From Microvirga arvi (lineage in GTDB: Bacteria; Pseudomonadota; Alphaproteobacteria; Rhizobiales; Beijerinckiaceae): a DNA stretch of 64,000 nucleotides. This document shows, piece by piece, positions 1-64,000 of this stretch. The first letter of the stretch is position 1, and every line of letters begins with the position of its first letter. The stretch spans positions 1-64,000 of the forward strand of contig NZ_JAFEMD010000013.1 of assembly GCF_016892765.1 (NCBI RefSeq). The letters are read 5' to 3'. Position numbers and translations under genes: made by a program. The notes beneath the pieces are model-generated. The model was not told the DNA's origin, ran no database searches, and saw only the letters and a list, made by a program, of their open reading frames with translations.

Positions 1-107
1 CCGCCTCGCTCATGGAACGCATGGAGCAGGAGGGCATCGTCGGACCCGCAAACCACGCCGGGAAACGAGAAATCCTGCTTGAATCTCCGGGAGTGGGAGA
101 CGATTAA
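1..107 (+). CDS. ftsK: DNA translocase FtsK, C-terminal end (partial)
   Basis: This is the last 34 codons of a gene that begins before the window, read from base 3 to a TAA at 105-107. The peptide includes [17 protein letters not shown] and GKREILL, which match the C-terminal winged-helix (gamma) domain of FtsK/SpoIIIE. In the full protein that domain recognises polar KOPS-type DNA motifs and directs the hexameric motor toward the chromosome dimer resolution site at the septum. The lolA gene follows on the same strand, a common alphaproteobacterial order. Only the tail is visible, so the motor and membrane domains cannot be assessed. Confidence 0.85.
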
Positions 108-207
108 AGGCTCTCTTCGGAACCTTGGCCGTGGCCCTGCGTCATTGTTGAGCTATGTGCAATGGCCAAGCAGCGGTCATAATCGTTCCGGTCAGGAGAT
201 CCTTCGG

Positions 208-1128
208 ATGCGCCCCCTTCCTTCCCTCAGCCTGGCCATGGCCCTGTCCGCTTGCGCGGGCATCCTGCCGGCCGCGGGGCAGACGCTTCCGATCGAAATG
301 CTCCTTCCGCCTGCCCGGCCGTCAGCCCAGGGTTTCAGCCGCGCGGTTGCCCCCCTGCCGACCGGCTCCTTCCGTCACGCAGGATCTCCGCAACAGGCAG
401 CCCTGCCGGCCCGGCCCGTGATCCCCAGACCCGCCAACGCGGAGCAGGTTCTGGCCGCGACGGCACCCCTGCCGCCGAGCCGGCCGGTCATGGAGGAGCC
501 AGAGGCGGCTCTCGAGCCCATCATGATTGCGCCCAAGCCCATCGTCACGGCCTCGGCCGTTCCGGTGGCCCTCAACCAGCCGCTGCCCAACAGCGTCGTG
601 GTGGAGCGGGCCAACGCCTTCTTCACGAATTTGAGCTCCATGGTGGCGGACTTCACCCAGGTGGGAGGGGACGGACGCCGGCAGGGCGGCACCCTCTATC
701 TCCAGCGGCCCGGCAAGGTGCGGTTCGAATACGACCCTCCGGCCACCCTCCAGGTGATCGCCGACGGCCGCTCGGTCGCCGTGCGGGACCGCAAGCTGGC
801 AACCCAGGATCTGTATTCCATCTCGCAGACGCCCCTGAAATTCCTCCTGCGCGAGCGGGTCAATCTCGGCCAGGACATCCGCATCACCGGCATCACACAT
901 GACGGCAACGGGGTGAGGATCAACCTGGAGGATTCCTCGACGCTGGGCGGCACCTCGCGGATCACCCTCTTCTTCGACCCGCAGATCGAAGCCTTAAGCC
1001 AATGGCGCATCGTCGATGCCCAGGGCTTCCAGACCATGGTGTTGCTCGACAAGGTCGAGCGGGGCCGGCGAATCGATCAGGACCTGTTCAAGATCCAGTA
1101 CGAGACCATCATCGGCAACAACCGGTAG
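208..1128 (+). CDS. lolA: LolA-like outer-membrane lipoprotein carrier protein
   Basis: Predicted 306-residue periplasmic carrier that would take lipoproteins from the LolCDE release complex to the outer membrane. I chose ATG 208 because AGGAG lies 9 bases upstream and the protein then opens with a signal sequence (RPLPSLSLAMALSACAG). A longer in-frame start at 79 lacks these features. Residues about 25-128 are a proline/alanine-rich segment. The LolA fold runs from about 132 to the end (ERANAFFTNLSSMVADFTQ, GGTLYLQRPGKVRFEYDPP, ITLFFDP). LolA proteins are usually about 200 residues, so the linker is extra. LSAC at residues 13-16 resembles a lipobox, so whether the signal is cut by signal peptidase I or II is unclear. 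The family call is firm. Confidence 0.85.
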   Translation: MRPLPSLSLAMALSACAGILPAAGQTLPIEMLLPPARPSAQGFSRAVAPLPTGSFRHAGSPQQAALPARPVIPRPANAEQVLAATAPLPPSRPVMEEPEAALEPIMIAPKPIVTASAVPVALNQPLPNSVVVERANAFFTNLSSMVADFTQVGGDGRRQGGTLYLQRPGKVRFEYDPPATLQVIADGRSVAVRDRKLATQDLYSISQTPLKFLLRERVNLGQDIRITGITHDGNGVRINLEDSSTLGGTSRITLFFDPQIEALSQWRIVDAQGFQTMVLLDKVERGRRIDQDLFKIQYETIIGNNR

Positions 1129-1173
1129 TCCTCAAACGCCATCGGGTAGCTCCTTGAGGCTGCGGTGGATGCT

Positions 1174-1458
1174 TCCCTCCCCCTTGCGGGGAGGGAGCGA
1201 GGGTGGGGGTCGCAAAGTCGGAGCGGCGCCCTTTTCCGGTTCAGCGCTGAAGCTGCCAGAGCCATACCTCTCCCCGGTGGGGAGAGGTCGTGCGCAGCGA
1301 GGGTGAGGGGGAGAGCGCTTGCCGGAGAGGACTGCAACCCCTCACCCGCCGCGCTGACGCGCGTCGACCTCTCCCTCAAGGAGAGGTGAAGCGGAGCCTC
1401 ATCCGGGAATCTCTCACCCGGTCGCACCACCCCTACCCCTCCCCGCAAGGGGGAGGGA
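1174..1458. repeat. Composite mosaic intergenic repeat, copy 1 (nested hairpin modules)
   Basis: Fills most of the 421-base lolA-xthA gap. Four hairpin modules are visible: CCCTCCCCCTTGCGGGGAGG near 1175-1195, CTCTCCCCGGTGGGGAGAGG near 1267-1288, CTCTCCCTCAAGGAGAGG near 1369-1387, and CCTCCCCGCAAGGGGGAGGG near 1438-1457. The outer two face each other and enclose the inner two. The same four modules in the same order recur at 34817-35088. The outer pair alone, inverted, recurs at 8338-8494. No protein-coding signal is seen. Confidence 0.85.
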
Positions 1459-1549
1459 ATGAGGGTGCGCGAGTCTGGCCTGAAAGCTGCCCTTCCCTCC
1501 GGACGAAATCTGTCGTAGCCGGGAAGGAACTTCCGAGGGGCCTCTTTCC

Positions 1550-2365
1550 GTGCAACTGACCGTCTCGACCTGGAACATCAATTCCGTTCGCCTGCGCCTC
1601 GACCAGGTGGGCCGTTTCCTGAAGGAACGGCGCCCCGACATCCTGTGCCTGCAGGAGACCAAATGCCCGAACGACAAGCTGCCCCTGAAGGAGCTGCAGG
1701 CCTTCGGCTATCCCTTCGTCGTCCATATGGGCCAGAAAGGCTATAACGGCGTCGCGATCCTCTCCCGGTATCCGTTCGCCGAGACGAGCGTGATGGAGAT
1801 GTGCGGCCGCCAGGATGCCCGCCACATCAGCGTCACCTTGAGCCGGGAGGCCAAGGCGGCGGCGGGCCTGACCATCCATAACTTCTACGTGCCGGCCGGC
1901 GGCGACATTCCCGACCCGGACCTCAATGAGAAATTCCGGCACAAGCTCGACTTCATGGCCGAGATGCGCAGCTGGGGCAGCAAATCCAAGCCGGCTTCAG
2001 GCCCCGCGATCCTCGTCGGCGACCTCAACGTGGCGCCGCTCGAGCACGACGTGTGGAGCCACAAGCAGCTCCTCGACGTGGTTAGCCATACGCCGGTGGA
2101 GACCGAGGCGCTCGAGGAGCTGCGCCAGGAGGCGGAATGGCTCGATGCCATGCGCGTGCTGCGCCCAGAGCCCGAAAAGATCTATTCCTGGTGGAGCTAC
2201 CGCTCGCCGGACTGGGCTGCCGCCGACAAGGGCCGGCGTCTCGATCACATCTGGCTGTCGAAGGGCCTGAAGGACACCCTTCGCACCATCGACGTGACCC
2301 GCGGCACCCGCGGCTGGGACCGCCCCTCCGATCACGCCCCGGTGACGGCGGTGCTGGAGCTTTAG
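1550..2365 (+). CDS. xthA: Exodeoxyribonuclease III (AP endonuclease)
   Basis: A 271-residue Mg2+-dependent AP endonuclease / 3'-5' exonuclease of base excision repair. It starts at GTG 1550 with GAGGGG about 9 bases upstream. Family motifs are in order: TWNINSVR (7-14), LQETK with the metal-binding Glu (E36), GYNGVAILSR (64-73), GDLNVAPLEHDV with catalytic Asp and Asn (D158, N160), RRLDHIWLS (229-237), and the closing SDHAP with Asp-His (D261, H262). Length and motif spacing are normal for ExoIII. The gene stands alone behind a repeat-filled spacer, so it probably has its own promoter. No anomaly seen. Confidence 0.95.
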   Translation: MQLTVSTWNINSVRLRLDQVGRFLKERRPDILCLQETKCPNDKLPLKELQAFGYPFVVHMGQKGYNGVAILSRYPFAETSVMEMCGRQDARHISVTLSREAKAAAGLTIHNFYVPAGGDIPDPDLNEKFRHKLDFMAEMRSWGSKSKPASGPAILVGDLNVAPLEHDVWSHKQLLDVVSHTPVETEALEELRQEAEWLDAMRVLRPEPEKIYSWWSYRSPDWAAADKGRRLDHIWLSKGLKDTLRTIDVTRGTRGWDRPSDHAPVTAVLEL

Positions 2366-2428
2366 CCCAGGCAAAAAGCTTCGCCGCTCATCGGTTTCAT
2401 AGCGGCAAAACTCTGTTATGGTTTTCCC

Positions 2429-3556
2429 ATGACACAAGGGAATGCCGCCGCTCGCGATGAATCGGGCATAGTCCAGGACGACAGTGCGGCTGTCGAAGCA
2501 ATCGGCCGCATCAATGTCGTCTCCTCCGTTCTGGAACTCCTGCTGGACAGCACGGGCCTCGGTTTCGGAGCGGTCGCCCGGGTGACCGAAACCTCGTGGA
2601 CGGCCTGCGCCGTGCTCGACCGGATTGGCTTCGGTCTGCCCGTCGGGGGGACCTTGGAGGTCGCCACGACCTTCTGTTCGGAGATCCGCGCCTCCGGCAC
2701 TCCCATCGTGATCGATCAGGCCAGCACGGACGCAGTCTATTGCACGCATCGGACGCCGAAGATGTATGGCTTCGAGAGCTATATCGCGGTACCGATCATC
2801 CTGCGCTCGGGCGAGGTCTTCGGCACCATCTGCGCCCTCGATCCGAAGCCGGCCAAACTCACCGATCCCAAGATCCTGAAGACCTTGCAGCTCTTCGCCG
2901 AGCTGATCGGCTCGCAGCTCGAACTCGGAGACACGTTGGCCGATCAGAGGAAGGCGATCGACCATCAGAACCTCCTGATCAACGAACTGAACCACCGGGT
3001 GAAGAACACCCTGGCAACTGTGCAGTCCATCGCCTACCAGTCGTTCAAGAATGCTCAATCCCTGGCCCATGCTCATGAGAGGCTCGAGCGCCGTCTCATG
3101 GCGCTCGCGCGCGTTCATGATGTCCTGACGCAGGAAAGATGGGACAGTGCCGAGCTGGAAACTGTCGTTCAGAAAGCGATCCTGCCCTTCGAGGGGGTCG
3201 ATTTGCAGCGTTTTCGCCTGTCGGGCCCTTCGATCCGGCTCCCGCCATGGCAGGTGCTGCCTCTGTCCATGGCTATCCACGAGCTGCTCACGAATGCTCT
3301 GAAATACGGAGCGCTGTCTGAACCGTCCGGCTGGGTTGCCATCCGATGGAATCCCGCCAGCGACGGCCGGACCCTGACATTCCGCTGGAGCGAGAACGAC
3401 GGGCCCTCCGTCCGTCCGCCGTCCGAGCGCGGGTTCGGCACACGCCTGATCCAGCGTGGTCTTGCTCAGGAGCTCGGTGGATCCGTCGAAATCAACTTCA
3501 ACCCGTCCGGCGTGACCTGCACGATCTCGATTCCACTTACCGCCGAGCCGATCTGA
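2429..3556 (+). CDS. GAF-domain HWE-family sensor histidine kinase
   Basis: A 375-residue cytoplasmic kinase with no membrane segment. Residues about 27-165 look like a GAF sensor domain. They are followed by the HWE-type dimerisation motif INELNHRVKNTLATVQS with phospho-acceptor H189. The ATPase domain carries HELLTNALKYGALS (284-297), the diagnostic W-x-E (W320, E322) and GFGTRL (335-340). HWE kinases in Hyphomicrobiales often signal through PhyR-type or single-domain receivers, but no partner lies next to this gene, so the target is unknown. No clear Shine-Dalgarno precedes ATG 2429, so the start is tentative. It converges on the cNMP-binding gene. Confidence 0.85.
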   Translation: MTQGNAAARDESGIVQDDSAAVEAIGRINVVSSVLELLLDSTGLGFGAVARVTETSWTACAVLDRIGFGLPVGGTLEVATTFCSEIRASGTPIVIDQASTDAVYCTHRTPKMYGFESYIAVPIILRSGEVFGTICALDPKPAKLTDPKILKTLQLFAELIGSQLELGDTLADQRKAIDHQNLLINELNHRVKNTLATVQSIAYQSFKNAQSLAHAHERLERRLMALARVHDVLTQERWDSAELETVVQKAILPFEGVDLQRFRLSGPSIRLPPWQVLPLSMAIHELLTNALKYGALSEPSGWVAIRWNPASDGRTLTFRWSENDGPSVRPPSERGFGTRLIQRGLAQELGGSVEINFNPSGVTCTISIPLTAEPI

Positions 3557-3574
3557 CCGATCTCTCCGGCCGCC

Positions 3575-4081
3575 TCAGTCCTGCGCCTTGCCTTCCTCCG
3601 GCTCTTCGGCCGGCACCTCTTCGCCGTCGATGGCGATGAGCTGCTGGCGTACGCGCTCCAGGCCCTCCGTGAGGCGGATCAGTTCCTCGGCCATGGCGTC
3701 GTGGATGGCGGCGGCGGCCTCCGGGAATTCCTCCAGTACCCGGCGCATGAGGCTGGGCGTCACGCGGATGATGGCGGAAGGCTCGCGCGCGGTGGCGGTG
3801 GCGCGGCGCTCGATGCGGGCGAACAGGGCCGCCTGGCCGATCAGGGCGCCCGGGCCGGCCACGAAGGCGGCGGGCGATCCGTCGTCGCTGGCATCGAGGG
3901 CGATGGCGCCGCGGCTCACCACATAGCCGCCGTCGGACCGGTCGCCTTTCTTGAACAGCACATCGCCCTCGCGGTAGCTGCGCGTCTCGGATGCGAAGGC
4001 GACGAGGCGCAGGGCGTCCTTCTCCAGCAGGTTGAACACCGGAGCCTGGCTTAAGATCGCGATGTCGTCCTCGAGCGCCAT
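3575..4081 (-). CDS. Cyclic nucleotide-binding domain protein without a DNA-binding domain
   Basis: A 168-residue protein that is almost entirely one cNMP-binding fold: FNLLEKDALRLVAFASETRS, then YREGDVLFKKGDRSDGGYVV and GALIGQAALFARIERRATATA, the phosphate-binding cassette region. The Crp-type helix-turn-helix is absent. The C-terminus is a helix plus a short acidic tail (EEVPAEEPEEGKAQD). It begins 10 bases after the response regulator gene on the same strand, so the two are probably co-transcribed. Possible roles are a cAMP-responsive adaptor or a Crp-fold partner of that signalling pathway. The true ligand cannot be read from sequence. Confidence 0.8.
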   Translation of the reverse strand: MALEDDIAILSQAPVFNLLEKDALRLVAFASETRSYREGDVLFKKGDRSDGGYVVSRGAIALDASDDGSPAAFVAGPGALIGQAALFARIERRATATAREPSAIIRVTPSLMRRVLEEFPEAAAAIHDAMAEELIRLTEGLERVRQQLIAIDGEEVPAEEPEEGKAQD

Positions 4082-4091
4082 GATGCTTGTC

Positions 4092-4778
4092 TTAAGGGAT
4101 CAGCTTGTAGCCACCGGGCTCCGTCACCAGGATGCTTGCATTGGAGGGGTCGGATTCGATCTTCTGGCGCAGGCGGTAGATGTGGGTCTCGAGGGTGTGG
4201 GTGGTGACGTTGGAATTGTAGCCCCAGACCTCGGTGAGCAGGGTGTCGCGCCCGACCACGGCCTGGCCGGCGCGGTATAGATAGCGCAGGATCGCGGTTT
4301 CCTTCTCCGTCAGCTTGAGCTTGGAACCCTTCTCCGTGGTGAGCAGCTTCGAGCCCGGGCGGAAGATATAGGGCCCGATCTGGAACACCGCGTCCTCGCT
4401 CGCCTCGTACTGGCGCAGCTGTGCGCGGATGCGGGCGAGCAGCACGGCGAACTTGAAGGGCTTGACCACGTAGTCGTTGGCGCCCGCCTCCAGGCCCATG
4501 ACGGTATCCGTTTCCGATCCTTGAGCGGTCAGCATGATGATCGGGCTGCGGAAACCGTTCTGGCGCATGATCTTCACGGCCTCGCGCCCGTCCATGTCGG
4601 GCAGGCCCACATCCATGATGGCGAGATCGATCCGATCCCCCTTCACCGCCTCGACGGCCTGCGTGGCGGTTTCGGCCGTGTTGACCTGAAACTCGTCGTA
4701 CATTCCGAGCTGCTCGGCTAGGGTGTCGCGCAGATCCTGATCGTCATCGACGACGAGGAGGCGGCTGGCATTCGACAT
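4092..4778 (-). CDS. OmpR/PhoB-family response regulator (CenR-like)
   Basis: A 228-residue two-component response regulator. The receiver domain has the acidic pair D11/D12, phospho-acceptor D56 in IMDVGLPDMDG, T84 and K106 in NDYVVKPFKF. The C-terminal half is a winged-helix DNA-binding domain ending VTTHTLETHIYRLRQKIE and VTEPGGYKLIP. The wording EQLGMYDEFQV and GPYIFRPGSKLL is reminiscent of the envelope regulator CenR of alphaproteobacteria, but this is from memory and I leave the symbol blank. No histidine kinase is adjacent on its strand. It is followed 10 bases later by the cNMP-binding protein gene. Confidence 0.9.
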   Translation of the reverse strand: MSNASRLLVVDDDQDLRDTLAEQLGMYDEFQVNTAETATQAVEAVKGDRIDLAIMDVGLPDMDGREAVKIMRQNGFRSPIIMLTAQGSETDTVMGLEAGANDYVVKPFKFAVLLARIRAQLRQYEASEDAVFQIGPYIFRPGSKLLTTEKGSKLKLTEKETAILRYLYRAGQAVVGRDTLLTEVWGYNSNVTTHTLETHIYRLRQKIESDPSNASILVTEPGGYKLIP

Positions 4779-5014
4779 CTCAAACCCTTCACACGATGAA
4801 CTGCATGATCGCTGGAGCGGCGTTCAGCAGGCGACAATCCCTTGAGCCTCAAGCCGATCCGGCCGCCTCTTTTAGCGCAGCACGATCCGGATCGAAACGG
4901 CTGCGGCCTTACCTCAAGCCGGCGTGGGTCTTGAGCGTCAAGATCATGCCCGACGCCTAAGAGTAGTCATTCCCAGCTTGACAACAAGGGGGCGTTAAGG
5001 CCCTTCCACTGCCG

Positions 5015-5548
5015 ATGAAACACTCTCGCGTCAATGTTATCCGGGTCTTCCGCTCCCCGCTCGACCACCGGCGCGGACGTATTGTTGCAGGTAACCTCGT
5101 GATCCCCTGTGCGCTTGGGCGCTCCGGCACCTCTCATGCGAAACGCGAGGGCGACGGCGCCTCGCCGGTCGGACGCTTCAAGCTCCTGCAGGGCTTCTAC
5201 CGCGCCGACCGCGGCCCGCGTCCGCGCACGGGCCTGCCCTTGAGAGCGATCCGCCCCGGCGACGGCTGGTCCGACGACGTCAGGGACCGCCGCTACAATC
5301 GGCTCGTTCCCCTGCCCTGCCCGACCAGCCATGAAAAGATGTGGCGGGACGACCATCTCTACGACGTGGTGCTCGACATCGCCTGGAACCGCGGCCCCAT
5401 CGTGAAGGGCCGCGGCAGCGCCATCTTCCTGCATCTCGCCCGCCCCGGCTTCCAGCCCACGGAGGGCTGCGTCGCCGTGGATCGCCGCATGATCCGGCGC
5501 CTCCTGGAGCGGATCGGGCCGAACACGCGCATCGAGATCATCGGGTAG
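5015..5548 (+). CDS. L,D-transpeptidase (YkuD family)
   Basis: A 177-residue YkuD-fold protein. Family members cross-link meso-DAP residues in peptidoglycan (3-3 links) or attach proteins to it, by an acyl-enzyme mechanism. The catalytic signature is present: AIFLH with H140, then PTEGCVAV with nucleophile C152 eleven residues later. Residues 46-60 (GDGASPVGRFKLLQG) match the conserved N-terminal part of the domain. No signal peptide or membrane anchor is visible from ATG 5015, which is odd for a periplasmic enzyme. Either the start is wrong or export is non-classical. No good ribosome binding site was seen. Paired hairpin repeats follow its stop codon. Confidence 0.8.
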   Translation: MKHSRVNVIRVFRSPLDHRRGRIVAGNLVIPCALGRSGTSHAKREGDGASPVGRFKLLQGFYRADRGPRPRTGLPLRAIRPGDGWSDDVRDRRYNRLVPLPCPTSHEKMWRDDHLYDVVLDIAWNRGPIVKGRGSAIFLHLARPGFQPTEGCVAVDRRMIRRLLERIGPNTRIEIIG

Positions 5549-5556
5549 CATCTGCT

Positions 5557-5758
5557 GTCATGGCCGGGTACGTCCCGGCCATCCACGTCTCAAACTCTTC
5601 TCACCTCATCCTGAGGAGCCTGCGCAGCAGGCGTCTCGAAGGAGGATTCAGTGTTCTCTGGAATCTCCTTCGAGACGGATTGCTCGCGCAATCCTCCTCA
5701 GGATGAGGTGGTGTTTTGGACAAAGACGTGGATGCCCGGCACAAGGCCGGGCATGACG
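5557..5758. repeat. Nested intergenic repeat: GGCCGGG-family pair enclosing a CTCATCCTGAGG palindrome pair
   Basis: The outer arms are GTCATGGCCGGGTACGTCCC at 5557 onward and its inverted partner ending CCGGGCATGACGGG at about 5758. Between them at 5604-5708 is a second, unrelated inverted repeat, beginning CTCATCCTGAGGAG and ending CTCCTCAGGATGAG, with inner arms CTCGAAGGAG and CTCCTTCGAGA. The outer family recurs at 45316, 46757 and 54769, and in shortened or diverged form near 12893 and 56306. It fills the 232-base gap between the L,D-transpeptidase and ABC-F genes and may also end transcription from both sides. Confidence 0.85.
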
Positions 5759-5780
5759 GGTCGTGTTGAGTCGCCGCCGA

Positions 5781-7295
5781 TTAACCAACCACACTCTCGT
5801 AAAACTCCTCCGGCCCGTCGATCTCTCGCATGCGGCCCTTGTCGATGAGCAGGAAGCGGGTGCCGATGGTGGTCACGAAGCTGCGGTCGTGGGAGACCAC
5901 GATGCAGGTGGCCCCCGCCTCCAGGATTTCCGCTTCCAGCTGCTCGCGCCCCGGAATGTCCACGTGGTTGGTGGGTTCGTCCATCAGGTAGAAGTTCGGC
6001 TCGGACAGGCGCAGGGCCAGGAGCCCGAGCCGCGCCCTCTGGCCCGGCGACAGCTTTGCGATGGGCAAGCCTTGCTTCTCGATGGAGAAGCCCGCTTCCG
6101 CCAGCACCGCGCGGCTGCGCTGATCGCCGAGACGGAACCGCGACAGGATGAAGTCGTGCGCGGTGCTGTTCTGCGGGAGCTGTCCCATGTCCTGATCCAC
6201 ATAGCCGAGCGCAAGGCTCGGGCTCACGCGGATGCCGTCGCGTCCCTCGGGCGCAAGCATCGCGTGATGCAGCAGACGCACGAGCTGCGACTTGCCGGCA
6301 CCGTTGCGGCCGAGCACGACGATGCGATCGCCTTGAGCGACCTCGAGCTTGGTGACGGCGAAGAGCTTTCGCCCATCCGGCGTCTGCACCGTCACGTTCT
6401 CCAATGCGACGAGAACCCGCGCATGGGTGCCGCGGTGGCTGAGCCTGATCTCGCCCGGCCGCTCCTTGTGCACGGCGCGGGCACCCTGCTCCAGCGCATC
6501 GGCCCGGCGCCTGATCTGCGCCGACTTCACCTGCGCCGCGTCGCTGCCGCTGTTGATGCCCACATTGCGCAATTCCGATGCGCTCTGGCGCAGGCGCTTC
6601 ACTTCGCGCAGGGTCTTTTCGCGCCGTGTCTGCGCGGCTGAATCATGCGCGTCGAGCAACACCCGCGCGCGGCGGTAGGGATGCGCGAAGGAAACGGATT
6701 CCTCCGGCCGTAAGAAAAGCGTTCTGGTGGTGCAGGCATCGAGGAAATCGCGGTCGTGGCTCGCCACCACGATCGGCACCGTATAACCCGCATTCCTGAT
6801 CCATGATTCCAGCTTGAAGAGCTTCTCGAGATCGAGGTGGTTCGTGGGCTCGTCGAGCAGCAGCATGTCCGGTTCGGTGATCCAGGCCCGCGCGATCAAT
6901 GCAAACCGCTGCCAGCCGCCGCTGAGCGCGCGCAGCGGCAGATGATGCAGATCGACCGGTGTCTCGAACTCATCGAGCACCATGTCCACGCGCCATTGCT
7001 GGCTCTCCCGTTCATCGGCGGAGAGCGCGGTGAGCAGGACATCGTGCAGGGACAGGTCGAGCAGGTTTTCCGGCACGTCCTGCTCCACGAGGGCGACGCG
7101 CAGACCCCGCGAGCAGACGATGTCGCCGTGGGTCGGTTCGGCAAGACCTGCGAGGCATTTCAGAAGGGTGGACTTTCCGGCACCGTTTCCGGCCACGAGA
7201 CCGAGGCGATCCCCTGCGCCGATCACAAGGGTGAGGTTCTGGAACAAGGGCGTGTGGGCGATGACGCCGACATTGCGGAGGCTTAAGGAAGACAT
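5781..7295 (-). CDS. ABC-F family ATPase (ribosome-associated type)
   Basis: A 504-residue protein with two ABC ATPase domains and no membrane segment, the ABC-F layout. Domain 1 has Walker A GNGAGKST (36-43), signature LSGGW (124-128) and Walker B LLLDEPTNHLD (145-155). Domain 2 has GRNGAGKSQ (329-337), LSPGQRARLGL (415-425) and YLMDEPTNHVD (436-446). The basic, alpha-helical linker (about 205-290, rich in Arg/Lys) is the part that contacts the ribosomal P/E site in characterised members. ABC-F proteins act in translation quality control or antibiotic protection; which applies here is not decided by the sequence. Substitution of SGG by SPG in domain 2 is unusual but otherwise the motifs are intact. 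Confidence 0.9.
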   Translation of the reverse strand: MSSLSLRNVGVIAHTPLFQNLTLVIGAGDRLGLVAGNGAGKSTLLKCLAGLAEPTHGDIVCSRGLRVALVEQDVPENLLDLSLHDVLLTALSADERESQQWRVDMVLDEFETPVDLHHLPLRALSGGWQRFALIARAWITEPDMLLLDEPTNHLDLEKLFKLESWIRNAGYTVPIVVASHDRDFLDACTTRTLFLRPEESVSFAHPYRRARVLLDAHDSAAQTRREKTLREVKRLRQSASELRNVGINSGSDAAQVKSAQIRRRADALEQGARAVHKERPGEIRLSHRGTHARVLVALENVTVQTPDGRKLFAVTKLEVAQGDRIVVLGRNGAGKSQLVRLLHHAMLAPEGRDGIRVSPSLALGYVDQDMGQLPQNSTAHDFILSRFRLGDQRSRAVLAEAGFSIEKQGLPIAKLSPGQRARLGLLALRLSEPNFYLMDEPTNHVDIPGREQLEAEILEAGATCIVVSHDRSFVTTIGTRFLLIDKGRMREIDGPEEFYESVVG

Positions 7296-7632
7296 GGAGA
7301 GATCTCATCGGTGCGGCGCGCCTGGGGCCTGAAGCCATGGAGTGTGCGCGAAAGTCTTGAACGCGTCGGACGCGTCGGACCCTTGCGGAGCCATCAGCGC
7401 GATTGAGCCGTTCAGAGCTGACCAGAATGAGATGGAGGCGGTTTTGGGAGACCGTCAGATCCGTTCGTTGGCCGGCCCTGCAACAAGCTGCTGCAGGGCG
7501 TGCCAGGGGCCGAACTTGCGTTGATGCATCGCTTCCAACATGCAGCCCTCCCTGGTTCGAACGCGGATCGATGGGCAAAGCTTAACCGGAATGCACGGCG
7601 GATGCAACGCCACTCATACCGGGATCGGTATG
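7296..7632. other. 337-base intergenic gap with no recognised element
   Basis: Lies upstream of the ABC-F gene and downstream of the yggS-like gene, both on the minus strand. I see a short tandem ACGCGTCGG duplication near 7361-7380 and a CAAGCTGCTGCAGGG palindrome near 7485, but no convincing gene, terminator or dispersed repeat. It presumably holds the ABC-F promoter. Confidence 0.5.
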
Positions 7633-8310
7633 TTAAGCCTTTGTCCGAGTGCCAAAAATCGCGCTGCCGACCCGCACATGGGTGGCGCCGAGCTGGATCG
7701 CGGCATCGAAGTCGGCGCTCATGCCCATGGAGAGCATCGTCAGCCCATTCCTCTTGGCAATGGTGTTGAGCAGGGCGAAATGCGGCGACGGCGGGTGCTC
7801 AGCCGGCGGGATGCACATCAGGCCCTCGACCGTGAGGCCGTATTCCGTGCGGCAGGCTTCCAGGAAGGCATCGACTTCGCTCGGGATCACGCCGCCCTTC
7901 TGCGGCTCCTCGCCGGTGTTCACCTGCACCAGCAGGCGCGGTGTCCTGCCCTGCTTGGCGATCTCCTTGGCGAGCGCCTCCGCCAGTGAGGGCCGGTCGA
8001 GGGTGTGGATCGCGTCGAAGAGCTCCACCGCCTCACGCGCCTTGTTGGACTGGAGCGGGCCGATCATGTGGAGTTCGGCATCCGGGTAGCGCTCACGCAA
8101 GGCGGGCCACTTAGCCTTCGCCTCCTGCACGTAATTCTCGCCGAAGACCCGCTGGCCTGCAGCCAAAACAGGTTCGATGGCCTCCGCCGGAAACGTCTTC
8201 GAGACCGCCACGAGGGTGATGGAGGCCGGGTCCCGGTCATAGTCGGACGCCGAGCGCCGGATGCTCTCCCGCACCTGCCTCAAACCTTCGACGGCATCGC
8301 TCTCGCTCAT
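7633..8310 (-). CDS. YggS-family pyridoxal phosphate homeostasis protein
   Basis: A 225-residue single-domain PLP-binding TIM barrel of the YggS/PROSC family, which buffers free pyridoxal phosphate and affects amino-acid metabolism. Motifs are LVAVSKTFP with the Schiff-base lysine, FGENYVQE, HMIGPLQSNK, LVQVNTGEEPQKGG, LSMGMSADFDAAIQLGATHV and the phosphate-binding VRVGSAIFGTR at the C-terminus. ATG 8310 is supported by AAGGAAG five bases upstream. Length is normal. It is divergent from leuS across a repeat-filled spacer. Confidence 0.93.
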   Translation of the reverse strand: MSESDAVEGLRQVRESIRRSASDYDRDPASITLVAVSKTFPAEAIEPVLAAGQRVFGENYVQEAKAKWPALRERYPDAELHMIGPLQSNKAREAVELFDAIHTLDRPSLAEALAKEIAKQGRTPRLLVQVNTGEEPQKGGVIPSEVDAFLEACRTEYGLTVEGLMCIPPAEHPPSPHFALLNTIAKRNGLTMLSMGMSADFDAAIQLGATHVRVGSAIFGTRTKA

Positions 8311-8337
8311 GGGGTCTTCCTTTTCGTAGGCTCGATT

Positions 8338-8494
8338 TCCTCCCCCTTGCGGGGAGGGACAAAGGGTGGGGGTGGTGCGACTGGGTGCGCGGTTCTCAGG
8401 TCAGGCGCCGTATCAGCATGGCCGATCAATCGTTGACGAACAGCGCTCCGACTTTGCGACCCCCACCCCTCCCCCTCCCCGCAAGGGGGAGGGA
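8338..8494. repeat. Composite mosaic intergenic repeat, inverted short copy
   Basis: Two facing hairpin modules, TCCCCCTTGCGGGGAGGGA near 8340 and CCTCCCCGCAAGGGGGAGGG near 8474. The left module with its flank GGGTGGGGGTGGTGCGAC is the reverse complement of the right outer module at 1411-1458. The right module with its flank GCTCCGACTTTGCGACCCCC is the reverse complement of the left outer module at 1174-1225. The inner modules of the long copies are missing here, and about 50 bases of different sequence take their place. Confidence 0.8.
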
Positions 8495-8608
8495 AACCGC
8501 GCCGCGTCGAATCTTGACCATCTCGCATGCGCGAAACCGTTGACCGCGCAGGAGAGCTGTGTCCTAGTCCGCCGCACCATGCCGGCGCAAGTCGCTTGGA
8601 TCGTTTAA

Positions 8609-8654
8609 GCATGATCCGGTGAAGTGGACACCGGTTCACCGATAAGATCATGCG
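8609..8654 (+). repeat. 46-bp REP-like palindrome, copy 1
   Basis: Imperfect palindrome beginning GCATGATCCGGTGAAGTGG and ending GATCATGCG. The other copy in the window is inverted at 61636-61681 and matches at 43 of 46 positions by hand alignment. Similar GCATGATC...CCGGTT elements are, from memory, common between genes in Hyphomicrobiales. Confidence 0.85.
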
Positions 8655-8669
8655 ATGATAGGAACAAGA

Positions 8670-8691
8670 GAGCAGGAAGCCCTTCCTGCTC
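8670..8691 (+). promoter_or_regulatory. Perfect hairpin immediately upstream of leuS
   Basis: Arms GAGCAGGAAG (8670-8679) and CTTCCTGCTC (8682-8691) pair over 10 bp with a 2-base loop. The right arm ends three bases before ATG 8695. The only purine-rich Shine-Dalgarno-like stretch (AGGAAG, 8674-8679) lies inside the left arm. Folding would hide it, so translation control or mRNA protection is possible. This is an inference from sequence only. Confidence 0.5.
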
Positions 8692-8694
8692 GAG

Positions 8695-11337
8695 ATGACG
8701 GATGATTTGAGAAAAATGAGGCCCGAGCGCTACAACGCCAAGGAAGCCGAGCTGAAATGGCGGAAGGTCTGGAACGACCGCGACCTGTTCAGGACGAACA
8801 ACGACGACCCGCGTCCGAAATACTACGTGCTCGAGATGTTCCCCTATCCGTCGGGGCGCATCCATATGGGCCACGTGCGCAACTACACCATGGGCGACGT
8901 GGTGGCGCGCTACAAGCGCGCCCGGGGCTTCAACGTGCTCCATCCCATGGGCTGGGACGCCTTCGGCATGCCGGCCGAGAACGCCGCCATGCAGAACAAG
9001 GTCCACCCCAAGGAATGGACCTATGCCAACATCGCCACCATGCGCGCCCAGCTGCAAAGCATGGGCCTTGCCATCGACTGGAGCCGCGAGATCGCCACCT
9101 GCGATCCGAGCTATTACAAGCACCAGCAGCGCATGTTTCTGGACTTCCTGGAAGCAGGCCTCGTCGACCGCAAGACGGCGAAGGTCAACTGGGACCCGGT
9201 CGACCATACCGTGCTCGCCAATGAGCAGGTGATCGACGGCCGCGGCTGGCGCTCCGGCGCCCTGGTCGAGCAGCGCGAGCTGACCCAGTGGTTTTTAAAG
9301 ATCACCGATTTCGCGCAGGATCTCGACGACCGCCTCGACACCCTCGATCGCTGGCCCGAAAAAGTGCGCCTGATGCAGCGCAACTGGATCGGCCGCTCCG
9401 AGGGCTTGCTGGTGCGCTTCGCCTTGAAGCCCGAGACGGTGCCGAACGGCGAGACCGAGCTGCAGATCTACACCACGCGCCCCGACACCCTGTTCGGCGC
9501 GAAGTTCATGGCGGTCGCGCCCGATCATCCGCTGGCCAGGACCGCGGCCGAGAAGAACCCGGAGCTCGCTGCCTTCATCGAGGAATGCAAGCGCGTGGGC
9601 ACGGCGCAGGAGGCCATCGACAAGGCCGAGAAGCTCGGCTTCGATACGGGCATCCGCGCCGAGCATCCGTTCGACCCGAACTGGACGCTGCCGGTCTACG
9701 TCGCCAACTTCATCCTGATGGAATACGGTACCGGCGCCATCTTCGGCTGCCCGGCGCATGACCAGCGCGACCTGGATTTCGTCAACAAGTACGGCTTGGG
9801 CAACACGCCTGTGGTCTGCCCGCCGGATGTGGACCCCGCTGCCTTCGTCATCACCGACACGGCCTATGACGGCGAGGGCCGGATGATCAATTCCCGCTTC
9901 CTCGACGGCATGACCATCGACGAGGCGAAGGAGGAGGTCGCCCGCCGCCTTGAAGCCGAGACCCGCGGCAACCGTCCGGTCGCTGAGCGCAAGGTGAATT
10001 TCCGCCTGCGCGACTGGGGCATCTCGCGTCAGCGCTACTGGGGCTGCCCGATCCCGATCATCCATTGCGATGAATGCGGCGTCGTGCCGGTGCCGAAGGA
10101 TCAATTGCCGGTCGTGCTGCCGGAGGACGTGTCCTTCGACGTGCCGGGCAACCCGCTCGACCGCCACCCGACCTGGAGGCACGTGAGCTGCCCGCAATGC
10201 GGAGGGAAGGCCCGGCGCGAGACGGACACCATGGACACCTTCGTGGATTCGTCCTGGTACTTCGCCCGCTTCACCGACCCGACGCTTGTCGACAAGCCCA
10301 CCGACCGCGCCACCGTCGATGCCTGGCTGCCGGTCGACCAGTATATCGGCGGCATCGAGCACGCGATCCTGCACCTGCTCTATTCGCGCTTCTTCACCCG
10401 CGCCATGAAGAAGACGGGCCATGCCGGCCTGGACGAGCCCTTCGCGGGCCTATTCACGCAGGGCATGGTGGTGCACGAGACCTACAAGGACGCCAGCGGC
10501 AACTGGGTGCTGCCCTCCGACGTGCGTTTCGAGTCTGAGGGCGCCGTGCGTAAGGCCTTCCATGTAGAGACCGGCGCTCCGATCGAAATCGGCTCCATCG
10601 AGAAGATGTCGAAGTCGAAGAAGAACACGGTCGATCCGGACGAGATCATCGCGTCCTACGGCGCCGACACGGCGCGCTGGTTCATGCTCTCCGACTCGCC
10701 GCCCGAGCGCGACGTGATCTGGACCGAGGAGGGCGTGCAGGGTGCAGGCCGCTTCGTCCAGCGCGTGTGGCGCCTGATCGGCGAGATCGCGGACCGCATC
10801 GGCGGTGCTGACGGCGTGTCCGGTGACGGTCCGATCGCGCTCGCCGTGCGCAAGGCGGCGCACAAGGCGCTCGCCGCCGTCGAGGAGGATGTGGAGCGCC
10901 TGCGCTTCAACCGCTGCGTCGCCCATCTCTACGAGCTCGCCAATTCCCTGCAGGATCTGGCGAACCAGGCCAAGAGCTCCGACGAGCCGGGCTTAGGTCG
11001 GGCCTTTGCGGAGGCCGGCCGCATCTTCGTGCAGCTGCTCGCCCCCATGATGCCGCATCTGGCGGAGGAATGCTGGGAGGGCTTAAGTCAATCCGGCCTC
11101 GTGGCCGACACCCCCTGGCCGGCGGTCGAGCGCTCGCTGCTGGTCGAGGACACGGTCACCCTGCCCGTGCAGGTCAACGGCAAGAAGCGCGCCGACGTGA
11201 CGGTTGCCCGCGACGCGGATCAGGCTACAGTCGAGGCGGCCGTTCTCTCGCTCGAAGCCGTGCAGAAGGCCATGGACGGGAAGCCCGCCCGCAAGATCAT
11301 CGTCGTTCCCCAGAGGATCGTGAATGTCGTCGCTTAA
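8695..11337 (+). CDS. leuS: Leucyl-tRNA synthetase
   Basis: An 880-residue class I aminoacyl-tRNA synthetase that charges tRNA-Leu. The HIGH motif appears as HMGH (57-60) in [16 protein letters not shown]. The KMSKS loop is at 637-641 (KMSKSKKN). The CP1 editing insertion is present, with [10 protein letters not shown] and [16 protein letters not shown]. The C-terminal anticodon-binding region ends [12 protein letters not shown] and [17 protein letters not shown] 8695 is used, but an in-frame ATG at 8716 is an alternative because 8695 sits directly behind a hairpin that sequesters the best ribosome-binding sequence. It overlaps lptE by 14 bases, so leuS-lptE-holA is one transcription unit. 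Confidence 0.97.
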
Positions 11338-11860
11338 CCTGAAGAGCCTCATCCACGTCGCTGTCGTGACAGGCCTCTCTCTCGGCTTGTCCGCCTGCTT
11401 CCGGCCTCTTCACGGACCGACGGCTTCGGGGCTGTCGCTCCAGACGGAGCTGGCTTCCATCGAGGTCCCCGAGGTGGAATGGCCGCCCCAGCTCGCCAAT
11501 GCCGGCCACTACCTGCGCAGCGAGGTGATCTATGCGCTGAACGGCTCGGGATCGGACGTGCCGAAGCGGTATCGTCTGGGGCTGGTCTTGAGCGAGTCGC
11601 AGACGAGCCCGGTGGTGAGCTCGGAGACCGGCACGGCCACGTCGGTCATCGTCGGCGGCTCGGTGACCTACACGCTTACGAGCCTGGACGGGAAGACCGT
11701 GATCACCCAGGGCACCGCGACCTCCTCGGCGAGCTTCGACCGCTTCCCGCAGCGTTTCGCCAACATCCGGGCGGCACGGGATGCCGAGATCAGGCTGGCC
11801 AAGGATCTGGCGGTTCAGGTCCGGACCCGCGTGTCGGCGATTCTCGCCACCCGAAGCTGA
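11324..11860 (+). CDS. lptE: LPS-assembly lipoprotein LptE
   Basis: A 178-residue outer-membrane lipoprotein, the plug partner of LptD in lipopolysaccharide insertion. The signal peptide is followed by lipobox LSAC with C25 as the lipidated residue, then [11 protein letters not shown], which resembles LptE N-termini. The rest is a small alpha/beta domain ([39 protein letters not shown]). The position between leuS and holA matches E. coli and many alphaproteobacteria and supports the assignment despite low sequence conservation. It overlaps leuS by 14 bases, and holA starts 4 bases after its stop. Confidence 0.88.
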
Positions 11861-11864
11861 GAGC

Positions 11865-12884
11865 ATGGTCGCCGTCAAAGCGGGTGACGTGGATGGGGCG
11901 TTGCGGCGTCCCGATCCGCGCATCGGCGTCTTCCTGTTCCACGGGCCCGACATGGGTCTGATCAACGAGCGTGCCCGCACCATTGCCGAGCGCTCCGTGG
12001 ACGATCCGGCCGACCCGTTCCAGCTCATCCGCATCGATGGCGACGACATCGCGGCCGATCCGGGACGTCTCGCCGACGAGGCCGGAACCATGGGATTGTT
12101 CGGGGGCAAACGCGCGATCTGGGTCAAGGCCACCTCGCGCAACATCGCGCCGGCTGTCGATGCCGTCCTGAAAGGCGAGCTGCAGGACACCGTCATCGTC
12201 ATCGAGGGCGGCGACCTGCAGAAATCCTCGCCGCTGCGCATTCTCTGCGAACGCTCGCAGAAGGCCCTCGCCCTGCCCTGCTACGCCGATACCGGCCGCG
12301 ACCTCGGCGCTGTGGTCGACGAGACCCTGAAGGCCGGCGGCTTCTCGATCCAGCGTGAGGCTAGAGCGGCCCTGGTCGCGAGCCTCGGCGGCGACCGCCT
12401 CGCCACCCGCGGCGAACTCAACAAGCTGATGCTCTATGCCCATGGCCAGAGGGAAATCACCCTGGCCGACGTGGACGCCATCATGAGCGACGTGTCGAGC
12501 CTGGCCATGGACGCGGTGGTCGATGCGGCCTTCGCCGGCGAGGGAACAGGCCTCGAGACCGGCTCGCGGCGCCTGGCAGCCGAGGGCGTGAATGCGAGCG
12601 TGCTGCTCGGCGCCGCCCTGCGCCACGCCCTGATGCTGCTCACCGCTCGCCTTTCCGTCGAGGAGGGCCGCCCGATCCCGGCCGTCATGGAGAGCCTGCG
12701 CAGCCTGCATTTCAGGCGCAAGCCCCTGGTGGAGCGTCATCTCCAGCGCTGGACTAGCACCAGCCTCAAGGACGCCCTCTCGCTCCTCCAGGCCAATCTG
12801 CTCCAGACCCGCCGCATGGCCGATCTCGGCGATACGATCGCAGCGAAGACATTGCTCGATATTGCGCGGGCGGCAAGGCGTTAG
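11865..12884 (+). CDS. holA: DNA polymerase III subunit delta
   Basis: A 339-residue clamp-loader delta subunit, which opens the beta sliding clamp. ATG 11865 follows lptE by four bases. A longer in-frame start at 11781 would overlap lptE widely and reads as out-of-frame shadow, so I reject it. Family features are VFLFHGPDMGLINERA near residue 20-36, a central GLFGGKRAIWVKA, the EIT/LADVDAIMSD region and a helical C-terminus (HFRRKPLVERHLQRW). Delta has a degenerate AAA+ domain without a Walker A, as here. It is convergent with parB. Confidence 0.92.
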   Translation: MVAVKAGDVDGALRRPDPRIGVFLFHGPDMGLINERARTIAERSVDDPADPFQLIRIDGDDIAADPGRLADEAGTMGLFGGKRAIWVKATSRNIAPAVDAVLKGELQDTVIVIEGGDLQKSSPLRILCERSQKALALPCYADTGRDLGAVVDETLKAGGFSIQREARAALVASLGGDRLATRGELNKLMLYAHGQREITLADVDAIMSDVSSLAMDAVVDAAFAGEGTGLETGSRRLAAEGVNASVLLGAALRHALMLLTARLSVEEGRPIPAVMESLRSLHFRRKPLVERHLQRWTSTSLKDALSLLQANLLQTRRMADLGDTIAAKTLLDIARAARR

Positions 12885-12892
12885 CTTCACAT

Positions 12893-12930
12893 TGTCATTC
12901 CGGGCTTGCCTTCGGCGCCCCGGAATGACA
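12893..12930. terminator. 12-bp perfect hairpin between convergent holA and parB
   Basis: Arms TGTCATTCCGGG (12893-12904) and CCCGGAATGACA (12919-12930) are perfectly complementary with a 14-base loop. The sequence is a diverged member of the TCAT-CCGGG repeat family found at 5557, 45316, 46757 and 54769. Its place between two convergent genes suggests it also ends transcription from both sides. There is no U-tract. Confidence 0.6.
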
Positions 12931-12949
12931 GCGAAATGTCTGTCAGAGC

Positions 12950-13834
12950 TTACGGATTCAACCGACGGCACAAGCCGTCGAGCTGCTCCAGGGTCTTGTA
13001 CTGGATGCGCAGCTCGCCGCCCTTTCCCCGGTGATCGATGCTGACGGTCAGGCCGAGCACGTCCTGCAGGGCCTTTTCCAGGGCGCGGGTGTCGGGGTCC
13101 TTCTCGATCTTGCCGGTCTTGGCGGCCTTGGCCGCGGCCTTCGCCGATCCGCCCGTGTCGGCTTGGGCGATCTCTTCGACCTGGCGCACGCTCATGCCTT
13201 CGCTGACGATGCGCTTGGCGATGTCGACCGGGTTGTTGACCGAGAGCAGGGCGCGACCGTGGCCGGCGGTGATCTGCCGGTCGATCAGGAGCTTGCGGAC
13301 GGTCACCGGCAGCTCGGTGAGCCGCAGCATGTTGGCGATGTGGCTGCGGCTCTTGCCGATGATCTTCGAGAGATTCTCCTGGGTGTAGGAGAACTCCGCC
13401 ATCAGGCGGGAATAGCCCTCCGCCTCTTCGATGGGATTGAGGTCGGCGCGCTGGACGTTCTCGAGGATCGCGTATTCGAGCGAGGTCTTGTCGTCGATCT
13501 GGACGACGACCACCGGCACCCGATGCATGCCCGCCTTCTGCGCCGCGCGCCAGCGGCGCTCGCCGGCGACGATCTCGTATTCGTCCCGGTGGTTAGGCAG
13601 CGGCCGCACGACGATGGGCTGGATGATGCCGCGATCCTTGATCGACTGCGTCAGCTCCTGCAGATCCGTGTCGTCGAAGACTTTTCGCGGATTGCGCGGG
13701 TTTGCGCGCAGGAACTCCACCGGCACGGATTTCGGCACGAAGCCCTTGCGCTCGAGGGTGCCCATCTCCTCCCCGACCTCACCGATCAGGGCGGCCAAAC
13801 CACGGCCCAGGCGCGACTTTCCTTCTTCAGCCAT
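12950..13834 (-). CDS. parB: Chromosome partitioning protein ParB (CTPase, parS-binding)
   Basis: A 294-residue centromere-binding protein that loads at parS and spreads on DNA as a CTP-dependent clamp. The start is ATG 13834 (MAEEGKSRLGRGLAALIG, the typical alphaproteobacterial ParB opening); a longer open frame upstream overlaps parA. The N-terminal domain has LRANPRNPRKVFDD, GIIQPIVVRP and the CTP-binding GERRWRAAQKAG. The helix-turn-helix region reads YTQENLSKIIGKSRSHIANM and ITAGHGRALL. The C-terminal dimerisation domain follows an Ala/Lys linker. It starts 17 bases after parA, and the matching parS sites lie 1.4 and 3.4 kb away. Confidence 0.97.
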   Translation of the reverse strand: MAEEGKSRLGRGLAALIGEVGEEMGTLERKGFVPKSVPVEFLRANPRNPRKVFDDTDLQELTQSIKDRGIIQPIVVRPLPNHRDEYEIVAGERRWRAAQKAGMHRVPVVVVQIDDKTSLEYAILENVQRADLNPIEEAEGYSRLMAEFSYTQENLSKIIGKSRSHIANMLRLTELPVTVRKLLIDRQITAGHGRALLSVNNPVDIAKRIVSEGMSVRQVEEIAQADTGGSAKAAAKAAKTGKIEKDPDTRALEKALQDVLGLTVSIDHRGKGGELRIQYKTLEQLDGLCRRLNP

Positions 13835-13851
13835 TATCGTCTCTCGATGGT

Positions 13852-14691
13852 TCAAGCGGCACGGAGGGCGCGTTCGCGCTGGATGACTTCGGAGGCCAGC
13901 CGCAGATAGGCCTGCGATCCGGCGCATTTCAGATCGTAGAGCAGCACCGGCTTGCCGTGCGACGGCGCCTCGGACACGCGCACGTTGCGAGGGATCATGG
14001 TCTCGTAGACCTTGGCCCCCATGAACTGGCGCACATCGGCGACCACCTGCCCCGAGAGGTTGTTGCGCGGGTCGAACATGGTCAGCACGACGCCGTGAAT
14101 CGTGAGATCCGGGTTCAGGGCGGAACGGACCTGCTCGACCGTCTTGAGCAGCTGGCTGAGGCCTTCCAGAGCAAAAAATTCGCATTGGAGCGGCACCAGA
14201 ACCGCGTCAGCCGCCGTCAAGGCGTTGATGGTCAGGAGATTGAGCGATGGCGGGCAATCGATCAAAATATAGGTAAAAGGTTCGCTTACCTCGGGCGCTG
14301 AAAGTTGCTGAATCGCCGAGCGGAGGCGGTGAGCCCGGTTACGCTCACTGGCGATCTCCAACTCGACGCCGAGCAGGTCGAGCGTCGACGGCGCGACGGC
14401 CAATCCGGGCACCACCGTCTCGGTGATGCTCTCGGCCAGGGAGGCTTCACCGGCGAGCACGTGGTAGGTCGAGGTCTGGCGGTTCTTGCGGTCGATGCCG
14501 AGACCCGTCGAGGCGTTGCCCTGCGGATCGAGATCGATGATCAGCACCTTCTCGCCGATGGCAGCGAGAGCCGTTCCAAGATTGATCGCCGTCGTCGTCT
14601 TTCCGACGCCGCCCTTCTGATTGGCGAGCACGAGAACGCGCGGCTTCACCCCAGGCGCGCCTGCTTCGGGTCCGTTGCGATCGGTCATCAT
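13852..14691 (-). CDS. parA: Chromosome partitioning ATPase ParA
   Basis: A 279-residue Walker-type ATPase that binds DNA non-specifically and moves ParB-parS complexes toward the cell pole. The deviant Walker A is KGGVGKTTTAINLG, followed by LIIDLDPQGNASTGLG, LIDCPPSLNLLT and VLTMFDPRNNLS. ATG 14691 shares an ATGA overlap with the rsmG stop, typical of translational coupling, and a second ATG follows at once. A longer open frame to 14775 lies inside rsmG and is not needed. It sits in the operon mnmG-rsmG-parA-parB. Confidence 0.97.
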   Translation of the reverse strand: MMTDRNGPEAGAPGVKPRVLVLANQKGGVGKTTTAINLGTALAAIGEKVLIIDLDPQGNASTGLGIDRKNRQTSTYHVLAGEASLAESITETVVPGLAVAPSTLDLLGVELEIASERNRAHRLRSAIQQLSAPEVSEPFTYILIDCPPSLNLLTINALTAADAVLVPLQCEFFALEGLSQLLKTVEQVRSALNPDLTIHGVVLTMFDPRNNLSGQVVADVRQFMGAKVYETMIPRNVRVSEAPSHGKPVLLYDLKCAGSQAYLRLASEVIQRERALRAA

Positions 14692-15311
14692 GAATGGCTC
14701 TCGATGGAGGTTATGCGGAGAATCCGGGCTTCGGAATCGGTCAAGCTCGGCAGGATCTCCGCTTCGAATGTCCACTTTTTCCGGGCTTCGGTCAATTCGA
14801 TCTCGACATCGCGCCCCTTGGGGTAGAGGCCGATCGTCCCCGCTTTCAACACAGGTACAGTCCAGTCCAGGAGCTGGGTCAGCCCCGCCAAAGCCCGGGC
14901 CGAGACTACATCGGCCTTGCCGACGAAACCAGGAATGACGGTTTCGAGCCGTGCTTCATGGATGGTCGCAGCGGAACTGGTCAGCCGCACGATATGCCTC
15001 AGGAAGGCGCATTTGCGCGAGTTGCTCTCGACGAGATGGACCTTCAGCCCCCTCTCCGCCCCTGCTATCGCGAGAACGAGACCCGGAAATCCGGCCCCGG
15101 AGCCGAGATCGAGCCAGGTTCTGGCCTCGGGCGCGAGGTCGAGAAGCTGGAGCGAATCGGCGATATGGCGGTCCCAGATCCGGTCGAGGGTTGCCGGACC
15201 GACGAGGTTCTTGATCGCCTGCCAGCGGCGAAGTTCCCGTTCCAGAAGCTCCAGCTTGTCGAATGTTTCACGTGAAACATTGAGGTCAGCGGCAGTCCTG
15301 GCCGGCGTCAT
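14688..15311 (-). CDS. rsmG: 16S rRNA (guanine-N7) methyltransferase RsmG (GidB)
   Basis: A 207-residue SAM-dependent methyltransferase that makes m7G527 in 16S rRNA; loss in other bacteria gives low-level streptomycin resistance. The SAM-binding motif is [16 protein letters not shown], with [16 protein letters not shown] and [13 protein letters not shown] following. Residues 11-17 (NVSRETF) are encoded by a perfect parS site, so the N-terminus has a second constraint. It overlaps mnmG by four bases upstream (ATGA) and parA by four bases downstream, giving a coupled operon. Confidence 0.95.
15264..15279. other. parS: parS centromere site inside rsmG
   Basis: TGTTTCACGTGAAACA is a perfect 16-bp palindrome identical to the bacterial parS consensus bound by ParB. 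It lies in codons 11-16 of rsmG and encodes N-V-S-R-E-T. ParB is encoded 1.4 kb away on the same strand. Confidence 0.95.
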
Positions 15312-17212
15312 GCCTGCACCGGACGGATCGCACGGCCAGAACGGGACGGTGACTTCCGGGCATGGGCCGCCAGGAGCGTCAAGGCCGCCGGGGTAATGCC
15401 TTCAATGCGGGCGGCCTGCCCCAAGGTCTTGGGACGCACGAGGTCGAGCTTGGCCTTGATCTCGTTGGAGAGGCCCGGCAGCCCTTGAAAGTCGATGCTC
15501 TCCTCCAGGACCACACTCTCGTCGCGCCGGTAAGCGGCGATATCCGCCTGCTGCCGGTCGAGATAGACCGCATAGGTGGCATCCGTTTCCAGGCGCTCGC
15601 GCACCGGAGCACTGACCGCTGCGAGGTCCGGCCAGGCCTGGATCAGGTCCGGCCAGCCGATGCTGGGATAGGAGAGAAGCTGATAGGCGGAGCGCCGGAC
15701 ACCGTCCTGATTCAGCTCCAACCCATGCCGCGCAGCCTCCTGTGGGGTAAGGGTCAGAGTGTGGAGCCGCTGACGAATATCCCGGATCTCGGCCTGGGAG
15801 CGTCGGAAATGCGCCTCGCGCTCGGTGCCGACGCAGCCGATCTCCAGCCCCTTGCCGGTGAGCCGATCGTCCACATTGTCGATGCGCAGGCTCAGGCGGT
15901 ACTCGGAGCGGGAGGTGAACATGCGATAGGGCTCGCTCACCCCGCGGGTGATCAGGTCGTCGACAAGCACGCCGATATAGGATTCCGCCCGGTCGAAGAC
16001 GACAATGTCCTGACGGCAAGCACGGCGGGCGGCATTAAGGCCTGCGACCAGCCCCTGGGCTGCCGCCTCCTCATAGCCGGTGGTGCCGTTGATCTGGCCG
16101 GCGAGGAAGAGCCCCTGCACCGCCTTGGTCTCGAGCCCTGCGTTAAGATTGCGCGGGTCGACGTAATCATACTCGATGGCATAGGCCGGCTGGAGCATAT
16201 GCACCTTCTCCAGGCCCGGAATGTGCTTGAGGAATTCCAGCTGCACATACTCCGGCAGGGAGGTCGAAATCCCGTTGGGATAGACTGTGGTGTCATCGAG
16301 GCCTTCCGGCTCAAGGAAGATCTGATGCCCGTCCCGGTCGCCGAAACGCACCACCTTGTCCTCGATGGAGGGGCAGTAGCGCGGCCCCGTGCCCTGAATC
16401 TCGCCCGAATACATGGCCGAACGGTGCAGGTTGCTGCGGATCAGCTCATGCACCTTGGCCGTGGTGCGGGTGACGCCGCACTCGATCTGGGGGTTAGTGA
16501 TCCGGGTGGTCAGCAGGGAAAACGGCACCGGCTCATCATCCGCCGCCTGCTTGTTGATTCCGGCCCAGTCGATGCTGCGCCCGTCGAGACGGGGCGGGGT
16601 GCCGGTCTTGAGGCGGCCGAGAGTGAAGCCGAGCCGGGCAAAGGTCTTGGGCAGGCCCAGCGACGGGCGCTCGCCCATGCGCCCAGCCGGGATCTTCCGC
16701 TCGCCGATATGGATCAGACCGGACAGGAAGGTGCCGGTGGTGATGACCACGGCGCCGGCCTTCAGCTGCCGGCCATCGGTGAGGAGCAGGCCGGAGACCC
16801 GGTTGCTCTGCACGATAAGATCGTCGGCCTCGCCTTCGACGATGGTCAGGTTCGGCGTGCTTAGGAGCTCCGCCTGCATGGCGCGGGCATAGAGCTTGCG
16901 GTCGGCCTGGGTGCGGGGTCCACGCACGGCAGGGCCCTTGCGGCGGTTGAGCAGACGGAACTGGATGCCGGCCCGGTCGGCAATGCGGCCCATGACGCCG
17001 TCGAGGGCATCGATCTCGCGCACAAGATGGCCCTTGCCAAGGCCGCCGATGGCCGGGTTGCAGGACATGGCGCCGATGGTCGACAGCTTGTGGGTGACGA
17101 GAGCCGTCCGGGCGCCCATGCGGGCCGCAGCCGCAGCCGCCTCGGCTCCGGCATGGCCGCCTCCCACGACGATCACGTCGAACGACTCACTCATGGCGCT
17201 CATCTTCTCCAT
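15308..17212 (-). CDS. mnmG: tRNA uridine-5-carboxymethylaminomethyl modification enzyme MnmG (GidA)
   Basis: A 634-residue FAD protein that, with MnmE, installs the cmnm5 group on the wobble U34 of certain tRNAs. It has a Rossmann FAD motif [11 protein letters not shown] near residue 16-26, [34 protein letters not shown] and [21 protein letters not shown], all MnmG hallmarks. The C-terminal helical domain binds MnmE and tRNA. Start choices are ATG 17212 or the in-frame ATG at 17194 ([10 protein letters not shown]); both fit. It is followed by rsmG with a 4-base overlap. A parS site lies 46 bases upstream of the 17212 start. Confidence 0.96.
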
Positions 17213-17257
17213 GCCGGGGGTCTAGGCTCTCGCGTCAGGAAGGTCAAAAGGGCAAAA

Positions 17258-17273
17258 TGTTTCACGTGAAACA
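17258..17273. other. parS: parS centromere site upstream of mnmG
   Basis: A second exact TGTTTCACGTGAAACA. The palindrome extends four bases further on each side (AAAA and TTTT), giving a perfect 24-bp inverted repeat at 17254-17277. It lies in the mnmG-mnmE gap, about 2 kb from the parS in rsmG. Being intergenic, it could also influence mnmG operon transcription when ParB is bound. Confidence 0.95.
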
Positions 17274-17421
17274 TTTTGAGGAATCCCCACATCTGCACAG
17301 CTGTTCCACAGCCTCCGCAGGAGGGATTCAGCATCGTTCCACCGATTCGTGAACAGGCGAAAATGGAAGCCACACCGTCTCGCGAAAAGGTTACCGTAGC
17401 GGCTCGGTGCCAGGACAGACC

Positions 17422-18732
17422 CTACTTGCCTATGCAGAAGCTGGAGAACAGCCGGTCGAGCACATCCTCCACATCCACCCGCCCGGTGATCTCGCCGATG
17501 GCCCGGGCCGCCAGACGGACTTCCTCGGCGGCCAGCTCCAGCGGACCTCTTCCGGCCAGCATGGCACGGGCGCGCACCAGGGAGCCATGGGCCCGCTCCA
17601 GGGCTTTTCGATGGCGCTCGCGGGTGATGACGGCATCCCCCTGCCCCATCATGCTTGCCGCTTCCGCTTCCAGTCGCCGGATCAGTTCCGGCAGACCCTG
17701 GCCGGTTGCAGCCGCGACCAGCAGGTCGCAATCGTGCCGGCTCCGCTTCAAATCGGCCTTTGTCCCCACCTTCAACAGGCGCCGGACCGATGGCGGGGTG
17801 CTCTCCTCCCCCTCCGGCGGCACGAGCCACAGAACGAGATCGGCATCCTGGGTGCGGGCAAGGGCCCGGGAAACACCCTCCTGCTCGATCAGGTCGGCGC
17901 TCTCCCGCATCCCCGCCGTGTCGGCGATGATCACCGGCAGGCCGCCGAGATCGCAATGGACCTCGATCACATCGCGAGTCGTGCCGGGGATCGGCGACAC
18001 GATGGCGACATCCCGCTGGGCGAGCGCGTTGAGGAGGGTCGACTTGCCGGCATTGGGCGGCCCGGCGAGGACGACGGTCAGGCCTTCCCGCAGGCGTTCA
18101 CCGCTCCGGTTGGCCAGTGCCCGGCCGATTGCCCCTTGGACCTCATCGATCATCCGGAGAATGTCCGCCTCGAGATCCTCCGGCACGTCGCCCTCGTCGG
18201 AAAAATCGAGGCTCGCCTCCAGAAGCGCCAGGATCCGAAGGATGGTCTCGCGCCATTCCTCGGCGGCATGGCCGAGACGCCCGCCGAGTTGGAGCATCGC
18301 CTGGCGGCGCTGAGCCTCCGTCTCGGCATCGATGATATCGGCGAGGCCTTCGACCTGGGAGAGATCCATCCGCCCGTTGAGAAAGGCCCGCCGGGTGAAT
18401 TCACCGGCTTCAGCCGGCCGGCAATTCTCGAACGAGCCGAGGGCCCGCAGCACGGCGGCGCGGGTGGCAAGGCCGCCATGGATGTGGAGCTCCGCCTGGT
18501 CCTCGCCGGTAAAGCTCTGCGGTCCCGGCATCCACAGTATGAGCGCCTGATCGAGGGGTTCGCCGGTTGAGGGATCGCTCAGGGTCCGCACCACGGCCCG
18601 CCGGGGGTCGGGCACCCTCCCCGCCATCCGCTCCAGGATGCTGCGGCTCTCCGGCCCGCTGATCCGGATAAGGCACACGGCAGCCCGGCCGTGACCGGAG
18701 GCAATGGCGAAGATGGTGTCGTCCGATCGCAT
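17422..18732 (-). CDS. mnmE: tRNA modification GTPase MnmE (TrmE)
   Basis: A 436-residue G-protein that works with MnmG on wobble uridine modification. The N-terminal formyl-THF-binding domain is residues 1-118. A helical domain follows, with an inserted Ras-like G domain: G1 GPPNAGKS (224-231), G2 TTRD (251-254), G3 DTAG (271-274). The usual G4 NKxD is replaced by GTKADL, also seen in alphaproteobacterial homologues as far as I recall. The essential C-terminal FCIGK (432-436) is intact. It lies upstream of mnmG on the same strand with a 209-base gap containing parS, so the two may have separate promoters. Confidence 0.95.
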   Translation of the reverse strand: MRSDDTIFAIASGHGRAAVCLIRISGPESRSILERMAGRVPDPRRAVVRTLSDPSTGEPLDQALILWMPGPQSFTGEDQAELHIHGGLATRAAVLRALGSFENCRPAEAGEFTRRAFLNGRMDLSQVEGLADIIDAETEAQRRQAMLQLGGRLGHAAEEWRETILRILALLEASLDFSDEGDVPEDLEADILRMIDEVQGAIGRALANRSGERLREGLTVVLAGPPNAGKSTLLNALAQRDVAIVSPIPGTTRDVIEVHCDLGGLPVIIADTAGMRESADLIEQEGVSRALARTQDADLVLWLVPPEGEESTPPSVRRLLKVGTKADLKRSRHDCDLLVAAATGQGLPELIRRLEAEAASMMGQGDAVITRERHRKALERAHGSLVRARAMLAGRGPLELAAEEVRLAARAIGEITGRVDVEDVLDRLFSSFCIGK

Positions 18733-18861
18733 CGGCGTGAACCTCGTGAGGAGAACAGGACTTAACTCTGGCGAAGCCCTAAATCAAAAAGACACTCGGG
18801 ATCGGTTCAGATCTGGGCCGATCAACCCGGCCGGATCAACGCGGAAGCAGGAGCAGGATCC

Positions 18862-20886
<2,025 letters not shown>

Positions 20887-20894
20887 AACCCGCC

Positions 20895-21404
20895 TCAGCA
20901 GTCCGGGTCTGGCTTCTCTGCCTCACGCTTGAGATGCGACAGCGGCAAAGCCCCATCGGATTTCACCCGTGTGAGAGCGAAGTTGGAGCGGATATCGCCG
21001 ATCATCGGCAGAATCAGGAGCTTTTCGGTGAGCAGCCTCTCATAGGCCTTGAGGTTCGCCACGACGATCTCGACGATGAAGTCGGCCGTGCCGGACACCA
21101 TCTGGCAGGCCACCACCTCCGGCATGGCCGCGAGCGCCTCCTGCAATGCCTGCGCATTGTCGCGGGAATGCTTCTCGACCTTGATCTCGACGAAGACCGT
21201 GAGGCCCAAGCCCACCGATTCCCGGTCGAGAACGGCCCGATAGGAGCGGATGAAGCCCTCGCGCTCGAGGCGGCGGACCCGGCGCAGGCAGGGCGAGGGC
21301 GAGAGCCCGACCTGATCGGCCAGTTCCTGGTTGGTCAGTCGACCGTCGGATTGCAGAGCATTCAGGATTCTCAAGTCGATGGCGTCGAGGTCGATGTAAG
21401 GCAT
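20895..21404 (-). CDS. Lrp/AsnC-family transcriptional regulator
   Basis: A 169-residue regulator. The N-terminal helix-turn-helix has LDAIDLRILNALQSDGRLTN, ELADQVGLSPSPCLRRVRRL and EGFIRSYRAVLD. The C-terminal RAM (ACT-like) effector domain has VFVEIKVEKH, CQMVSGTADFIVEIVVANL and IRSNFALTRVK. Members form octamers and sense amino acids. It is divergently transcribed from an EamA exporter gene with a 122-base spacer, the usual arrangement for an Lrp regulator controlling an amino-acid exporter. The amino acid cannot be inferred. Confidence 0.93.
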   Translation of the reverse strand: MPYIDLDAIDLRILNALQSDGRLTNQELADQVGLSPSPCLRRVRRLEREGFIRSYRAVLDRESVGLGLTVFVEIKVEKHSRDNAQALQEALAAMPEVVACQMVSGTADFIVEIVVANLKAYERLLTEKLLILPMIGDIRSNFALTRVKSDGALPLSHLKREAEKPDPDC

Positions 21405-21526
21405 CGATCATTCCTATCCGCTTTCACGCAATATTCTGCCAAGGATTAGACCGAAATAAGGATCAACTCGCAAGGACATGCTATACTCTGACATGGTATG
21501 CTCAACCACATCAAAGGGGTCTCGTC

Positions 21527-22465
21527 ATGTCCGATATGGCTGCGGCTACACGCAGGAGCAGCACCCGCCCTGCCCTCATCGGCTGGCTTGCAGCGCTTGC
21601 CACGGTGACGATCTGGGGTGTCTGGGCTGTGGCGACCCGCCATGCGGTCACGCATGACCTGCCGCCTGCGGCCGTGGGTCTGCTCAGGTTCGGCGTGCCA
21701 GCTCTTGTCCTGATCCCCTTCAGCTGGCGGTCCGGTTTGTTTCCGAAAGGTCTGAGCGTTCCGAAAGGGCTGGCGCTCCTCGGCTCCGGCGCACCGTTCT
21801 TCCTGATCGTGGCGCTCGGCATGCAGTTCGCGCCGGCTGCCGAGATCGGCCCGCTCCTGCCCGGCACCATGCCGCTCTTCGTCGCTCTCATCGGCTGGCT
21901 TACGTTCGGGGAGCGCGTGGGAGGCGTGCGGCTTGCCGGTTTCGTCCTCATCCTTGTGGGCGTGGTGTGCATCGGCGGCTACGGGCTTCTGCTCACCGGC
22001 AACGGGGCCTGGCGCGGGCATCTTCTTTTGCTGAGCGGGGCCTGTCTCTGGGGCATCTACACCCATGCCTATCGCCGCAGCGGCCTGTCGGCCCTGCAGG
22101 CTGCAGCCCTGATCGGACTCTGGTCCGTCCTGATCCTCCTGCCGTTCGGAGGCCCGCCCCTGATCCACGCCGTCGGCAGGGGGCTTGCCGCTCCCCTTCT
22201 GATGCAGATGATCCTGCAGGGTCTCCTCTCGGGTGTTGCGGGTGTCGTGCTCTATGGAATCGCGGTCGACCGGCTTGGTGCTTCGCGCGCAGCCGCCGTC
22301 TCCCCACTCGCGATCGTACTCGCTGCCCTGATCGCAATTCCGGTTCTCGGGGAATATCCCGAGCCTGCCGCCCTGGTCGGGATAGTGATGGCGACCCTGG
22401 GCGTTGTGCTCGCAAGCAGTATCGTCGGCCGACCCGCGCCGGCCCATGTGGTCTCGAAGGGTTGA
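21527..22465 (+). CDS. DMT-superfamily (EamA) transporter, probable metabolite exporter
   Basis: A 312-residue inner-membrane protein with about ten hydrophobic segments arranged as two EamA repeats. The first runs from LAALATVTIWGVWAVATRHA to GVVCIGGYGLLL. The second begins GHLLLLSGACLWGIYTHAYR and ends LVGIVMATLGVVLASSIVG. EamA proteins export amino acids, nucleobases or other small metabolites. The divergent Lrp regulator suggests an amino-acid substrate, but that is inference. ATG 21527 follows AAAGGGG at a suitable distance. The 3' end runs into a very small membrane protein gene 37 bases downstream. Confidence 0.88.
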   Translation: MSDMAAATRRSSTRPALIGWLAALATVTIWGVWAVATRHAVTHDLPPAAVGLLRFGVPALVLIPFSWRSGLFPKGLSVPKGLALLGSGAPFFLIVALGMQFAPAAEIGPLLPGTMPLFVALIGWLTFGERVGGVRLAGFVLILVGVVCIGGYGLLLTGNGAWRGHLLLLSGACLWGIYTHAYRRSGLSALQAAALIGLWSVLILLPFGGPPLIHAVGRGLAAPLLMQMILQGLLSGVAGVVLYGIAVDRLGASRAAAVSPLAIVLAALIAIPVLGEYPEPAALVGIVMATLGVVLASSIVGRPAPAHVVSKG

Positions 22466-22502
22466 GGATGATGCTCAGGCTTCACAGGGCAACGGAGCAC
22501 CC

Positions 22503-22601
22503 ATGTTCTTCTTCTTTTCGAACCGCCTGGGCTGCGCCGGCTCGCTCGTGATCTCCGCCGTGCTGACCCTGATCGTGCTGGCGCTCATGGGCGTGTTCTG
22601 A
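22503..22601 (+). CDS. 32-residue single-pass membrane protein
   Basis: A tiny reading frame, MFFFFSNRLGCAGSLVISAV followed by LTLIVLALMGVF, giving one hydrophobic helix from about residue 9 to the end after a Phe-rich, Arg-containing head. CGGAG at 22493-22497 sits 5 bases before ATG 22503, a good ribosome binding site. The stop is followed at once by a strong hairpin. From memory, similar Phe-rich small proteins occur in other Hyphomicrobiales genomes, but I cannot search. It could be co-transcribed with the DMT exporter gene. Function unknown. Confidence 0.65.
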   Translation: MFFFFSNRLGCAGSLVISAVLTLIVLALMGVF

Positions 22602-22610
22602 GCGCAAACA

Positions 22611-22642
22611 AAAACCCCACCCTCCGCCTAGAGGATGGGGTT
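22611..22642 (-). terminator. Rho-independent terminator of rho
   Basis: On the minus strand the sequence reads AACCCCATCCTC, a short loop, GAGGGTGGGGTT, then TTTGTTTG: a GC-rich stem with a U-tract about 30 bases after the rho stop codon. It also lies just after the small membrane protein gene on the plus strand, where it lacks a U-tract. Confidence 0.75.
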
Positions 22643-22672
22643 GAAATTCGGCAGGCGGACCGTCCGCCTGCC

Positions 22673-23938
22673 TCAGGTGTTCATCGAATCGAAGAAGTCC
22701 TGGTTCGACTTGGTCTGGCGCAGCTTGTCGAGCAGGAACTCGATGGCGTCCACCGTGCCCATCGGGTTGAGGATGCGGCGCAGCACGTACATCTTCTTGA
22801 GCGTGTCTGATGGGACCAGCAGCTCTTCCTTACGGGTGCCCGACCGGGTGATGTCGATCGCCGGGAAGGTGCGCTTGTCGGCGACCTTGCGGTCCAGGAT
22901 GATTTCTGAGTTGCCGGTGCCCTTGAACTCCTCGAAGATCACCTCGTCCATGCGCGAGCCGGTGTCGATCAGCGCGGTGGCGATGATGGTGAGCGAACCG
23001 CCCTCCTCGATGTTGCGCGCCGCGCCGAAGAAGCGCTTCGGGCGCTGCAGGGCGTTGGCATCGACACCGCCGGTGAGCACTTTTCCGGACGACGGCACCA
23101 CCGTGTTGTAGGCGCGGCCCAGGCGGGTGATCGAGTCGAGCAGGATGACCACGTCGCGGCCGTGCTCCACGAGGCGCTTGGCCTTCTCGATCACCATCTC
23201 GGCCACCTGCACGTGGCGGGTCGCCGGCTCGTCGAAGGTGGAGGCCACGACCTCGCCCTTCACCGAGCGCTGCATGTCGGTCACTTCCTCCGGGCGCTCG
23301 TCGATGAGCAGCACGATGAGGTAGCATTCGGGATGGTTGGTGGTGATCGACTGCGCCACGTTCTGCATCAGCACGGTCTTGCCGGTGCGCGGCGGCGCGA
23401 CGATGAGCGCGCGCTGGCCTTTGCCGATGGGCGAGACGATGTCGATGATGCGCGGCGAGAAGTCCTTGCGCGTCGGATCGGCGATCTCGAGGTTGAAGCG
23501 CTCGTGCGGAAAGAGCGGCGTCAGGTTGTCGAAATGCACCTTGTGCCGGATTTTTTCCGGATCCTCGAAATTGATCGTGTTGACCTTGAGCAGCGCGAAA
23601 TAGCGCTCGCCTTCCTTGGGTCCGCGGATCGGGCCGTCCACTGTGTCGCCGGTGCGCAGGCCGAATTTCCGGATCTGCGACGGCGAGACATAGATGTCGT
23701 CGGGACCGGGCAGATAGTTCGAATCGGCCGAGCGCAGGAAGCCGAAGCCGTCCTGCAGCACCTCGACGACGCCCGCGCCGATGATCTCGACCTCGCGCGC
23801 CGCCAGCTGCTTGAGGATCGCAAACATGAGCTCCTGCTTGCGCATGGTGCTCGCGTTCTCGACCTCGAGCTCCTCGGCGAAGGCGATGAGTTCGGTGGGT
23901 GTTTTGGATTTCAGGTCTTGAAGCTTGATTTCCCTCAT
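22673..23938 (-). CDS. rho: Transcription termination factor Rho
   Basis: A 421-residue hexameric RNA helicase. The start is ATG 23938 ([18 protein letters not shown]), the standard Rho N-terminus; the longer open frame adds 30 residues that do not look like Rho. The RNA-binding cold-shock-like domain covers [20 protein letters not shown]. The ATPase has Walker A APPRTGKT (181-188), Walker B region [12 protein letters not shown] and the [15 protein letters not shown]-loop motifs. Length is normal. The 259-base gap upstream has no identified gene other than the start of the FMN-binding protein leader. It lies 2 kb left of hemE, close to the inferred origin. Confidence 0.97.
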
Positions 23939-24142
23939 CGGGGAACACTCTCGGGGTAAGATCGCGGGCAGGTTGGGCTGGACGCGGGAGGAGATAAAGG
24001 GAACGTTCGACAGGGCCGCCGGGTTCACGAACCGTGACTGTGGGAGGCCTGAAGCCCCGTGCAGCGCACCTGTCTTTGAGGAGGAGGACTTCGTTCTAAC
24101 CGTTTTCTCCGGAAATCACAAGAGCCTTCGTCACACCTGCCT

Positions 24143-24168
24143 GGAACGGAACCCTCCGAAGAGAGGTT
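24143..24168 (+). promoter_or_regulatory. Weak EcfG-type promoter candidate for the FMN-binding protein gene
   Basis: GGAAC at 24143-24147 and GTT at 24166-24168 are separated by 18 bases. The general stress sigma factor EcfG of alphaproteobacteria prefers GGAAC-N16-CGTT, which is 17 bases to GTT, so the spacing is one base long and the C is absent. It lies 30 bases before the GTG start. Low-confidence match. Confidence 0.35.
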
Positions 24169-24197
24169 ATCGGTGGCCGATCAAGGAGATAACCGCC

Positions 24198-24632
24198 GTG
24201 AGCCAGCTGACCCTCGCCGACCTGTCCGACAAGATGCGCGACATCGACTTCGCCATGCTCTCGACCCATGCGGAGGGAGGGGAGATCGCGGGCCGTCCCA
24301 TGAGCAACAACGGGGACGTTGCCTACGAGGGCGATTCGTATTTCTTCTCCTACGAGGACACCCGGACCGTCGAGGATATCAAGCGGGATCCGAAAGTGTC
24401 CCTATCGTTCCAAGGCAGCAAGAGCCTCCTCGGCAAGCCTCCGATCTTCATCGCCGTCGAAGGCCGCGCCGAACTGATCCGTGACAGGAAAGCCTTCGAG
24501 GAGCACTGGACCAAGGATCTCGAAATCTGGTTCAAGGACGGGGTCGACACACCGGGCCTCGTCCTGATCAAGGTTCACGCCACCCGCATCCATTACTGGC
24601 ACGGCATGGATGAGGGCGAGATCAAGGTCTGA
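24198..24632 (+). CDS. Pyridoxamine 5'-phosphate oxidase-like FMN-binding protein
   Basis: A 144-residue split beta-barrel protein of the general-stress-protein-26 type (Pyrid_ox_like). GTG 24198 is chosen because AAGGAGAT lies 7 bases upstream; an in-frame open stretch back to 23925 overlaps rho and has no protein character. Recognisable parts are DIDFAMLSTHAEGGEIAGRP, GDSYFFSYEDTRTVEDI, DPKVSLSFQGSKSLLG and the C-terminal WFKDGVDTPGLVLIKVHATR. Such proteins bind FMN or F420-like flavins; the physiological substrate is usually unknown. It is convergent with hemJ, 3 bases apart. A weak EcfG-type motif lies upstream. Confidence 0.85.
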   Translation: MSQLTLADLSDKMRDIDFAMLSTHAEGGEIAGRPMSNNGDVAYEGDSYFFSYEDTRTVEDIKRDPKVSLSFQGSKSLLGKPPIFIAVEGRAELIRDRKAFEEHWTKDLEIWFKDGVDTPGLVLIKVHATRIHYWHGMDEGEIKV

Positions 24633-24635
24633 GCA

Positions 24636-25064
24636 TCATCCAAACGGCTTCACGATCACCAGGATCACGATTCCGATCATCAGCACCGTCGGCACCTCGT
24701 TGAGGATGCGATAATATTTCGCTGGCTTGGTGTTCCTGTCGGCGGCGAACTCTTTCAGCCGGCGCACATAGACGCCGTGCAGGCCGGAGAGGATCAGCAC
24801 GAGCAGCAGCTTCCCGTGCAGCCAGCCGGATGTGTACCAGCCGCCGTCCCAGACGAGGTACAGGCCGAGCACCCAGGTGACGATCATGGCGGGATTGATG
24901 ATCGCCTTGAGCAGGCGCCGCTCCATGATCTTGAAGGTCTCGGACTGGATCGAACCTTTTTGCGTCTCGCTGTGATAGACGAACAGGCGCGGCAGATAGA
25001 GCATGCCGGCCATCCACGCGATGACGGCGATCACGTGAAACGCTTTCAGCCACAGATACAGCAT
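24636..25064 (-). CDS. hemJ: Protoporphyrinogen IX oxidase HemJ
   Basis: A 142-residue inner-membrane protein with four hydrophobic helices. HemJ is the oxidase of the penultimate heme step in most alphaproteobacteria. Family signatures are WLKAFHVIAVIAWMAGMLYL with conserved H10, RLFVYH, INPAMIVTWVLGLYL, WLHGKLLLVLILSGLHG with conserved K85, and RILNEVPTVLMIGIVILVIV. The gene follows hemE on the same strand after 5 bases, so two heme-synthesis steps are co-expressed beside the replication origin. Confidence 0.93.
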   Translation of the reverse strand: MLYLWLKAFHVIAVIAWMAGMLYLPRLFVYHSETQKGSIQSETFKIMERRLLKAIINPAMIVTWVLGLYLVWDGGWYTSGWLHGKLLLVLILSGLHGVYVRRLKEFAADRNTKPAKYYRILNEVPTVLMIGIVILVIVKPFG

Positions 25065-25069
25065 TTCTC

Positions 25070-26107
25070 TTAAGCCCCCCGCACGCGGGCGATCATCTGC
25101 GCCACGTGCTCGATCGGCGTCTCCGGCAGGATGCCGTGTCCGAGATTGAAGATGTGCGGGCGGCCGCGGGCCGCTGCGAGAACATGATCAACGCCCTTTT
25201 CGAGTGGATCTCCCCCTGCGATCAGGGCCAGAGGATCGAGATTGCCCTGGGTGGCGAGCGTGTTCGGCAGGGTCGGCAGCACCTGTGCCGGATCCAGCGT
25301 CCAGTCGAGCGCCAGCGCGTCGCCGATCCCGGCCGAGGCGAAGCGATGAAGGTTCGCGCCGCCGCCGCGCACGAACACGATGACCTTGGCATGCGGCCGT
25401 GCCTGCTTCAGGCCCTCGACCATGCGGCGGATCGGGTTCAGCGACAGCCGGTCGAAGAGCGCCGGCGGCAGCGCCGACCCGAAGCTCTCGAAGATCTGCA
25501 CGGCTTCCGCGCCCGCATCGATCTGGCGGATGAGGTAAGACGTGGAGGCCCGCACCAGCCGGTCGATGAGCGCGTCCATGAAGGCGGGATCGCGATAGGC
25601 GGTGAGCCGGGCCGGCGCCTGGTCCGGGGTGCCCTTGCCGGCGATCATGTAGCTCGCCACCGTCCAGGGCGCGCCGCAGAAACCGAGAAGCGTCGTCTCC
25701 TTCGGCAGGCTCTTGCTCAGGCGGTCGAGGGTCTCGAAGACCGGATCGAGGCGCTCAAGCGGCAATTCATCGGCGAGCCTCGCAAAATCCGCCTGGGCGG
25801 TGACCGGATCGAGCCTCGGCCCCTCGTTCTCGACGAAGCGCACGTCCTGGCCGAGCGCATGGGGAATGACCAGGATGTCGGAGAACAGGATCGAGGCGTC
25901 GAAGCCGAAGCGGCGGATCGGCTGAAGCGTCACCTCCTCGGCGAGCCGCGGATTGTAGCAGAGATCCAGGAAGGAGCCCGCCTGCTTCCGGGTCTCCCGG
26001 TATTCCGGCAGGTAGCGGCCGGCCTGACGCATGATCCAGATCGGCAGAGGCCAGACCGGCTCGCCATTCAGCACGCGCAAAATCGCCTTGGTGGAACGTG
26101 TGCTCAC
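25070..26107 (-). CDS. hemE: Uroporphyrinogen decarboxylase
   Basis: A 345-residue TIM-barrel enzyme that converts uroporphyrinogen III to coproporphyrinogen III. The substrate-binding N-terminal signature PIWIMRQAGRYLPEYR begins at residue 22, and GFCGAPWTVASYMIAGKG and FNLGHGILPETPIEHV are in place. Length is normal. It is the first gene left of the putative origin and is transcribed away from it; hemE flanks the chromosomal origin in Caulobacter, Rickettsia and Sinorhizobium as established knowledge. A divergent ppsR gene lies across the 380-base gap. Confidence 0.97.
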   Translation of the reverse strand: MSTRSTKAILRVLNGEPVWPLPIWIMRQAGRYLPEYRETRKQAGSFLDLCYNPRLAEEVTLQPIRRFGFDASILFSDILVIPHALGQDVRFVENEGPRLDPVTAQADFARLADELPLERLDPVFETLDRLSKSLPKETTLLGFCGAPWTVASYMIAGKGTPDQAPARLTAYRDPAFMDALIDRLVRASTSYLIRQIDAGAEAVQIFESFGSALPPALFDRLSLNPIRRMVEGLKQARPHAKVIVFVRGGGANLHRFASAGIGDALALDWTLDPAQVLPTLPNTLATQGNLDPLALIAGGDPLEKGVDHVLAAARGRPHIFNLGHGILPETPIEHVAQMIARVRGA

Positions 26108-26126
26108 AGGCCCTCTCTTAAAAGAA

Positions 26127-26150
26127 GAATCTTTGAATCTTAGAATCTGA
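26127..26150 (+). repeat. Three tandem 8-mers with GANTC sites in the origin AT-rich segment
   Basis: GAATCTTT, GAATCTTA and GAATCTGA follow one another without gaps. Each begins with GAATC, a target of the cell-cycle methyltransferase CcrM (GANTC). The repeats sit in the most AT-rich part of the hemE/ppsR gap, where a DNA-unwinding element would be expected. Confidence 0.7.
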
Positions 26151-26218
26151 TGTTTCTCTTGGGCCGTGAATCACAAAGCCGCAACCCCGTCCACAAGCGG
26201 TCCACACAGGGCTTGGGT

Positions 26219-26233
26219 TTAACGGTTCATTAA
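26219..26233. promoter_or_regulatory. CtrA-type binding site 1 in the origin
   Basis: TTAACGGTTCATTAA is an exact match to TTAA-N7-TTAA, the consensus of the master cell-cycle regulator CtrA, which blocks initiation when bound to the Caulobacter origin. Confidence 0.65.
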
Positions 26234-26277
26234 CGGATGGGGCACGCTCGCCACAATCCTTTCTGAAATCTTAAAGC

Positions 26278-26292
26278 TTAACAGCCCGTTAA
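26278..26292. promoter_or_regulatory. CtrA-type binding site 2 in the origin, with flanking half-sites
   Basis: TTAACAGCCCGTTAA is a second exact TTAA-N7-TTAA. Extra TTAA half-sites at 26271-26274 and 26299-26302 make a cluster of four within 32 bases. Confidence 0.65.
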
Positions 26293-26445
26293 CGAAGGTT
26301 AACCAAAACTGAATTCGGCGCTTGGAGGTGATTCGTGCCGGATTCTCCCAATGCGGGACCTCGAGAGGCGCACAACGGGCACCCCTGTTGATGGCTTTGG
26401 CCGTATCCCACAGGCGCTTGTGCTGGACCTCTTCGCCTGAGCGTT

Positions 26446-26454
26446 TTATCCACA
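26446..26454 (+). other. Consensus DnaA box in the origin
   Basis: TTATCCACA is a perfect match to the strong bacterial DnaA box. It lies 34 bases before the ppsR start codon. Confidence 0.75.
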
Positions 26455-26487
26455 CTGATCGACTCCTTTCCCTGGAGAACCGGATCC

Positions 26488-27318
26488 GTGGGACGCAGTT
26501 ACTTTCATCTCCATCTCGTCTCCGACTCGACGGGCGAAACGCTCATCACCGTCGCCCGCGCGGTGGTCGCCCAATATGAGGGCGTCGCCGCCATCGAGCA
26601 CGTCTATCCGCTCGTGCGCTCCAACACCCAGCTGGAGCGCGTGATCAGCGAGATCGAGACTGCGCCCGGCATCGTGCTCTACACCCTCGTGGAGCAGGAC
26701 CTCGCCAGCCGCCTCGAGGAGGTCTGCCGCGCGACCGGCTCGCCTTATCTCTCCGTGCTCGAGCCGGTGCATGCCCTGCTCTCCTCCTATCTCGGCACCC
26801 ATTCCACCGCGCGACCCGGCGCGCAGCACATGCTGAATGCGGAGTATTTCAAGCGCATCGACGCCATGAACTTCACCCTCATGCACGATGACGGGCACCT
26901 GCCGCACGATCTCGACGAGGCGGATGTGATCCTGGTGGGCGTGAGCCGCACCTCGAAGACGCCGACCTCCATCTATCTCGCCAACCGGGGCCTCAAGACC
27001 GCCAACATCCCGCTCGTTCCCGGCGTGCCGCCGCCAGCCATCCTCGAGACGGCCAGGAAGGCGCTGATCGTCGGCCTGGTGGCGACGCCCGAGCGCATCG
27101 TGCAGATCCGGCAGAACCGGCTTCTGAGCCTGAACGCCGATGACGACACCTCTTATGTGGACCGCGAGGCGGTGGCCGAGGAGCTGGCGGCGTCCCGCCG
27201 GCTCTTCGCGCGCAACGGCTGGCCGGTGATCGACGTGACCCGCCGCTCGATCGAGGAGACGGCGGCCGCGATCATCGATCACTACCGGGACCGCCGCCAG
27301 CGCCAGAACGCGGAATAG
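26488..27318 (+). CDS. ppsR: PEP synthase / pyruvate phosphate dikinase regulatory kinase-phosphorylase (DUF299)
   Basis: A 276-residue bifunctional ADP-dependent kinase and Pi-dependent pyrophosphorylase that switches PEP synthase or pyruvate phosphate dikinase off and on by phosphorylating an active-site Thr. It starts at GTG 26488 with TGGAGA about 10 bases upstream. The opening [14 protein letters not shown] and the nucleotide-binding [11 protein letters not shown] (151-161) define the family. The dikinase target is outside the window. It is the first gene right of the putative origin and starts a tightly packed run with maf, aroE, coaE and dnaQ, as in Caulobacter. Confidence 0.93.
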
Positions 27319-27321
27319 GCG

Positions 27322-27939
27322 ATGCCCGCTCTCTGGACCCCCTCCGAAAACCTGCTGCTGGCCTCGACCAGCACGACCCGTCTCACGCTGCTCGTAAGCG
27401 CGGGCCTGCCCGTCGAGACGCAGGACTCGCGCATCGACGAGCGGGAAGTCGAGGCGGCGGCGGCGCATGAGGGCCTCGATCCCCCTTCGCTCGCAGGGCG
27501 GCTTGCGGCCGAAAAGGCTCTCGCGGTCAGCCGCCGCCACCCGGAGCGGGTGGTGCTCGGGGCCGATCAGGTGCTCGCCTGCGAGGGGGAGGTGTTCCAC
27601 AAGCCGGCGGACCGGGCTGCCGCGCAGGCGCAGCTGAGGCGCCTCGCCGGGAAGCGGCATGCCCTCCACTCGGCCGGAGCGGTTGCCATCGGCGGGCAGG
27701 TGGTCGAGCGCTTCTCGAACAGCGCCCATCTCACCATGCGGCCGCTGACGGACGAGGCCATCGCCCTCTATCTCGACCTTGCAGGCCCCGACGCGCTGAG
27801 GAGCGTCGGCGTTTACCAGCTCGAAGGGTTTGGCGTTCATCTCTTCGAGACGGTTGAGGGAGATCATTCGACCATCCTGGGGCTCCCCCTGCTCCCGCTT
27901 CTCGCCGCCCTGCGCCGTCTCGGCTGCCTGGCCCTCTGA
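27322..27939 (+). CDS. Maf-family nucleoside triphosphate pyrophosphatase
   Basis: A 205-residue Maf/Ham1-fold enzyme. Family members hydrolyse non-canonical or modified nucleoside triphosphates (dTTP/UTP or m7GTP types) to keep them out of nucleic acids. Motifs are LLLASTSTTRLTLL, the acidic VETQDSRIDEREVE, VLGADQVLACEGEVFHKP and the conserved substrate pocket VGVYQLEGFGVHLFETVEGDHSTILGLP region near residues 157-184. The usual ASxSPRR is ASTSTTR here, so the substrate class is uncertain. It begins three bases after ppsR, and aroE follows at 12 bases. Transcribed with its neighbours. Confidence 0.88.
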   Translation: MPALWTPSENLLLASTSTTRLTLLVSAGLPVETQDSRIDEREVEAAAAHEGLDPPSLAGRLAAEKALAVSRRHPERVVLGADQVLACEGEVFHKPADRAAAQAQLRRLAGKRHALHSAGAVAIGGQVVERFSNSAHLTMRPLTDEAIALYLDLAGPDALRSVGVYQLEGFGVHLFETVEGDHSTILGLPLLPLLAALRRLGCLAL

Positions 27940-27951
27940 GGATAGGAATCC

Positions 27952-28800
27952 ATGGCGAAAGCCTTCATCGTCGGCCACCCGATCAAGCATTCGCGCTCGC
28001 CGCTGATCCATGGCCATTGGCTGAAAGCTTACGGCCTCGACGGTTCTTATGAGCGGATCGATGTGGAGCCTGTGAATTTCGGGGAATTCCTGAGGAGCTT
28101 CCGGTCCCGGGGCTTTGCCGGGGGCAACGTCACCCTGCCCCACAAGGAAGCGGCCTTTGCCGGTGTCGACCGGCGAACGGCACAGGCGCAGCGCGTGGGG
28201 GCCGTCAACACGCTCTGGGCTGAGGACGGGCTGATCTGGGGCGACAACACGGATGTCACCGGATTCATGGCCCATCTCGATGCCAGCTTGGGGACAGGCT
28301 GGGAACAGGATGTGGACACGGCCCTGGTGCTCGGCGCCGGCGGAGCCGCCCGTGCCGTGGTCGCGGGCCTCCAGGACCGTCCCATCAAGCGCATCTTCGT
28401 GGCAAACCGCACCGGGTCGAAGGCGGAGGATCTGGCCCGCGATCTCAGGCCGGGCAGCCCCGTTGGTTTGGAGACCTCGGCCTGGGAGGCCCTCGGGCGG
28501 GTGATCCCGCATGCCCAGCTCATCGTCAACACCACGTCGCTGGGCATGGCAGGCCAGCCTTCCCTCACCTTGGATCTCTCCCGGTCTCCCCGGCGCGCGG
28601 CCGTTGCGGACATCGTCTATGTTCCCCTTAAAACGCCGCTGCTGGCCGCTGCCGCGGCGCAGGACCTGAGAACCGTCGACGGTCTCGGCATGCTGCTGCA
28701 CCAGGCGGTGCCCGGTTTCCGGCGCTGGTTCGGCGTGACGCCGGAGGTCACGCCTGGCTTGAGGGCGCTGATCCTCGCCGACATCGAGGGCACCCGATGA
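27952..28800 (+). CDS. aroE: Shikimate dehydrogenase (NADP+)
   Basis: A 282-residue enzyme reducing 3-dehydroshikimate to shikimate in aromatic amino acid synthesis. The substrate site is GHPIKHSRSPLIHGHW (S-x-S motif) near residues 6-21, with GGNVTLPHKEAAF carrying the catalytic Lys and WGDNTDVTGF carrying the catalytic Asp. The NADP-binding glycine loop is VLGAGGAARAVV and the adjacent basic ANRTGSK favours NADP. The C-terminus has GLGMLLHQAVPGFRRWFG. Length is normal. It overlaps coaE by 4 bases (ATGA). Confidence 0.96.
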   Translation: MAKAFIVGHPIKHSRSPLIHGHWLKAYGLDGSYERIDVEPVNFGEFLRSFRSRGFAGGNVTLPHKEAAFAGVDRRTAQAQRVGAVNTLWAEDGLIWGDNTDVTGFMAHLDASLGTGWEQDVDTALVLGAGGAARAVVAGLQDRPIKRIFVANRTGSKAEDLARDLRPGSPVGLETSAWEALGRVIPHAQLIVNTTSLGMAGQPSLTLDLSRSPRRAAVADIVYVPLKTPLLAAAAAQDLRTVDGLGMLLHQAVPGFRRWFGVTPEVTPGLRALILADIEGTR

Positions 28801-29402
28801 CCTTCGTGCTCGGGCTCACCGGCTCCATCGGCATGGGCAAGTCCGCCACCGCCGATCTCTTCCGCAGCCTCGGCGTCCCCGTTCACGATGCCGACGCCAT
28901 TGTGCACAGGCTCTACCGCGGCCGCGCCGCGCCACTGATCGAAAAGGCGTTTCCGGGCACCGTCGCGGAAGGCGCCGTCGACAGGGCCAAACTCGGAGCG
29001 GCGGTTCTGAACGATCCCGCACGGATGAAGGAGCTCGAAGCCATCGTGCATCCGCTGGTGCGGGAGGAGGAGGAGAGTTTCCTCGAGAGAGTGTCCGCAT
29101 TGTCGCCGGTGGCCGTGCTCGACATCCCCCTCCTGTTCGAGACCGGAGGCGAGAGGCGCTGCGATGCCACCCTCGTGGTCACGGCGCCATCCCATGTGCA
29201 GCGCGCGCGTGTGCTCGCCCGGCCCGGCATGACGGCGGAGAAATTTTCTGCCATCCTGGCCAGGCAGATGCCGGACGCCAGCAAGCGCGCCCGGTCCCAT
29301 TTTCTGGTCGACACCAGCCGCGGCTTCGCCTCTGCCGAGGCGCAGGTGCGGTCCATTCTTGCCTGTCTCGCCGGCCGTCCGGGACGGCGCCACCGTTTTT
29401 GA
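28797..29402 (+). CDS. coaE: Dephospho-CoA kinase
   Basis: A 201-residue P-loop kinase performing the last step of coenzyme A synthesis. The Walker A is GLTGSIGMGKS (6-16), followed by VHDADAIVHRLY, HPLVREEEESF, VLDIPLLFETGGE and the Arg-containing lid LARPGMTAEKFSAILARQMP. Start ATG 28797 overlaps the aroE stop (ATGA). Length is normal. The dnaQ gene follows after 16 bases. coaA, the first CoA-pathway enzyme, is encoded 10 kb away in the his block, but in a different unit. Confidence 0.95.
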   Translation: MTFVLGLTGSIGMGKSATADLFRSLGVPVHDADAIVHRLYRGRAAPLIEKAFPGTVAEGAVDRAKLGAAVLNDPARMKELEAIVHPLVREEEESFLERVSALSPVAVLDIPLLFETGGERRCDATLVVTAPSHVQRARVLARPGMTAEKFSAILARQMPDASKRARSHFLVDTSRGFASAEAQVRSILACLAGRPGRRHRF

Positions 29403-29418
29403 TGAAGAGTTGTCTCAG

Positions 29419-30141
29419 ATGTTGCGTGAAATCGTCCTTGATACCGAAACCACCGGCACCGACCCCGCCAAGGGCGACCGGGTGATCGAAATCGGCTGCG
29501 TCGAGCTCCTCAACCACATCCCCACGGGCAAGAGCTATCACGTCTACATCAACCCGGAACGGCCGGTCTCAGCCGGCGCCTTCGCCGTTCACGGGCTCTC
29601 CGACGAGTTCCTGGCCGACAAGCCGGTCTTTGCCACGATCGCCGACGAGTTCGCCGATTTCGTCGGCGATGCCCGGCTCGTCATTCATAATGCGGCCTTC
29701 GATATCGGCTTCCTCAATGCGGAACTCGCCCGCACCGGGCATCGGCCGTACAACCTCGCGGATGCGGTCGATACGCTGAGCATGGCCCGGCGCAAGCATC
29801 CGGGCGCGGCGAACAATCTCGATGCGCTCTGCACCCGCTATGGGATCGACAATTCCCGGCGCACCAAGCATGGGGCGCTCCTCGACGCCGAGATCCTGGC
29901 CGAGGTCTATATCGAGCTCATCGGCGGCCGGCAGGTGGGCTTCGACCTGTCCCTGAGGCCCTCCGCCCGGAGCCGTGCGGCGCAGGAGCAGGCCGCAGCC
30001 CGCGACGCACGGCCGCGGTCCCTGGTCTCGCGGCTGACGGATGCGGAGCGCGCTGCGCACGAGGCCTTCATCCAGTCGCTGGGAGAGAACGCGATCTGGC
30101 GCGAGTATCTCGGCAAGGCCACGCCGGAAGCATCTTCCTGA
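29419..30141 (+). CDS. dnaQ: DNA polymerase III subunit epsilon (proofreading exonuclease)
   Basis: A 240-residue 3'-5' exonuclease of the DEDDh type, the proofreading subunit of the replicative polymerase. ATG 29419 begins the family N-terminus MLREIVLDTETTGTDP; a longer frame from 29359 overlaps coaE and is rejected. Metal ligands are D8 and E10, with IHNAAFDIGFLNAEL and RTKHGALLDAEILAEVY carrying the further Asp and His. The C-terminal segment (about 185-240, Ala/Arg-rich) is the polymerase-binding tail. It closes the ppsR-maf-aroE-coaE-dnaQ run; a replication gene next to the origin. Confidence 0.95.
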   Translation: MLREIVLDTETTGTDPAKGDRVIEIGCVELLNHIPTGKSYHVYINPERPVSAGAFAVHGLSDEFLADKPVFATIADEFADFVGDARLVIHNAAFDIGFLNAELARTGHRPYNLADAVDTLSMARRKHPGAANNLDALCTRYGIDNSRRTKHGALLDAEILAEVYIELIGGRQVGFDLSLRPSARSRAAQEQAAARDARPRSLVSRLTDAERAAHEAFIQSLGENAIWREYLGKATPEASS

Positions 30142-30234
30142 GGTGCACAGCTTCAAAGAGCAGGTGTCCTTAGCGAGGCTAGGCGTCTCGGATAGATTGG
30201 TTGAATACCGACTTTCAATGGTAGGATCGAAGCC

Positions 30235-30561
30235 CTAGAGGATAGTCTCGATCCCTTTCTTATCAGCGAGAGCTAGCAGCTTAAGGGCGGAGCCGGTCGG
30301 CTTCTTCTCCCCACGCTCCCACTTGCTCACCATGTTGGCAGTGACGTTGAGAGCTGCTGCAAAGGTCGCTTGGCTCATAAGGGATTTCTCCCGGATCCGC
30401 CTCACGTCATCTGGCTCTATAGGGTCCACAGGGGTGAGACATGCCACATCGAAGTGGCGCATCGTTGCCTTATCGATGGCGCCTACCTTGTGGAGGCCCT
30501 TCATCGCCAGATGGACTGATCGAAGCGGATCGCTCCGATATGCCTTTCTGGTACTTTTCAT
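30235..30561 (-). CDS. Helix-turn-helix antitoxin of a type II TA pair (NadS-like)
   Basis: A 108-residue XRE-type DNA-binding antitoxin. ATG 30561 gives MKSTRKAYRSDPLRS; a TTG two codons upstream is less likely. The N-terminal part (VHLAMKGLHKVGAIDKATMRHF) is typical of antitoxins paired with this toxin family. The helix-turn-helix is residues about 50-85 (DVRRIREKSLMSQATFAAAL, NVTANMVSKWERGEKKPTG). It should neutralise the toxin and repress the operon. It overlaps the toxin reading frame by 92 bases. GC content is visibly lower than in neighbouring genes, suggesting acquisition by transfer. Confidence 0.85.
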   Translation of the reverse strand: MKSTRKAYRSDPLRSVHLAMKGLHKVGAIDKATMRHFDVACLTPVDPIEPDDVRRIREKSLMSQATFAAALNVTANMVSKWERGEKKPTGSALKLLALADKKGIETIL

Positions 30562-30910
30562 ATTCAATCTCGATCCATTCTCCGGTGTCGATCAACGCCG
30601 GGATATGCACGTCTCCGATATTCGCAAGCACTTTGGCCGCGTCTCGAAAGACGGTTTCCTCGTATGAGGATAGATTGGCTTTCCGACTCTTCGGAAAGAT
30701 GTGGAGAAACACCGCTCTATCGCCCCGCTTGTAGACGATAACAGTCCGGTAATCTCCAGAGCGGCCCATCCGCTGCTTGATCAGGAACTTCCCGACTTCA
30801 GAATCGATATGGCCTTTTTCTGCGCGGGCAATTGCTTCGCACAGGTCTTCATCACTGATCTTGTTCTTACGCGCCTCGCGGGCCGCGTCCTTTAACTTGT
30901 AAACTTTCAT
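30470..30910 (-). CDS. RelE/HigB-like toxin of a type II TA pair (PF06296-type)
   Basis: A 146-residue protein. The first ~115 residues match RelE-like toxins that cleave mRNA on the ribosome: MKVYKLKDAAREARKNKISD, DLCEAIARAEKGHIDSEVGK, KQRMGRSGDYRTVIVYKRGD, FLHIFPKSRKANLSSYEETV. It is the first gene of the pair. The C-terminal ~30 residues after EYEKY (QKGISERSASISPSGDE...) are encoded where the antitoxin is read in another frame and are low-complexity. A natural stop near the antitoxin start may have been lost. About 47-53% GC on two hand-counted lines against about 70% nearby. Confidence 0.85.
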   Translation of the reverse strand: MKVYKLKDAAREARKNKISDEDLCEAIARAEKGHIDSEVGKFLIKQRMGRSGDYRTVIVYKRGDRAVFLHIFPKSRKANLSSYEETVFRDAAKVLANIGDVHIPALIDTGEWIEIEYEKYQKGISERSASISPSGDEGPPQGRRHR

Positions 30911-31017
30911 AGCGACCTCGGATCGCAGGGAAGGCGAATGTCATGCCTTTGGTCATCGGGTTTACTCCTTGTGGGGTGGATGTCGGGCGGTGTTGACGGA
31001 AGCATCGAAGCGCTACC

Positions 31018-31049
31018 GGCATCGTTGATGCCGCCGGATCAACGATGCC
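31018..31049. promoter_or_regulatory. Inverted repeat upstream of the toxin-antitoxin operon (possible operator)
   Basis: Arms GGCATCGTTGA (31018-31028) and TCAACGATGCC (31039-31049) are perfectly complementary with a 10-base spacer. It lies 108 bases before the toxin start codon. A site of this form could bind the dimeric HTH antitoxin, or it could be a hairpin between the TA pair and secB. Confidence 0.45.
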
Positions 31050-31106
31050 AATAATCTATAGTCCCTAGGACCACAAATCAAGACAGCCTGAAACGAGCTG
31101 GACAAT

Positions 31107-31136
31107 AAAAAAGGTGGAGCGGTTGTCCGCTCCACC
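31107..31136 (-). terminator. Rho-independent terminator of secB
   Basis: On the minus strand: GGTGGAGCGG, loop ACAA, CCGCTCCACC, then TTTTTTATTG. A perfect 10-bp stem with a U-tract about 30 bases after the secB stop. Confidence 0.9.
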
Positions 31137-31165
31137 CAAAGATCGCAATAAAGCTACGTTCGTTT

Positions 31166-31645
31166 TTACGACAGCGTCTGGCCGCCGTTCTGCTGACCCT
31201 GCACCTCGGCGGCGCGCTGGCGGTAGAGAGCCACGAAATCGATCGGGTCGATATAGAGGGGCGGGAAGCCGCCGTTGCGCACCGCATCGGCCACGATCTG
31301 GCGGGCGAAGGGGAACAGCAGGCGCGGGCACTCGATCATCACGACGGGGTGCAGCTGCTCCTGCGGGATGTTCTGGATGCGGAACACGCCCGAATAGGTC
31401 AGCTCGAAGGCGAACAGCACCTCCTTGCCGCCGATCTTGGCATCGCCCTCGAGGGTGAGGTCGACTTCGAAATCGGCCTCGGCAAGCTGCTTGGCATTCA
31501 CGTTGACCTGCAGGTTGATCTGCGGGCCTTCCGTCTGCTGCTGTAGGGAGCGGGGCGCGTTGGGGTTCTCGAAGGAGAAATCCTTGCAGTATTGCGCAAG
31601 GGCGTTGAGCGCGGGCGCTCCGTTGTTTGCCGGATTCTCGGCCAT
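31166..31645 (-). CDS. secB: Protein-export chaperone SecB
   Basis: A 159-residue tetrameric cytosolic chaperone that keeps precursors unfolded and hands them to SecA. Typical wording includes [80 protein letters not shown] and [17 protein letters not shown]. Length is normal for alphaproteobacteria. It is divergent from timA over a 265-base spacer in which I see no further gene. A strong intrinsic terminator follows. Confidence 0.96.
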
Positions 31646-31910
31646 GGTCTCATGCTCCCTAAGGGGGTGTGTCTCATCGGGCCCGGATGGAACGCTTTAT
31701 CAGCAAAGCTCCGGCTCGCCTCGGGCCATCGGTCTCCGCGCTACCACGCTTCTCATGCGGGAAGCAAGATTTGAGCCGACGCATTCGCTTGTCGGAGCCG
31801 GAGGTGGATGTTACGACCTCAAGACCCCATATGCGAAGGATGACACCTTCGCCTCCTCGATACAACGTCCGGCGACAACCGGGCGCGGGCAGGCTCACAA
31901 CGGATCGACG

Positions 31911-32633
31911 ATGCAGGAATCCTTCGACATCACGACCCTTATTTTCATCGTTCTCGCCGTATTCGTGATCTGGCGCCTCCGCTCCGTTCTGGGGCAGAAG
32001 ACCGGGAGCGAACAGCCGCCCTTCGATCCGATGTCGCGCCGTGATGCCCCCTTGCGTCCGGGCAATGCGCCGGCGGAGCCGGATCACAATGTGGTGCGCC
32101 TCCCTGGAGCCAATGGGGCGCGTCCCGCCGCCGAAATTCCCCCGGCCGAGCGCTGGAAGGGCATCGCCGAGCCGGGCACGCCCATGGCCGAGGCCCTCGA
32201 CGGCATCGTGCGCCTCGAGCCCGACTTCAATCCCGCCGAGTTTCTCGAGGGCGCGAAGGGCGCCTACGAGATGATCGTCACCGCCTTTGCCCAGGGCGAT
32301 CGCAAGACCCTCAAGGACCTGCTTTCCCGCGAGGTCTACGAGGGCTTCGAGCGGGCCATCACCGAGCGCGAGCGCCGGGGCGAGACGGTGGAGACCACCT
32401 TCGTGTCCATCGACAAGGCCGAGATGGCCGGGGCCGAGCTCCAGGGCAAGAATGCGCAGATCGTGGTGCGCTTCCTCTCCAAGCTGATCACCGCCACCCG
32501 GGACGCCTCCGGCACCGTAGTGGACGGCAGCCCCGAGGCCGTGGCCGACGTCACCGATGTCTGGACCTTCGCCCGCACCCTGGGCAGCCGCGATCCCAAC
32601 TGGCAGCTCGTGGCGACCGAAGCGGGGCAATGA
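31911..32633 (+). CDS. Tim44-like protein TimA
   Basis: A 240-residue inner-membrane protein with one N-terminal transmembrane helix (about 8-24, TTLIFIVLAVFVIWRLRSVL), a proline-rich linker and a C-terminal Tim44 domain (FLEGAKGAYEMIVTAFAQGD, LKDLLSREVYEGFERAI, VVDGSPEAVADVTDVWTFAR). It is the bacterial homologue of the mitochondrial import motor anchor Tim44. Its bacterial role is not firmly known. ATG 31911 is chosen as the first start that directly precedes the membrane helix. It overlaps mltA by four bases, forming timA-mltA-smr. Confidence 0.9.
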   Translation: MQESFDITTLIFIVLAVFVIWRLRSVLGQKTGSEQPPFDPMSRRDAPLRPGNAPAEPDHNVVRLPGANGARPAAEIPPAERWKGIAEPGTPMAEALDGIVRLEPDFNPAEFLEGAKGAYEMIVTAFAQGDRKTLKDLLSREVYEGFERAITERERRGETVETTFVSIDKAEMAGAELQGKNAQIVVRFLSKLITATRDASGTVVDGSPEAVADVTDVWTFARTLGSRDPNWQLVATEAGQ

Positions 32634-33802
32634 GGCATGCCGGGCGGGTCCTTTTTGCCTGTCTCCTTGCCTGGACGCTGAGCATGTCCGATGCCGCGGC
32701 CGGATTGGCGCTAAAGGATCAGGCGCGGCTCGAGCCTCTCAGCTTCGCGGATCTCGCCGGATGGGCGGCGGACGACCACGCCGCCGCCTTCCGGGCCTTC
32801 CTGCGCTCCTGCCGGGCGCTCGATACCGCCTCGGCCGAATTGCGGCCGGCGCAGACGCCTCAAGGTAGCCTGCTCGCCGTCTGCCGGGAGGCCCTGAAGA
32901 CGCCCGATGCGGACGGGGCCGCGGCAAGGCGCTTCTTCGAGACGCATTTCCAGCCCCTTGTGGTCGTTCCCCATTTCGGCACCGGCTTTCTCACGGGCTA
33001 TTACGAGCCGGAATTCCAGGGGTCGCGCGTTCCGGACGCCATCTACAGATTTCCCCTCCTCGACCGCCCCGAGGATCTGGTCACCATTCCGCAGGGCGAG
33101 ACCCTGCCCGGTCTCGACAAGGGCCTTCACGCGGCCCGGCGCACCAAGGATGGCTTTGAGCCCTATCCCGACCGGGCCGCCATCGAGGAAGGGGCCTTGG
33201 GTCCGCTTGCCAGGCCGATCGTCTACTTGAGCGAGCCGGGCGAGGCCTTCATCATCCATGTGCAGGGCTCGGCCCGCATCCGCCTGACCGACGGCTCCGT
33301 GATGCGCATCGCCTATGCCGGGCGCAACGGGCGGCCCTACACCTCCATCGGCCGCCTGCTGGTGCAGCGGGGCGAGATGGACCTGGAGACCATGACCCTC
33401 GACAGGCTCATGGGCTGGCTGAGGGAGCATCCGGAACCGGCCAAGGCCCTGATGCGGCAGAACCAATCCTACATCTTTTTCCGCGAAGCGGCGGAGCTGG
33501 CACCGGAGGACGGCCCCATCGGCGGCGCCGGCATTCCGCTCGTGCCGGGACGAAGCCTCGCGGTCGACCGCTCGCTCTGGGCTTACGGCCTGCCGGTCTG
33601 GCTCGACGGGCAATTGCCTCTGACCCTCGACAAGACCGAGCCCCTGCAACGGCTCATGATCGCGCAGGATACGGGCTCGGCCATCGTCGGCCCGGCCCGG
33701 GGCGATTTCTTCTTCGGCAGCGGCGAGGAGGCCGGCCGGCGGGCCGGCCTCCTGCGTCATCCCGTGCGCTTCGTGGTCCTTGAGCCCAAATCCCGTTCAT
33801 GA
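32630..33802 (+). CDS. mltA: Membrane-bound lytic murein transglycosylase A (MltA)
   Basis: A 390-residue exported peptidoglycan-cleaving enzyme that makes 1,6-anhydro-muropeptides. The signal peptide is at 1-24 (VLFACLLAWTLSMSDAAAG) without a lipobox. The MltA domain includes FGTGFLTGYYEPEFQGS and FIIHVQGSARIRLTDGS. The 3D domain near the C-terminus has LMIAQDTGSAIVGPARGDFF with two Asp residues typical of the active site. Length is normal. It overlaps timA by 4 bases and smr by 4 bases, consistent with tight translational coupling. Confidence 0.94.
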   Translation: MRHAGRVLFACLLAWTLSMSDAAAGLALKDQARLEPLSFADLAGWAADDHAAAFRAFLRSCRALDTASAELRPAQTPQGSLLAVCREALKTPDADGAAARRFFETHFQPLVVVPHFGTGFLTGYYEPEFQGSRVPDAIYRFPLLDRPEDLVTIPQGETLPGLDKGLHAARRTKDGFEPYPDRAAIEEGALGPLARPIVYLSEPGEAFIIHVQGSARIRLTDGSVMRIAYAGRNGRPYTSIGRLLVQRGEMDLETMTLDRLMGWLREHPEPAKALMRQNQSYIFFREAAELAPEDGPIGGAGIPLVPGRSLAVDRSLWAYGLPVWLDGQLPLTLDKTEPLQRLMIAQDTGSAIVGPARGDFFFGSGEEAGRRAGLLRHPVRFVVLEPKSRS

Positions 33803-34365
33803 CCAAGAGAAGCCGTACGCGCCAGCTCAGCCCCGAGGAGAAGCGGCTCTGGTCCCATGTGGCCCGGCATGTGAAGCCCATGCAGGGCAAGGTCCTGCCG
33901 CCCGAGCCCGAGCCGGAGGACAAGCCCGCCACGGCCCCTGCCCCGCAGGTGACGGCGCCCGTATCCGCGCTGCCCCCGCTCCCGCCCTCCAAACCCCTCA
34001 TGCCTGCGCTTGCTCCTGTCGAGCGCAAGACGCTTCAGGCCCTGCGCCGGGGCCGCAAGGAGGTGGACAGCGTCATCGACCTGCACGGCATGCGCCAGGA
34101 GGAGGCGCATTTCGCTCTCCTGAGCTTCCTGCATCGGGCGCAGGGCTCCGGATACGGGCTCGTCCTCGTGATCACCGGCAAGGGCGGTGCGGCCGTGAGC
34201 AGCGGCCTGTTCGAGGAGCGCGGCGTGTTGCGGCGCATGGTGCCGCATTGGCTGCGGCTGCCCGATCTGCGCCACCTGGTGATCGGCTTCGAGGAGGCCT
34301 CCTCCCAGCATGGCGGATCCGGTGCAATCTATGTCAGGCTCCGCCGGCGGCGGGGCTCCCGTTGA
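33799..34365 (+). CDS. Smr-domain protein
   Basis: A 188-residue protein with a basic, proline-rich N-terminal half (about 1-75) and a C-terminal Smr domain: VIDLHGMRQEEAHFALLSFL, GLVLVITGKGGAAVSSG, LRRMVPHWLRLPDLRHLVIG and HGGSGAIYVRLRRRRGSR. The HG/TGKG pattern is that of DNA-nicking or RNA-cleaving Smr proteins, but it is a stand-alone protein and not fused to MutS. It is the third gene of the timA-mltA-smr unit, with an ATGA overlap. Function in this group is not settled. Confidence 0.9.
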   Translation: MTKRSRTRQLSPEEKRLWSHVARHVKPMQGKVLPPEPEPEDKPATAPAPQVTAPVSALPPLPPSKPLMPALAPVERKTLQALRRGRKEVDSVIDLHGMRQEEAHFALLSFLHRAQGSGYGLVLVITGKGGAAVSSGLFEERGVLRRMVPHWLRLPDLRHLVIGFEEASSQHGGSGAIYVRLRRRRGSR

Positions 34366-34378
34366 TTGGTGTCGAATA

Positions 34379-34413
34379 TTCTCACATAAAACCGGCAACC
34401 ATTTTTGTGAAAA
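34379..34413. promoter_or_regulatory. Interrupted inverted repeat upstream of the XRE regulator
   Basis: TTCTCACATAAAA and TTTTTGTGAAAA are near-complementary arms about 10 bases apart, 16 bases before ATG 34429. A self-binding operator for the XRE protein is possible. Confidence 0.35.
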
Positions 34414-34428
34414 CGCTCCAGGTAGACA

Positions 34429-34845
34429 ATGACTCCCTTCGGTGAACGGGTGCGGCAGCTGCGTCGCGAGCATGGGCGGATGTTGAAGGACATGGCCGCG
34501 CATCTCGGCGTCTCGAGCGCCTATCTCTCGGCCCTGGAGCGCGGCGAGCGCGGCAAGCCGACCTGGACCCTGCTCCAGGGTGTCCTGCAGTATTTTCACA
34601 TCATCTGGGACGAGGCCGACGAACTCGCCCGGCTCGCGGACCTGTCCGATCCGCGGGTGAAGATCGATACGGCCAACACCGACGCCAAAGCGACGCTGCT
34701 GGCCAACCGCCTGGCGCGCGAGATCCGTGGCCTCACCCCGGACGAATTGGGTCAGATGCTTGCGGTGCTCGACCAGGCGCAGGAGCGGGAGCGCAGGGCT
34801 GCTTTTGACGGCGTCTCTTCCCTCCCCCTTGCGGGGAGGGATTGA
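34429..34845 (+). CDS. XRE-family transcriptional regulator
   Basis: A 138-residue helix-turn-helix protein. The DNA-binding domain is residues about 3-65 (FGERVRQLRREHGRMLKDMA, HLGVSSAYLSALERGERGKP). The remainder is a short helical region with ILDQAQERERR-like LAVLDQAQERERRAA. The last nine residues (SSLPLAGRD) and the stop codon are encoded by the left end of an intergenic hairpin repeat, so the C-terminus is of recent origin. It follows smr after 63 bases, a usual neighbour in this order. Targets unknown; autoregulation is suggested by an inverted repeat upstream. Confidence 0.88.
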   Translation: MTPFGERVRQLRREHGRMLKDMAAHLGVSSAYLSALERGERGKPTWTLLQGVLQYFHIIWDEADELARLADLSDPRVKIDTANTDAKATLLANRLAREIRGLTPDELGQMLAVLDQAQERERRAAFDGVSSLPLAGRD

Positions 34846-35088
34846 GGGTGGGGGTCGCAAAGCCGGAGCGATACTCTTCATCCAGAAGGCGTGACGGTCA
34901 TACAGCCTTACCTCTCCCCGGTGGGGAGAGGTCGAGCGCAGCGAGGGTGAGGGGGAGAGCGTTCTCCGGATAAGCCTGTAACCCCTCACCCGGACCTCTC
35001 CCTCAGGGAGAGGTGAACCCGTGCGACACCGCACTGTCGCTCACCCGGTCGCACCACCCCCACCCCTCCAAGCAAGGGGGAAGGGAAT
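34817..35088. repeat. Composite mosaic intergenic repeat, copy 2
   Basis: Same order and orientation of four hairpin modules as at 1174-1458: CCCTCCCCCTTGCGGGGAGG, CCTCTCCCCGGTGGGGAGAGG-type, CCTCTCCCTCAGGGAGAGG-type and CCCTCCAAGCAAGGGGG-type. The spacer sequences between them are also similar (for example GCGCAGCGAGGGTGAGGGGG). It fills the 321-base gap between the XRE and PfkB genes and overlaps the last codons of the XRE gene. Confidence 0.85.
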
Positions 35089-35166
35089 CAGCCAAAGGGC
35101 TTCAGCCCTTGACCTGCCCTGCCCCGGATGCGAAAGCGCCCCGTCTTTTCTCGAAACCGGTGGCTC

Positions 35167-36168
35167 ATGTCCCAGACCCGCATCGACGTTCTCACTCTCG
35201 GCAATGCCATCGTTGACGTGCTCGCCCATACGGACGAGGCCTTCCTCATTCAGAAGAAGGTCCACAAGGGCGCCATGCAGCTCATCGACGAGGCGCGGGC
35301 GGAAGAGCTCTACGGCGACATGGGCCCGGCGATCATCGTGTCGGGGGGCTCGGGCGCCAACACGGCGGCGGGCGCGGCCTCCTTCGGGGTCAAGGCGGGC
35401 TTCATCGGCAAGGTGAAGAACGACGAGACGGGCAAGCTCTTCGCCCACGATCTCAAGGCCATCGACGTCCATTACGACGTGACGCCGGCGCAAGACGGCC
35501 CGGCCACCGCCCGAAGCTTCATCCTGGTGACGCCGGATGGCGAGCGCACCATGAACACCTATCTCGGCGCCTGCCAGAACCTCACTCCGGACGACGTGAA
35601 CCCGGACACGGTGCGCGCCTCGTCGATCGTCTATCTCGAAGGCTATCTCTGGGATCCGCCGGCCGCGAAGGAAGCCTTCCGCAAGGCGGTGAAGATCGCC
35701 CACGAGGCCGGCAACAAGGTCGCACTCACCCTGTCCGACGCCTTTTGCGTCGACCGCTACCGCGACGAGTTCTTAGGGTTGATGCGCGACGGCAGCCTCG
35801 ACATCCTGTTCGCCAACATCCATGAGCTGCAGAGCCTCTACGGTACGTCGGACGCTGACACCGCCCTGGCGGCCCTGCGCGAGGAAAACGTGCTCGGCGC
35901 CATCACCCGCTCGGCCGACGGCGCGCTGATCGTCAGCCGCGGCGAAACGAAGGCCGTGCCGGCCTTCCCTGTGGAGCGCGTGGTCGACACCACCGGCGCA
36001 GGCGACCTCTTCGCCTCGGGCTTTCTCGCCGGCCTCGTCAACAACCTCGACCTCACCGACTGCGCCCGCCTCGGAGGCCTCGCCGCCGCCGAGATCATCA
36101 GCCACCTCGGCGCGCGTCCGCAGGTGAGCCTCAAGGAACTGGCGCAGCAGCAGGGTTTGCTGGGCTGA
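35167..36168 (+). CDS. PfkB-family carbohydrate/nucleoside kinase (adenosine kinase-like)
   Basis: A 333-residue ribokinase-fold kinase. ATG 35167 (MSQTRIDVLTLGNAIVDVLA) is chosen over an upstream in-frame start that lies in repeat sequence. The first PfkB signature is IIVSGGSGANTAAGAASFG; the second is VVDTTGAGDLFASGFLAGL, with the catalytic Asp in GAGD near residue 280. Overall wording is that of bacterial adenosine kinases (LGNAIVD, NAMQ-like KGAMQLIDE), but sugar kinases of the family are similar, so the substrate is a family-level guess. It is flanked by a composite repeat and stands alone. Confidence 0.85.
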   Translation: MSQTRIDVLTLGNAIVDVLAHTDEAFLIQKKVHKGAMQLIDEARAEELYGDMGPAIIVSGGSGANTAAGAASFGVKAGFIGKVKNDETGKLFAHDLKAIDVHYDVTPAQDGPATARSFILVTPDGERTMNTYLGACQNLTPDDVNPDTVRASSIVYLEGYLWDPPAAKEAFRKAVKIAHEAGNKVALTLSDAFCVDRYRDEFLGLMRDGSLDILFANIHELQSLYGTSDADTALAALREENVLGAITRSADGALIVSRGETKAVPAFPVERVVDTTGAGDLFASGFLAGLVNNLDLTDCARLGGLAAAEIISHLGARPQVSLKELAQQQGLLG

Positions 36169-36209
36169 AGCAGCAGCATGACAAGCGCCACAGCCCATCA
36201 ATTGTGGCG

Positions 36210-36905
36210 CTATCCGTCATCTGCCCCGTCGATCTTCGCGGCCACGAGGCTTTGCAATCTCCAGAGATTGCTGTCGTGGATCCCGTGCTCTTCCAGATGC
36301 ATGACCGTGTTGTGGAGGTATTCGGCCCCCGAGCCCCAATGGCCGCAGGCTTTGGCAAGCATGTCCGCCACGTTCTCAGGGGTCAGTCGTCCAACATAGG
36401 CAGGCGATTGGCGGTTCATCACGAAGGCAATGGCCGTCACCGGGCCTTCGTCCGTCGTGACCTTGATCCAGCGTGGCATGCTGTTCGCTGGTTTTGCGGT
36501 AAATTCGCGCCGGAACAGCTTTCCCAATTGTGCTTGCAGGGATTGCGCAGGAAGCCGGTAGAGAATCCCTCGGCATTGCCCTCCCCGGTCGAGCGCCATC
36601 ATGAGGCCCGGGCAGTCCTTCGTGGCCCGGAAGCGGGTGATCCTGAAGCAGAAGGAGCGGTGCCATCCATGGGCCGTGCCTCGTCGCGCCTCCACATGCT
36701 CCACCTCAGGCTTCCAGATCAGCGAGCCATAGGCGAAGAGCCAGACGTCCTGTTCCGGCGAATGCGAATCCAGCATCCTCTGCACGATCGCGTCGTAATC
36801 ATCATCGGAGTGATAGACGAGGCCCGGCTCGGGGCCGGGATCCTCCAGAGCGCGATGAACGCGCGCCACGTGATCGCGCGTGAGCACCATCCGCCGGCTC
36901 CGCAT
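36210..36905 (-). CDS. Gamma-glutamylcyclotransferase (ChaC family)
   Basis: A 231-residue enzyme of the ChaC group, which degrades glutathione to 5-oxoproline and Cys-Gly. ATG 36905 is supported by GGAGG 8 bases upstream; a longer TTG start is rejected. The substrate-loop signature is FAYGSLIWKP, with RRGTAHGWHRSFCFRITRFR and GILYRLPAQSL following. In the C-terminal half the AYVGRLTPENVADMLAKACG and EYLHNTVMHLEEHGIHD regions are recognisable. It is convergent with the PfkB kinase. A stress or glutathione turnover role is inferred from the family only. Confidence 0.9.
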   Translation of the reverse strand: MRSRRMVLTRDHVARVHRALEDPGPEPGLVYHSDDDYDAIVQRMLDSHSPEQDVWLFAYGSLIWKPEVEHVEARRGTAHGWHRSFCFRITRFRATKDCPGLMMALDRGGQCRGILYRLPAQSLQAQLGKLFRREFTAKPANSMPRWIKVTTDEGPVTAIAFVMNRQSPAYVGRLTPENVADMLAKACGHWGSGAEYLHNTVMHLEEHGIHDSNLWRLQSLVAAKIDGADDG

Positions 36906-36988
36906 CGGATCATCCTCCCGGCTTGAGACCCCAATCGGCAAAGACTAGCTCAGGCCGGTTCACCCGTCCAAAAAGCAGAGGGCTTGGT

Positions 36989-37510
36989 TCAAACCCCGCC
37001 CGTCTGCCCGAACCACAGCCCGAACAGGGCTGCCAGCGAGACGAGCGCCAAAAAGCCGTTGAACAGCACCAGCAGGAACGGCGGAAGGCGCTCCACGTCA
37101 GGATGGGGCGGCTGCGAGCCCGTAAAGATCTGACGCCAGACGGCGGCCGCGAAGCAGAAGGCGCTGAACAGGATCAGGACCGAGCCGGTGGAGAGGATCA
37201 TCCAGTCCGGCACCACGCCCTCCAACAGCTTCTTGGCGCCGATGCCGGAGGCGAGCGCGGCGAGCCCCGTGCGTACCCAGGCCGCATAGGTGCGCTCGGC
37301 GGCGAAGACCGTGCGGTTGGCGGCGAGCTCCGTGCGCCGGTCGGCGCTGTCCTTCATCTGCACGCTGGCGACAGCGGTCGTCTTCGCGGCAGCCTGGGTG
37401 TGTTCGGCTGCTTCCTGCGTGTTCTCCGCGGCCTCTTGGGTCTGCTCAGCCGCTTCCTTCGCGTGCTCGGCGCTGCGCTTGAGCTTTTCGTCGACGGGCT
37501 GCGTGGCCAT
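36989..37510 (-). CDS. DUF202 inner-membrane protein with N-terminal heptad repeats
   Basis: A 173-residue protein starting at ATG 37510 with GGAGG four bases upstream. Residues about 12-50 carry near-perfect heptads (EAAEQTQ, EAAENTQ, EAAEHTQ), predicting a coiled coil. DUF202 follows (RTVFAAERTYAAWVRTGLAA), with three hydrophobic helices (GLAALASGIGAKKLLEGVV, ILSTGSVLILFSAFCFAAAV, FLLVLFNGFLALVSLAALFG). DUF202 proteins are small membrane proteins of unknown function; the coiled coil on the cytoplasmic side could mediate oligomers. It lies 84 bases upstream of ChaC on the same strand. Confidence 0.82.
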   Translation of the reverse strand: MATQPVDEKLKRSAEHAKEAAEQTQEAAENTQEAAEHTQAAAKTTAVASVQMKDSADRRTELAANRTVFAAERTYAAWVRTGLAALASGIGAKKLLEGVVPDWMILSTGSVLILFSAFCFAAAVWRQIFTGSQPPHPDVERLPPFLLVLFNGFLALVSLAALFGLWFGQTGGV

Positions 37511-37663
37511 GCATCCTCCGAACTTTCGGAAGCACAACGCTCAAGATTACCGAATGGTTGGCGACTTTCTGCCCTCGGCAGAAGCCTGCATCCGCCCAGG
37601 GATTGCCTTCTGCCCCTTGTTATAGAAGGATCCCGCTAGGGGGCTCTGAAAGAGGATCGGCCA

Positions 37664-38728
37664 ATGCGGGTGGTCGCCTTTGTCGTTTGCGTTGCAGTCC
37701 TCGGGACCGTTTTGAGTCCAAAGGCATCCGTGGCACAACCGAGTGGACCATCGGAGCCCCGCCCCGTGGCCCGAGCAAAGGGGCAATCTGCGCGAACGCC
37801 GACGGTCGCAGCCAGCCCGACGGTGCCGACCACGAAAGCAAGCCTTGAACCGACGCCCCTCCCTCCGACATTCTACTCGTTCAGCCGGCTCGGCGATCAT
37901 CTGCATGCGGTCCGGTGGGAGCTGGCCCTCGTCGGAGCAGGATTTGCCGTCATCGGCTTTAAGGACTGGGACTGGGGCAACACGTCCGGGTTCCAGACCA
38001 TCGAGGAAGGGTGGTTCTCCAAGAACACCCGGCATGGCGGAATGGACAAGATCGGCCACTCGTTCTCGACCTATGTCATCGCCGACCTCCTGACGGACAG
38101 GATTCGGGCCCATGCCACGGATCCCACGGGTGCCCCGATCACGGCCGCACTCCTCGCCTTCAGCATCATGAGCCTCGCCGAAGCCATGGACGGGTTCACG
38201 GGCCGGCACCGCTTCTCGCACGAGGACATCGTGGCTAACGGCGTCGGCGCGCTCTTCTCTATCGTCCGGAACTCCGTTCCCGGGCTGAGTGAGAAGCTGG
38301 ACTGGCGGTTCATGTACACGCCCGCGAGCTATGAGCGGCCCGGCATAACAGGTGATAACGGCATTCTCCCCCCGTACGAGCGCCAGCGCTACATTATGGC
38401 GTTGAAGGGCAGCGGGTTCGAGACGCTCAAGAACACGCCCCTGCGCTACGCGGAGCTGCACGTCGGCTTCGATGCGCGCGGCTTCGAGGACAAGGAGCGC
38501 GAACTCGGCTATCCGATCGAGCGATCATTCTATGTCGGGGTCGGGCTGAACCTCAACGAGGTGCTCTTCGGATCCGGACCCAATCCGAACTTCGCCCGGT
38601 ACAGGGATACGCTTCCGGGCTGGGCTGCCCGCAAGACGCTCGAATACGTCCAGGTGCCCTACACGTCCGTTTACGCCGAAAGCCGCTTCTCGACGATCCG
38701 CCGCGTGGGAACGAGGTTCCAGGATTAG
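37664..38728 (+). CDS. DUF2279 (YfiM-like) exported protein
   Basis: A 354-residue predicted envelope protein. The signal peptide is MRVVAFVVCVAVLGTVLSPK ending near SVAQ, followed by a Pro/Thr/Ala-rich linker (about 27-68). The DUF2279 region has WELALVGAGFAVIGFKDWDW, MDKIGHSFSTYVIADLLTDR, SIMSLAEAMDGFTGRHRFSH and EDIVANGVGALFSIVRN. The His/Asp-containing motifs suggest an enzyme-like site in a membrane-associated helical bundle. Function unknown. It is divergent from DUF202 and convergent with coaA. Confidence 0.8.
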   Translation: MRVVAFVVCVAVLGTVLSPKASVAQPSGPSEPRPVARAKGQSARTPTVAASPTVPTTKASLEPTPLPPTFYSFSRLGDHLHAVRWELALVGAGFAVIGFKDWDWGNTSGFQTIEEGWFSKNTRHGGMDKIGHSFSTYVIADLLTDRIRAHATDPTGAPITAALLAFSIMSLAEAMDGFTGRHRFSHEDIVANGVGALFSIVRNSVPGLSEKLDWRFMYTPASYERPGITGDNGILPPYERQRYIMALKGSGFETLKNTPLRYAELHVGFDARGFEDKERELGYPIERSFYVGVGLNLNEVLFGSGPNPNFARYRDTLPGWAARKTLEYVQVPYTSVYAESRFSTIRRVGTRFQD

Positions 38729-38829
38729 CGCATCGTACGGACCTCCGATTCGGCCACCCAAAAATGCGCCTGCCAAGAGGAGCAGCATCGGGTTGATCCC
38801 AACTGGCCACCACTTTTGGATCCGATGCC

Positions 38830-39807
38830 CTAGAGTCTTCTCAGCGCCACCGTCTCGATCCGGTGGCTCGGGCCCTTCTTCAGGATCAGGCTCGCGCGCT
38901 GGCGGGTCGGCACGATGTTTTCCTGCAGGTTCAAGAGGTTGATCCGGTTCCACAGGCCGTCGGCGATGTTGATCGCCTCGGTCTCGGGCAGTTCCGCATA
39001 GCGGCGGAAGTAGGAGAGCGGATCGCGGAAGGCCGTGTGGCGCAGGCGCAGGAAGCGGTTGACGTACCAGCGGTGCAGGTCCGCCTCGTCGGCGTCGATA
39101 TAGACCGAGAAGTCGAAGAAGTCGGACACGAAGGGAATGGCCGTGCCGTCCTTGGGCATGCGCGCCGGCTGGAGCACGTTGAGCCCCTCGACGATCAAAA
39201 TGTCCGGCCGGTCGACGGTCGTTTCCTCGCCCGGCACCACGTCATAGACGAGGTGCGAGTAGAGCGGCGCCTTCACGTTGCGCTTGCCGGCCTTGATGTC
39301 AGCGAGGAAGTGGAGGAGCTTGCCGGTGTCGTAGCTCTCCGGAAAACCTTTCCGCTCCATGAGCCCGAGCCGCGTCAGCTCCGCATTGGGCAGAAGAAAG
39401 CCGTCCGTGGTGACGAGGTCCACCTTCGGGGTGTTGGGCCAGCGGGCGAGCAGCGCCTTCAGCACGCGGGCCGTGGTGGATTTGCCCACCGCCACCGAGC
39501 CCGCCACGCCGATGATGTAGGGCACCTTGGCGTCCTTCTCGGCGAGCAGGAAGCGCTGGGTCGCCTTGAAGAGGCCTTGGGTCGCCGCGACGTAGAGGGA
39601 AAGCAGGCGCGAGAGCGGCAGGTAGATCGCCGCGACCTCGTCGAGGGAGATCGGATCGTTGAGGGATTGCAGCTGCACCACCTCGTCGGCGGTGAGCGTC
39701 ATCGGCGCGTCGGCACGCAACTTCGCCCATTCGTCGCGGGAGAAGACCCGGTAGGGCGAGAGGCCGTCATCGGCCTCGGGCGGGGAAACCACGTTGGGCT
39801 GGTCCAT
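38830..39807 (-). CDS. coaA: Pantothenate kinase (type I)
   Basis: A 325-residue P-loop kinase catalysing the first, rate-limiting step of CoA synthesis. ATG 39807 follows AAAGGTGG five bases upstream; a GTG three codons earlier overlaps this site. Walker A is [12 protein letters not shown] (100-111), with [50 protein letters not shown] and [20 protein letters not shown] all typical. It is last in the his block, 21 bases after hisE, an order common in Hyphomicrobiales. Confidence 0.95.
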
Positions 39808-39828
39808 GCGAACCACCTTTGCAAGTTT

Positions 39829-40149
39829 TCAGGTCCCGCGCGCGGCCTTCTCCGCAAGACCCGACTGCGCCGTGCGGCGCTCCAGTTCGGCCATGACATC
39901 ACTTAGAGGAATACGCGCGCCCTGCAACACGACCAAAAGATGATACAGCACGTCCGCAGCCTCCGCCGTGAGGTTTTCGCGGTCGCCCTGGACGGCGGCA
40001 ATCGCCGCCTCCACCGCCTCCTCGCCAAGTTTCTTGGCCGCCTTGGCCGGTCCGCCGGCGATGAGCTTGGCCGTATAGGACTCGGTTTCGGGCGCCGCGG
40101 CGCGTTCGGCCACGATGCGGGCAAGGTCGACGAGGGTGAAGGAGGTCAT
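39829..40149 (-). CDS. hisE: Phosphoribosyl-ATP pyrophosphatase
   Basis: A 106-residue MazG-like helical enzyme, second step of histidine synthesis. The metal-binding helices are [18 protein letters not shown] and [16 protein letters not shown], with the E-x-x-E and A-D motifs intact. Length is normal. It starts 7 bases after the methionine aminopeptidase gene and ends 21 bases before coaA, so it is internal to the his-coaA transcription unit. Confidence 0.95.
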
Positions 40150-40156
40150 AGCCGCA

Positions 40157-40906
40157 TTATCCGGGCAAGGTCACGACAAGGGGTCCGTTGCGGGTGGCAA
40201 CGACGGTGTGTTCGTACTGGACAGTGAGGGCGCGGGGCTCGCTGAACAAGGTCCAGGGATCGTCGCCATCCTGGGCCCATTCCGCCCCCAGGGACAGGAA
40301 GGGCTCCACAGTGAAAACCAAACCCTCATTCATGATCCGGCGTTCGGAACGGTCCGGCCAAGTGGCAATTTCCTTCGGCTCCTCGTGCAGGGAATGGCCG
40401 ATGCCGTGGCTCGCCAGATTGCGCACGAGGGTATAGCCGTTCTTCTGCGCGAAGCTGCCGATGGCCTCGCCGATGCCGGCCAGAGGCCTGTTCGCGCCGA
40501 CCTGGCGCAGGCCCATCCACATGGCGCGGCGGCCGTCCCGGCACAGGCGCTTGACCGCGTTGGTCACGGGAGGAACCGCAAAGGAGGCGCCGGTATCGGC
40601 AAATACGCCGTTCTTTTCCGCCGAGATGTCGATATTGACGAGATCCCCCGCTTCGATCCGCCGGGAGCCTGGAATGCCGTGGGCGATCTCCTCGTTCACG
40701 CTGATGCAGGTGGCGCCGGGAAAATCGTAAACGAGTTCCGGGCCGGATCGGGCGCCGGCATTCTCAAGGTAGCGGCGCCCGACCGCGTCGAGTTCCGAGG
40801 TGGTCATCCCCGGCTCCAGGGCCGCCGACATGGCTTCGAGCGCGTTGGCGACGATCCTGCCGATCTCCTGCAGCCTGACCAGGTCCTCATCGCCGGAAAC
40901 CGTCAT
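40157..40906 (-). CDS. map: Type I methionine aminopeptidase
   Basis: A 249-residue metalloenzyme that removes initiator Met. ATG 40906 has AAGGAGGG 7 bases upstream, and a longer open frame is rejected. Metal ligands and pocket motifs are [35 protein letters not shown] and [15 protein letters not shown], all intact. It sits between hisF and hisE in a unit that in relatives, as I recall, runs hisF-hisE directly. It is probably a second map paralogue, because the main map usually lies elsewhere, but that cannot be checked here. Confidence 0.9.
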
Positions 40907-40964
40907 GGTCTCACCCTCCTTCGGCCTTGCTCGCTGCATCCTTCCAAGACGGGCAACACGGCAC

Positions 40965-41786
40965 CTACGACAGGGCCATGGCGGCCGTTTGGGCAGCCGC
41001 ACCCTGCGCCGGCTCGTCGAGCCGCATCTTCAAGCCCTTGCCGGCCATGTAATGCTTCGCTTCGCCGATGGAATGCGTGCCGAAGTGGAAGATCGAGGCG
41101 GCCAGCACCGCGCTGGCATGGCCCTGCTCGACGCCATCGACCAGGTGATCGAGATTGCCGACGCCGCCGGAGGCGATGACCGGCACGGAGACCGCATCCG
41201 CGATGGCGCGCACGAGCGCGAGGTCATAGCCGCCCTTGGTGCCGTCCCGGTCCATGGAGGTGACGAGCAGCTCCCCTGCCCCGAGTTCAGCCACCTGCCG
41301 GGCAAACGCGATGGCGTTGATGCCAGTAGCATTGCGGCCGCCATGGGTGAAGATCTCCCAAGCCGCGGGCTCGCCCTCCCCCGACACCTTCTTGGCGTCG
41401 ATGGCGACGACGATGCATTGATTGCCGAATTTTTCCGAAGCCTCGCGCACGAAATCCGGGTTCTTCACGGCACTTGTGTTGATCGAGACCTTGTCGGCGC
41501 CGGCGAGCAGCAGGTTGCGGATGTCCTCGACATTGCGAACGCCGCCGCCGACGGTGAGCGGCATGAAGCAGGCCTCCGCCGTGCGCCGCACCACATCGAG
41601 CAGGATCCCCCTCGCCTCGTGGCTCGCGGTGATGTCGAGGAAGCAGAGCTCGTCGGCGCCGGCCGCGTCATAGGCCTTGGCGGCTTCCACGGGATCGCCC
41701 GCATCGACGAGGTCGACGAACTGCACGCCCTTCACGACGCGTCCGTCCTTCACATCGAGGCAGGGAATGAGACGGACTTTCAGCAT
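40965..41786 (-). CDS. hisF: Imidazole glycerol phosphate synthase, cyclase subunit HisF
   Basis: A 273-residue TIM barrel that uses ammonia from HisH to make imidazole glycerol phosphate and AICAR. Catalytic D11 is in [15 protein letters not shown], and the second Asp in [17 protein letters not shown]. The phosphate-binding [17 protein letters not shown] and [18 protein letters not shown] are present. The C-terminus is extended by about 15 residues ([17 protein letters not shown]). It is separated from hisA by a 137-base hairpin repeat, unusual inside an operon. Confidence 0.96.
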
Positions 41787-41802
41787 GGTTCACTCTTAAT
41801 CA

Positions 41803-41936
41803 CCTTCCCCTTGAGGGGGAAGGTCGGACCGCAAGGTCCGGGATGGGGTGGATGCGCGAGGCGTGCAGAACGAGGTGTTTCCACCCCACCCCGCCGCTGC
41901 TCGCGCAGCGTCGACCCTCCCCTTCAAGGGGAGGAT
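41803..41936. repeat. Intergenic hairpin repeat between hisA and hisF
   Basis: Facing hairpins CCTTCCCCTTGAGGGGGAAGG near 41803 and CCCTCCCCTTCAAGGGGAGG near 41915, each followed or preceded by GGGTGG/CCACCCC flanks. The layout is like the mosaic family at 1174 but the sequence is a different variant. The right hairpin overlaps the last codons of hisA and its loop holds the hisA stop codon. Confidence 0.75.
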
Positions 41937-42670
41937 GGAACGGGCACTTTTCTCAACAGCGTCAGCGCCTCAACCGGATCGATGCGCCCGTCATAGAGGG
42001 CGCGGCCGGAGATGGCGCCGTTGAGCACGGCACAATCGGGTTGGGTGAGGCGCTCGATATCGGCCATGGAGGCGAGGCCGCCCGATGCGATGACCGGGAT
42101 CGAAACGGCGCGGGCCAACCCTAAGGTCATCGGGAAGTTGAGGCCCTTCAGGATGCCGTCGCGGGCGATGTCCGTGTAGATGATGGCGGCAACGCCCGCA
42201 TCCTCAAAGCGGCGGCCGAGTTCTTCCGCCGACAGGGTCGAGGTCTGGGCCCAGCCCTCGACGGCGACCAGCCCGTCCTTGGCATCGATGCCCACCGCGA
42301 TCTGGCCCGGATGGAGCCGGGCGGCCTCGCGCACGAAGGCGGGATCGCGTACGGCCGCCGTGCCGATGATCACGCGGGACACGCCCTTGGCGAGCCAACC
42401 CTCCACGGTCTTCATGTCGCGGATGCCGCCGCCGAGCTGAACCGGAATTGTCACGCGCTTGAGGATGTTCTCCACGGCGGCCGCGTTCATCGGCTTGCCG
42501 GCGAACGCGCCGTCAAGGTCGACCACGTGCAGCCATTCGAAGCCTTGTGCCTCGAAGGTGGCGGCCTGATCGGCGGGATCGTCGTTGAAGACGGTGGCTT
42601 GGTCCATGTCGCCCTGGATCAGGCGGACGCAGCGGCCTTCTTTGAGATCGATGGCAGGATAGAGGATCAC
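41924..42670 (-). CDS. hisA: Phosphoribosylformimino-AICAR isomerase HisA
   Basis: A 248-residue TIM barrel sugar isomerase of histidine synthesis. GTG 42670 shares a GTGA overlap with the hisH stop. The longer open frame to 43333 lies in hisH and is rejected. Catalytic D8 is in [14 protein letters not shown], with [49 protein letters not shown] and [16 protein letters not shown]. The last four residues (PSSP) and the stop are encoded within an intergenic hairpin repeat. Confidence 0.95.
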
Positions 42671-43317
42671 GGGCGCCACCTCAAAAAATTGGCGATGAGC
42701 TTGAGGCCGAGCGCCTGGCTCTTCTCGGGATGGAACTGCGCGCCGACGAGGTTGTCGCGCCCGACGATGGCGGTGACCGGCCCGCCGTAATCGGTGGCGG
42801 CGACCACGTCGCCCGGATTGGCGGGGGTGAGCGCATAGGAATGCACGAAATAGGCGTGCAGCCCGTCCGGTCCAGTCGGGATGCCGTCGAGGAGCGGGTG
42901 CGGCTTCACCAATGTCAGCGTATTCCAGCCCATATGCGGGATCTTCAGGCTCGGCTCGCTCGGCGCGATGGCCTTCACGTCGCCGCGGATCCAGTCGAGG
43001 CCGTAGCTCGTGGTGTGCTCGAGGCCTCGCGTCGCCATGAGCTGCATGCCGACGCAGATGCCGAAGAAGGGAGCGCCCTCCCCCCGAACGCGCCGCTGCA
43101 GCACCTCCACCATGCCGGGCACGGAATCGAGGCCGCGCCGGCAATCGGCGAAGGCGCCGACGCCCGGCAGCACGATCCGGTCGGCTTTGGCGACAACGTT
43201 CGGATCGGACGAGACGGTCACGGCAAGGTCGAGCTCCGCCTCGCGGGCGGCCCGCTCGAAGGCCTTGGCGGCGGAGTGCAGGTTGCCGGACCCGTAATCG
43301 ATGATGACGACGCTCAC
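42667..43317 (-). CDS. hisH: Imidazole glycerol phosphate synthase, glutaminase subunit HisH
   Basis: A 216-residue class I glutamine amidotransferase that feeds ammonia to HisF. The nucleophile is C88 in [11 protein letters not shown], with H196 and E198 in [10 protein letters not shown] completing the triad. [19 protein letters not shown] is the usual N-terminus. It overlaps the DUF2628 gene by four bases upstream and hisA by four bases downstream. Length is normal. Confidence 0.96.
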
Positions 43318-43802
43318 CGGGGACGCTCCGCATCGGGGAAGAGGCCGATCACCGGCTCGGACCTCCGAGGGGACAGCACGGCTGAGGGTGCCGGATTGCG
43401 GGCTAGGAGCGTGAGCCTGGCGTCGAGCCAGCGGGCAAAGGCCTTGGCCTCCGCCTCGTCCTGATCGGCGGCCGTGACCACGTCGACAGCCGGCCGGCCA
43501 CGGCGGCCTAAGGTCCAGCGCCTAAGGCTGTTGGCCTCGAGCCCGATCAGGCTCTGGAGCAGCAGTTGGGCAACGGTCGCGGCGAGGGGATGCACGTCCA
43601 GCACGGCCATGAGGCCGCCGAAGGCCAGCACCAGAAGCAGCACGGCGAAGCCTGCGAGCCACAGCCGGTGAAAGAAGAACCACAGGAAGGTGAAGAAGAA
43701 GGCCCCCCAGGAGAAGGCATCCTTCACGAGCTCGGATTCGTCCAAAGCGCTCGGATCACCCGACCGCGCTTCGCGCGGGAGATGCAGGGTATAGGTGGTC
43801 AT
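43314..43802 (-). CDS. DUF2628 membrane protein of the his operon
   Basis: A 162-residue protein with an amphipathic N-terminus, then membrane segments ([60 protein letters not shown]) and a cytoplasmic tail. DUF2628 proteins at this position between hisB and hisH are conserved in Hyphomicrobiales; function unknown. It overlaps hisH by 4 bases (ATGA), so it is translated with the histidine enzymes. Confidence 0.8.
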
Positions 43803-43878
43803 GGCGACGTTTCCTCAAGCCTCGTCCGGTGAGGTGACGCTGGCGTACCCGCCGGACAAGGTGCCTCTTGCTTAGAAC

Positions 43879-44469
43879 TTAGAGCGTACCCTTGGTGGAG
43901 GGAACGCGGCCCTCTTCCCTTGGGTCCAGTGCCACGGCGTGACGCAAGGTCCGTGCCAGGCCCTTGAAGCAGCTCTCGGCGATATGGTGGCTGTTCTCGC
44001 CGTAGAGCGTCTCCACATGCAGGGTCAGGCCCGCATTGATGGCGAACGCCTGGAAGAACTCGCGCACCAGCTCGGTGTCGAAAACGCCAATCTTCTCCGT
44101 CGGGAAGGTGGTCCGGAACACGAGGAAGGGGCGGCCCGAGATGTCGAGCGCCACCCGCGTCAAGGTCTCGTCCATCGGCAGATGGATGTCGGCATAGCGC
44201 GTGATGCCCTTTTTATCGCCAAGCGCCTTCAGGATGGCTTGCCCTAAGGCGATTCCAGTATCCTCGGTGGTATGATGCTGGTCCACATGCAGGTCGCCGG
44301 TCACCTTCACGGAGAGGTCGAAATGACCGTGCCGGGCGAACAGTTCGAGCATATGGTCGAGGAAGCCGACCCCCGTGGAGATCTCGGCCTTGCCGGTGCC
44401 ATCGAGGGCAATCGACAGGGCGATATCGGTCTCGGCGGTGCGACGGCTGACGCTCGCGGAGCGCATCAT
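43879..44469 (-). CDS. hisB: Imidazoleglycerol-phosphate dehydratase
   Basis: A 196-residue Mn-dependent dehydratase of the monofunctional HisB type. ATG 44469 has AAAGGA upstream at good spacing; a TTG directly before it is less likely. Metal-binding motifs are [50 protein letters not shown] and [19 protein letters not shown]. It leads the leftward his unit, 76 bases before the DUF2628 gene. Length is normal. Confidence 0.96.
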
Positions 44470-44536
44470 CAAAATCCTTTGCGGAACAAGAGACGAGGCG
44501 TTCTAGCAAGCCGCGCTGAGAATTGCCACCCGGTGC

Positions 44537-44680
44537 TTCTCCCTCTCCCGTGTGGGAGAGGGTTGGGGTGAGGGAAGGCCGATGCCGGATGAGGTGCTGC
44601 GGAGTCCGTGTTGCGGCGGCGGTGCTTTGCTGGTGAAGCCGCACACCCTCACCCCTGCCCCTCTCCCGCCCGGGAGAGGG
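44537..44680. repeat. Intergenic hairpin repeat pair between hisB and hslV
   Basis: CTCCCTCTCCCGTGTGGGAGAGGG near 44538 (with GGGTTGGGGTGAGGGA flank) faces CCCCTCTCCCGCCCGGGAGAGGG near 44657 (with ACCCTCACCCCTG flank). About 60 bases of unrelated sequence separate them. It is another variant of the mosaic family. Most of the 290-base divergent gap is this element. Confidence 0.75.
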
Positions 44681-44759
44681 ATACACTCGCGTTGTTTTCG
44701 AGCGATGAATGCTTAAGTGAGGGTCCGAACGATCTTTCCTGCCCGCCGGAGCCCGTGCC

Positions 44760-45311
44760 TTGTCCGAAGACGCCACCCCCCGCATGCATGCCACCACCAT
44801 CCTCATGGTTCGCAAGGGCGGCCGCGTCGTCATCGGCGGCGACGGGCAGGTCAGCCTCGGCCAGACCGTAGTGAAGGGCAACGCGAAAAAAGTCCGCCGT
44901 CTCGCCAAGGGCGGGGTGATCGGCGGCTTCGCCGGCTCGACGGCGGATGCCTTCACCCTGTTCGAGCGCCTCGAGGGCAAGCTCGAGCAGTATCCCGGCC
45001 AGCTCACCCGCGCCTGCGTCGAGCTCACCAAGGACTGGCGCACCGACCGGTACCTGCGCCGCCTGGAGGCGATGATGCTCGTCGCCGACAAGGACGTCGG
45101 TCTGCTGCTCTCCGGCGCCGGCGACGTGCTCGAGCCGGAGAACGGCATCATGGCCATCGGTTCCGGCGGTAATTATGCGCTCGCCGCAGCCCGGGCTCTC
45201 GCCGACAGCGGCATGGATGCGGAAGCCATCGTGCGCCGCTCGCTCTCGATTGCGGCCGAGATCTGCGTCTATACCAATGCGAACATCGTCATCGAAACAC
45301 TGGAAACTTAA
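44760..45311 (+). CDS. hslV: ATP-dependent protease proteolytic subunit HslV
   Basis: A 183-residue proteasome-related threonine protease. The start is TTG 44760, with GGAG 8 bases upstream. After a short propeptide ([11 protein letters not shown]) the mature chain would begin with catalytic T12 in [20 protein letters not shown]. Other family signatures are [40 protein letters not shown] and [16 protein letters not shown]. It pairs with hslU 119 bases downstream to form HslVU, a heat-shock protease; a TCAT-CCGGG repeat lies between them. Confidence 0.95.
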
Positions 45312-45315
45312 TTGC

Positions 45316-45405
45316 CCGTCATGGCCGGGCTTGTCCCGGCCATCCACGTCTTCAACCCCTCCACGCCGGAAGGCGTGGATCCCCGGAACAAGTCCGGGGA
45401 TGACG
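45316..45405. repeat. TCATGGCCGGG / CCGGGGATGA repeat pair between hslV and hslU
   Basis: CGTCATGGCCGGGCTTGTCC begins at 45317 and the inverted partner ends CAAGTCCGGGGATGACG at 45405, with CACGTC and CGTGGA inner flanks. The same pair recurs at 46757-46840 and 54769-54849 and, enclosing another element, at 5557-5758. Confidence 0.85.
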
Positions 45406-45430
45406 ATCACCCTTTGAGCCAAGATATCCC

Positions 45431-46741
45431 ATGACCACCTTTTCCCCCCGCGAAATCGTTTCCGAACTCGACCGCTACATCGTCGGCCAGAACGACGCCA
45501 AGCGCGCGGTCGCCATTGCCCTGCGCAACCGCTGGCGCCGGCAGCAGCTCGAAGGCAGCTTGCGCGAAGAGGTGGCGCCCAAGAACATCCTGATGATCGG
45601 CCCCACCGGCTGCGGCAAGACCGAGATCTCCCGGCGCCTCGCCAAGCTTGCGGGCGCGCCGTTCCTCAAGGTCGAAGCGACCAAGTTCACGGAGGTCGGC
45701 TATGTGGGCCGCGACGTGGAGCAGATCGTGCGCGACCTCGTGGAGATCGGCATCGGCCTCGTGAAGGACGAGCGTCGCCGTCAGGTTCAGGCCAAGGCTC
45801 ATATCGCAGCCGAGGAGCGCGTGCTCGATGCGCTCGTAGGCACCACGGCGAGCGCCCCCACGCGCGACTCGTTCCGCCGCAAGCTGCGCGCCAACGAGCT
45901 CGACGACAAGGAGATCGAGATCGAGCTGCAATCGGGAGGAGGGCAGGGGCTGCCCATGTTCGATATTCCCGGCATGCCCGGCGCCGCGGTCGGTGCGATC
46001 AACCTCTCCGACATGTTCGGCAAGGCTTTCGGCGGAAAGCCCAAGACCCGACGCACCACCGTGCGCGAGGCCTACGATCCGCTGGTCACCGAAGAAGCCG
46101 ACAAGATGCTCGACCAGGATGCCATCGTGCAGGAGGCCCTGCGCCAGGTGGAGAACAACGGCATCGTGTTTCTCGACGAGATCGACAAGATATGCGCCCG
46201 CGAAAACCGTGGCGGGGCCGATGTCTCCCGCGAGGGTGTGCAGCGCGATCTGCTGCCCTTGATCGAAGGAACCACCGTCTCGACGAAATACGGATCCGTG
46301 AAGACGGACCACATCCTCTTCATCGCGTCGGGCGCCTTCCATGTGTCGAAGCCCTCGGACCTGCTGCCGGAGCTGCAGGGCCGCCTGCCGATCCGCGTGG
46401 AGCTGTCGCCGCTGACGGTGGAGGATTTCCGACGCATCCTGACCGAGACGGAGGCGAGCCTCATCAAGCAGTCGGTCGCGCTAATGCGCACGGAAGGTGT
46501 CGAGCTCGTCTTCACGGACGATGCCATCGATGCGCTGGCGCAGGTGGCCGTGGACGTGAACAACTCCGTCGAGAACATCGGCGCGCGTCGCCTGCAGACG
46601 GTGCTGGAGCGCGTGCTCGACGACGTCTCCTTCACCGCGCCCGATCGCTCGGGCGAGATGGTGACCATCGATGCATCTTACGTGCGCGGCGAGGTGGAAT
46701 CGCTGGCGAGGAACACGGATCTGAGCCGGTTCATTTTGTGA
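45431..46741 (+). CDS. hslU: ATP-dependent protease ATPase subunit HslU
   Basis: A 436-residue AAA+ unfoldase that feeds substrates to HslV. Walker A is [15 protein letters not shown], with [20 protein letters not shown], the I-domain (about 110-235), Walker [14 protein letters not shown] and the sensor/C-terminal region [19 protein letters not shown]. The C-terminal [12 protein letters not shown] inserts into HslV pockets in characterised proteins. Length is normal. It follows hslV and shares its transcription unit. Confidence 0.96.
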
Positions 46742-46756
46742 TGTGAAAGTCTTCAT

Positions 46757-46840
46757 CGTCATCCCCGGACTTGTTCCGGGGATTTACGTCTTTGCCGTGG
46801 GTTGAAGACGTGGATGGCCGCAACAAGTGCGGCCATGACG
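46757..46840. repeat. TCATCCCCGGA / GGCCATGACG repeat pair between hslU and the nth-like gene
   Basis: CGTCATCCCCGGACTTGTTCC at 46757 faces GGCCGCAACAAGTGCGGCC ending ATGACG at 46840. The inner flanks TTTACGTCTTT and AAGACGTGGA are inverted too. Same family as 45316-45405. Confidence 0.8.
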
Positions 46841-46884
46841 CGAAAAGCACGGAACCACCTCGCTGATTCGCGACTTGCCTCGGG

Positions 46885-47649
46885 ATGAATCCAGACCTGC
46901 AGGACTCGAAGGAGAAAGCGCTCGTCATCCATGAGCGCCTCTGCGCGGTCTATGGCTGTCCAATCCCCTACTTCCATTCCCTCGATCCTTTGAGCGAGCT
47001 GATCTCCTCGCTTCTGTCTCACCGCACCCGCAACGCGGATTCCGGACGCGCCTTCAAGGCGCTTCGTGCGCGCTATGCCGATTGGCATGCGCTGTCGAAC
47101 GCCCCGACGGATGAGGTGGAGGCAACGATCCAGGGCGTGACCTGGCCCGAGCAGAAGGCGCCGCGCCTGCAGGCCGTGCTGCGCGCCATCGAGGAGCGGC
47201 ACGGCAGCCTCTCGCTGGACTTCCTGAAGGACATGCCGGTCGAGGAGGCGCGGGCCTGGCTCGAGAGCATCCCGGGCATCGGGCCGAAGACCAGTGCGGC
47301 AGTGCTGTCGTTCTCGGTGCTGCGCCGGGCGGCCCTTCCCGTGGACAGCCATCACCACCGGGTGGCCCAGCGCACGGGCCTCATTCCGCAATCGACGGCG
47401 GTCGGACCGTCCCATGCGGCCCTGGCCGCTCTTCTGCCGGAGGATTGGGACGCACAACAGGTTTACGACCATCACGAGGTGATGATGCTGCACGGCCAGC
47501 GCTGCTGCTTCTTCAAGAACCCGGCCTGCGGGCGCTGCGCGGTCCTGGATCTGTGCCCGACGGGGCAGGGCCGGGTGGAGGGGAGGCGGGTTGTAGCCGC
47601 GAGGCCTGGAAGCGCGGATCTTCACGCCTCACGTTCCCGCGAGAGCTAG
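46885..47649 (+). CDS. Endonuclease III-like DNA glycosylase (HhH-GPD, [4Fe-4S])
   Basis: A 254-residue HhH-GPD protein. The helix-hairpin-helix has LESIPGIGPKTSAAVLSFSV with the catalytic Lys position K135, and PVDSHHHRVAQRTG with catalytic Asp D154. The four-cysteine FeS cluster loop is intact: C208-x6-C215-x2-C218-x5-C224. The N-terminal substrate region reads LISSLLSHRTRNAD instead of the LSQQT-type of typical Nth, so it is a divergent subfamily and not clearly the main Nth. It follows hslU with a repeat between. Confidence 0.88.
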   Translation: MNPDLQDSKEKALVIHERLCAVYGCPIPYFHSLDPLSELISSLLSHRTRNADSGRAFKALRARYADWHALSNAPTDEVEATIQGVTWPEQKAPRLQAVLRAIEERHGSLSLDFLKDMPVEEARAWLESIPGIGPKTSAAVLSFSVLRRAALPVDSHHHRVAQRTGLIPQSTAVGPSHAALAALLPEDWDAQQVYDHHEVMMLHGQRCCFFKNPACGRCAVLDLCPTGQGRVEGRRVVAARPGSADLHASRSRES

Positions 47650-47668
47650 CCCTAAATTCCTGAGAAAC

Positions 47669-47693
47669 GGAACGACATTCGGGTTTCCGCGTT
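47669..47693 (+). promoter_or_regulatory. EcfG-type general stress promoter for the BA14K gene
   Basis: GGAAC (47669-47673), exactly 16 bases, then CGTT (47690-47693): an exact match to the GGAAC-N16-CGTT consensus of the alphaproteobacterial general stress sigma factor EcfG. The start codon at 47722 is 28 bases downstream, leaving room for a short leader with GGAGG. Confidence 0.7.
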
Positions 47694-47721
47694 CGCCTCC
47701 CGACATTGGAGGAATAGTCCC

Positions 47722-48180
47722 ATGCGTAAATTCTTTGTGGCTCTGGCCGCAACGGCCACTCTCGGAACTTTCGGCCTTGCACCGGCCTCGGCCGCCGAGG
47801 CGCAGACCGCGCCTGTGCAGGATCTCGTTGCAGCCCTCCAGAAGGGCGAGGTTCAGTCCGACTACGTTCAGTATCGCCGCTATTACGGTGGCCGGCATTA
47901 TTATGGCGGCGGCCCGCGCTACGTGGAGCGCCGGTATTATGGCCGGCCTTATGCGGGCCGCTACTACCGCCGTGACTACGGCTACGGCTCGGCTGCCGCA
48001 GCGGGCGCCATTGGTCTCGCCACCGGCGCCATTATCGGGGGTGCCATCGCCCAGTCGCAAGCTCAGGCCGCTCCGGTCTATGGCGGCAATGCTGCCTATT
48101 GCGCTCAGCGCTACCGGTCCTACGACCCGGCTTCGGGCACCTATCTCGGCTTCGACGGCCTGCGCCATCCCTGCCCGTAA
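47722..48180 (+). CDS. BA14K-family exported protein
   Basis: A 152-residue protein with a signal peptide (RKFFVALAATATLGTFGLAP, cleavage near ASA), a Tyr/Gly/Arg-rich segment (about 50-90: RRYYGGRHYYGGGPRYVERR), a glycine-rich hydrophobic stretch (AAAAGAIGLATGAIIGGAIA) and the C-terminal BA14K motif YCAQRYRSYDPASGTYLGFD ending RHPCP. BA14K was described in Brucella as a lectin-like immunogenic protein. It is preceded by a perfect EcfG-type promoter and followed by a strong terminator, so it is monocistronic and probably stress-induced. Confidence 0.87.
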   Translation: MRKFFVALAATATLGTFGLAPASAAEAQTAPVQDLVAALQKGEVQSDYVQYRRYYGGRHYYGGGPRYVERRYYGRPYAGRYYRRDYGYGSAAAAGAIGLATGAIIGGAIAQSQAQAAPVYGGNAAYCAQRYRSYDPASGTYLGFDGLRHPCP

Positions 48181-48202
48181 GACTATGCAGGTGTAAATGA
48201 AT

Positions 48203-48233
48203 GAAGCGGGCCTTTATGGCCCGCTTCTTTTTT
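48203..48233 (+). terminator. Rho-independent terminator of the BA14K gene
   Basis: GAAGCGGGCC, loop TTTAT, GGCCCGCTTC, then TTTTTT. A 10-bp perfect stem with a U-tract 22 bases after the BA14K stop; it also separates the convergent ridA gene. Confidence 0.92.
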
Positions 48234-48240
48234 GACGAAC

Positions 48241-48591
48241 TTACTTCGCGGCGATGACGGCGATCTCGACCTTGAAGGCGGGCGTGGCGAGCTTCGCCTC
48301 GACGGTGGCGCGGGCCGGGGTGTTGCCGGGCGAGACCCAGGCGTCCCATACGGCGTTCATTTCCTGGAACGTGCCCATGTCGGTGATCCAGATGTTGGTC
48401 ATCAGGATCTTCGACTTGTCGGTGCCGGCTTCGGCCAGCAGGCTGTCAATGATGGACAGGATTTCCTTCGTCTGCTCGGTGACGCTCTGGCCGGCGGTCT
48501 GGTTGGCGACCTGGCCTGCGAGATAGACCGTGTTGCCGTGAACGACGGCGCCGCTCATGCGCGGGCCGGGCTTGATGCGCTGAATCGTCAT
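48241..48591 (-). CDS. RidA-family enamine/imine deaminase
   Basis: A 116-residue trimeric Rid-family protein that hydrolyses reactive enamines and imines released by PLP enzymes. Typical parts are RMSGAVVHGNTVYLAGQVAN, VTEQTKEILSIIDSLLAEAG, WDAWVSPGNTPARATVEAKL and the C-terminal FKVEIAVIAAK, where the conserved Arg and Glu of the active site lie. It is on the minus strand, convergent with BA14K. Whether it is a RidA-archetype or another Rid subgroup is not certain from the motif view. Confidence 0.85.
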   Translation of the reverse strand: MTIQRIKPGPRMSGAVVHGNTVYLAGQVANQTAGQSVTEQTKEILSIIDSLLAEAGTDKSKILMTNIWITDMGTFQEMNAVWDAWVSPGNTPARATVEAKLATPAFKVEIAVIAAK

Positions 48592-48725
48592 GGATTGTCC
48601 TTGAGCCTCACTTCGGAAAAAACGAGACTTGTCTTTTCGGGGGCAGGGCGCTTGAGGTCAAGCGCATCGTGCGCAAAAGGGGTCCCGGTTCAGCGCTTCC
48701 AACGATGCGCTCGATGAAATGACCA

Positions 48726-49340
48726 TCAGTAAAGAGTTGTGCGCTGCCGTTCCGGCAACGCCTTGTCGTAGGCCTCGCCGTCGACCTCGTCGTTCGTCAA
48801 AGCTGCCAGGATCTGCCCTGCGCTCGGCAGGCTCGCGCGCGCCACGTGCCGCTCCGGATTCCACAGCTCGGAGCGCAGGATCGCGCGGGCGCACTGGAAA
48901 AACACCGTGTCGACGGTGATCACGATCACGGATCTCGGCGGCTTGCCATCGATGGAAAAGCTCTCGAGCAGGCCCGGCTCGACGGAAATCACTGCCTGCC
49001 CGTTCACGCGCAGGGTCTCGCCGATGCCGGGAATCAGGAAGAGCAGGGCGACGCTCGGGTCGCGCACGATGTTTTTCAGCGAATCGATGCGGTTGTTGCC
49101 GCGCCGGTCCGGCAGGAGCAGGGTCTTGTCGTCCCGGATGCGCACGAAGCCCGGTCCATCGCCGCGGGGCGAGCAGTCGAGCCCCTCCGGCCCGCGTGTC
49201 GCCAGCGCCGCGAAGGGCGCCGCCTCAATCAGGGCGCGGTATTCCGGCACGAGCCGGTCCGTCTCCTTCCGGAGCGAGGCCTGGTTGACCTCGCCGTAAT
49301 GGGCTTCGAGTTCGGAGAGGGTAGTGATGGTGTGGGGCAT
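48726..49340 (-). CDS. Pyridoxamine 5'-phosphate oxidase-related FMN-binding protein (MSMEG_1061-like)
   Basis: A 204-residue split-barrel flavin-binding protein. ATG 49340 (MPHTITTLSELEAHYGEVNQ) is taken as start, since the upstream in-frame extension reads like shadow sequence. Characteristic parts are APFAALATRGPEGLDCSPRG, DDKTLLLPDRRGNNRIDSLK, NIVRDPSVALLFLIPGIGET and VFFQCARAILRSELWNPERH. The best match in memory is the MSMEG_1061 family; substrate unknown. It is divergent from the adenylate cyclase gene. Confidence 0.82.
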   Translation of the reverse strand: MPHTITTLSELEAHYGEVNQASLRKETDRLVPEYRALIEAAPFAALATRGPEGLDCSPRGDGPGFVRIRDDKTLLLPDRRGNNRIDSLKNIVRDPSVALLFLIPGIGETLRVNGQAVISVEPGLLESFSIDGKPPRSVIVITVDTVFFQCARAILRSELWNPERHVARASLPSAGQILAALTNDEVDGEAYDKALPERQRTTLY

Positions 49341-49465
49341 GATTCGAGGCGTGTTTCCGCTGTCCTGGGAATAAACTGATTCAAAGCCCAGTCTAGGAGG
49401 TGTGATTTGACTTTGGCGAGAGGGGCTGCACCTGCATACCCGATGCCCGCCACAGATGCAGGATC

Positions 49466-51163
49466 GTGACCTCTCATCCGCCCATGAAGCAAACCAGCAC
49501 AAAACCTGCATCCGAGGCGGCTTTGCCCGGAACCCCGATTCCCTGGCGGGAAATCCGCCTGATCTCGGGCCTCGTGCTTGCCGCCTTTCTCCTCACCCAT
49601 TTCAGCAACCATGCCCTCGGGCTCGTCTCCGTCGAGGCGATGGAAGCCGGGCGCGCCTGGTTCAACCGGCTGTGGCGCAACCCGATCAGTACGGTCCTCC
49701 TTTACGGCTCCCTTCTTCTGCACTTCCTGCTCGCTCTGCAGGCGCTCTACCGGCGCCGCACCCTGCGGATGCCCCTCCGCGAGGCGGCGCAGCTGATCCT
49801 CGGCGTGAGTCTGCCCTTCCTCCTGATCGGGCATGTGGTGGGAACCCGAATCGAATGGGCTTTGACCGGGCATAATTCCGGCTATCCCGAGGTGGTCCGC
49901 AACCTCTGGCTCCTCAGCCCCGAGATCGGCGCCCGACAAGCCGCGGCCCTCGTCATCGCCTGGCTGCACGGATGCCTCGGGATCTATTTCTGGCTGCGCC
50001 CGAAACCCTGGTTTCCCGCTTACGCGCTGCTTCTCTACACGGGAGCCGTGCTCGTCCCCGTCCTCGCCCTGCTCGGCTTCGCGGAGGCAGGCCGGGAGAT
50101 CGCCGAGGCGCCGGAGCGGTTTGCCACGCCCCCGGCTCCCACCTCCAACATCCTGCCCCTGATGGGTCCGGGCCTCTATGCTTTCTTCGGCGGTCTTCTG
50201 GCCTTGACGATCGCCGGCCGCATCGTTCGCAGCGCTAACTTATGGTCGCGGCGGGTCCGCATCCGCTACCCCAACGATCAGGTCGTCACCGTGCCGGCGG
50301 GGTTCAGCGTGCTGGAGGCCAGCCGCACCGCCGGAATCCCGCACATCTCGGTCTGCGGCGGGCGGGGGCGCTGCTCCACCTGCCGGGTGAGGGTACTCGA
50401 CGGCTTGCAGGACCAGCCGCCGCCCACCGCCCAGGAGCGGGGCACGCTCGCGCGCATCAAGGCGGGCCCCAATGTCAGGCTCGCCTGCCAGTTCAGGCCG
50501 GTCCGCGAGATCACCGTCGTGCCGATCCTGTCCACCGGACGCAACGGCGTGACTGCCCTGGTGCGCGGCGGCCGGGCCCAGGGGCAGGAACGGGAGGTCG
50601 CGGTGCTGTTCTGCGACCTGCGCGGCTTCACCAGCCTCACCGAGAAGCGCCTGCCCTTCGACACGGTGTTCATCCTCAACCGCTACTTCGAGGCGGTGGG
50701 CGAGGCGGTGGAGGATGCGGGCGGCTATATCGACAAGTTCATCGGCGACGGGGTGCTGGCCCTGTTCGGCCTGAGCACGACTCCGCAGGAGGCCGCCAAG
50801 CAGGCACTGGACGCGGCGCTCAGGATCAAGGCGGGGCTCGCCCGCCTCAACGAGGATTATGCCAGCGAGTTCGAGCATCCTCTGCGAATCGCCATGAGCC
50901 TTCATGCGGGCCCCGCCATCGTCGGGCAGATGGGCTACGGCCAGGCCACGAGCCTCACGGCGGTGGGCGACACCATCAATGCGGCGAGCCGCCTGGAGGG
51001 TCTTGCCAAGGAGCTCGACGTGGAGCTCGTGATCTCCGAGGACCTCGCCACCCGCGCCGGCCTCGACCTCTCCGACCGCAACCGCCAGATCGTCTCCATC
51101 CGCGGCCGCGCGGCACCGCTGGGGAGCTGGATCATTCCGGAGGTGGGGAGCCTTGTGCGCTGA
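49466..51163 (+). CDS. Membrane redox-type adenylate cyclase: cytochrome-b-like anchor, [2Fe-2S] ferredoxin and class III cyclase
   Basis: A 565-residue three-module protein. Residues about 28-255 form about six hydrophobic helices with histidines at H45/H49, H86, H123 and H168, resembling SdhC-type diheme-b anchors. Residues about 263-355 form a plant-type ferredoxin with C297, C303, C306 and C341. Residues about 375-555 are a class III nucleotide cyclase: FCDLRGFT with D384, DKFIGDGV with D428 and NAASRLE with N505/R509. This is related to the quinone-responsive CyaC of Sinorhizobium. It would make cAMP in response to the redox state of the quinone pool or of the FeS cluster. Start ATG 49466; an alternative ATG lies at residue 7. 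Confidence 0.88.
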   Translation: MTSHPPMKQTSTKPASEAALPGTPIPWREIRLISGLVLAAFLLTHFSNHALGLVSVEAMEAGRAWFNRLWRNPISTVLLYGSLLLHFLLALQALYRRRTLRMPLREAAQLILGVSLPFLLIGHVVGTRIEWALTGHNSGYPEVVRNLWLLSPEIGARQAAALVIAWLHGCLGIYFWLRPKPWFPAYALLLYTGAVLVPVLALLGFAEAGREIAEAPERFATPPAPTSNILPLMGPGLYAFFGGLLALTIAGRIVRSANLWSRRVRIRYPNDQVVTVPAGFSVLEASRTAGIPHISVCGGRGRCSTCRVRVLDGLQDQPPPTAQERGTLARIKAGPNVRLACQFRPVREITVVPILSTGRNGVTALVRGGRAQGQEREVAVLFCDLRGFTSLTEKRLPFDTVFILNRYFEAVGEAVEDAGGYIDKFIGDGVLALFGLSTTPQEAAKQALDAALRIKAGLARLNEDYASEFEHPLRIAMSLHAGPAIVGQMGYGQATSLTAVGDTINAASRLEGLAKELDVELVISEDLATRAGLDLSDRNRQIVSIRGRAAPLGSWIIPEVGSLVR

Positions 51164-51187
51164 TCTCCAGCAATATTTCATTGGAGC

Positions 51188-51217
51188 AACAAAAAAGCGC
51201 GGCGAGAGCCGCGCTTT
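51188..51217 (-). terminator. Rho-independent terminator of pnp
   Basis: On the minus strand AAAGCGCGGC, loop TCTC, GCCGCGCTTT, TTTGTTG: a perfect 10-bp stem plus U-rich tail, 28 bases after the pnp stop. Convergent with the cyclase gene and may serve both. Confidence 0.85.
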
Positions 51218-51244
51218 CTCCATTCTTAGTCAGGCTTAATGCAA

Positions 51245-53419
<2,175 letters not shown>

Positions 53420-53596
53420 GCTTTTTCGTCTTTCATGACAGCAGGGGCGGGGGCTCGATGCCATGAGCAAGACGGCAAGAGGCTCGGCAGCGGGTTTGGC
53501 CCGCCTGCGTAAGCCCCTTGCGATCCTGCCATGGTCATCGCGTCTGCCGCCTCCTTCGAGAACACCGGGACCCTATGGTCCAAACCGGTGCAGAGG

Positions 53597-53621
53597 CCGT
53601 CCGGAGCCGGGCTCCGGACGG
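53597..53621 (-). promoter_or_regulatory. Hairpin between rpsO and pnp (candidate processing or attenuation site)
   Basis: Arms CCGTCCGGAGC (53597-53607) and GCTCCGGACGG (53611-53621) pair perfectly over 11 bp with a 3-base loop. The structure starts about 16 bases after the rpsO stop and lacks a U-tract. In E. coli the rpsO-pnp spacer carries a terminator and an RNase III-cleaved hairpin used for pnp autoregulation. Confidence 0.6.
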
Positions 53622-53636
53622 AAGTCTTTGAAAAGC

Positions 53637-53906
53637 TTAGCGGCGGATGCCGAGCTTCTCGATCAGGGTCTTGTAGCGGCTCTCGTCCTTCTTCTTCAGA
53701 TAGTCGAGAAGCGAACGGCGGGCCGACACCATCTTCAGGAGACCACGACGGGAATGGTTGTCCTTCGTGTGGCTCTTGAAGTGCCCGGTCAGGTTGTTGA
53801 TCCGCTCGGTGAGGATCGCGACCTGCACCTCGGGGGAGCCGGTATCGCCAGCCTTCTGGGCGAATTCCTTCACAAGCGCGTTCTTGCGCTCAGCCGTAAT
53901 CGACAT
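53637..53906 (-). CDS. rpsO: 30S ribosomal protein S15
   Basis: An 89-residue primary rRNA-binding protein that organises the central domain of 16S rRNA. Family wording: [80 protein letters not shown] and GIRR at the end. Length is exactly typical. It precedes pnp on the same strand and follows truB with a divergent DUF892 gene and repeat between, so a separate promoter is likely. Confidence 0.98.
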
Positions 53907-54145
53907 CGTCAGTCCTTTCAGGTTGGTTTTGTCAGGAGACCTTTTAGCCCTTCAGGCTTCGGGTCCGGTTCGTCCGGAAGGGCCGGGCCGGGATGTCGTC
54001 CAGCGCGGTCCGAACCAGGACGCGTCTTTCAGGGCTTAAAAGCCTCCGAAAAGATGGCGCACCATACACGAAAAGCGGTGAAGTGCCAGAGAAATCATTT
54101 TTCCCAAGCGGGGCAATAGGATGCTCCCGTTCGGCAAGGCTGGCC

Positions 54146-54170
54146 GGAACAAGTTTTCGCGGCTGCTGTT
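54146..54170 (+). promoter_or_regulatory. EcfG-type promoter candidate for the DUF892 gene
   Basis: GGAAC at 54146-54150, 17 bases, then GTT at 54168-54170 (TGTT instead of CGTT at N16). It lies 38 bases before the DUF892 start codon. DUF892 proteins are frequently general-stress proteins, which fits. Confidence 0.55.
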
Positions 54171-54207
54171 GGTGAAGCAGACATCCCCAATACAGGAAGC
54201 TGATATC

Positions 54208-54750
54208 ATGAGTGCCACCACAGGCATGGCCGACCTTACGTCTTCGGAAGACATCCGGAACATCTTCATCACCGGCCTCGAAAATGCCCACGCCCTCGAG
54301 AAGCAAGCCATCCAGCTCATGGAGCGGCAGGTCGAGCGGTTCGAGAACTATCCGGAAATGTCGGACCTCCTGCGCCGGCACATCACCGAGACGGAAGGCC
54401 AGATCCGCCGTCTTGACGAGATGCTGCACTCCTTCGGTGCGGACCGCTCGATCCTGAAGGACATGGCCACCCAGTTCATGGCCAACCTGGCCGCCGCCGG
54501 CCACATGCCGATGGCCGATGAGGTGCTCAAGAACACCTTCGCCAACCACGCCTTCGAAAACTTCGAGATCGCGTCGTACAAGTCGCTGATCGTCATGGCC
54601 GAGGCGTCCGGGAACCAGAAGTTCATCCCGGCTCTCCAGGAGAGCCTGCGGGAGGAGCAGAAGACAGCCCAGGCGATCCACGACATGATCGAGCCGATCA
54701 CCCAGAAGTTCCTGACACGCTCGGCGCAGGGGCTGAAGGCTGACCGATAA
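54208..54750 (+). CDS. Ferritin-like DUF892 (YciE/YciF-type) stress protein
   Basis: A 180-residue four-helix ferritin-like protein. ATG 54208 has AGGAAG 8 bases upstream; an in-frame start at 54121 is rejected. Typical parts are IRNIFITGLENAHALEKQAI, MERQVERFENYPEMSDLLRR, HITETEGQIRRLDEMLHSFG, FENFEIASYKSLIVMAEASG and QESLREEQKTAQAIHDMIEP. The Glu/His residues that would bind di-iron are spaced across these helices. Family roles are in stress tolerance, but chemistry is unproven. An EcfG-type promoter lies upstream. It is divergent from rpsO and convergent with truB. Confidence 0.85.
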   Translation: MSATTGMADLTSSEDIRNIFITGLENAHALEKQAIQLMERQVERFENYPEMSDLLRRHITETEGQIRRLDEMLHSFGADRSILKDMATQFMANLAAAGHMPMADEVLKNTFANHAFENFEIASYKSLIVMAEASGNQKFIPALQESLREEQKTAQAIHDMIEPITQKFLTRSAQGLKADR

Positions 54751-54768
54751 GCTTTTATCCGAAATCTT

Positions 54769-54849
54769 CGTCATGGCCGGGCTTGTCCCGGCCATCCACG
54801 TTTTAAGGGCGTAAAGACGTGGATCCCCGGAACAAGTCCGGGGATGACG
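54769..54849. repeat. TCATGGCCGGG / CCGGGGATGAC repeat pair between DUF892 and truB
   Basis: CGTCATGGCCGGGCTTGTCC at 54769 faces CCCCGGAACAAGTCCGGGG ending ATGACG at 54849. Nearly identical arms to 45316-45405. It sits between convergent genes. Confidence 0.85.
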
Positions 54850-54860
54850 CTTGAGGATGA

Positions 54861-55781
54861 TCAAACCCCCAGATTGAACACCCGGTGCGGCACGAGCTCA
54901 CCGCGCTCCACATCGCCCACGGCGACGAGCACGCCGTTGCAGGTGGCATAGACTTTTCCTGAGAGCGGCGCTTCGCGGCCGCGCAGAATGATCGACTGGC
55001 CACGCATCAGGCGGGCGGCCATATCGCGGCTGACCGCAATCGCAGGGATCTCGTTCAAAGCGGTTTCGACCGGGCGCAAAGCCGCCGGATCGGCGGCGAC
55101 GTCGTCCACTGTCACGGCATCATGCTCCGTGAACGGTCCGACGCGGGTGCGCCGCAGGGCCGCGATGTGGCCGAGGCAGCCGAGCGCTCGGCCGAGATCG
55201 CGGGCGATGGCGCGCACATAGGTGCCCTTGCCGCAATCGGCCTCGATCACCGAGCGGTTGCCCTCATGGTGGATCAGGGAGAGGCGATCAATCTCGACCG
55301 TGCGGGGCTGCAGCTCCACCACCTCGCCATCGCGGGCAAGGTCATAGGCGCGCTCGCCGGCGATCTTGATGGCGGAGAAACGCGGCGGCACCTGCTGCAC
55401 CTGTCCGGTGAAACGGGGCAGGTGAGCTTCGATCTCGACCGGGTCCGGCAGCTTGTCCGTGCGCTCGACGATCTCGCCCTCGGTGTCGTCCGTCGTCGTC
55501 TCCGCGCCCCAGGCGATGGTGAACACGTAGGATTTGCGTCCGTCCATGACGAAGGGCACGGTCTTGGTCGCCTCGCCCAGCGCAATCGGCAGGATGCCGG
55601 AGGCGAGCGGGTCGAGGGTGCCGGCATGTCCCGCCTTCTTGGCGGAGAGGCCGCGCTTGACCACGGCGACCGCATGGGTCGAGGTCATGCCGACGCCTTT
55701 GTCGAGGATGATCCATCCGTTGACGTCGCGCTTCTTCGGGCGGTCGCCGTGCGGCCTCCGCTGCGGGCGTTCCTCGCTCAT
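54861..55781 (-). CDS. truB: tRNA pseudouridine-55 synthase TruB
   Basis: A 306-residue enzyme converting U55 of tRNAs to pseudouridine. Catalytic D57 is in [16 protein letters not shown]; other motifs are [40 protein letters not shown] and [20 protein letters not shown]. The N-terminal PUA-like C-terminal domain of some TruBs is short here. It overlaps rbfA by four bases (ATGA), and the unit rbfA-truB follows infB in the conserved nusA-infB-rbfA-truB-rpsO order. Confidence 0.95.
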
Positions 55782-56206
55782 CGCTCTGACTCGCTGTCCT
55801 CGTCGGAGAGGTCGGGCCTGACGGTGTCGCGGGCGACGCGCTCGGAGCGCAGCAGCGCGTCGATGCGGGCGGCCTCATCGAAGCTCTCGTCGCGGCGGAA
55901 GCGAAGATCGGGCGCGAATTTCAAGTTCACCCGGCGGGCGACCTCCTGGCGCAGCAGCTTCCTGTTCTTGTCGAGGGCCTTGAGCACGGCTTCCTCGTCC
56001 CGGCCGCCCAGCGGCATGACATAGGCGGTGGCGAGCTTGAGGTCCGGCGACATGCGCACTTCGGGGATCGTGATGACGTTCTTCGTCAGCACGTCGTCCT
56101 GCAGATCGCCGCGGGAGAGGACCTCGGCGAGCGCGTGACGCACGAGCTCGGCGACGCGCTGCTGGCGCTGGGTGGGTCCAGTGGTTTGTTCGAAACGTTT
56201 GGCCAT
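55778..56206 (-). CDS. rbfA: Ribosome-binding factor A
   Basis: A 142-residue KH-like 30S assembly factor needed for 16S maturation. Recognisable parts: [80 protein letters not shown] and [16 protein letters not shown]. The C-terminal acidic tail ([11 protein letters not shown]) is typical of alphaproteobacteria. It starts 157 bases after infB, with a short hairpin repeat between, and overlaps truB. Confidence 0.94.
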
Positions 56207-56305
56207 TGTTTGTCTCCGGGGTTGGACCGGACCATTGCGAGATGAATGGCCGGGTCGGGCCCAGCCTCTCGATTCTGTGAAAATTCAAGCCCATCAAAGC
56301 GAGAT

Positions 56306-56326
56306 CACCGGGACAAGCCCGGTGAC
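56306..56326. repeat. Short TCACCGGG hairpin between infB and rbfA
   Basis: TCACCGGG and CCCGGTGA flank ACAAG. It resembles the inner arms of the TCAT-CCGGG repeat family (CCGGGACAAGCCCGG), so it is a shortened or degenerate member. Confidence 0.6.
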
Positions 56327-56363
56327 GACGCATTGTTTCAGGAATGAGGAGCGAAACGACGCC

Positions 56364-59243
56364 TTACAGCGACCGCTTCACCTCTTCCACGCGGTAGCAT
56401 TCGATCAGGTCGCCGACGCGCATGTCCTGGTAGTTCTCGAAGGACATGCCGCATTCCTGACCGGACGTGACCTCGCGGGCATCATCCTTGAAGCGCTTGA
56501 GCTGCGAGAGCCTGCCTTCGTGGATCACCACGTTGTCGCGGATCAGGCGGACATGGGCGCCGCGCTGCACCACGCCGTCGAGGACGCGGCAGCCGGCGAT
56601 CTTGCCGACCTTCGAGACGTTGAACACCTCGAGGATCTGCGCCTCGCCGAGCCGCTCCTCGCGGAGCGTCGGAGCGAGCAGACCTGACATCGCCGCCTTC
56701 ACGTCATCCACGAGGTCGTAGATGATGTTGTAGTAGCGGATCTCGATGCCGGCACGCTCGGCCGCCTCGCGCGCTTCCTTATGGGCACGCACGTTGAAGG
56801 CGAGGATGATGGCGTTCGATGCTTCCGCCAGGGTGACATCGGATTCCGAGATGCCGCCGACGCCGGCCTGGATGATGCGGGCGGCGACTTCCTCGTTGCC
56901 CACCTTTTCCAGCGCGCCGACGATGGCTTCCGCCGAGCCCTGCACGTCGGCCCGGACCACGAGCGGGAATTCCTTGCGGCCCGCTCCGGCCTTGAGGTCG
57001 TGCATCATGTCGGCCAGCGTCCGTCCGGCCGAGCCCATGCGGGCGGCCTGACGCTCGCGCTTCTGGCGGGTGCGGTACTCGGTGACCTCGCGGGCGCGGG
57101 CCTCCGACTCGACCACCGCCACGCGGTCGCCGGCTTCCGGAGTGCCGTTGAAGCCCAGAACCTCGACCGGGACGGAGGGACCTGCCTCCTTCACGTTGGC
57201 GCCGAGATCGTTGATCAGGGCGCGCACGCGGCCCCATTCTGCACCGGCCACGACGATGTCGCCGGTGCGTAGCGTTCCGCGCTGCACGAGCACGGTGGCC
57301 ACGGGACCACGGCCGCGATCGAGCTTCGCCTCGATGACGGTGCCTTCCGCCGAGCGCTCGGCATTGGCCTTGAGCTCGAGGATTTCGGCCTGGAGCTGGA
57401 GACCTTCGAGCAGGGTCTCGAGACCGTCCCGCGTCTTGGCGGAGACCTCGAATTCGAGGGTTTCGCCGCCCATCGACTCGACGACGATGGAGTGCTGCAG
57501 CAGCTCGGTGCGAACCCGCTGCGGGTTGGCGTCGGGCTTGTCGATCTTGTTAATCGCCACGATCAGCGGCACGCCGGCCGCCTGCGCGTGGTTGATGGCC
57601 TCGATGGTCTGCGGCATGACGCCATCATCGGCCGCCACCACCAGCACGACGATATCCGTCACCTTGGCGCCACGGGCGCGCATGGCCGTGAAGGCGGCGT
57701 GGCCGGGTGTGTCGATGAAGGTGATCTTGCCGCCGAGGGGCGAGGTCACCTGATAGGCGCCGATATGCTGGGTGATGCCGCCGGCTTCGCCGGAGACCAC
57801 GTTGGTCTTGCGGATCGCGTCGAGCAGCGAGGTCTTGCCGTGGTCGACGTGGCCCATGATGGTCACGACCGGCGGACGGGTGACGAGGTTCTCGTCCACA
57901 TCCGGCGTATCGAACAGACCTTCCTCGACGTCCGATTCAGCAACGCGCTTCACCGTATGGCCGAGCTCTTCCGCAATCAGCTGGGCTGAATCGGAATCGA
58001 TCACGTCGGTGATCTTGTGCATCTGGCCTTGCTTCATCAGCATCTTGATCACGTCCACGGCGCGTTCCGACATGCGGTTGGCGAGTTCCTGGATGGTGAT
58101 CGTCTCGGGAATGATCACCTCGCGGGCGATCTTTTCCTTCTGTTCCACCTGGCGGTGACCCATGAGACGCTGGTTGCGACGACGGAAGGCAGCGAGCGAG
58201 CGGGTACGCTCGTCCTCGCCCGAGGTCGCGTTGGCGAGCGTCAGACGGCCGCGGCGCTTCTCCTCGCCGGGGGCAGCCTTCGGGGTCTTCGGCAGAGCCG
58301 CGGGCTTTGCCGCAACGCCCGGACGACGGATGGTGCGTGCACCCTCGTCGTCATCCACCACGACAGCGCGGGCGGCAACGGGCGGAGCCGTGCGGGCATG
58401 GGGCTTTGCCGTTTCCGGATCGGGCACGACCGGCGCAGCCGGGCGCGCCATATGGTTCAGGCTCGGCGGACGGCCACCCGTAGTTCCGACGCCTGGACGG
58501 CTGAAGCCACCCGAGCGGGGTCCGTCAGAACGCGGGCCGCTCGGGCGCGGGCCGTCGGAGCGGGCCCCGGCGGGACGCGGGCGATCCGGGCGGGGACCAT
58601 CGAAACGGCCACCCTCCTGGCGCGGAGCGCCGGTTCGGGCTGATGGAGCGGAATTCTGAGCCTGACGCGGGGCCTCTTCGCCCAAGCGGCGACGGGCCTC
58701 CTCCTCGGCGCGGCGCTTACGCTCCTCGTCCTGGCGACGGCGCTCGTCTTCCTCGCGCTTGCGGGCCTCGGCGGCTTCGCGATCCTTGGCCTCGGCGGCC
58801 TCGCGCTCGGCGCGGCGGGCATCCTCTTCGACCTGCTTTTTGCGGTCTTCCTCGTCACGGCGGCGCGCATCGACGAGCGCGTTCATGCGGGCATCGCGCT
58901 CCTGCTCGGAGAGCGTCTGCAGCACCATGCCGCCGGAACGGGGCGTGTTCGGCGCGGACCGCTGCGGACGTGCTCCTTGAGCGGGAGCCGCCGGCTTCGG
59001 CGTCGGGGCAGCCGGCCTGGGCGCAGCCGCGGGAGCCGCGGCCTGTTGCGGCGCGGGTCTTTCGTCCTTGCCCCCGGTGGGGCCGACAGCAGGCCGACGC
59101 TTCACCGTCTCGACCACGACCGACTTGGATCGGCCATGGGAGAAGCTTTGGCGCACCACGCCCTGTTCGACGGGGCGCTTCAGAGAAAGCGTCTTGGGCG
59201 ACACATGAAGAGTCTTGTCGCCCTGGTTTTTCGTATCGGTCAT
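56364..59243 (-). CDS. infB: Translation initiation factor IF-2
   Basis: A 959-residue GTPase that positions fMet-tRNA on the 30S subunit. The N-terminal ~330 residues are low complexity, with long Arg/Glu/Ala runs ([20 protein letters not shown]) and GPR repeats ([20 protein letters not shown]). The G domain has [30 protein letters not shown] and [11 protein letters not shown]. Domains II-IV follow ([40 protein letters not shown]). The N-terminal expansion is typical of alphaproteobacterial IF-2. It overlaps ylxR by four bases. Confidence 0.96.
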
Positions 59244-59911
59244 TCCGCCTCAGTTCCTGCGGGTTTCATAGTCGTGGGTTCGCCGGTCTCGTTTTCGAGG
59301 CCAGTTTGATCGGCGTCGATGCCGCGAAAGGTGCGGTAACGATGCCAGCGGTTCAGAAAGCCGTCGCTCCCAGCGCCCGCGACGAGGGCAGCATGTATCA
59401 CATGTGTCCGGCCTAATGCCAAATCCAATTCGTCATTCGACAATTCTTGGATGACCGGAAAGTGAGATATTGCGTCGCCGAGGCGTTTTCGCAACTGGTT
59501 CGCTAATTTTCTTCGCCCATCTTCTGCCGCCTCTGCGGCATGAATAAGGGCAACGATGGGTTTATCCGTGATCGCCGACTCGACTTTGTGAAAGCCGGTG
59601 ATCACCCCGCCCGCCTTGTTGGCGAGCGCCAAACCCTGGCGCAGGTCGTCCCGGAGAAGGCGCTCGATGTCCTGGGCCAGGGTCTCGGGAGCCTTGGCCT
59701 CGGCCTTGAAGGCGCGGGAGAAGAGGCGGCGTTTGGCCGCTTCCTCCACGATGTCGGAGCGGGCCGTGACCCAGACGCCGCGGCCCGGCAGCTTAGCCTT
59801 AAGATCGGGCACGACCTGGTGGTCGGGTCCGAGGACAAAGCGGATCAGTTCCGCGGGGCCTTTCGCCTCGCGGGTGACGATGCAGGTGCGCTCCGGTTCA
59901 TGCCGCGGCAC
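59240..59911 (-). CDS. ylxR: YlxR/DUF448 RNA-binding protein with C-terminal L7Ae-like domain
   Basis: A 223-residue protein. The N-terminal DUF448 domain has [40 protein letters not shown] and [20 protein letters not shown]. The C-terminal half ([40 protein letters not shown]) resembles the L7Ae/L30e fold, as in alphaproteobacterial fusions of YlxR and YlxQ. It lies between nusA and infB, the conserved place. It overlaps infB by four bases. Confidence 0.88.
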
Positions 59912-59939
59912 GGGTGCTGACCTCGCTTTACCATGACCG

Positions 59940-61559
<1,620 letters not shown>

Positions 61560-61635
61560 CGAGGTCGCTCCTTAATTCGGTTTCTTCTCAGAGCAGGATG
61601 CCGTCACGGCCTCCCGCTCATATTCCTTTGGTTTG

Positions 61636-61681
61636 CGCATGATCGTGTCGGTGAACCGGGGTCCACTTCACCGGATCATGC
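61636..61681 (-). repeat. 46-bp REP-like palindrome, copy 2, at the rimP 3' end
   Basis: On the minus strand it begins GCATGATCCGGTGAAGTGG and matches copy 1 (8609-8654) at 43 of 46 positions. The TGA of rimP lies inside it (61676-61678), so the rimP C-terminus ends in the repeat. Confidence 0.85.
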
Positions 61682-62293
61682 GTTGGACGGGTCCCGCGGC
61701 TCATCGGGCGCTTCGACCATATCCGTGTCTTCATCAAGATCGTCCGTGGTCGGCGCGGTTCCCCGGCGCAGCGATTCACGGATGAGGTCATCGGTCAGAA
61801 CGAGGTGAGCCTCGCCGAGATCCGTCAGGGGCAGGCGCGCGATGGGGTCGAGGCCTTCCTTCACGTCCGGCAACTCGACAACGAGCATTCCGTTCTCCAC
61901 GCCCCGGAGAAAACCCCGGAAACGCTTGCGGCCTTCCAAGGGCACGGCCATCTCGATCTTCGCGTCGTAGCCGGTCCAGCGCTCGAAATCGCTGATCCGC
62001 ACGAGCGGGCGATCGATCCCCGGCGAGGAGATTTCGAGGTAATAGGCGGTGTCGATCGGATCTTCGAGGTCGAGAACCGGCGAAATCGCCCGGCTCACCG
62101 TCTCGCAATCGCTGACCGACATGGTGCCGTCCGGCCTCTCGGCCATGATCTGCACCGTGCATCCGTTTTGGCCGGTGACCCGCACCCGTACGAGATTGAA
62201 GCCCAGATCCTCGATCACGGGCTCGACGATGGCCGCCACTCGGGCGGCTACGCCGTTCTCGGTAATCAGCCGCTTGTCGCGTTCGTTCGTCAT
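61676..62293 (-). CDS. rimP: Ribosome maturation factor RimP
   Basis: A 205-residue 30S maturation factor. ATG 62293 ([20 protein letters not shown]) is used; a much longer in-frame extension covers the leader and is rejected. Typical parts: [60 protein letters not shown] and [12 protein letters not shown]. The C-terminal acidic tail ([20 protein letters not shown]) ends where a REP-like repeat begins. It leads the rimP-nusA-ylxR-infB-rbfA-truB cluster and has a promoter and attenuator-like hairpin upstream. Confidence 0.95.
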
Positions 62294-62324
62294 GGTTCTC
62301 CGCACGCTCCGGCGTTCAAGCAAT

Positions 62325-62356
62325 AAAAAAGAGCGGACCCGGTGGGGCCCACTCTT
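62325..62356 (-). terminator. Attenuator-like hairpin in the rimP-nusA-infB leader
   Basis: Minus-strand RNA pairs AAGAGUGGGCCC with GGGUCCGCUCUU over 12 bp around a CACC loop, then UUUUUUAUUG. Two positions are G-U pairs in this RNA but would be mismatches (C-A, A-C) on the plus strand, so it works on the minus strand. It lies 32 bases before the rimP start codon and about 40-70 bases after the promoter. Confidence 0.8.
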
Positions 62357-62395
62357 GACCAGCAGCTTGACGCTGCAACCAGAGCTGACGTGCAA

Positions 62396-62424
62396 CTTAT
62401 AGCGATTCAAGCCCAAAAAAGCAA
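62396..62424 (-). promoter_or_regulatory. Sigma-70-type promoter for the rimP-nusA-infB operon
   Basis: On the minus strand TTGCTT (62424-62419), a 17-base spacer, then TATAAG (62401-62396). This places a transcription start near 62389, roughly 95 bases upstream of the rimP ATG, so the attenuator-like hairpin lies inside the 5' leader. Confidence 0.65.
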
Positions 62425-62546
62425 GAGTCATGCAAAAGACCTGCCCGACCCACCCGGCCCGACAGGCCAAGCTGCCTCCGGAAGGCTGCGCCGTCGCGGC
62501 ACCGCTTGGTCTATGATAGGGAATCCTGTCTCTCGGGAGCCGTGCC

Positions 62547-63545
62547 TTGAAGCTGTCCCGCCTCCTCATCCTCTTGGTTCTTCTGCTGGCGGCAGCCGCC
62601 GCCTTCTGGCGTTTCAGTCGGCCCCAGGAGGTCGCTCTCGTGCTCCCGAGGCGCGGCGAGGCCGCCGAGATCGTCTATGCCACGGGTATCGTCGAGCCAC
62701 GCATCTGGGCCAAGGTGACGCCCCTGCTGCGGGAGCGGATCATCGAACTGTGCAATTGCGAGGGCGAAGCCGTAGAGCGCGGGGCCGTACTCGCCCGCCT
62801 CGACAGTCGCCAGCCCGAGGCGACCCTGGCGGAATTACGGGCACGGCAGAAATTCGCCGCTGCCGATTACGACCGGGTTGCAGCTCTGGTGGAGCGCCGG
62901 GTCGCCAGCGAACAGGCCCTCGATCGGGCGCGCAGCGAGCACGGCCAGATCCAGGCTCTCATCGCGGGCCAGGAGACGCGGCTCGAATCCTATGTCCTCC
63001 GAGCGCCGGTCAGCGGCATCGTCCTGCGCCAGGACGGGGAGGTGGGAGAGGTGGCCGAGCCCGGGACGATTCTGTTCTGGGTGGGAGAGCCCAAGCCCCT
63101 CCAGGTGGAGGCCGAGGTGAACGAAGAGGACATCCCCCGCGTCGCCGTCGGGCAGCGCGCCGTCCTCAAGGCCGATGCCTTTCCGGATCAGGTGCTGGAG
63201 GCCAAGGTCGGGTCGATCACGCCCAAGGGCGATCCCGTCGCCAAGACCTACCGCATTCACCTGGCCCTGCCGGAGGACACACCCGTGCGCATCGGCATGA
63301 CGGTGGAGGTGAACGTGATCGTCCGCGTCGCGTCCGGTGCGCTTCTGGTTCCCACCAACGTTCTGCGGAGCGGCAGCCTCTTCGTGGTCGAAGGCGGCGT
63401 GGCCCGCCGGCGGGACGTGAAGGTCGGCATTCGCGGAACCGGCCACACGCAAATCCAAGAAGGGCTTGTCGAAACGGACAGGGTGATCGCTCCCTTCCCG
63501 GATGATCTGACGGACGGGACGAAGGTTTCGGAAAAGAGGGGATAA
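62547..63545 (+). CDS. HlyD-type periplasmic adaptor of an efflux/ABC system
   Basis: A 332-residue membrane fusion protein. It starts at TTG 62547 with GGGAG about 9 bases upstream. The N-terminal hydrophobic anchor is [20 protein letters not shown], then the lipoyl/barrel-sandwich halves ([40 protein letters not shown]) joined by a coiled-coil hairpin (about 90-150), and a beta-barrel ([20 protein letters not shown]). It sits directly before an FtsX/MacB-like permease gene, so the substrate is probably exported by an ABC efflux pump. Substrate unknown. Confidence 0.87.
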
Positions 63546-63547
63546 GC

Positions 63548-64000
63548 ATGCGCCTCGTCCTCGAACTCGCCCTGACCCATATCGCCGGACGCGGCCGGCA
63601 GACCCTCGTGGCGATCCTGGGCGTGGCGCTGGGCGTCGGCTTCTCCATCGCCATGGCGGCCCTGATGCAGGGTACGGAGAAGGACTTCATTGCCCAGCTC
63701 GTCGACACCATGCCGCATGTGCAGATCAGCGACGAACGCCGCACGGCGCGCCGGCAGCCGGCGGAGGATCTGTTCGCCGCCACGCAGTTCGAGGGCCTGC
63801 GGCCGAAGGAGGACCGCCGCGGCATCCTCAATCCTGCTGCCGCCACGGCCGCCTTGCGCTCCTGGGTGCCCGGAAGCATGGCCCAGAGCCTGCGGACGCA
63901 GGGCGTGATCCGTTATGCGGGCCGTGACGTCGGCGTCTCGGTCATCGGCATCGAGCCGGAGATCGAGGTCCGGGTCTCGTCGGTGGCAGGCGACTTCGTG
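63548..64000 (+). CDS. FtsX/MacB-like ABC transporter permease (partial)
   Basis: An open reading frame from ATG 63548 with no stop before the window end, giving the first 151 residues. It begins MRLVLELALTHIAGRGRQTL with an N-terminal membrane helix (VAILGVALGVGFSIAMAALM) and then a large periplasmic domain (DFIAQLVDTMPHVQISDERR, VIRYAGRDVGVSVIGIEPEI). This layout matches MacB/LolE-type permeases that pair with an HlyD adaptor. It starts two bases after the adaptor gene, so the two are one operon. The ATPase would be downstream and is not visible. Confidence 0.75.
   Translation, partial: MRLVLELALTHIAGRGRQTLVAILGVALGVGFSIAMAALMQGTEKDFIAQLVDTMPHVQISDERRTARRQPAEDLFAATQFEGLRPKEDRRGILNPAAATAALRSWVPGSMAQSLRTQGVIRYAGRDVGVSVIGIEPEIEVRVSSVAGDFV

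Follow-up and report, generated by a model that had tools for sequence, protein, structure and literature searches.

The gap between the divergent genes hemE and ppsR (DUF299) of Microvirga raises the question whether replication of the chromosome starts there. It lies in the window, i.e., the whole 64-kb stretch of DNA analyzed here (C44:1-64000, of 128,923), which belongs to a draft genome of 229 contigs and 6.46 Mb. A preliminary description had placed hemE divergent from ppsR(DUF299)-maf-aroE-coaE-dnaQ, and this gene order was borne out by profile searches, in which maf, aroE, coaE, and dnaQ downstream of ppsR each obtained a family match, that of the Maf protein scoring under the curated cut-offs of the models concerned. 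The ppsR of the window showed 87–97% identity to the first 19 named Microvirga loci (L002–L020), which places the organism in this genus or in its immediate vicinity. Most of the 2-kb segments from 23 to 30 kb had 63–69% G+C as against 52.6% in the gap. Of the partition genes and sites that had been described at 9–13 kb, two exact parS, parA, and parB were present, and the distance was corrected to ∼8.8–13 kb to the left of the gap. About 4 kb from the proposed origin, a dip in G+C content (30235–30910, minus strand) harbored two small ORFs, which presumably code for a RelE/HigB-type toxin and an Xre-type antitoxin. As in the window, hemE was found on the minus strand at 23–32 kb from the contig start in 17 of 36 same-genus matches (own included), suggesting a common repeat that breaks assemblies there. 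The features of the locus are listed in Table 1.

The chromosomal origin of Sinorhizobium meliloti, a member of the same order, lies beside hemE and is reportedly the subject of a 2006 study by Sibley et al. The origin of Caulobacter has been experimentally defined in the same gene neighborhood (PMC1914354).

Table 1. Coordinates of the hemE/ppsR gap, its sequence elements, and neighboring features in the window.
Feature	Position	Strand	Remarks
hemE/ppsR intergenic gap, proposed oriC	26108..26487	.	380 bp, 52.6% G+C
hemE, flanking gene	25070..26107	-	TIGR01464, 381.7 bits, above cut-off
ppsR / DUF299, flanking gene	26488..27318	+	NF003742, 352.1 bits, above cut-off
Least stable DNA of the window, proposed unwinding element	26111..26162	.	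GANTC at 26127, 26135, 26143
Five T-centred triplets	26147..26161	+	CTG ATG TTT CTC TTG; PWM match, the only one in the window
Inverted DnaA-like box, candidate	26166..26174	-	plus strand reads GTGAATCAC; includes GANTC site 26168
Weak DnaA-like box, candidate	26187..26195	+	CCGTCCACA; TCCACA core in 22/22 rows
Weak DnaA-like box, candidate	26198..26206	+	CGGTCCACA; TCCACA core in 22/22 rows
CtrA-type site TTAA-N7-TTAA	26219..26233	.	kept in 19/22 rows
CtrA-type site TTAA-N7-TTAA	26278..26292	.	kept in 21/22 rows
Imperfect TTAA-N6-TTAA	26289..26302	.	kept in 15/22 rows
GANTC pair (starts 26330, 26341)	26330..26345	.	kept in 22 and 21 of 22 rows
Consensus DnaA box	26446..26454	+	TTATCCACA; exact; sole copy in 64 kb
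GANTC site	26461..26465	.	22/22 rows
parS, exact 16-mer	15264..15279	.	exact match
parS, exact 16-mer	17258..17273	.	exact match
parA	13852..14775	-	Pfam AAA_31 (201.7 bits) and CbiA above cut-offs; NCBIfam ParA models below cut-off
ORF with parB	12950..14185	-	TIGR00180, 188.1 bits, above cut-off; ParB_N, HTH_ParB, ParB_C

Conservation within the genus was evaluated on an alignment of 22 rows comprising the window and 21 named Microvirga loci; L027 and L028, labelled Microvirga, were left out and are included in the 23 "other named Hyphomicrobiales," and for L030 and L055 hemE was not within reach. The mean identity to the window over these rows was 0.974 for the 66 columns of the window's own motifs as compared to 0.748 for the other 314. 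The perfect DnaA box of the preliminary description was verified, and TTATCCACA was present at this place in 12 of the 22 rows and CTATCCACA in the other 10. Over the whole genome, TTATCCACA had 18 copies as against 26 of the reversed control word, and one copy lies before dnaA; hence, a single perfect box is weak evidence, and it was rejected as proof of an origin. Three TCCACA cores were kept in all 22 rows, and across 52 gaps of the order (see below), 104 such cores were counted with 11.4 expected. The gap lacked an exact copy of the IHF consensus WATCAN5WTR in both orientations, and two one-mismatch matches were found as compared to 0.39 expected from the window rate; the place of this site varies among relatives (PMC1914354).

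The 50-mers starting at 26111–26113 ranked first in instability among the 63,950 of the window. The AT-rich tandem repeats described earlier stood in part, as three GAATC copies with an 8-bp pitch (26127, 26135, and 26143) lie within the least stable 50-mer, with a unit of only 7–8 nt; they were not listed by a repeat finder with a 9-nt minimum, and the first copy (26127) was kept in 8 of the 22 rows.

The CtrA-type sites that had been described were also recovered, the two perfect TTAA-N7-TTAA being the only ones in the window, besides the TTAA-N6-TTAA at 26289. In the whole genome, TTAA-N7-TTAAC gave 36 matches on both strands (28 distinct places, counted by hand) as against 8 for the control, and no two distinct sites lay closer together than 1 kb except those at 26219 and 26278, which are separated by 59 bp; the runner-up pair, on C174, has a separation of 1.2 kb. 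For comparison across the order, hemE-side regions were collected from 60 genomes outside the genus and one fetched before; 9 of these 61 loci were dropped (ppsR not adjacent, or contig ended), leaving 52 gaps. These Hyphomicrobiales gaps harbored 21 TTAA-N7-TTAA sites in 20 loci with 0.9 expected from dinucleotide shuffles, and each of the other spacers from 0 to 20 gave 0 to 4 sites. The 20 loci were spread over 15 of 39 families, and 32 of the 52 had no perfect site. Similarly, in the 23 gaps of other named Hyphomicrobiales, spacer 7 accounted for 16 sites in 14 loci and other spacers for at most 3. The named loci were assigned to Hyphomicrobiales, Parvibaculales, Sphingomonadales, or Caulobacterales by record titles and likeness (L054, titled Hyphomicrobiales, being placed in Parvibaculales). 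Outside Hyphomicrobiales, there was one site in 17 Sphingomonadales and none in 15 Parvibaculales hemE/ppsR gaps, and of the two Caulobacterales loci one had two sites.

Predicted CtrA sites are on record for Wolbachia, Rickettsia, and their relatives (PMC1914354). No binding of CtrA is reported at the origin of S. meliloti, which is also described as free of CtrA motifs (PMC4433202), or at that of Brucella abortus (PMC2877005). A predicted CtrA-type site, at which binding is presumed, is thus widespread in Hyphomicrobiales origins though absent from these two models; a literature search that reached few subscription papers found no report of this spread.

Genes for DnaA, CtrA, ChpT, a CcrM-type methylase, and GcrA are present in the genome. 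One CtrA protein was above the curated cut-off (422 bits), and ChpT adjoins it; GcrA was above the Pfam cut-off and below that of NCBIfam (179.5 bits, cut-off 280); the CcrM-type methylase matched Pfam N6_N4_Mtase and RAMA and gave 609 bits with the Caulobacter CcrM model, below its cut-off of 830. Two CtrA-like response regulators (C205:18769-19440 and C146:81478-82149) scored 346 bits against the cut-off of 350, and an identical perfect TTAA-N7-TTAA sequence 1.7–2.4 kb downstream of both points to a segment that was perhaps duplicated.

The gap contained seven GANTC sites (26127, 26135, 26143, 26168, 26330, 26341, and 26461) out of 117 in the window. The count of six within 219 bases given in the preliminary description was correct (26127–26345), and other independent 219-bp stretches of the window held at most 4. 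In the relative G029, sampled over 1.6 Mb, the largest count per 200 bp was 5, which was reached at three places, its hemE gap among them. The sites at 26143, 26168, 26330, and 26461 were kept in all 22 rows, those at 26135 and 26341 in 21, and that at 26127 in 8; the inverted box itself constitutes the GANTC site 26168 in all 22. In 33 loci of the order, the part of the gap from hemE to the triplets contained 44 GANTC with 12.9 expected, in 30 of the 33 loci (10.8 expected), and the rest of the same gaps 73 with 57.9 expected. The corresponding counts were 22 against 5.8 and 55 against 33.7 in 16 named loci, and 48 against 7.6 and 150 against 44.3 in 21 Microvirga. Hence, the excess lies mainly in the unwinding stretch outside Microvirga and in the whole gap within Microvirga.

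The rpsT-dnaA gap (G000:C163:191918-192700, L171) harbored an exact DnaA box at 192017 and 12 GANTC sites, 9 of them within 200 bp. Densities of 5 to 10 per 200 bp were found in this gap in 29 of 30 genus loci; at the thirtieth, L205, the match starts at contig base 427 without usable upstream DNA, so that its 3 per 200 bp do not represent a promoter. A GANTC run spaced 11/12-10-11 bp precedes dnaA in 22 of the 30 loci. GANTC density was rejected as proof of an origin, as the dnaA promoter is denser still.

In E. coli, GATC sites are gathered at oriC and in the dnaA promoter and both are sequestered, a behavior that Campbell and Kleckner are said to have described in 1990. The layout observed here is alike in that methylation sites cluster at the origin and before dnaA, and unlike in that GANTC sites and a CcrM-type enzyme are involved in a genome without a member of the SeqA family: no match to PF03925 was obtained in the genome, and the E. 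coli control was detected. The arrangement may resemble Dam/SeqA sequestration without being classed there, SeqA being absent, and an unrelated binder is conceivable.

Alternatively, the GANTC sites may play no role in replication and mark methylation-dependent promoters, those of hemE and dnaA, a reading to which we give even chances. It is in agreement with the higher density before dnaA, with the modest excess over whole gaps of the order set (171 as against 106.8 expected), and with Caulobacter, where GANTC sites are known in the origin and loss of CcrM left replication control unchanged (PMC3973325). However, the concentration of the order-set excess between hemE and the triplets, and the placement of one Microvirga site inside the inverted box in every row, argue against this reading. 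In Agrobacterium, methylation affects ori2, for which a SeqA-like reading has been proposed (PMC11514494). A role of methylation at the origin described here is possible.

The block at the hemE side was described by a 32-column motif, which was derived from the conserved Microvirga block set against other families and trained on the 52 order gaps. Scores above 8 were obtained in 37 of these 52 gaps, none on the reverse strand, and in 1.4% of letter-shuffled gaps, training and test sets overlapping. Outside the training set, scores of at least 12 were found at a similar place in 21 of 21 Microvirga loci and 16 of 23 other named Hyphomicrobiales. The match in the window spans 26147–26178, and no other position in the 64 kb reaches its score. 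In 34 loci, the layout consisted of an A/T-rich stretch, five triplets, GGCN, and the inverted box GTGGATTAC followed by ATT; a direct TCCACA-like box came at +43 and a less pronounced one at +54, corresponding to 26190 and 26201 in the window. The middle T of the triplets had frequencies of 0.97, 0.94, 0.85, 0.94, and 1.00, and the other columns 0.26–0.65.

When anchored on the box, the mean T content of the three phases was 0.52/0.72/0.38 in the order set (38 of 52 anchored; 0 of 2,000 within-row shuffles) and 0.40/0.62/0.46 in the named set (17 of 23 anchored; 8 of 2,000), common descent being ignored in all these shuffles. The 3-nt period was weak if any in Parvibaculales (101 of 2,000) and was not seen in the two Caulobacterales loci (573 of 2,000). 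Parvibaculales gaps (e.g., L036 and L054) had tandem GTGGATNN boxes proximal to hemE in a layout unlike that of Hyphomicrobiales. In Sphingomonadales gaps (e.g., L069 and L070), the motif exceeded 12 in 4 of 17, and box-anchored T residues with a 3-nt phase were observed; a shifted variant of the module of T triplets and inverted box may be present there. The possibility that the triplets code for part of a longer HemE was rejected, as their distance to the hemE start fell in all three phases (12, 14, and 11 of 37 loci).

The strand taken to carry the canonical trio relative to the box was assigned from the geometry of the E. coli and B. subtilis origins, and the geometry of the present module resembles that of E. 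coli. On this presumed canonical strand, the central base is T in 0.85–1.0 of the 34 loci, with central A on the other strand. The bacterial basal unwinding system (BUS) comprises a DnaA box, a short GC-rich spacer, and at least three central-adenine triplets next to an AT-rich stretch, and a search pattern requiring central A gave candidates in 1,755 of 2,070 origins (85%), with Alphaproteobacteria on the tree and perhaps already among the candidates (PMC8287927). In B. subtilis, Asn187 contacts the amino group of the central adenine and a change from A to T weakens opening (PMC10721633). In an alignment to structure 8btg, Microvirga DnaA has Tyr opposite this Asn187; the same stretch was found in 28 of 30 Microvirga dnaA loci, the other two being unmatched by the pattern. 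T-rich single-strand sites, 5′-TTATT-3′ and 5′-TTGT-3′, are reported for E. coli (PMC8235120).

The module may work like a DnaA-trio. The two are alike in having a DnaA-like box beside the repeats (GTGAATCAC in Microvirga, GTGGATTAC as order consensus), to which DnaA would presumably bind, here at 26166–26174; they differ in the central T instead of A on the strand assigned from general geometry, and owing to this central base the module was not classed as a DnaA-trio. It appears somewhat unlikely that the element is a plain canonical trio with central A, the strand having been wrongly assigned, or a canonical element in reversed polarity. NAN triplets do appear on one of its strands, the assignment of the canonical strand is provisional, and the frequency of BUS candidates given above would favor such an element here; on the other hand, the A-bearing strand runs the opposite way given the E. 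coli and B. subtilis geometry, and reversal of the trio abolished opening in Helicobacter pylori (PMC8235120).

Another reading, which we consider improbable as a replacement although compatible with an origin role, takes the block 26147–26206 as promoter or leader of hemE, with the GANTC and CtrA sites regulating transcription of hemE and ppsR. The block sits 39 bp from the hemE start, and both kinds of sites control transcription elsewhere. However, the distance to hemE varies across the order (29–93 bp in 32 of 37 loci, in all phases as above), whereas the spacing from the triplets through the inverted box to the first direct box is the same, without gaps, in most of the 34 loci, and the abundance of TCCACA cores in the 52 gaps also argues against this reading.

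Strand bias was taken from two genomes of the same genus, as the contigs of the own draft genome cannot be ordered. The preliminary description had proposed a search for a skew minimum near the gap, and in both relatives skew and KOPS switched near hemE and away from dnaA. The G029 sequence forms one contig of 4,403,107 bp with hemE at 4,353,986–4,355,017; across 80 samples of 20 kb each, its best positive-skew arc ran from 4.33 to 2.24 Mb and was matched by 0 of 300 permutations. The polarity of the word GGGNAGGG, which we take to be of the KOPS type as in E. coli, flipped together with the skew; its optimum was at 4,333,873 (58 of 74 agree), 20 kb from hemE, and hemE as breakpoint gave 51 of 74. 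The raw cumulative-skew minimum, within 188 kb around the origin, was at 4,313,787; being 40 kb off hemE, it was rejected as a pinpoint of the origin. In G036 (a 4.20-Mb contig, 41 samples, hemE at 25.5 kb), KOPS switched from the sample with its centre at 5 kb to that at 20 kb, and skew between those at 4.105 Mb and 5 kb, a bracket of ∼100 kb. In both genomes the origin is thus expected near hemE, with the terminus about opposite, the switch being bracketed rather than pinpointed.

A better cluster of sites elsewhere, which would have spoken against the gap, was searched for with a score that combined DNA instability with the GANTC sites, CtrA-type sites, and TCCACA cores, and which ranks rather than tests since it was assembled after the gap had been seen. 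The hemE gap came out on top in all three samples, among 31,360 windows for G029 (1.6 of 4.40 Mb scored), 15,872 for G036 (0.81 of 4.20 Mb), and 2,353 for the own genome (119 kb). The hemE gap of G029 had no perfect CtrA-type site and no exact TTATCCACA. That the real origin lies at dnaA in the rpsT-dnaA gap, as in many bacteria, with the hemE gap as a mere shared promoter region, is very improbable: the dnaA promoter has the exact box and GANTC sites described above and ranked second in the own sample, but it lacks a CtrA-type site, dnaA lies on an arm 377 kb (G029, 0.329 Mb, with the switch at 4.33 Mb) and 197 kb (G036, 4.024 Mb) from hemE, and the G036 samples at 4.000 Mb, 4.105 Mb, and 5 kb all have the left-arm KOPS sign (0/2, 0/2, and 0/4).

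Taken together, the flanking genes, the motifs with their conservation, and the strand-bias switch near hemE in two relatives indicate that the gap is very probably oriC, from which the chromosome of this Microvirga is replicated, and the origin function suggested in the preliminary description is supported by the switch and by the combined-score rank. The origin is of the known hemE-ppsR type, and since its location is what established knowledge predicts, the assignment is an ordinary one. The characters of a Cori-type origin found here were divergent hemE-ppsR, one exact DnaA box with three conserved TCCACA cores, two perfect predicted CtrA-type sites, an easily opened stretch, and a strand-bias switch within 20–40 kb in G029 and bracketed in G036. 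Caulobacter crescentus Cori shares the hemE/DUF299 flanks and DnaA boxes of mixed strength as well as CtrA TTAA-N7-TTAA, an AT-rich stretch, and several GANTC (PMC1914354, PMC4468827, PMC3973325). It differs in having five CtrA sites, as compared to two perfect CtrA-type sites here, where there is also one consensus DnaA box and no exact IHF consensus; neither the triplet element nor a GANTC-bearing unwinding stretch was found described for Cori in these papers. The S. meliloti origin differs in that CtrA motifs and CtrA binding are reported to be absent (PMC4433202), as against two predicted sites in Microvirga.

Opening of this origin could proceed as follows. The consensus box at 26446, together with the weak boxes at 26187, 26198, and 26166, would serve as loading sites for DnaA, whose oligomer would open the least stable DNA (26111–26162); the register for single-strand binding would come from the five T-centred triplets that adjoin the inverted box. 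CtrA in its phosphorylated form would occupy the two sites lying between the boxes and so block or time the opening. In the least certain step, CcrM methylation of GANTC in the unwinding stretch and the inverted box may mark an origin that has just been replicated. In its most general form, for Hyphomicrobiales as a whole, this would amount to a T-centred BUS variant matched by a change in DnaA, which in Microvirga has Tyr in place of the Asn187 of B. subtilis, with fork-marked CcrM sites built into the unwinding stretch (in Microvirga also into the DnaA-like box) and CtrA sites beside it in many families; the full combination is put forward as a speculation that we consider rather unlikely.

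The practical use of the origin assignment lies chiefly in mapping, in the orientation of assemblies, and in the construction of replicating vectors. Three questions become testable: whether CcrM marks have a function at the origin, as was suggested long ago and tested in Caulobacter with a negative outcome; whether CtrA directly controls replication in Hyphomicrobiales beyond the two models without origin binding; and whether the single-strand specificity of DnaA moved from A to T triplets along with one residue. If the general reading is true, a stretch of ∼200 bp would bring together the opening of the origin, the memory of its replication, and the control of the cell cycle.
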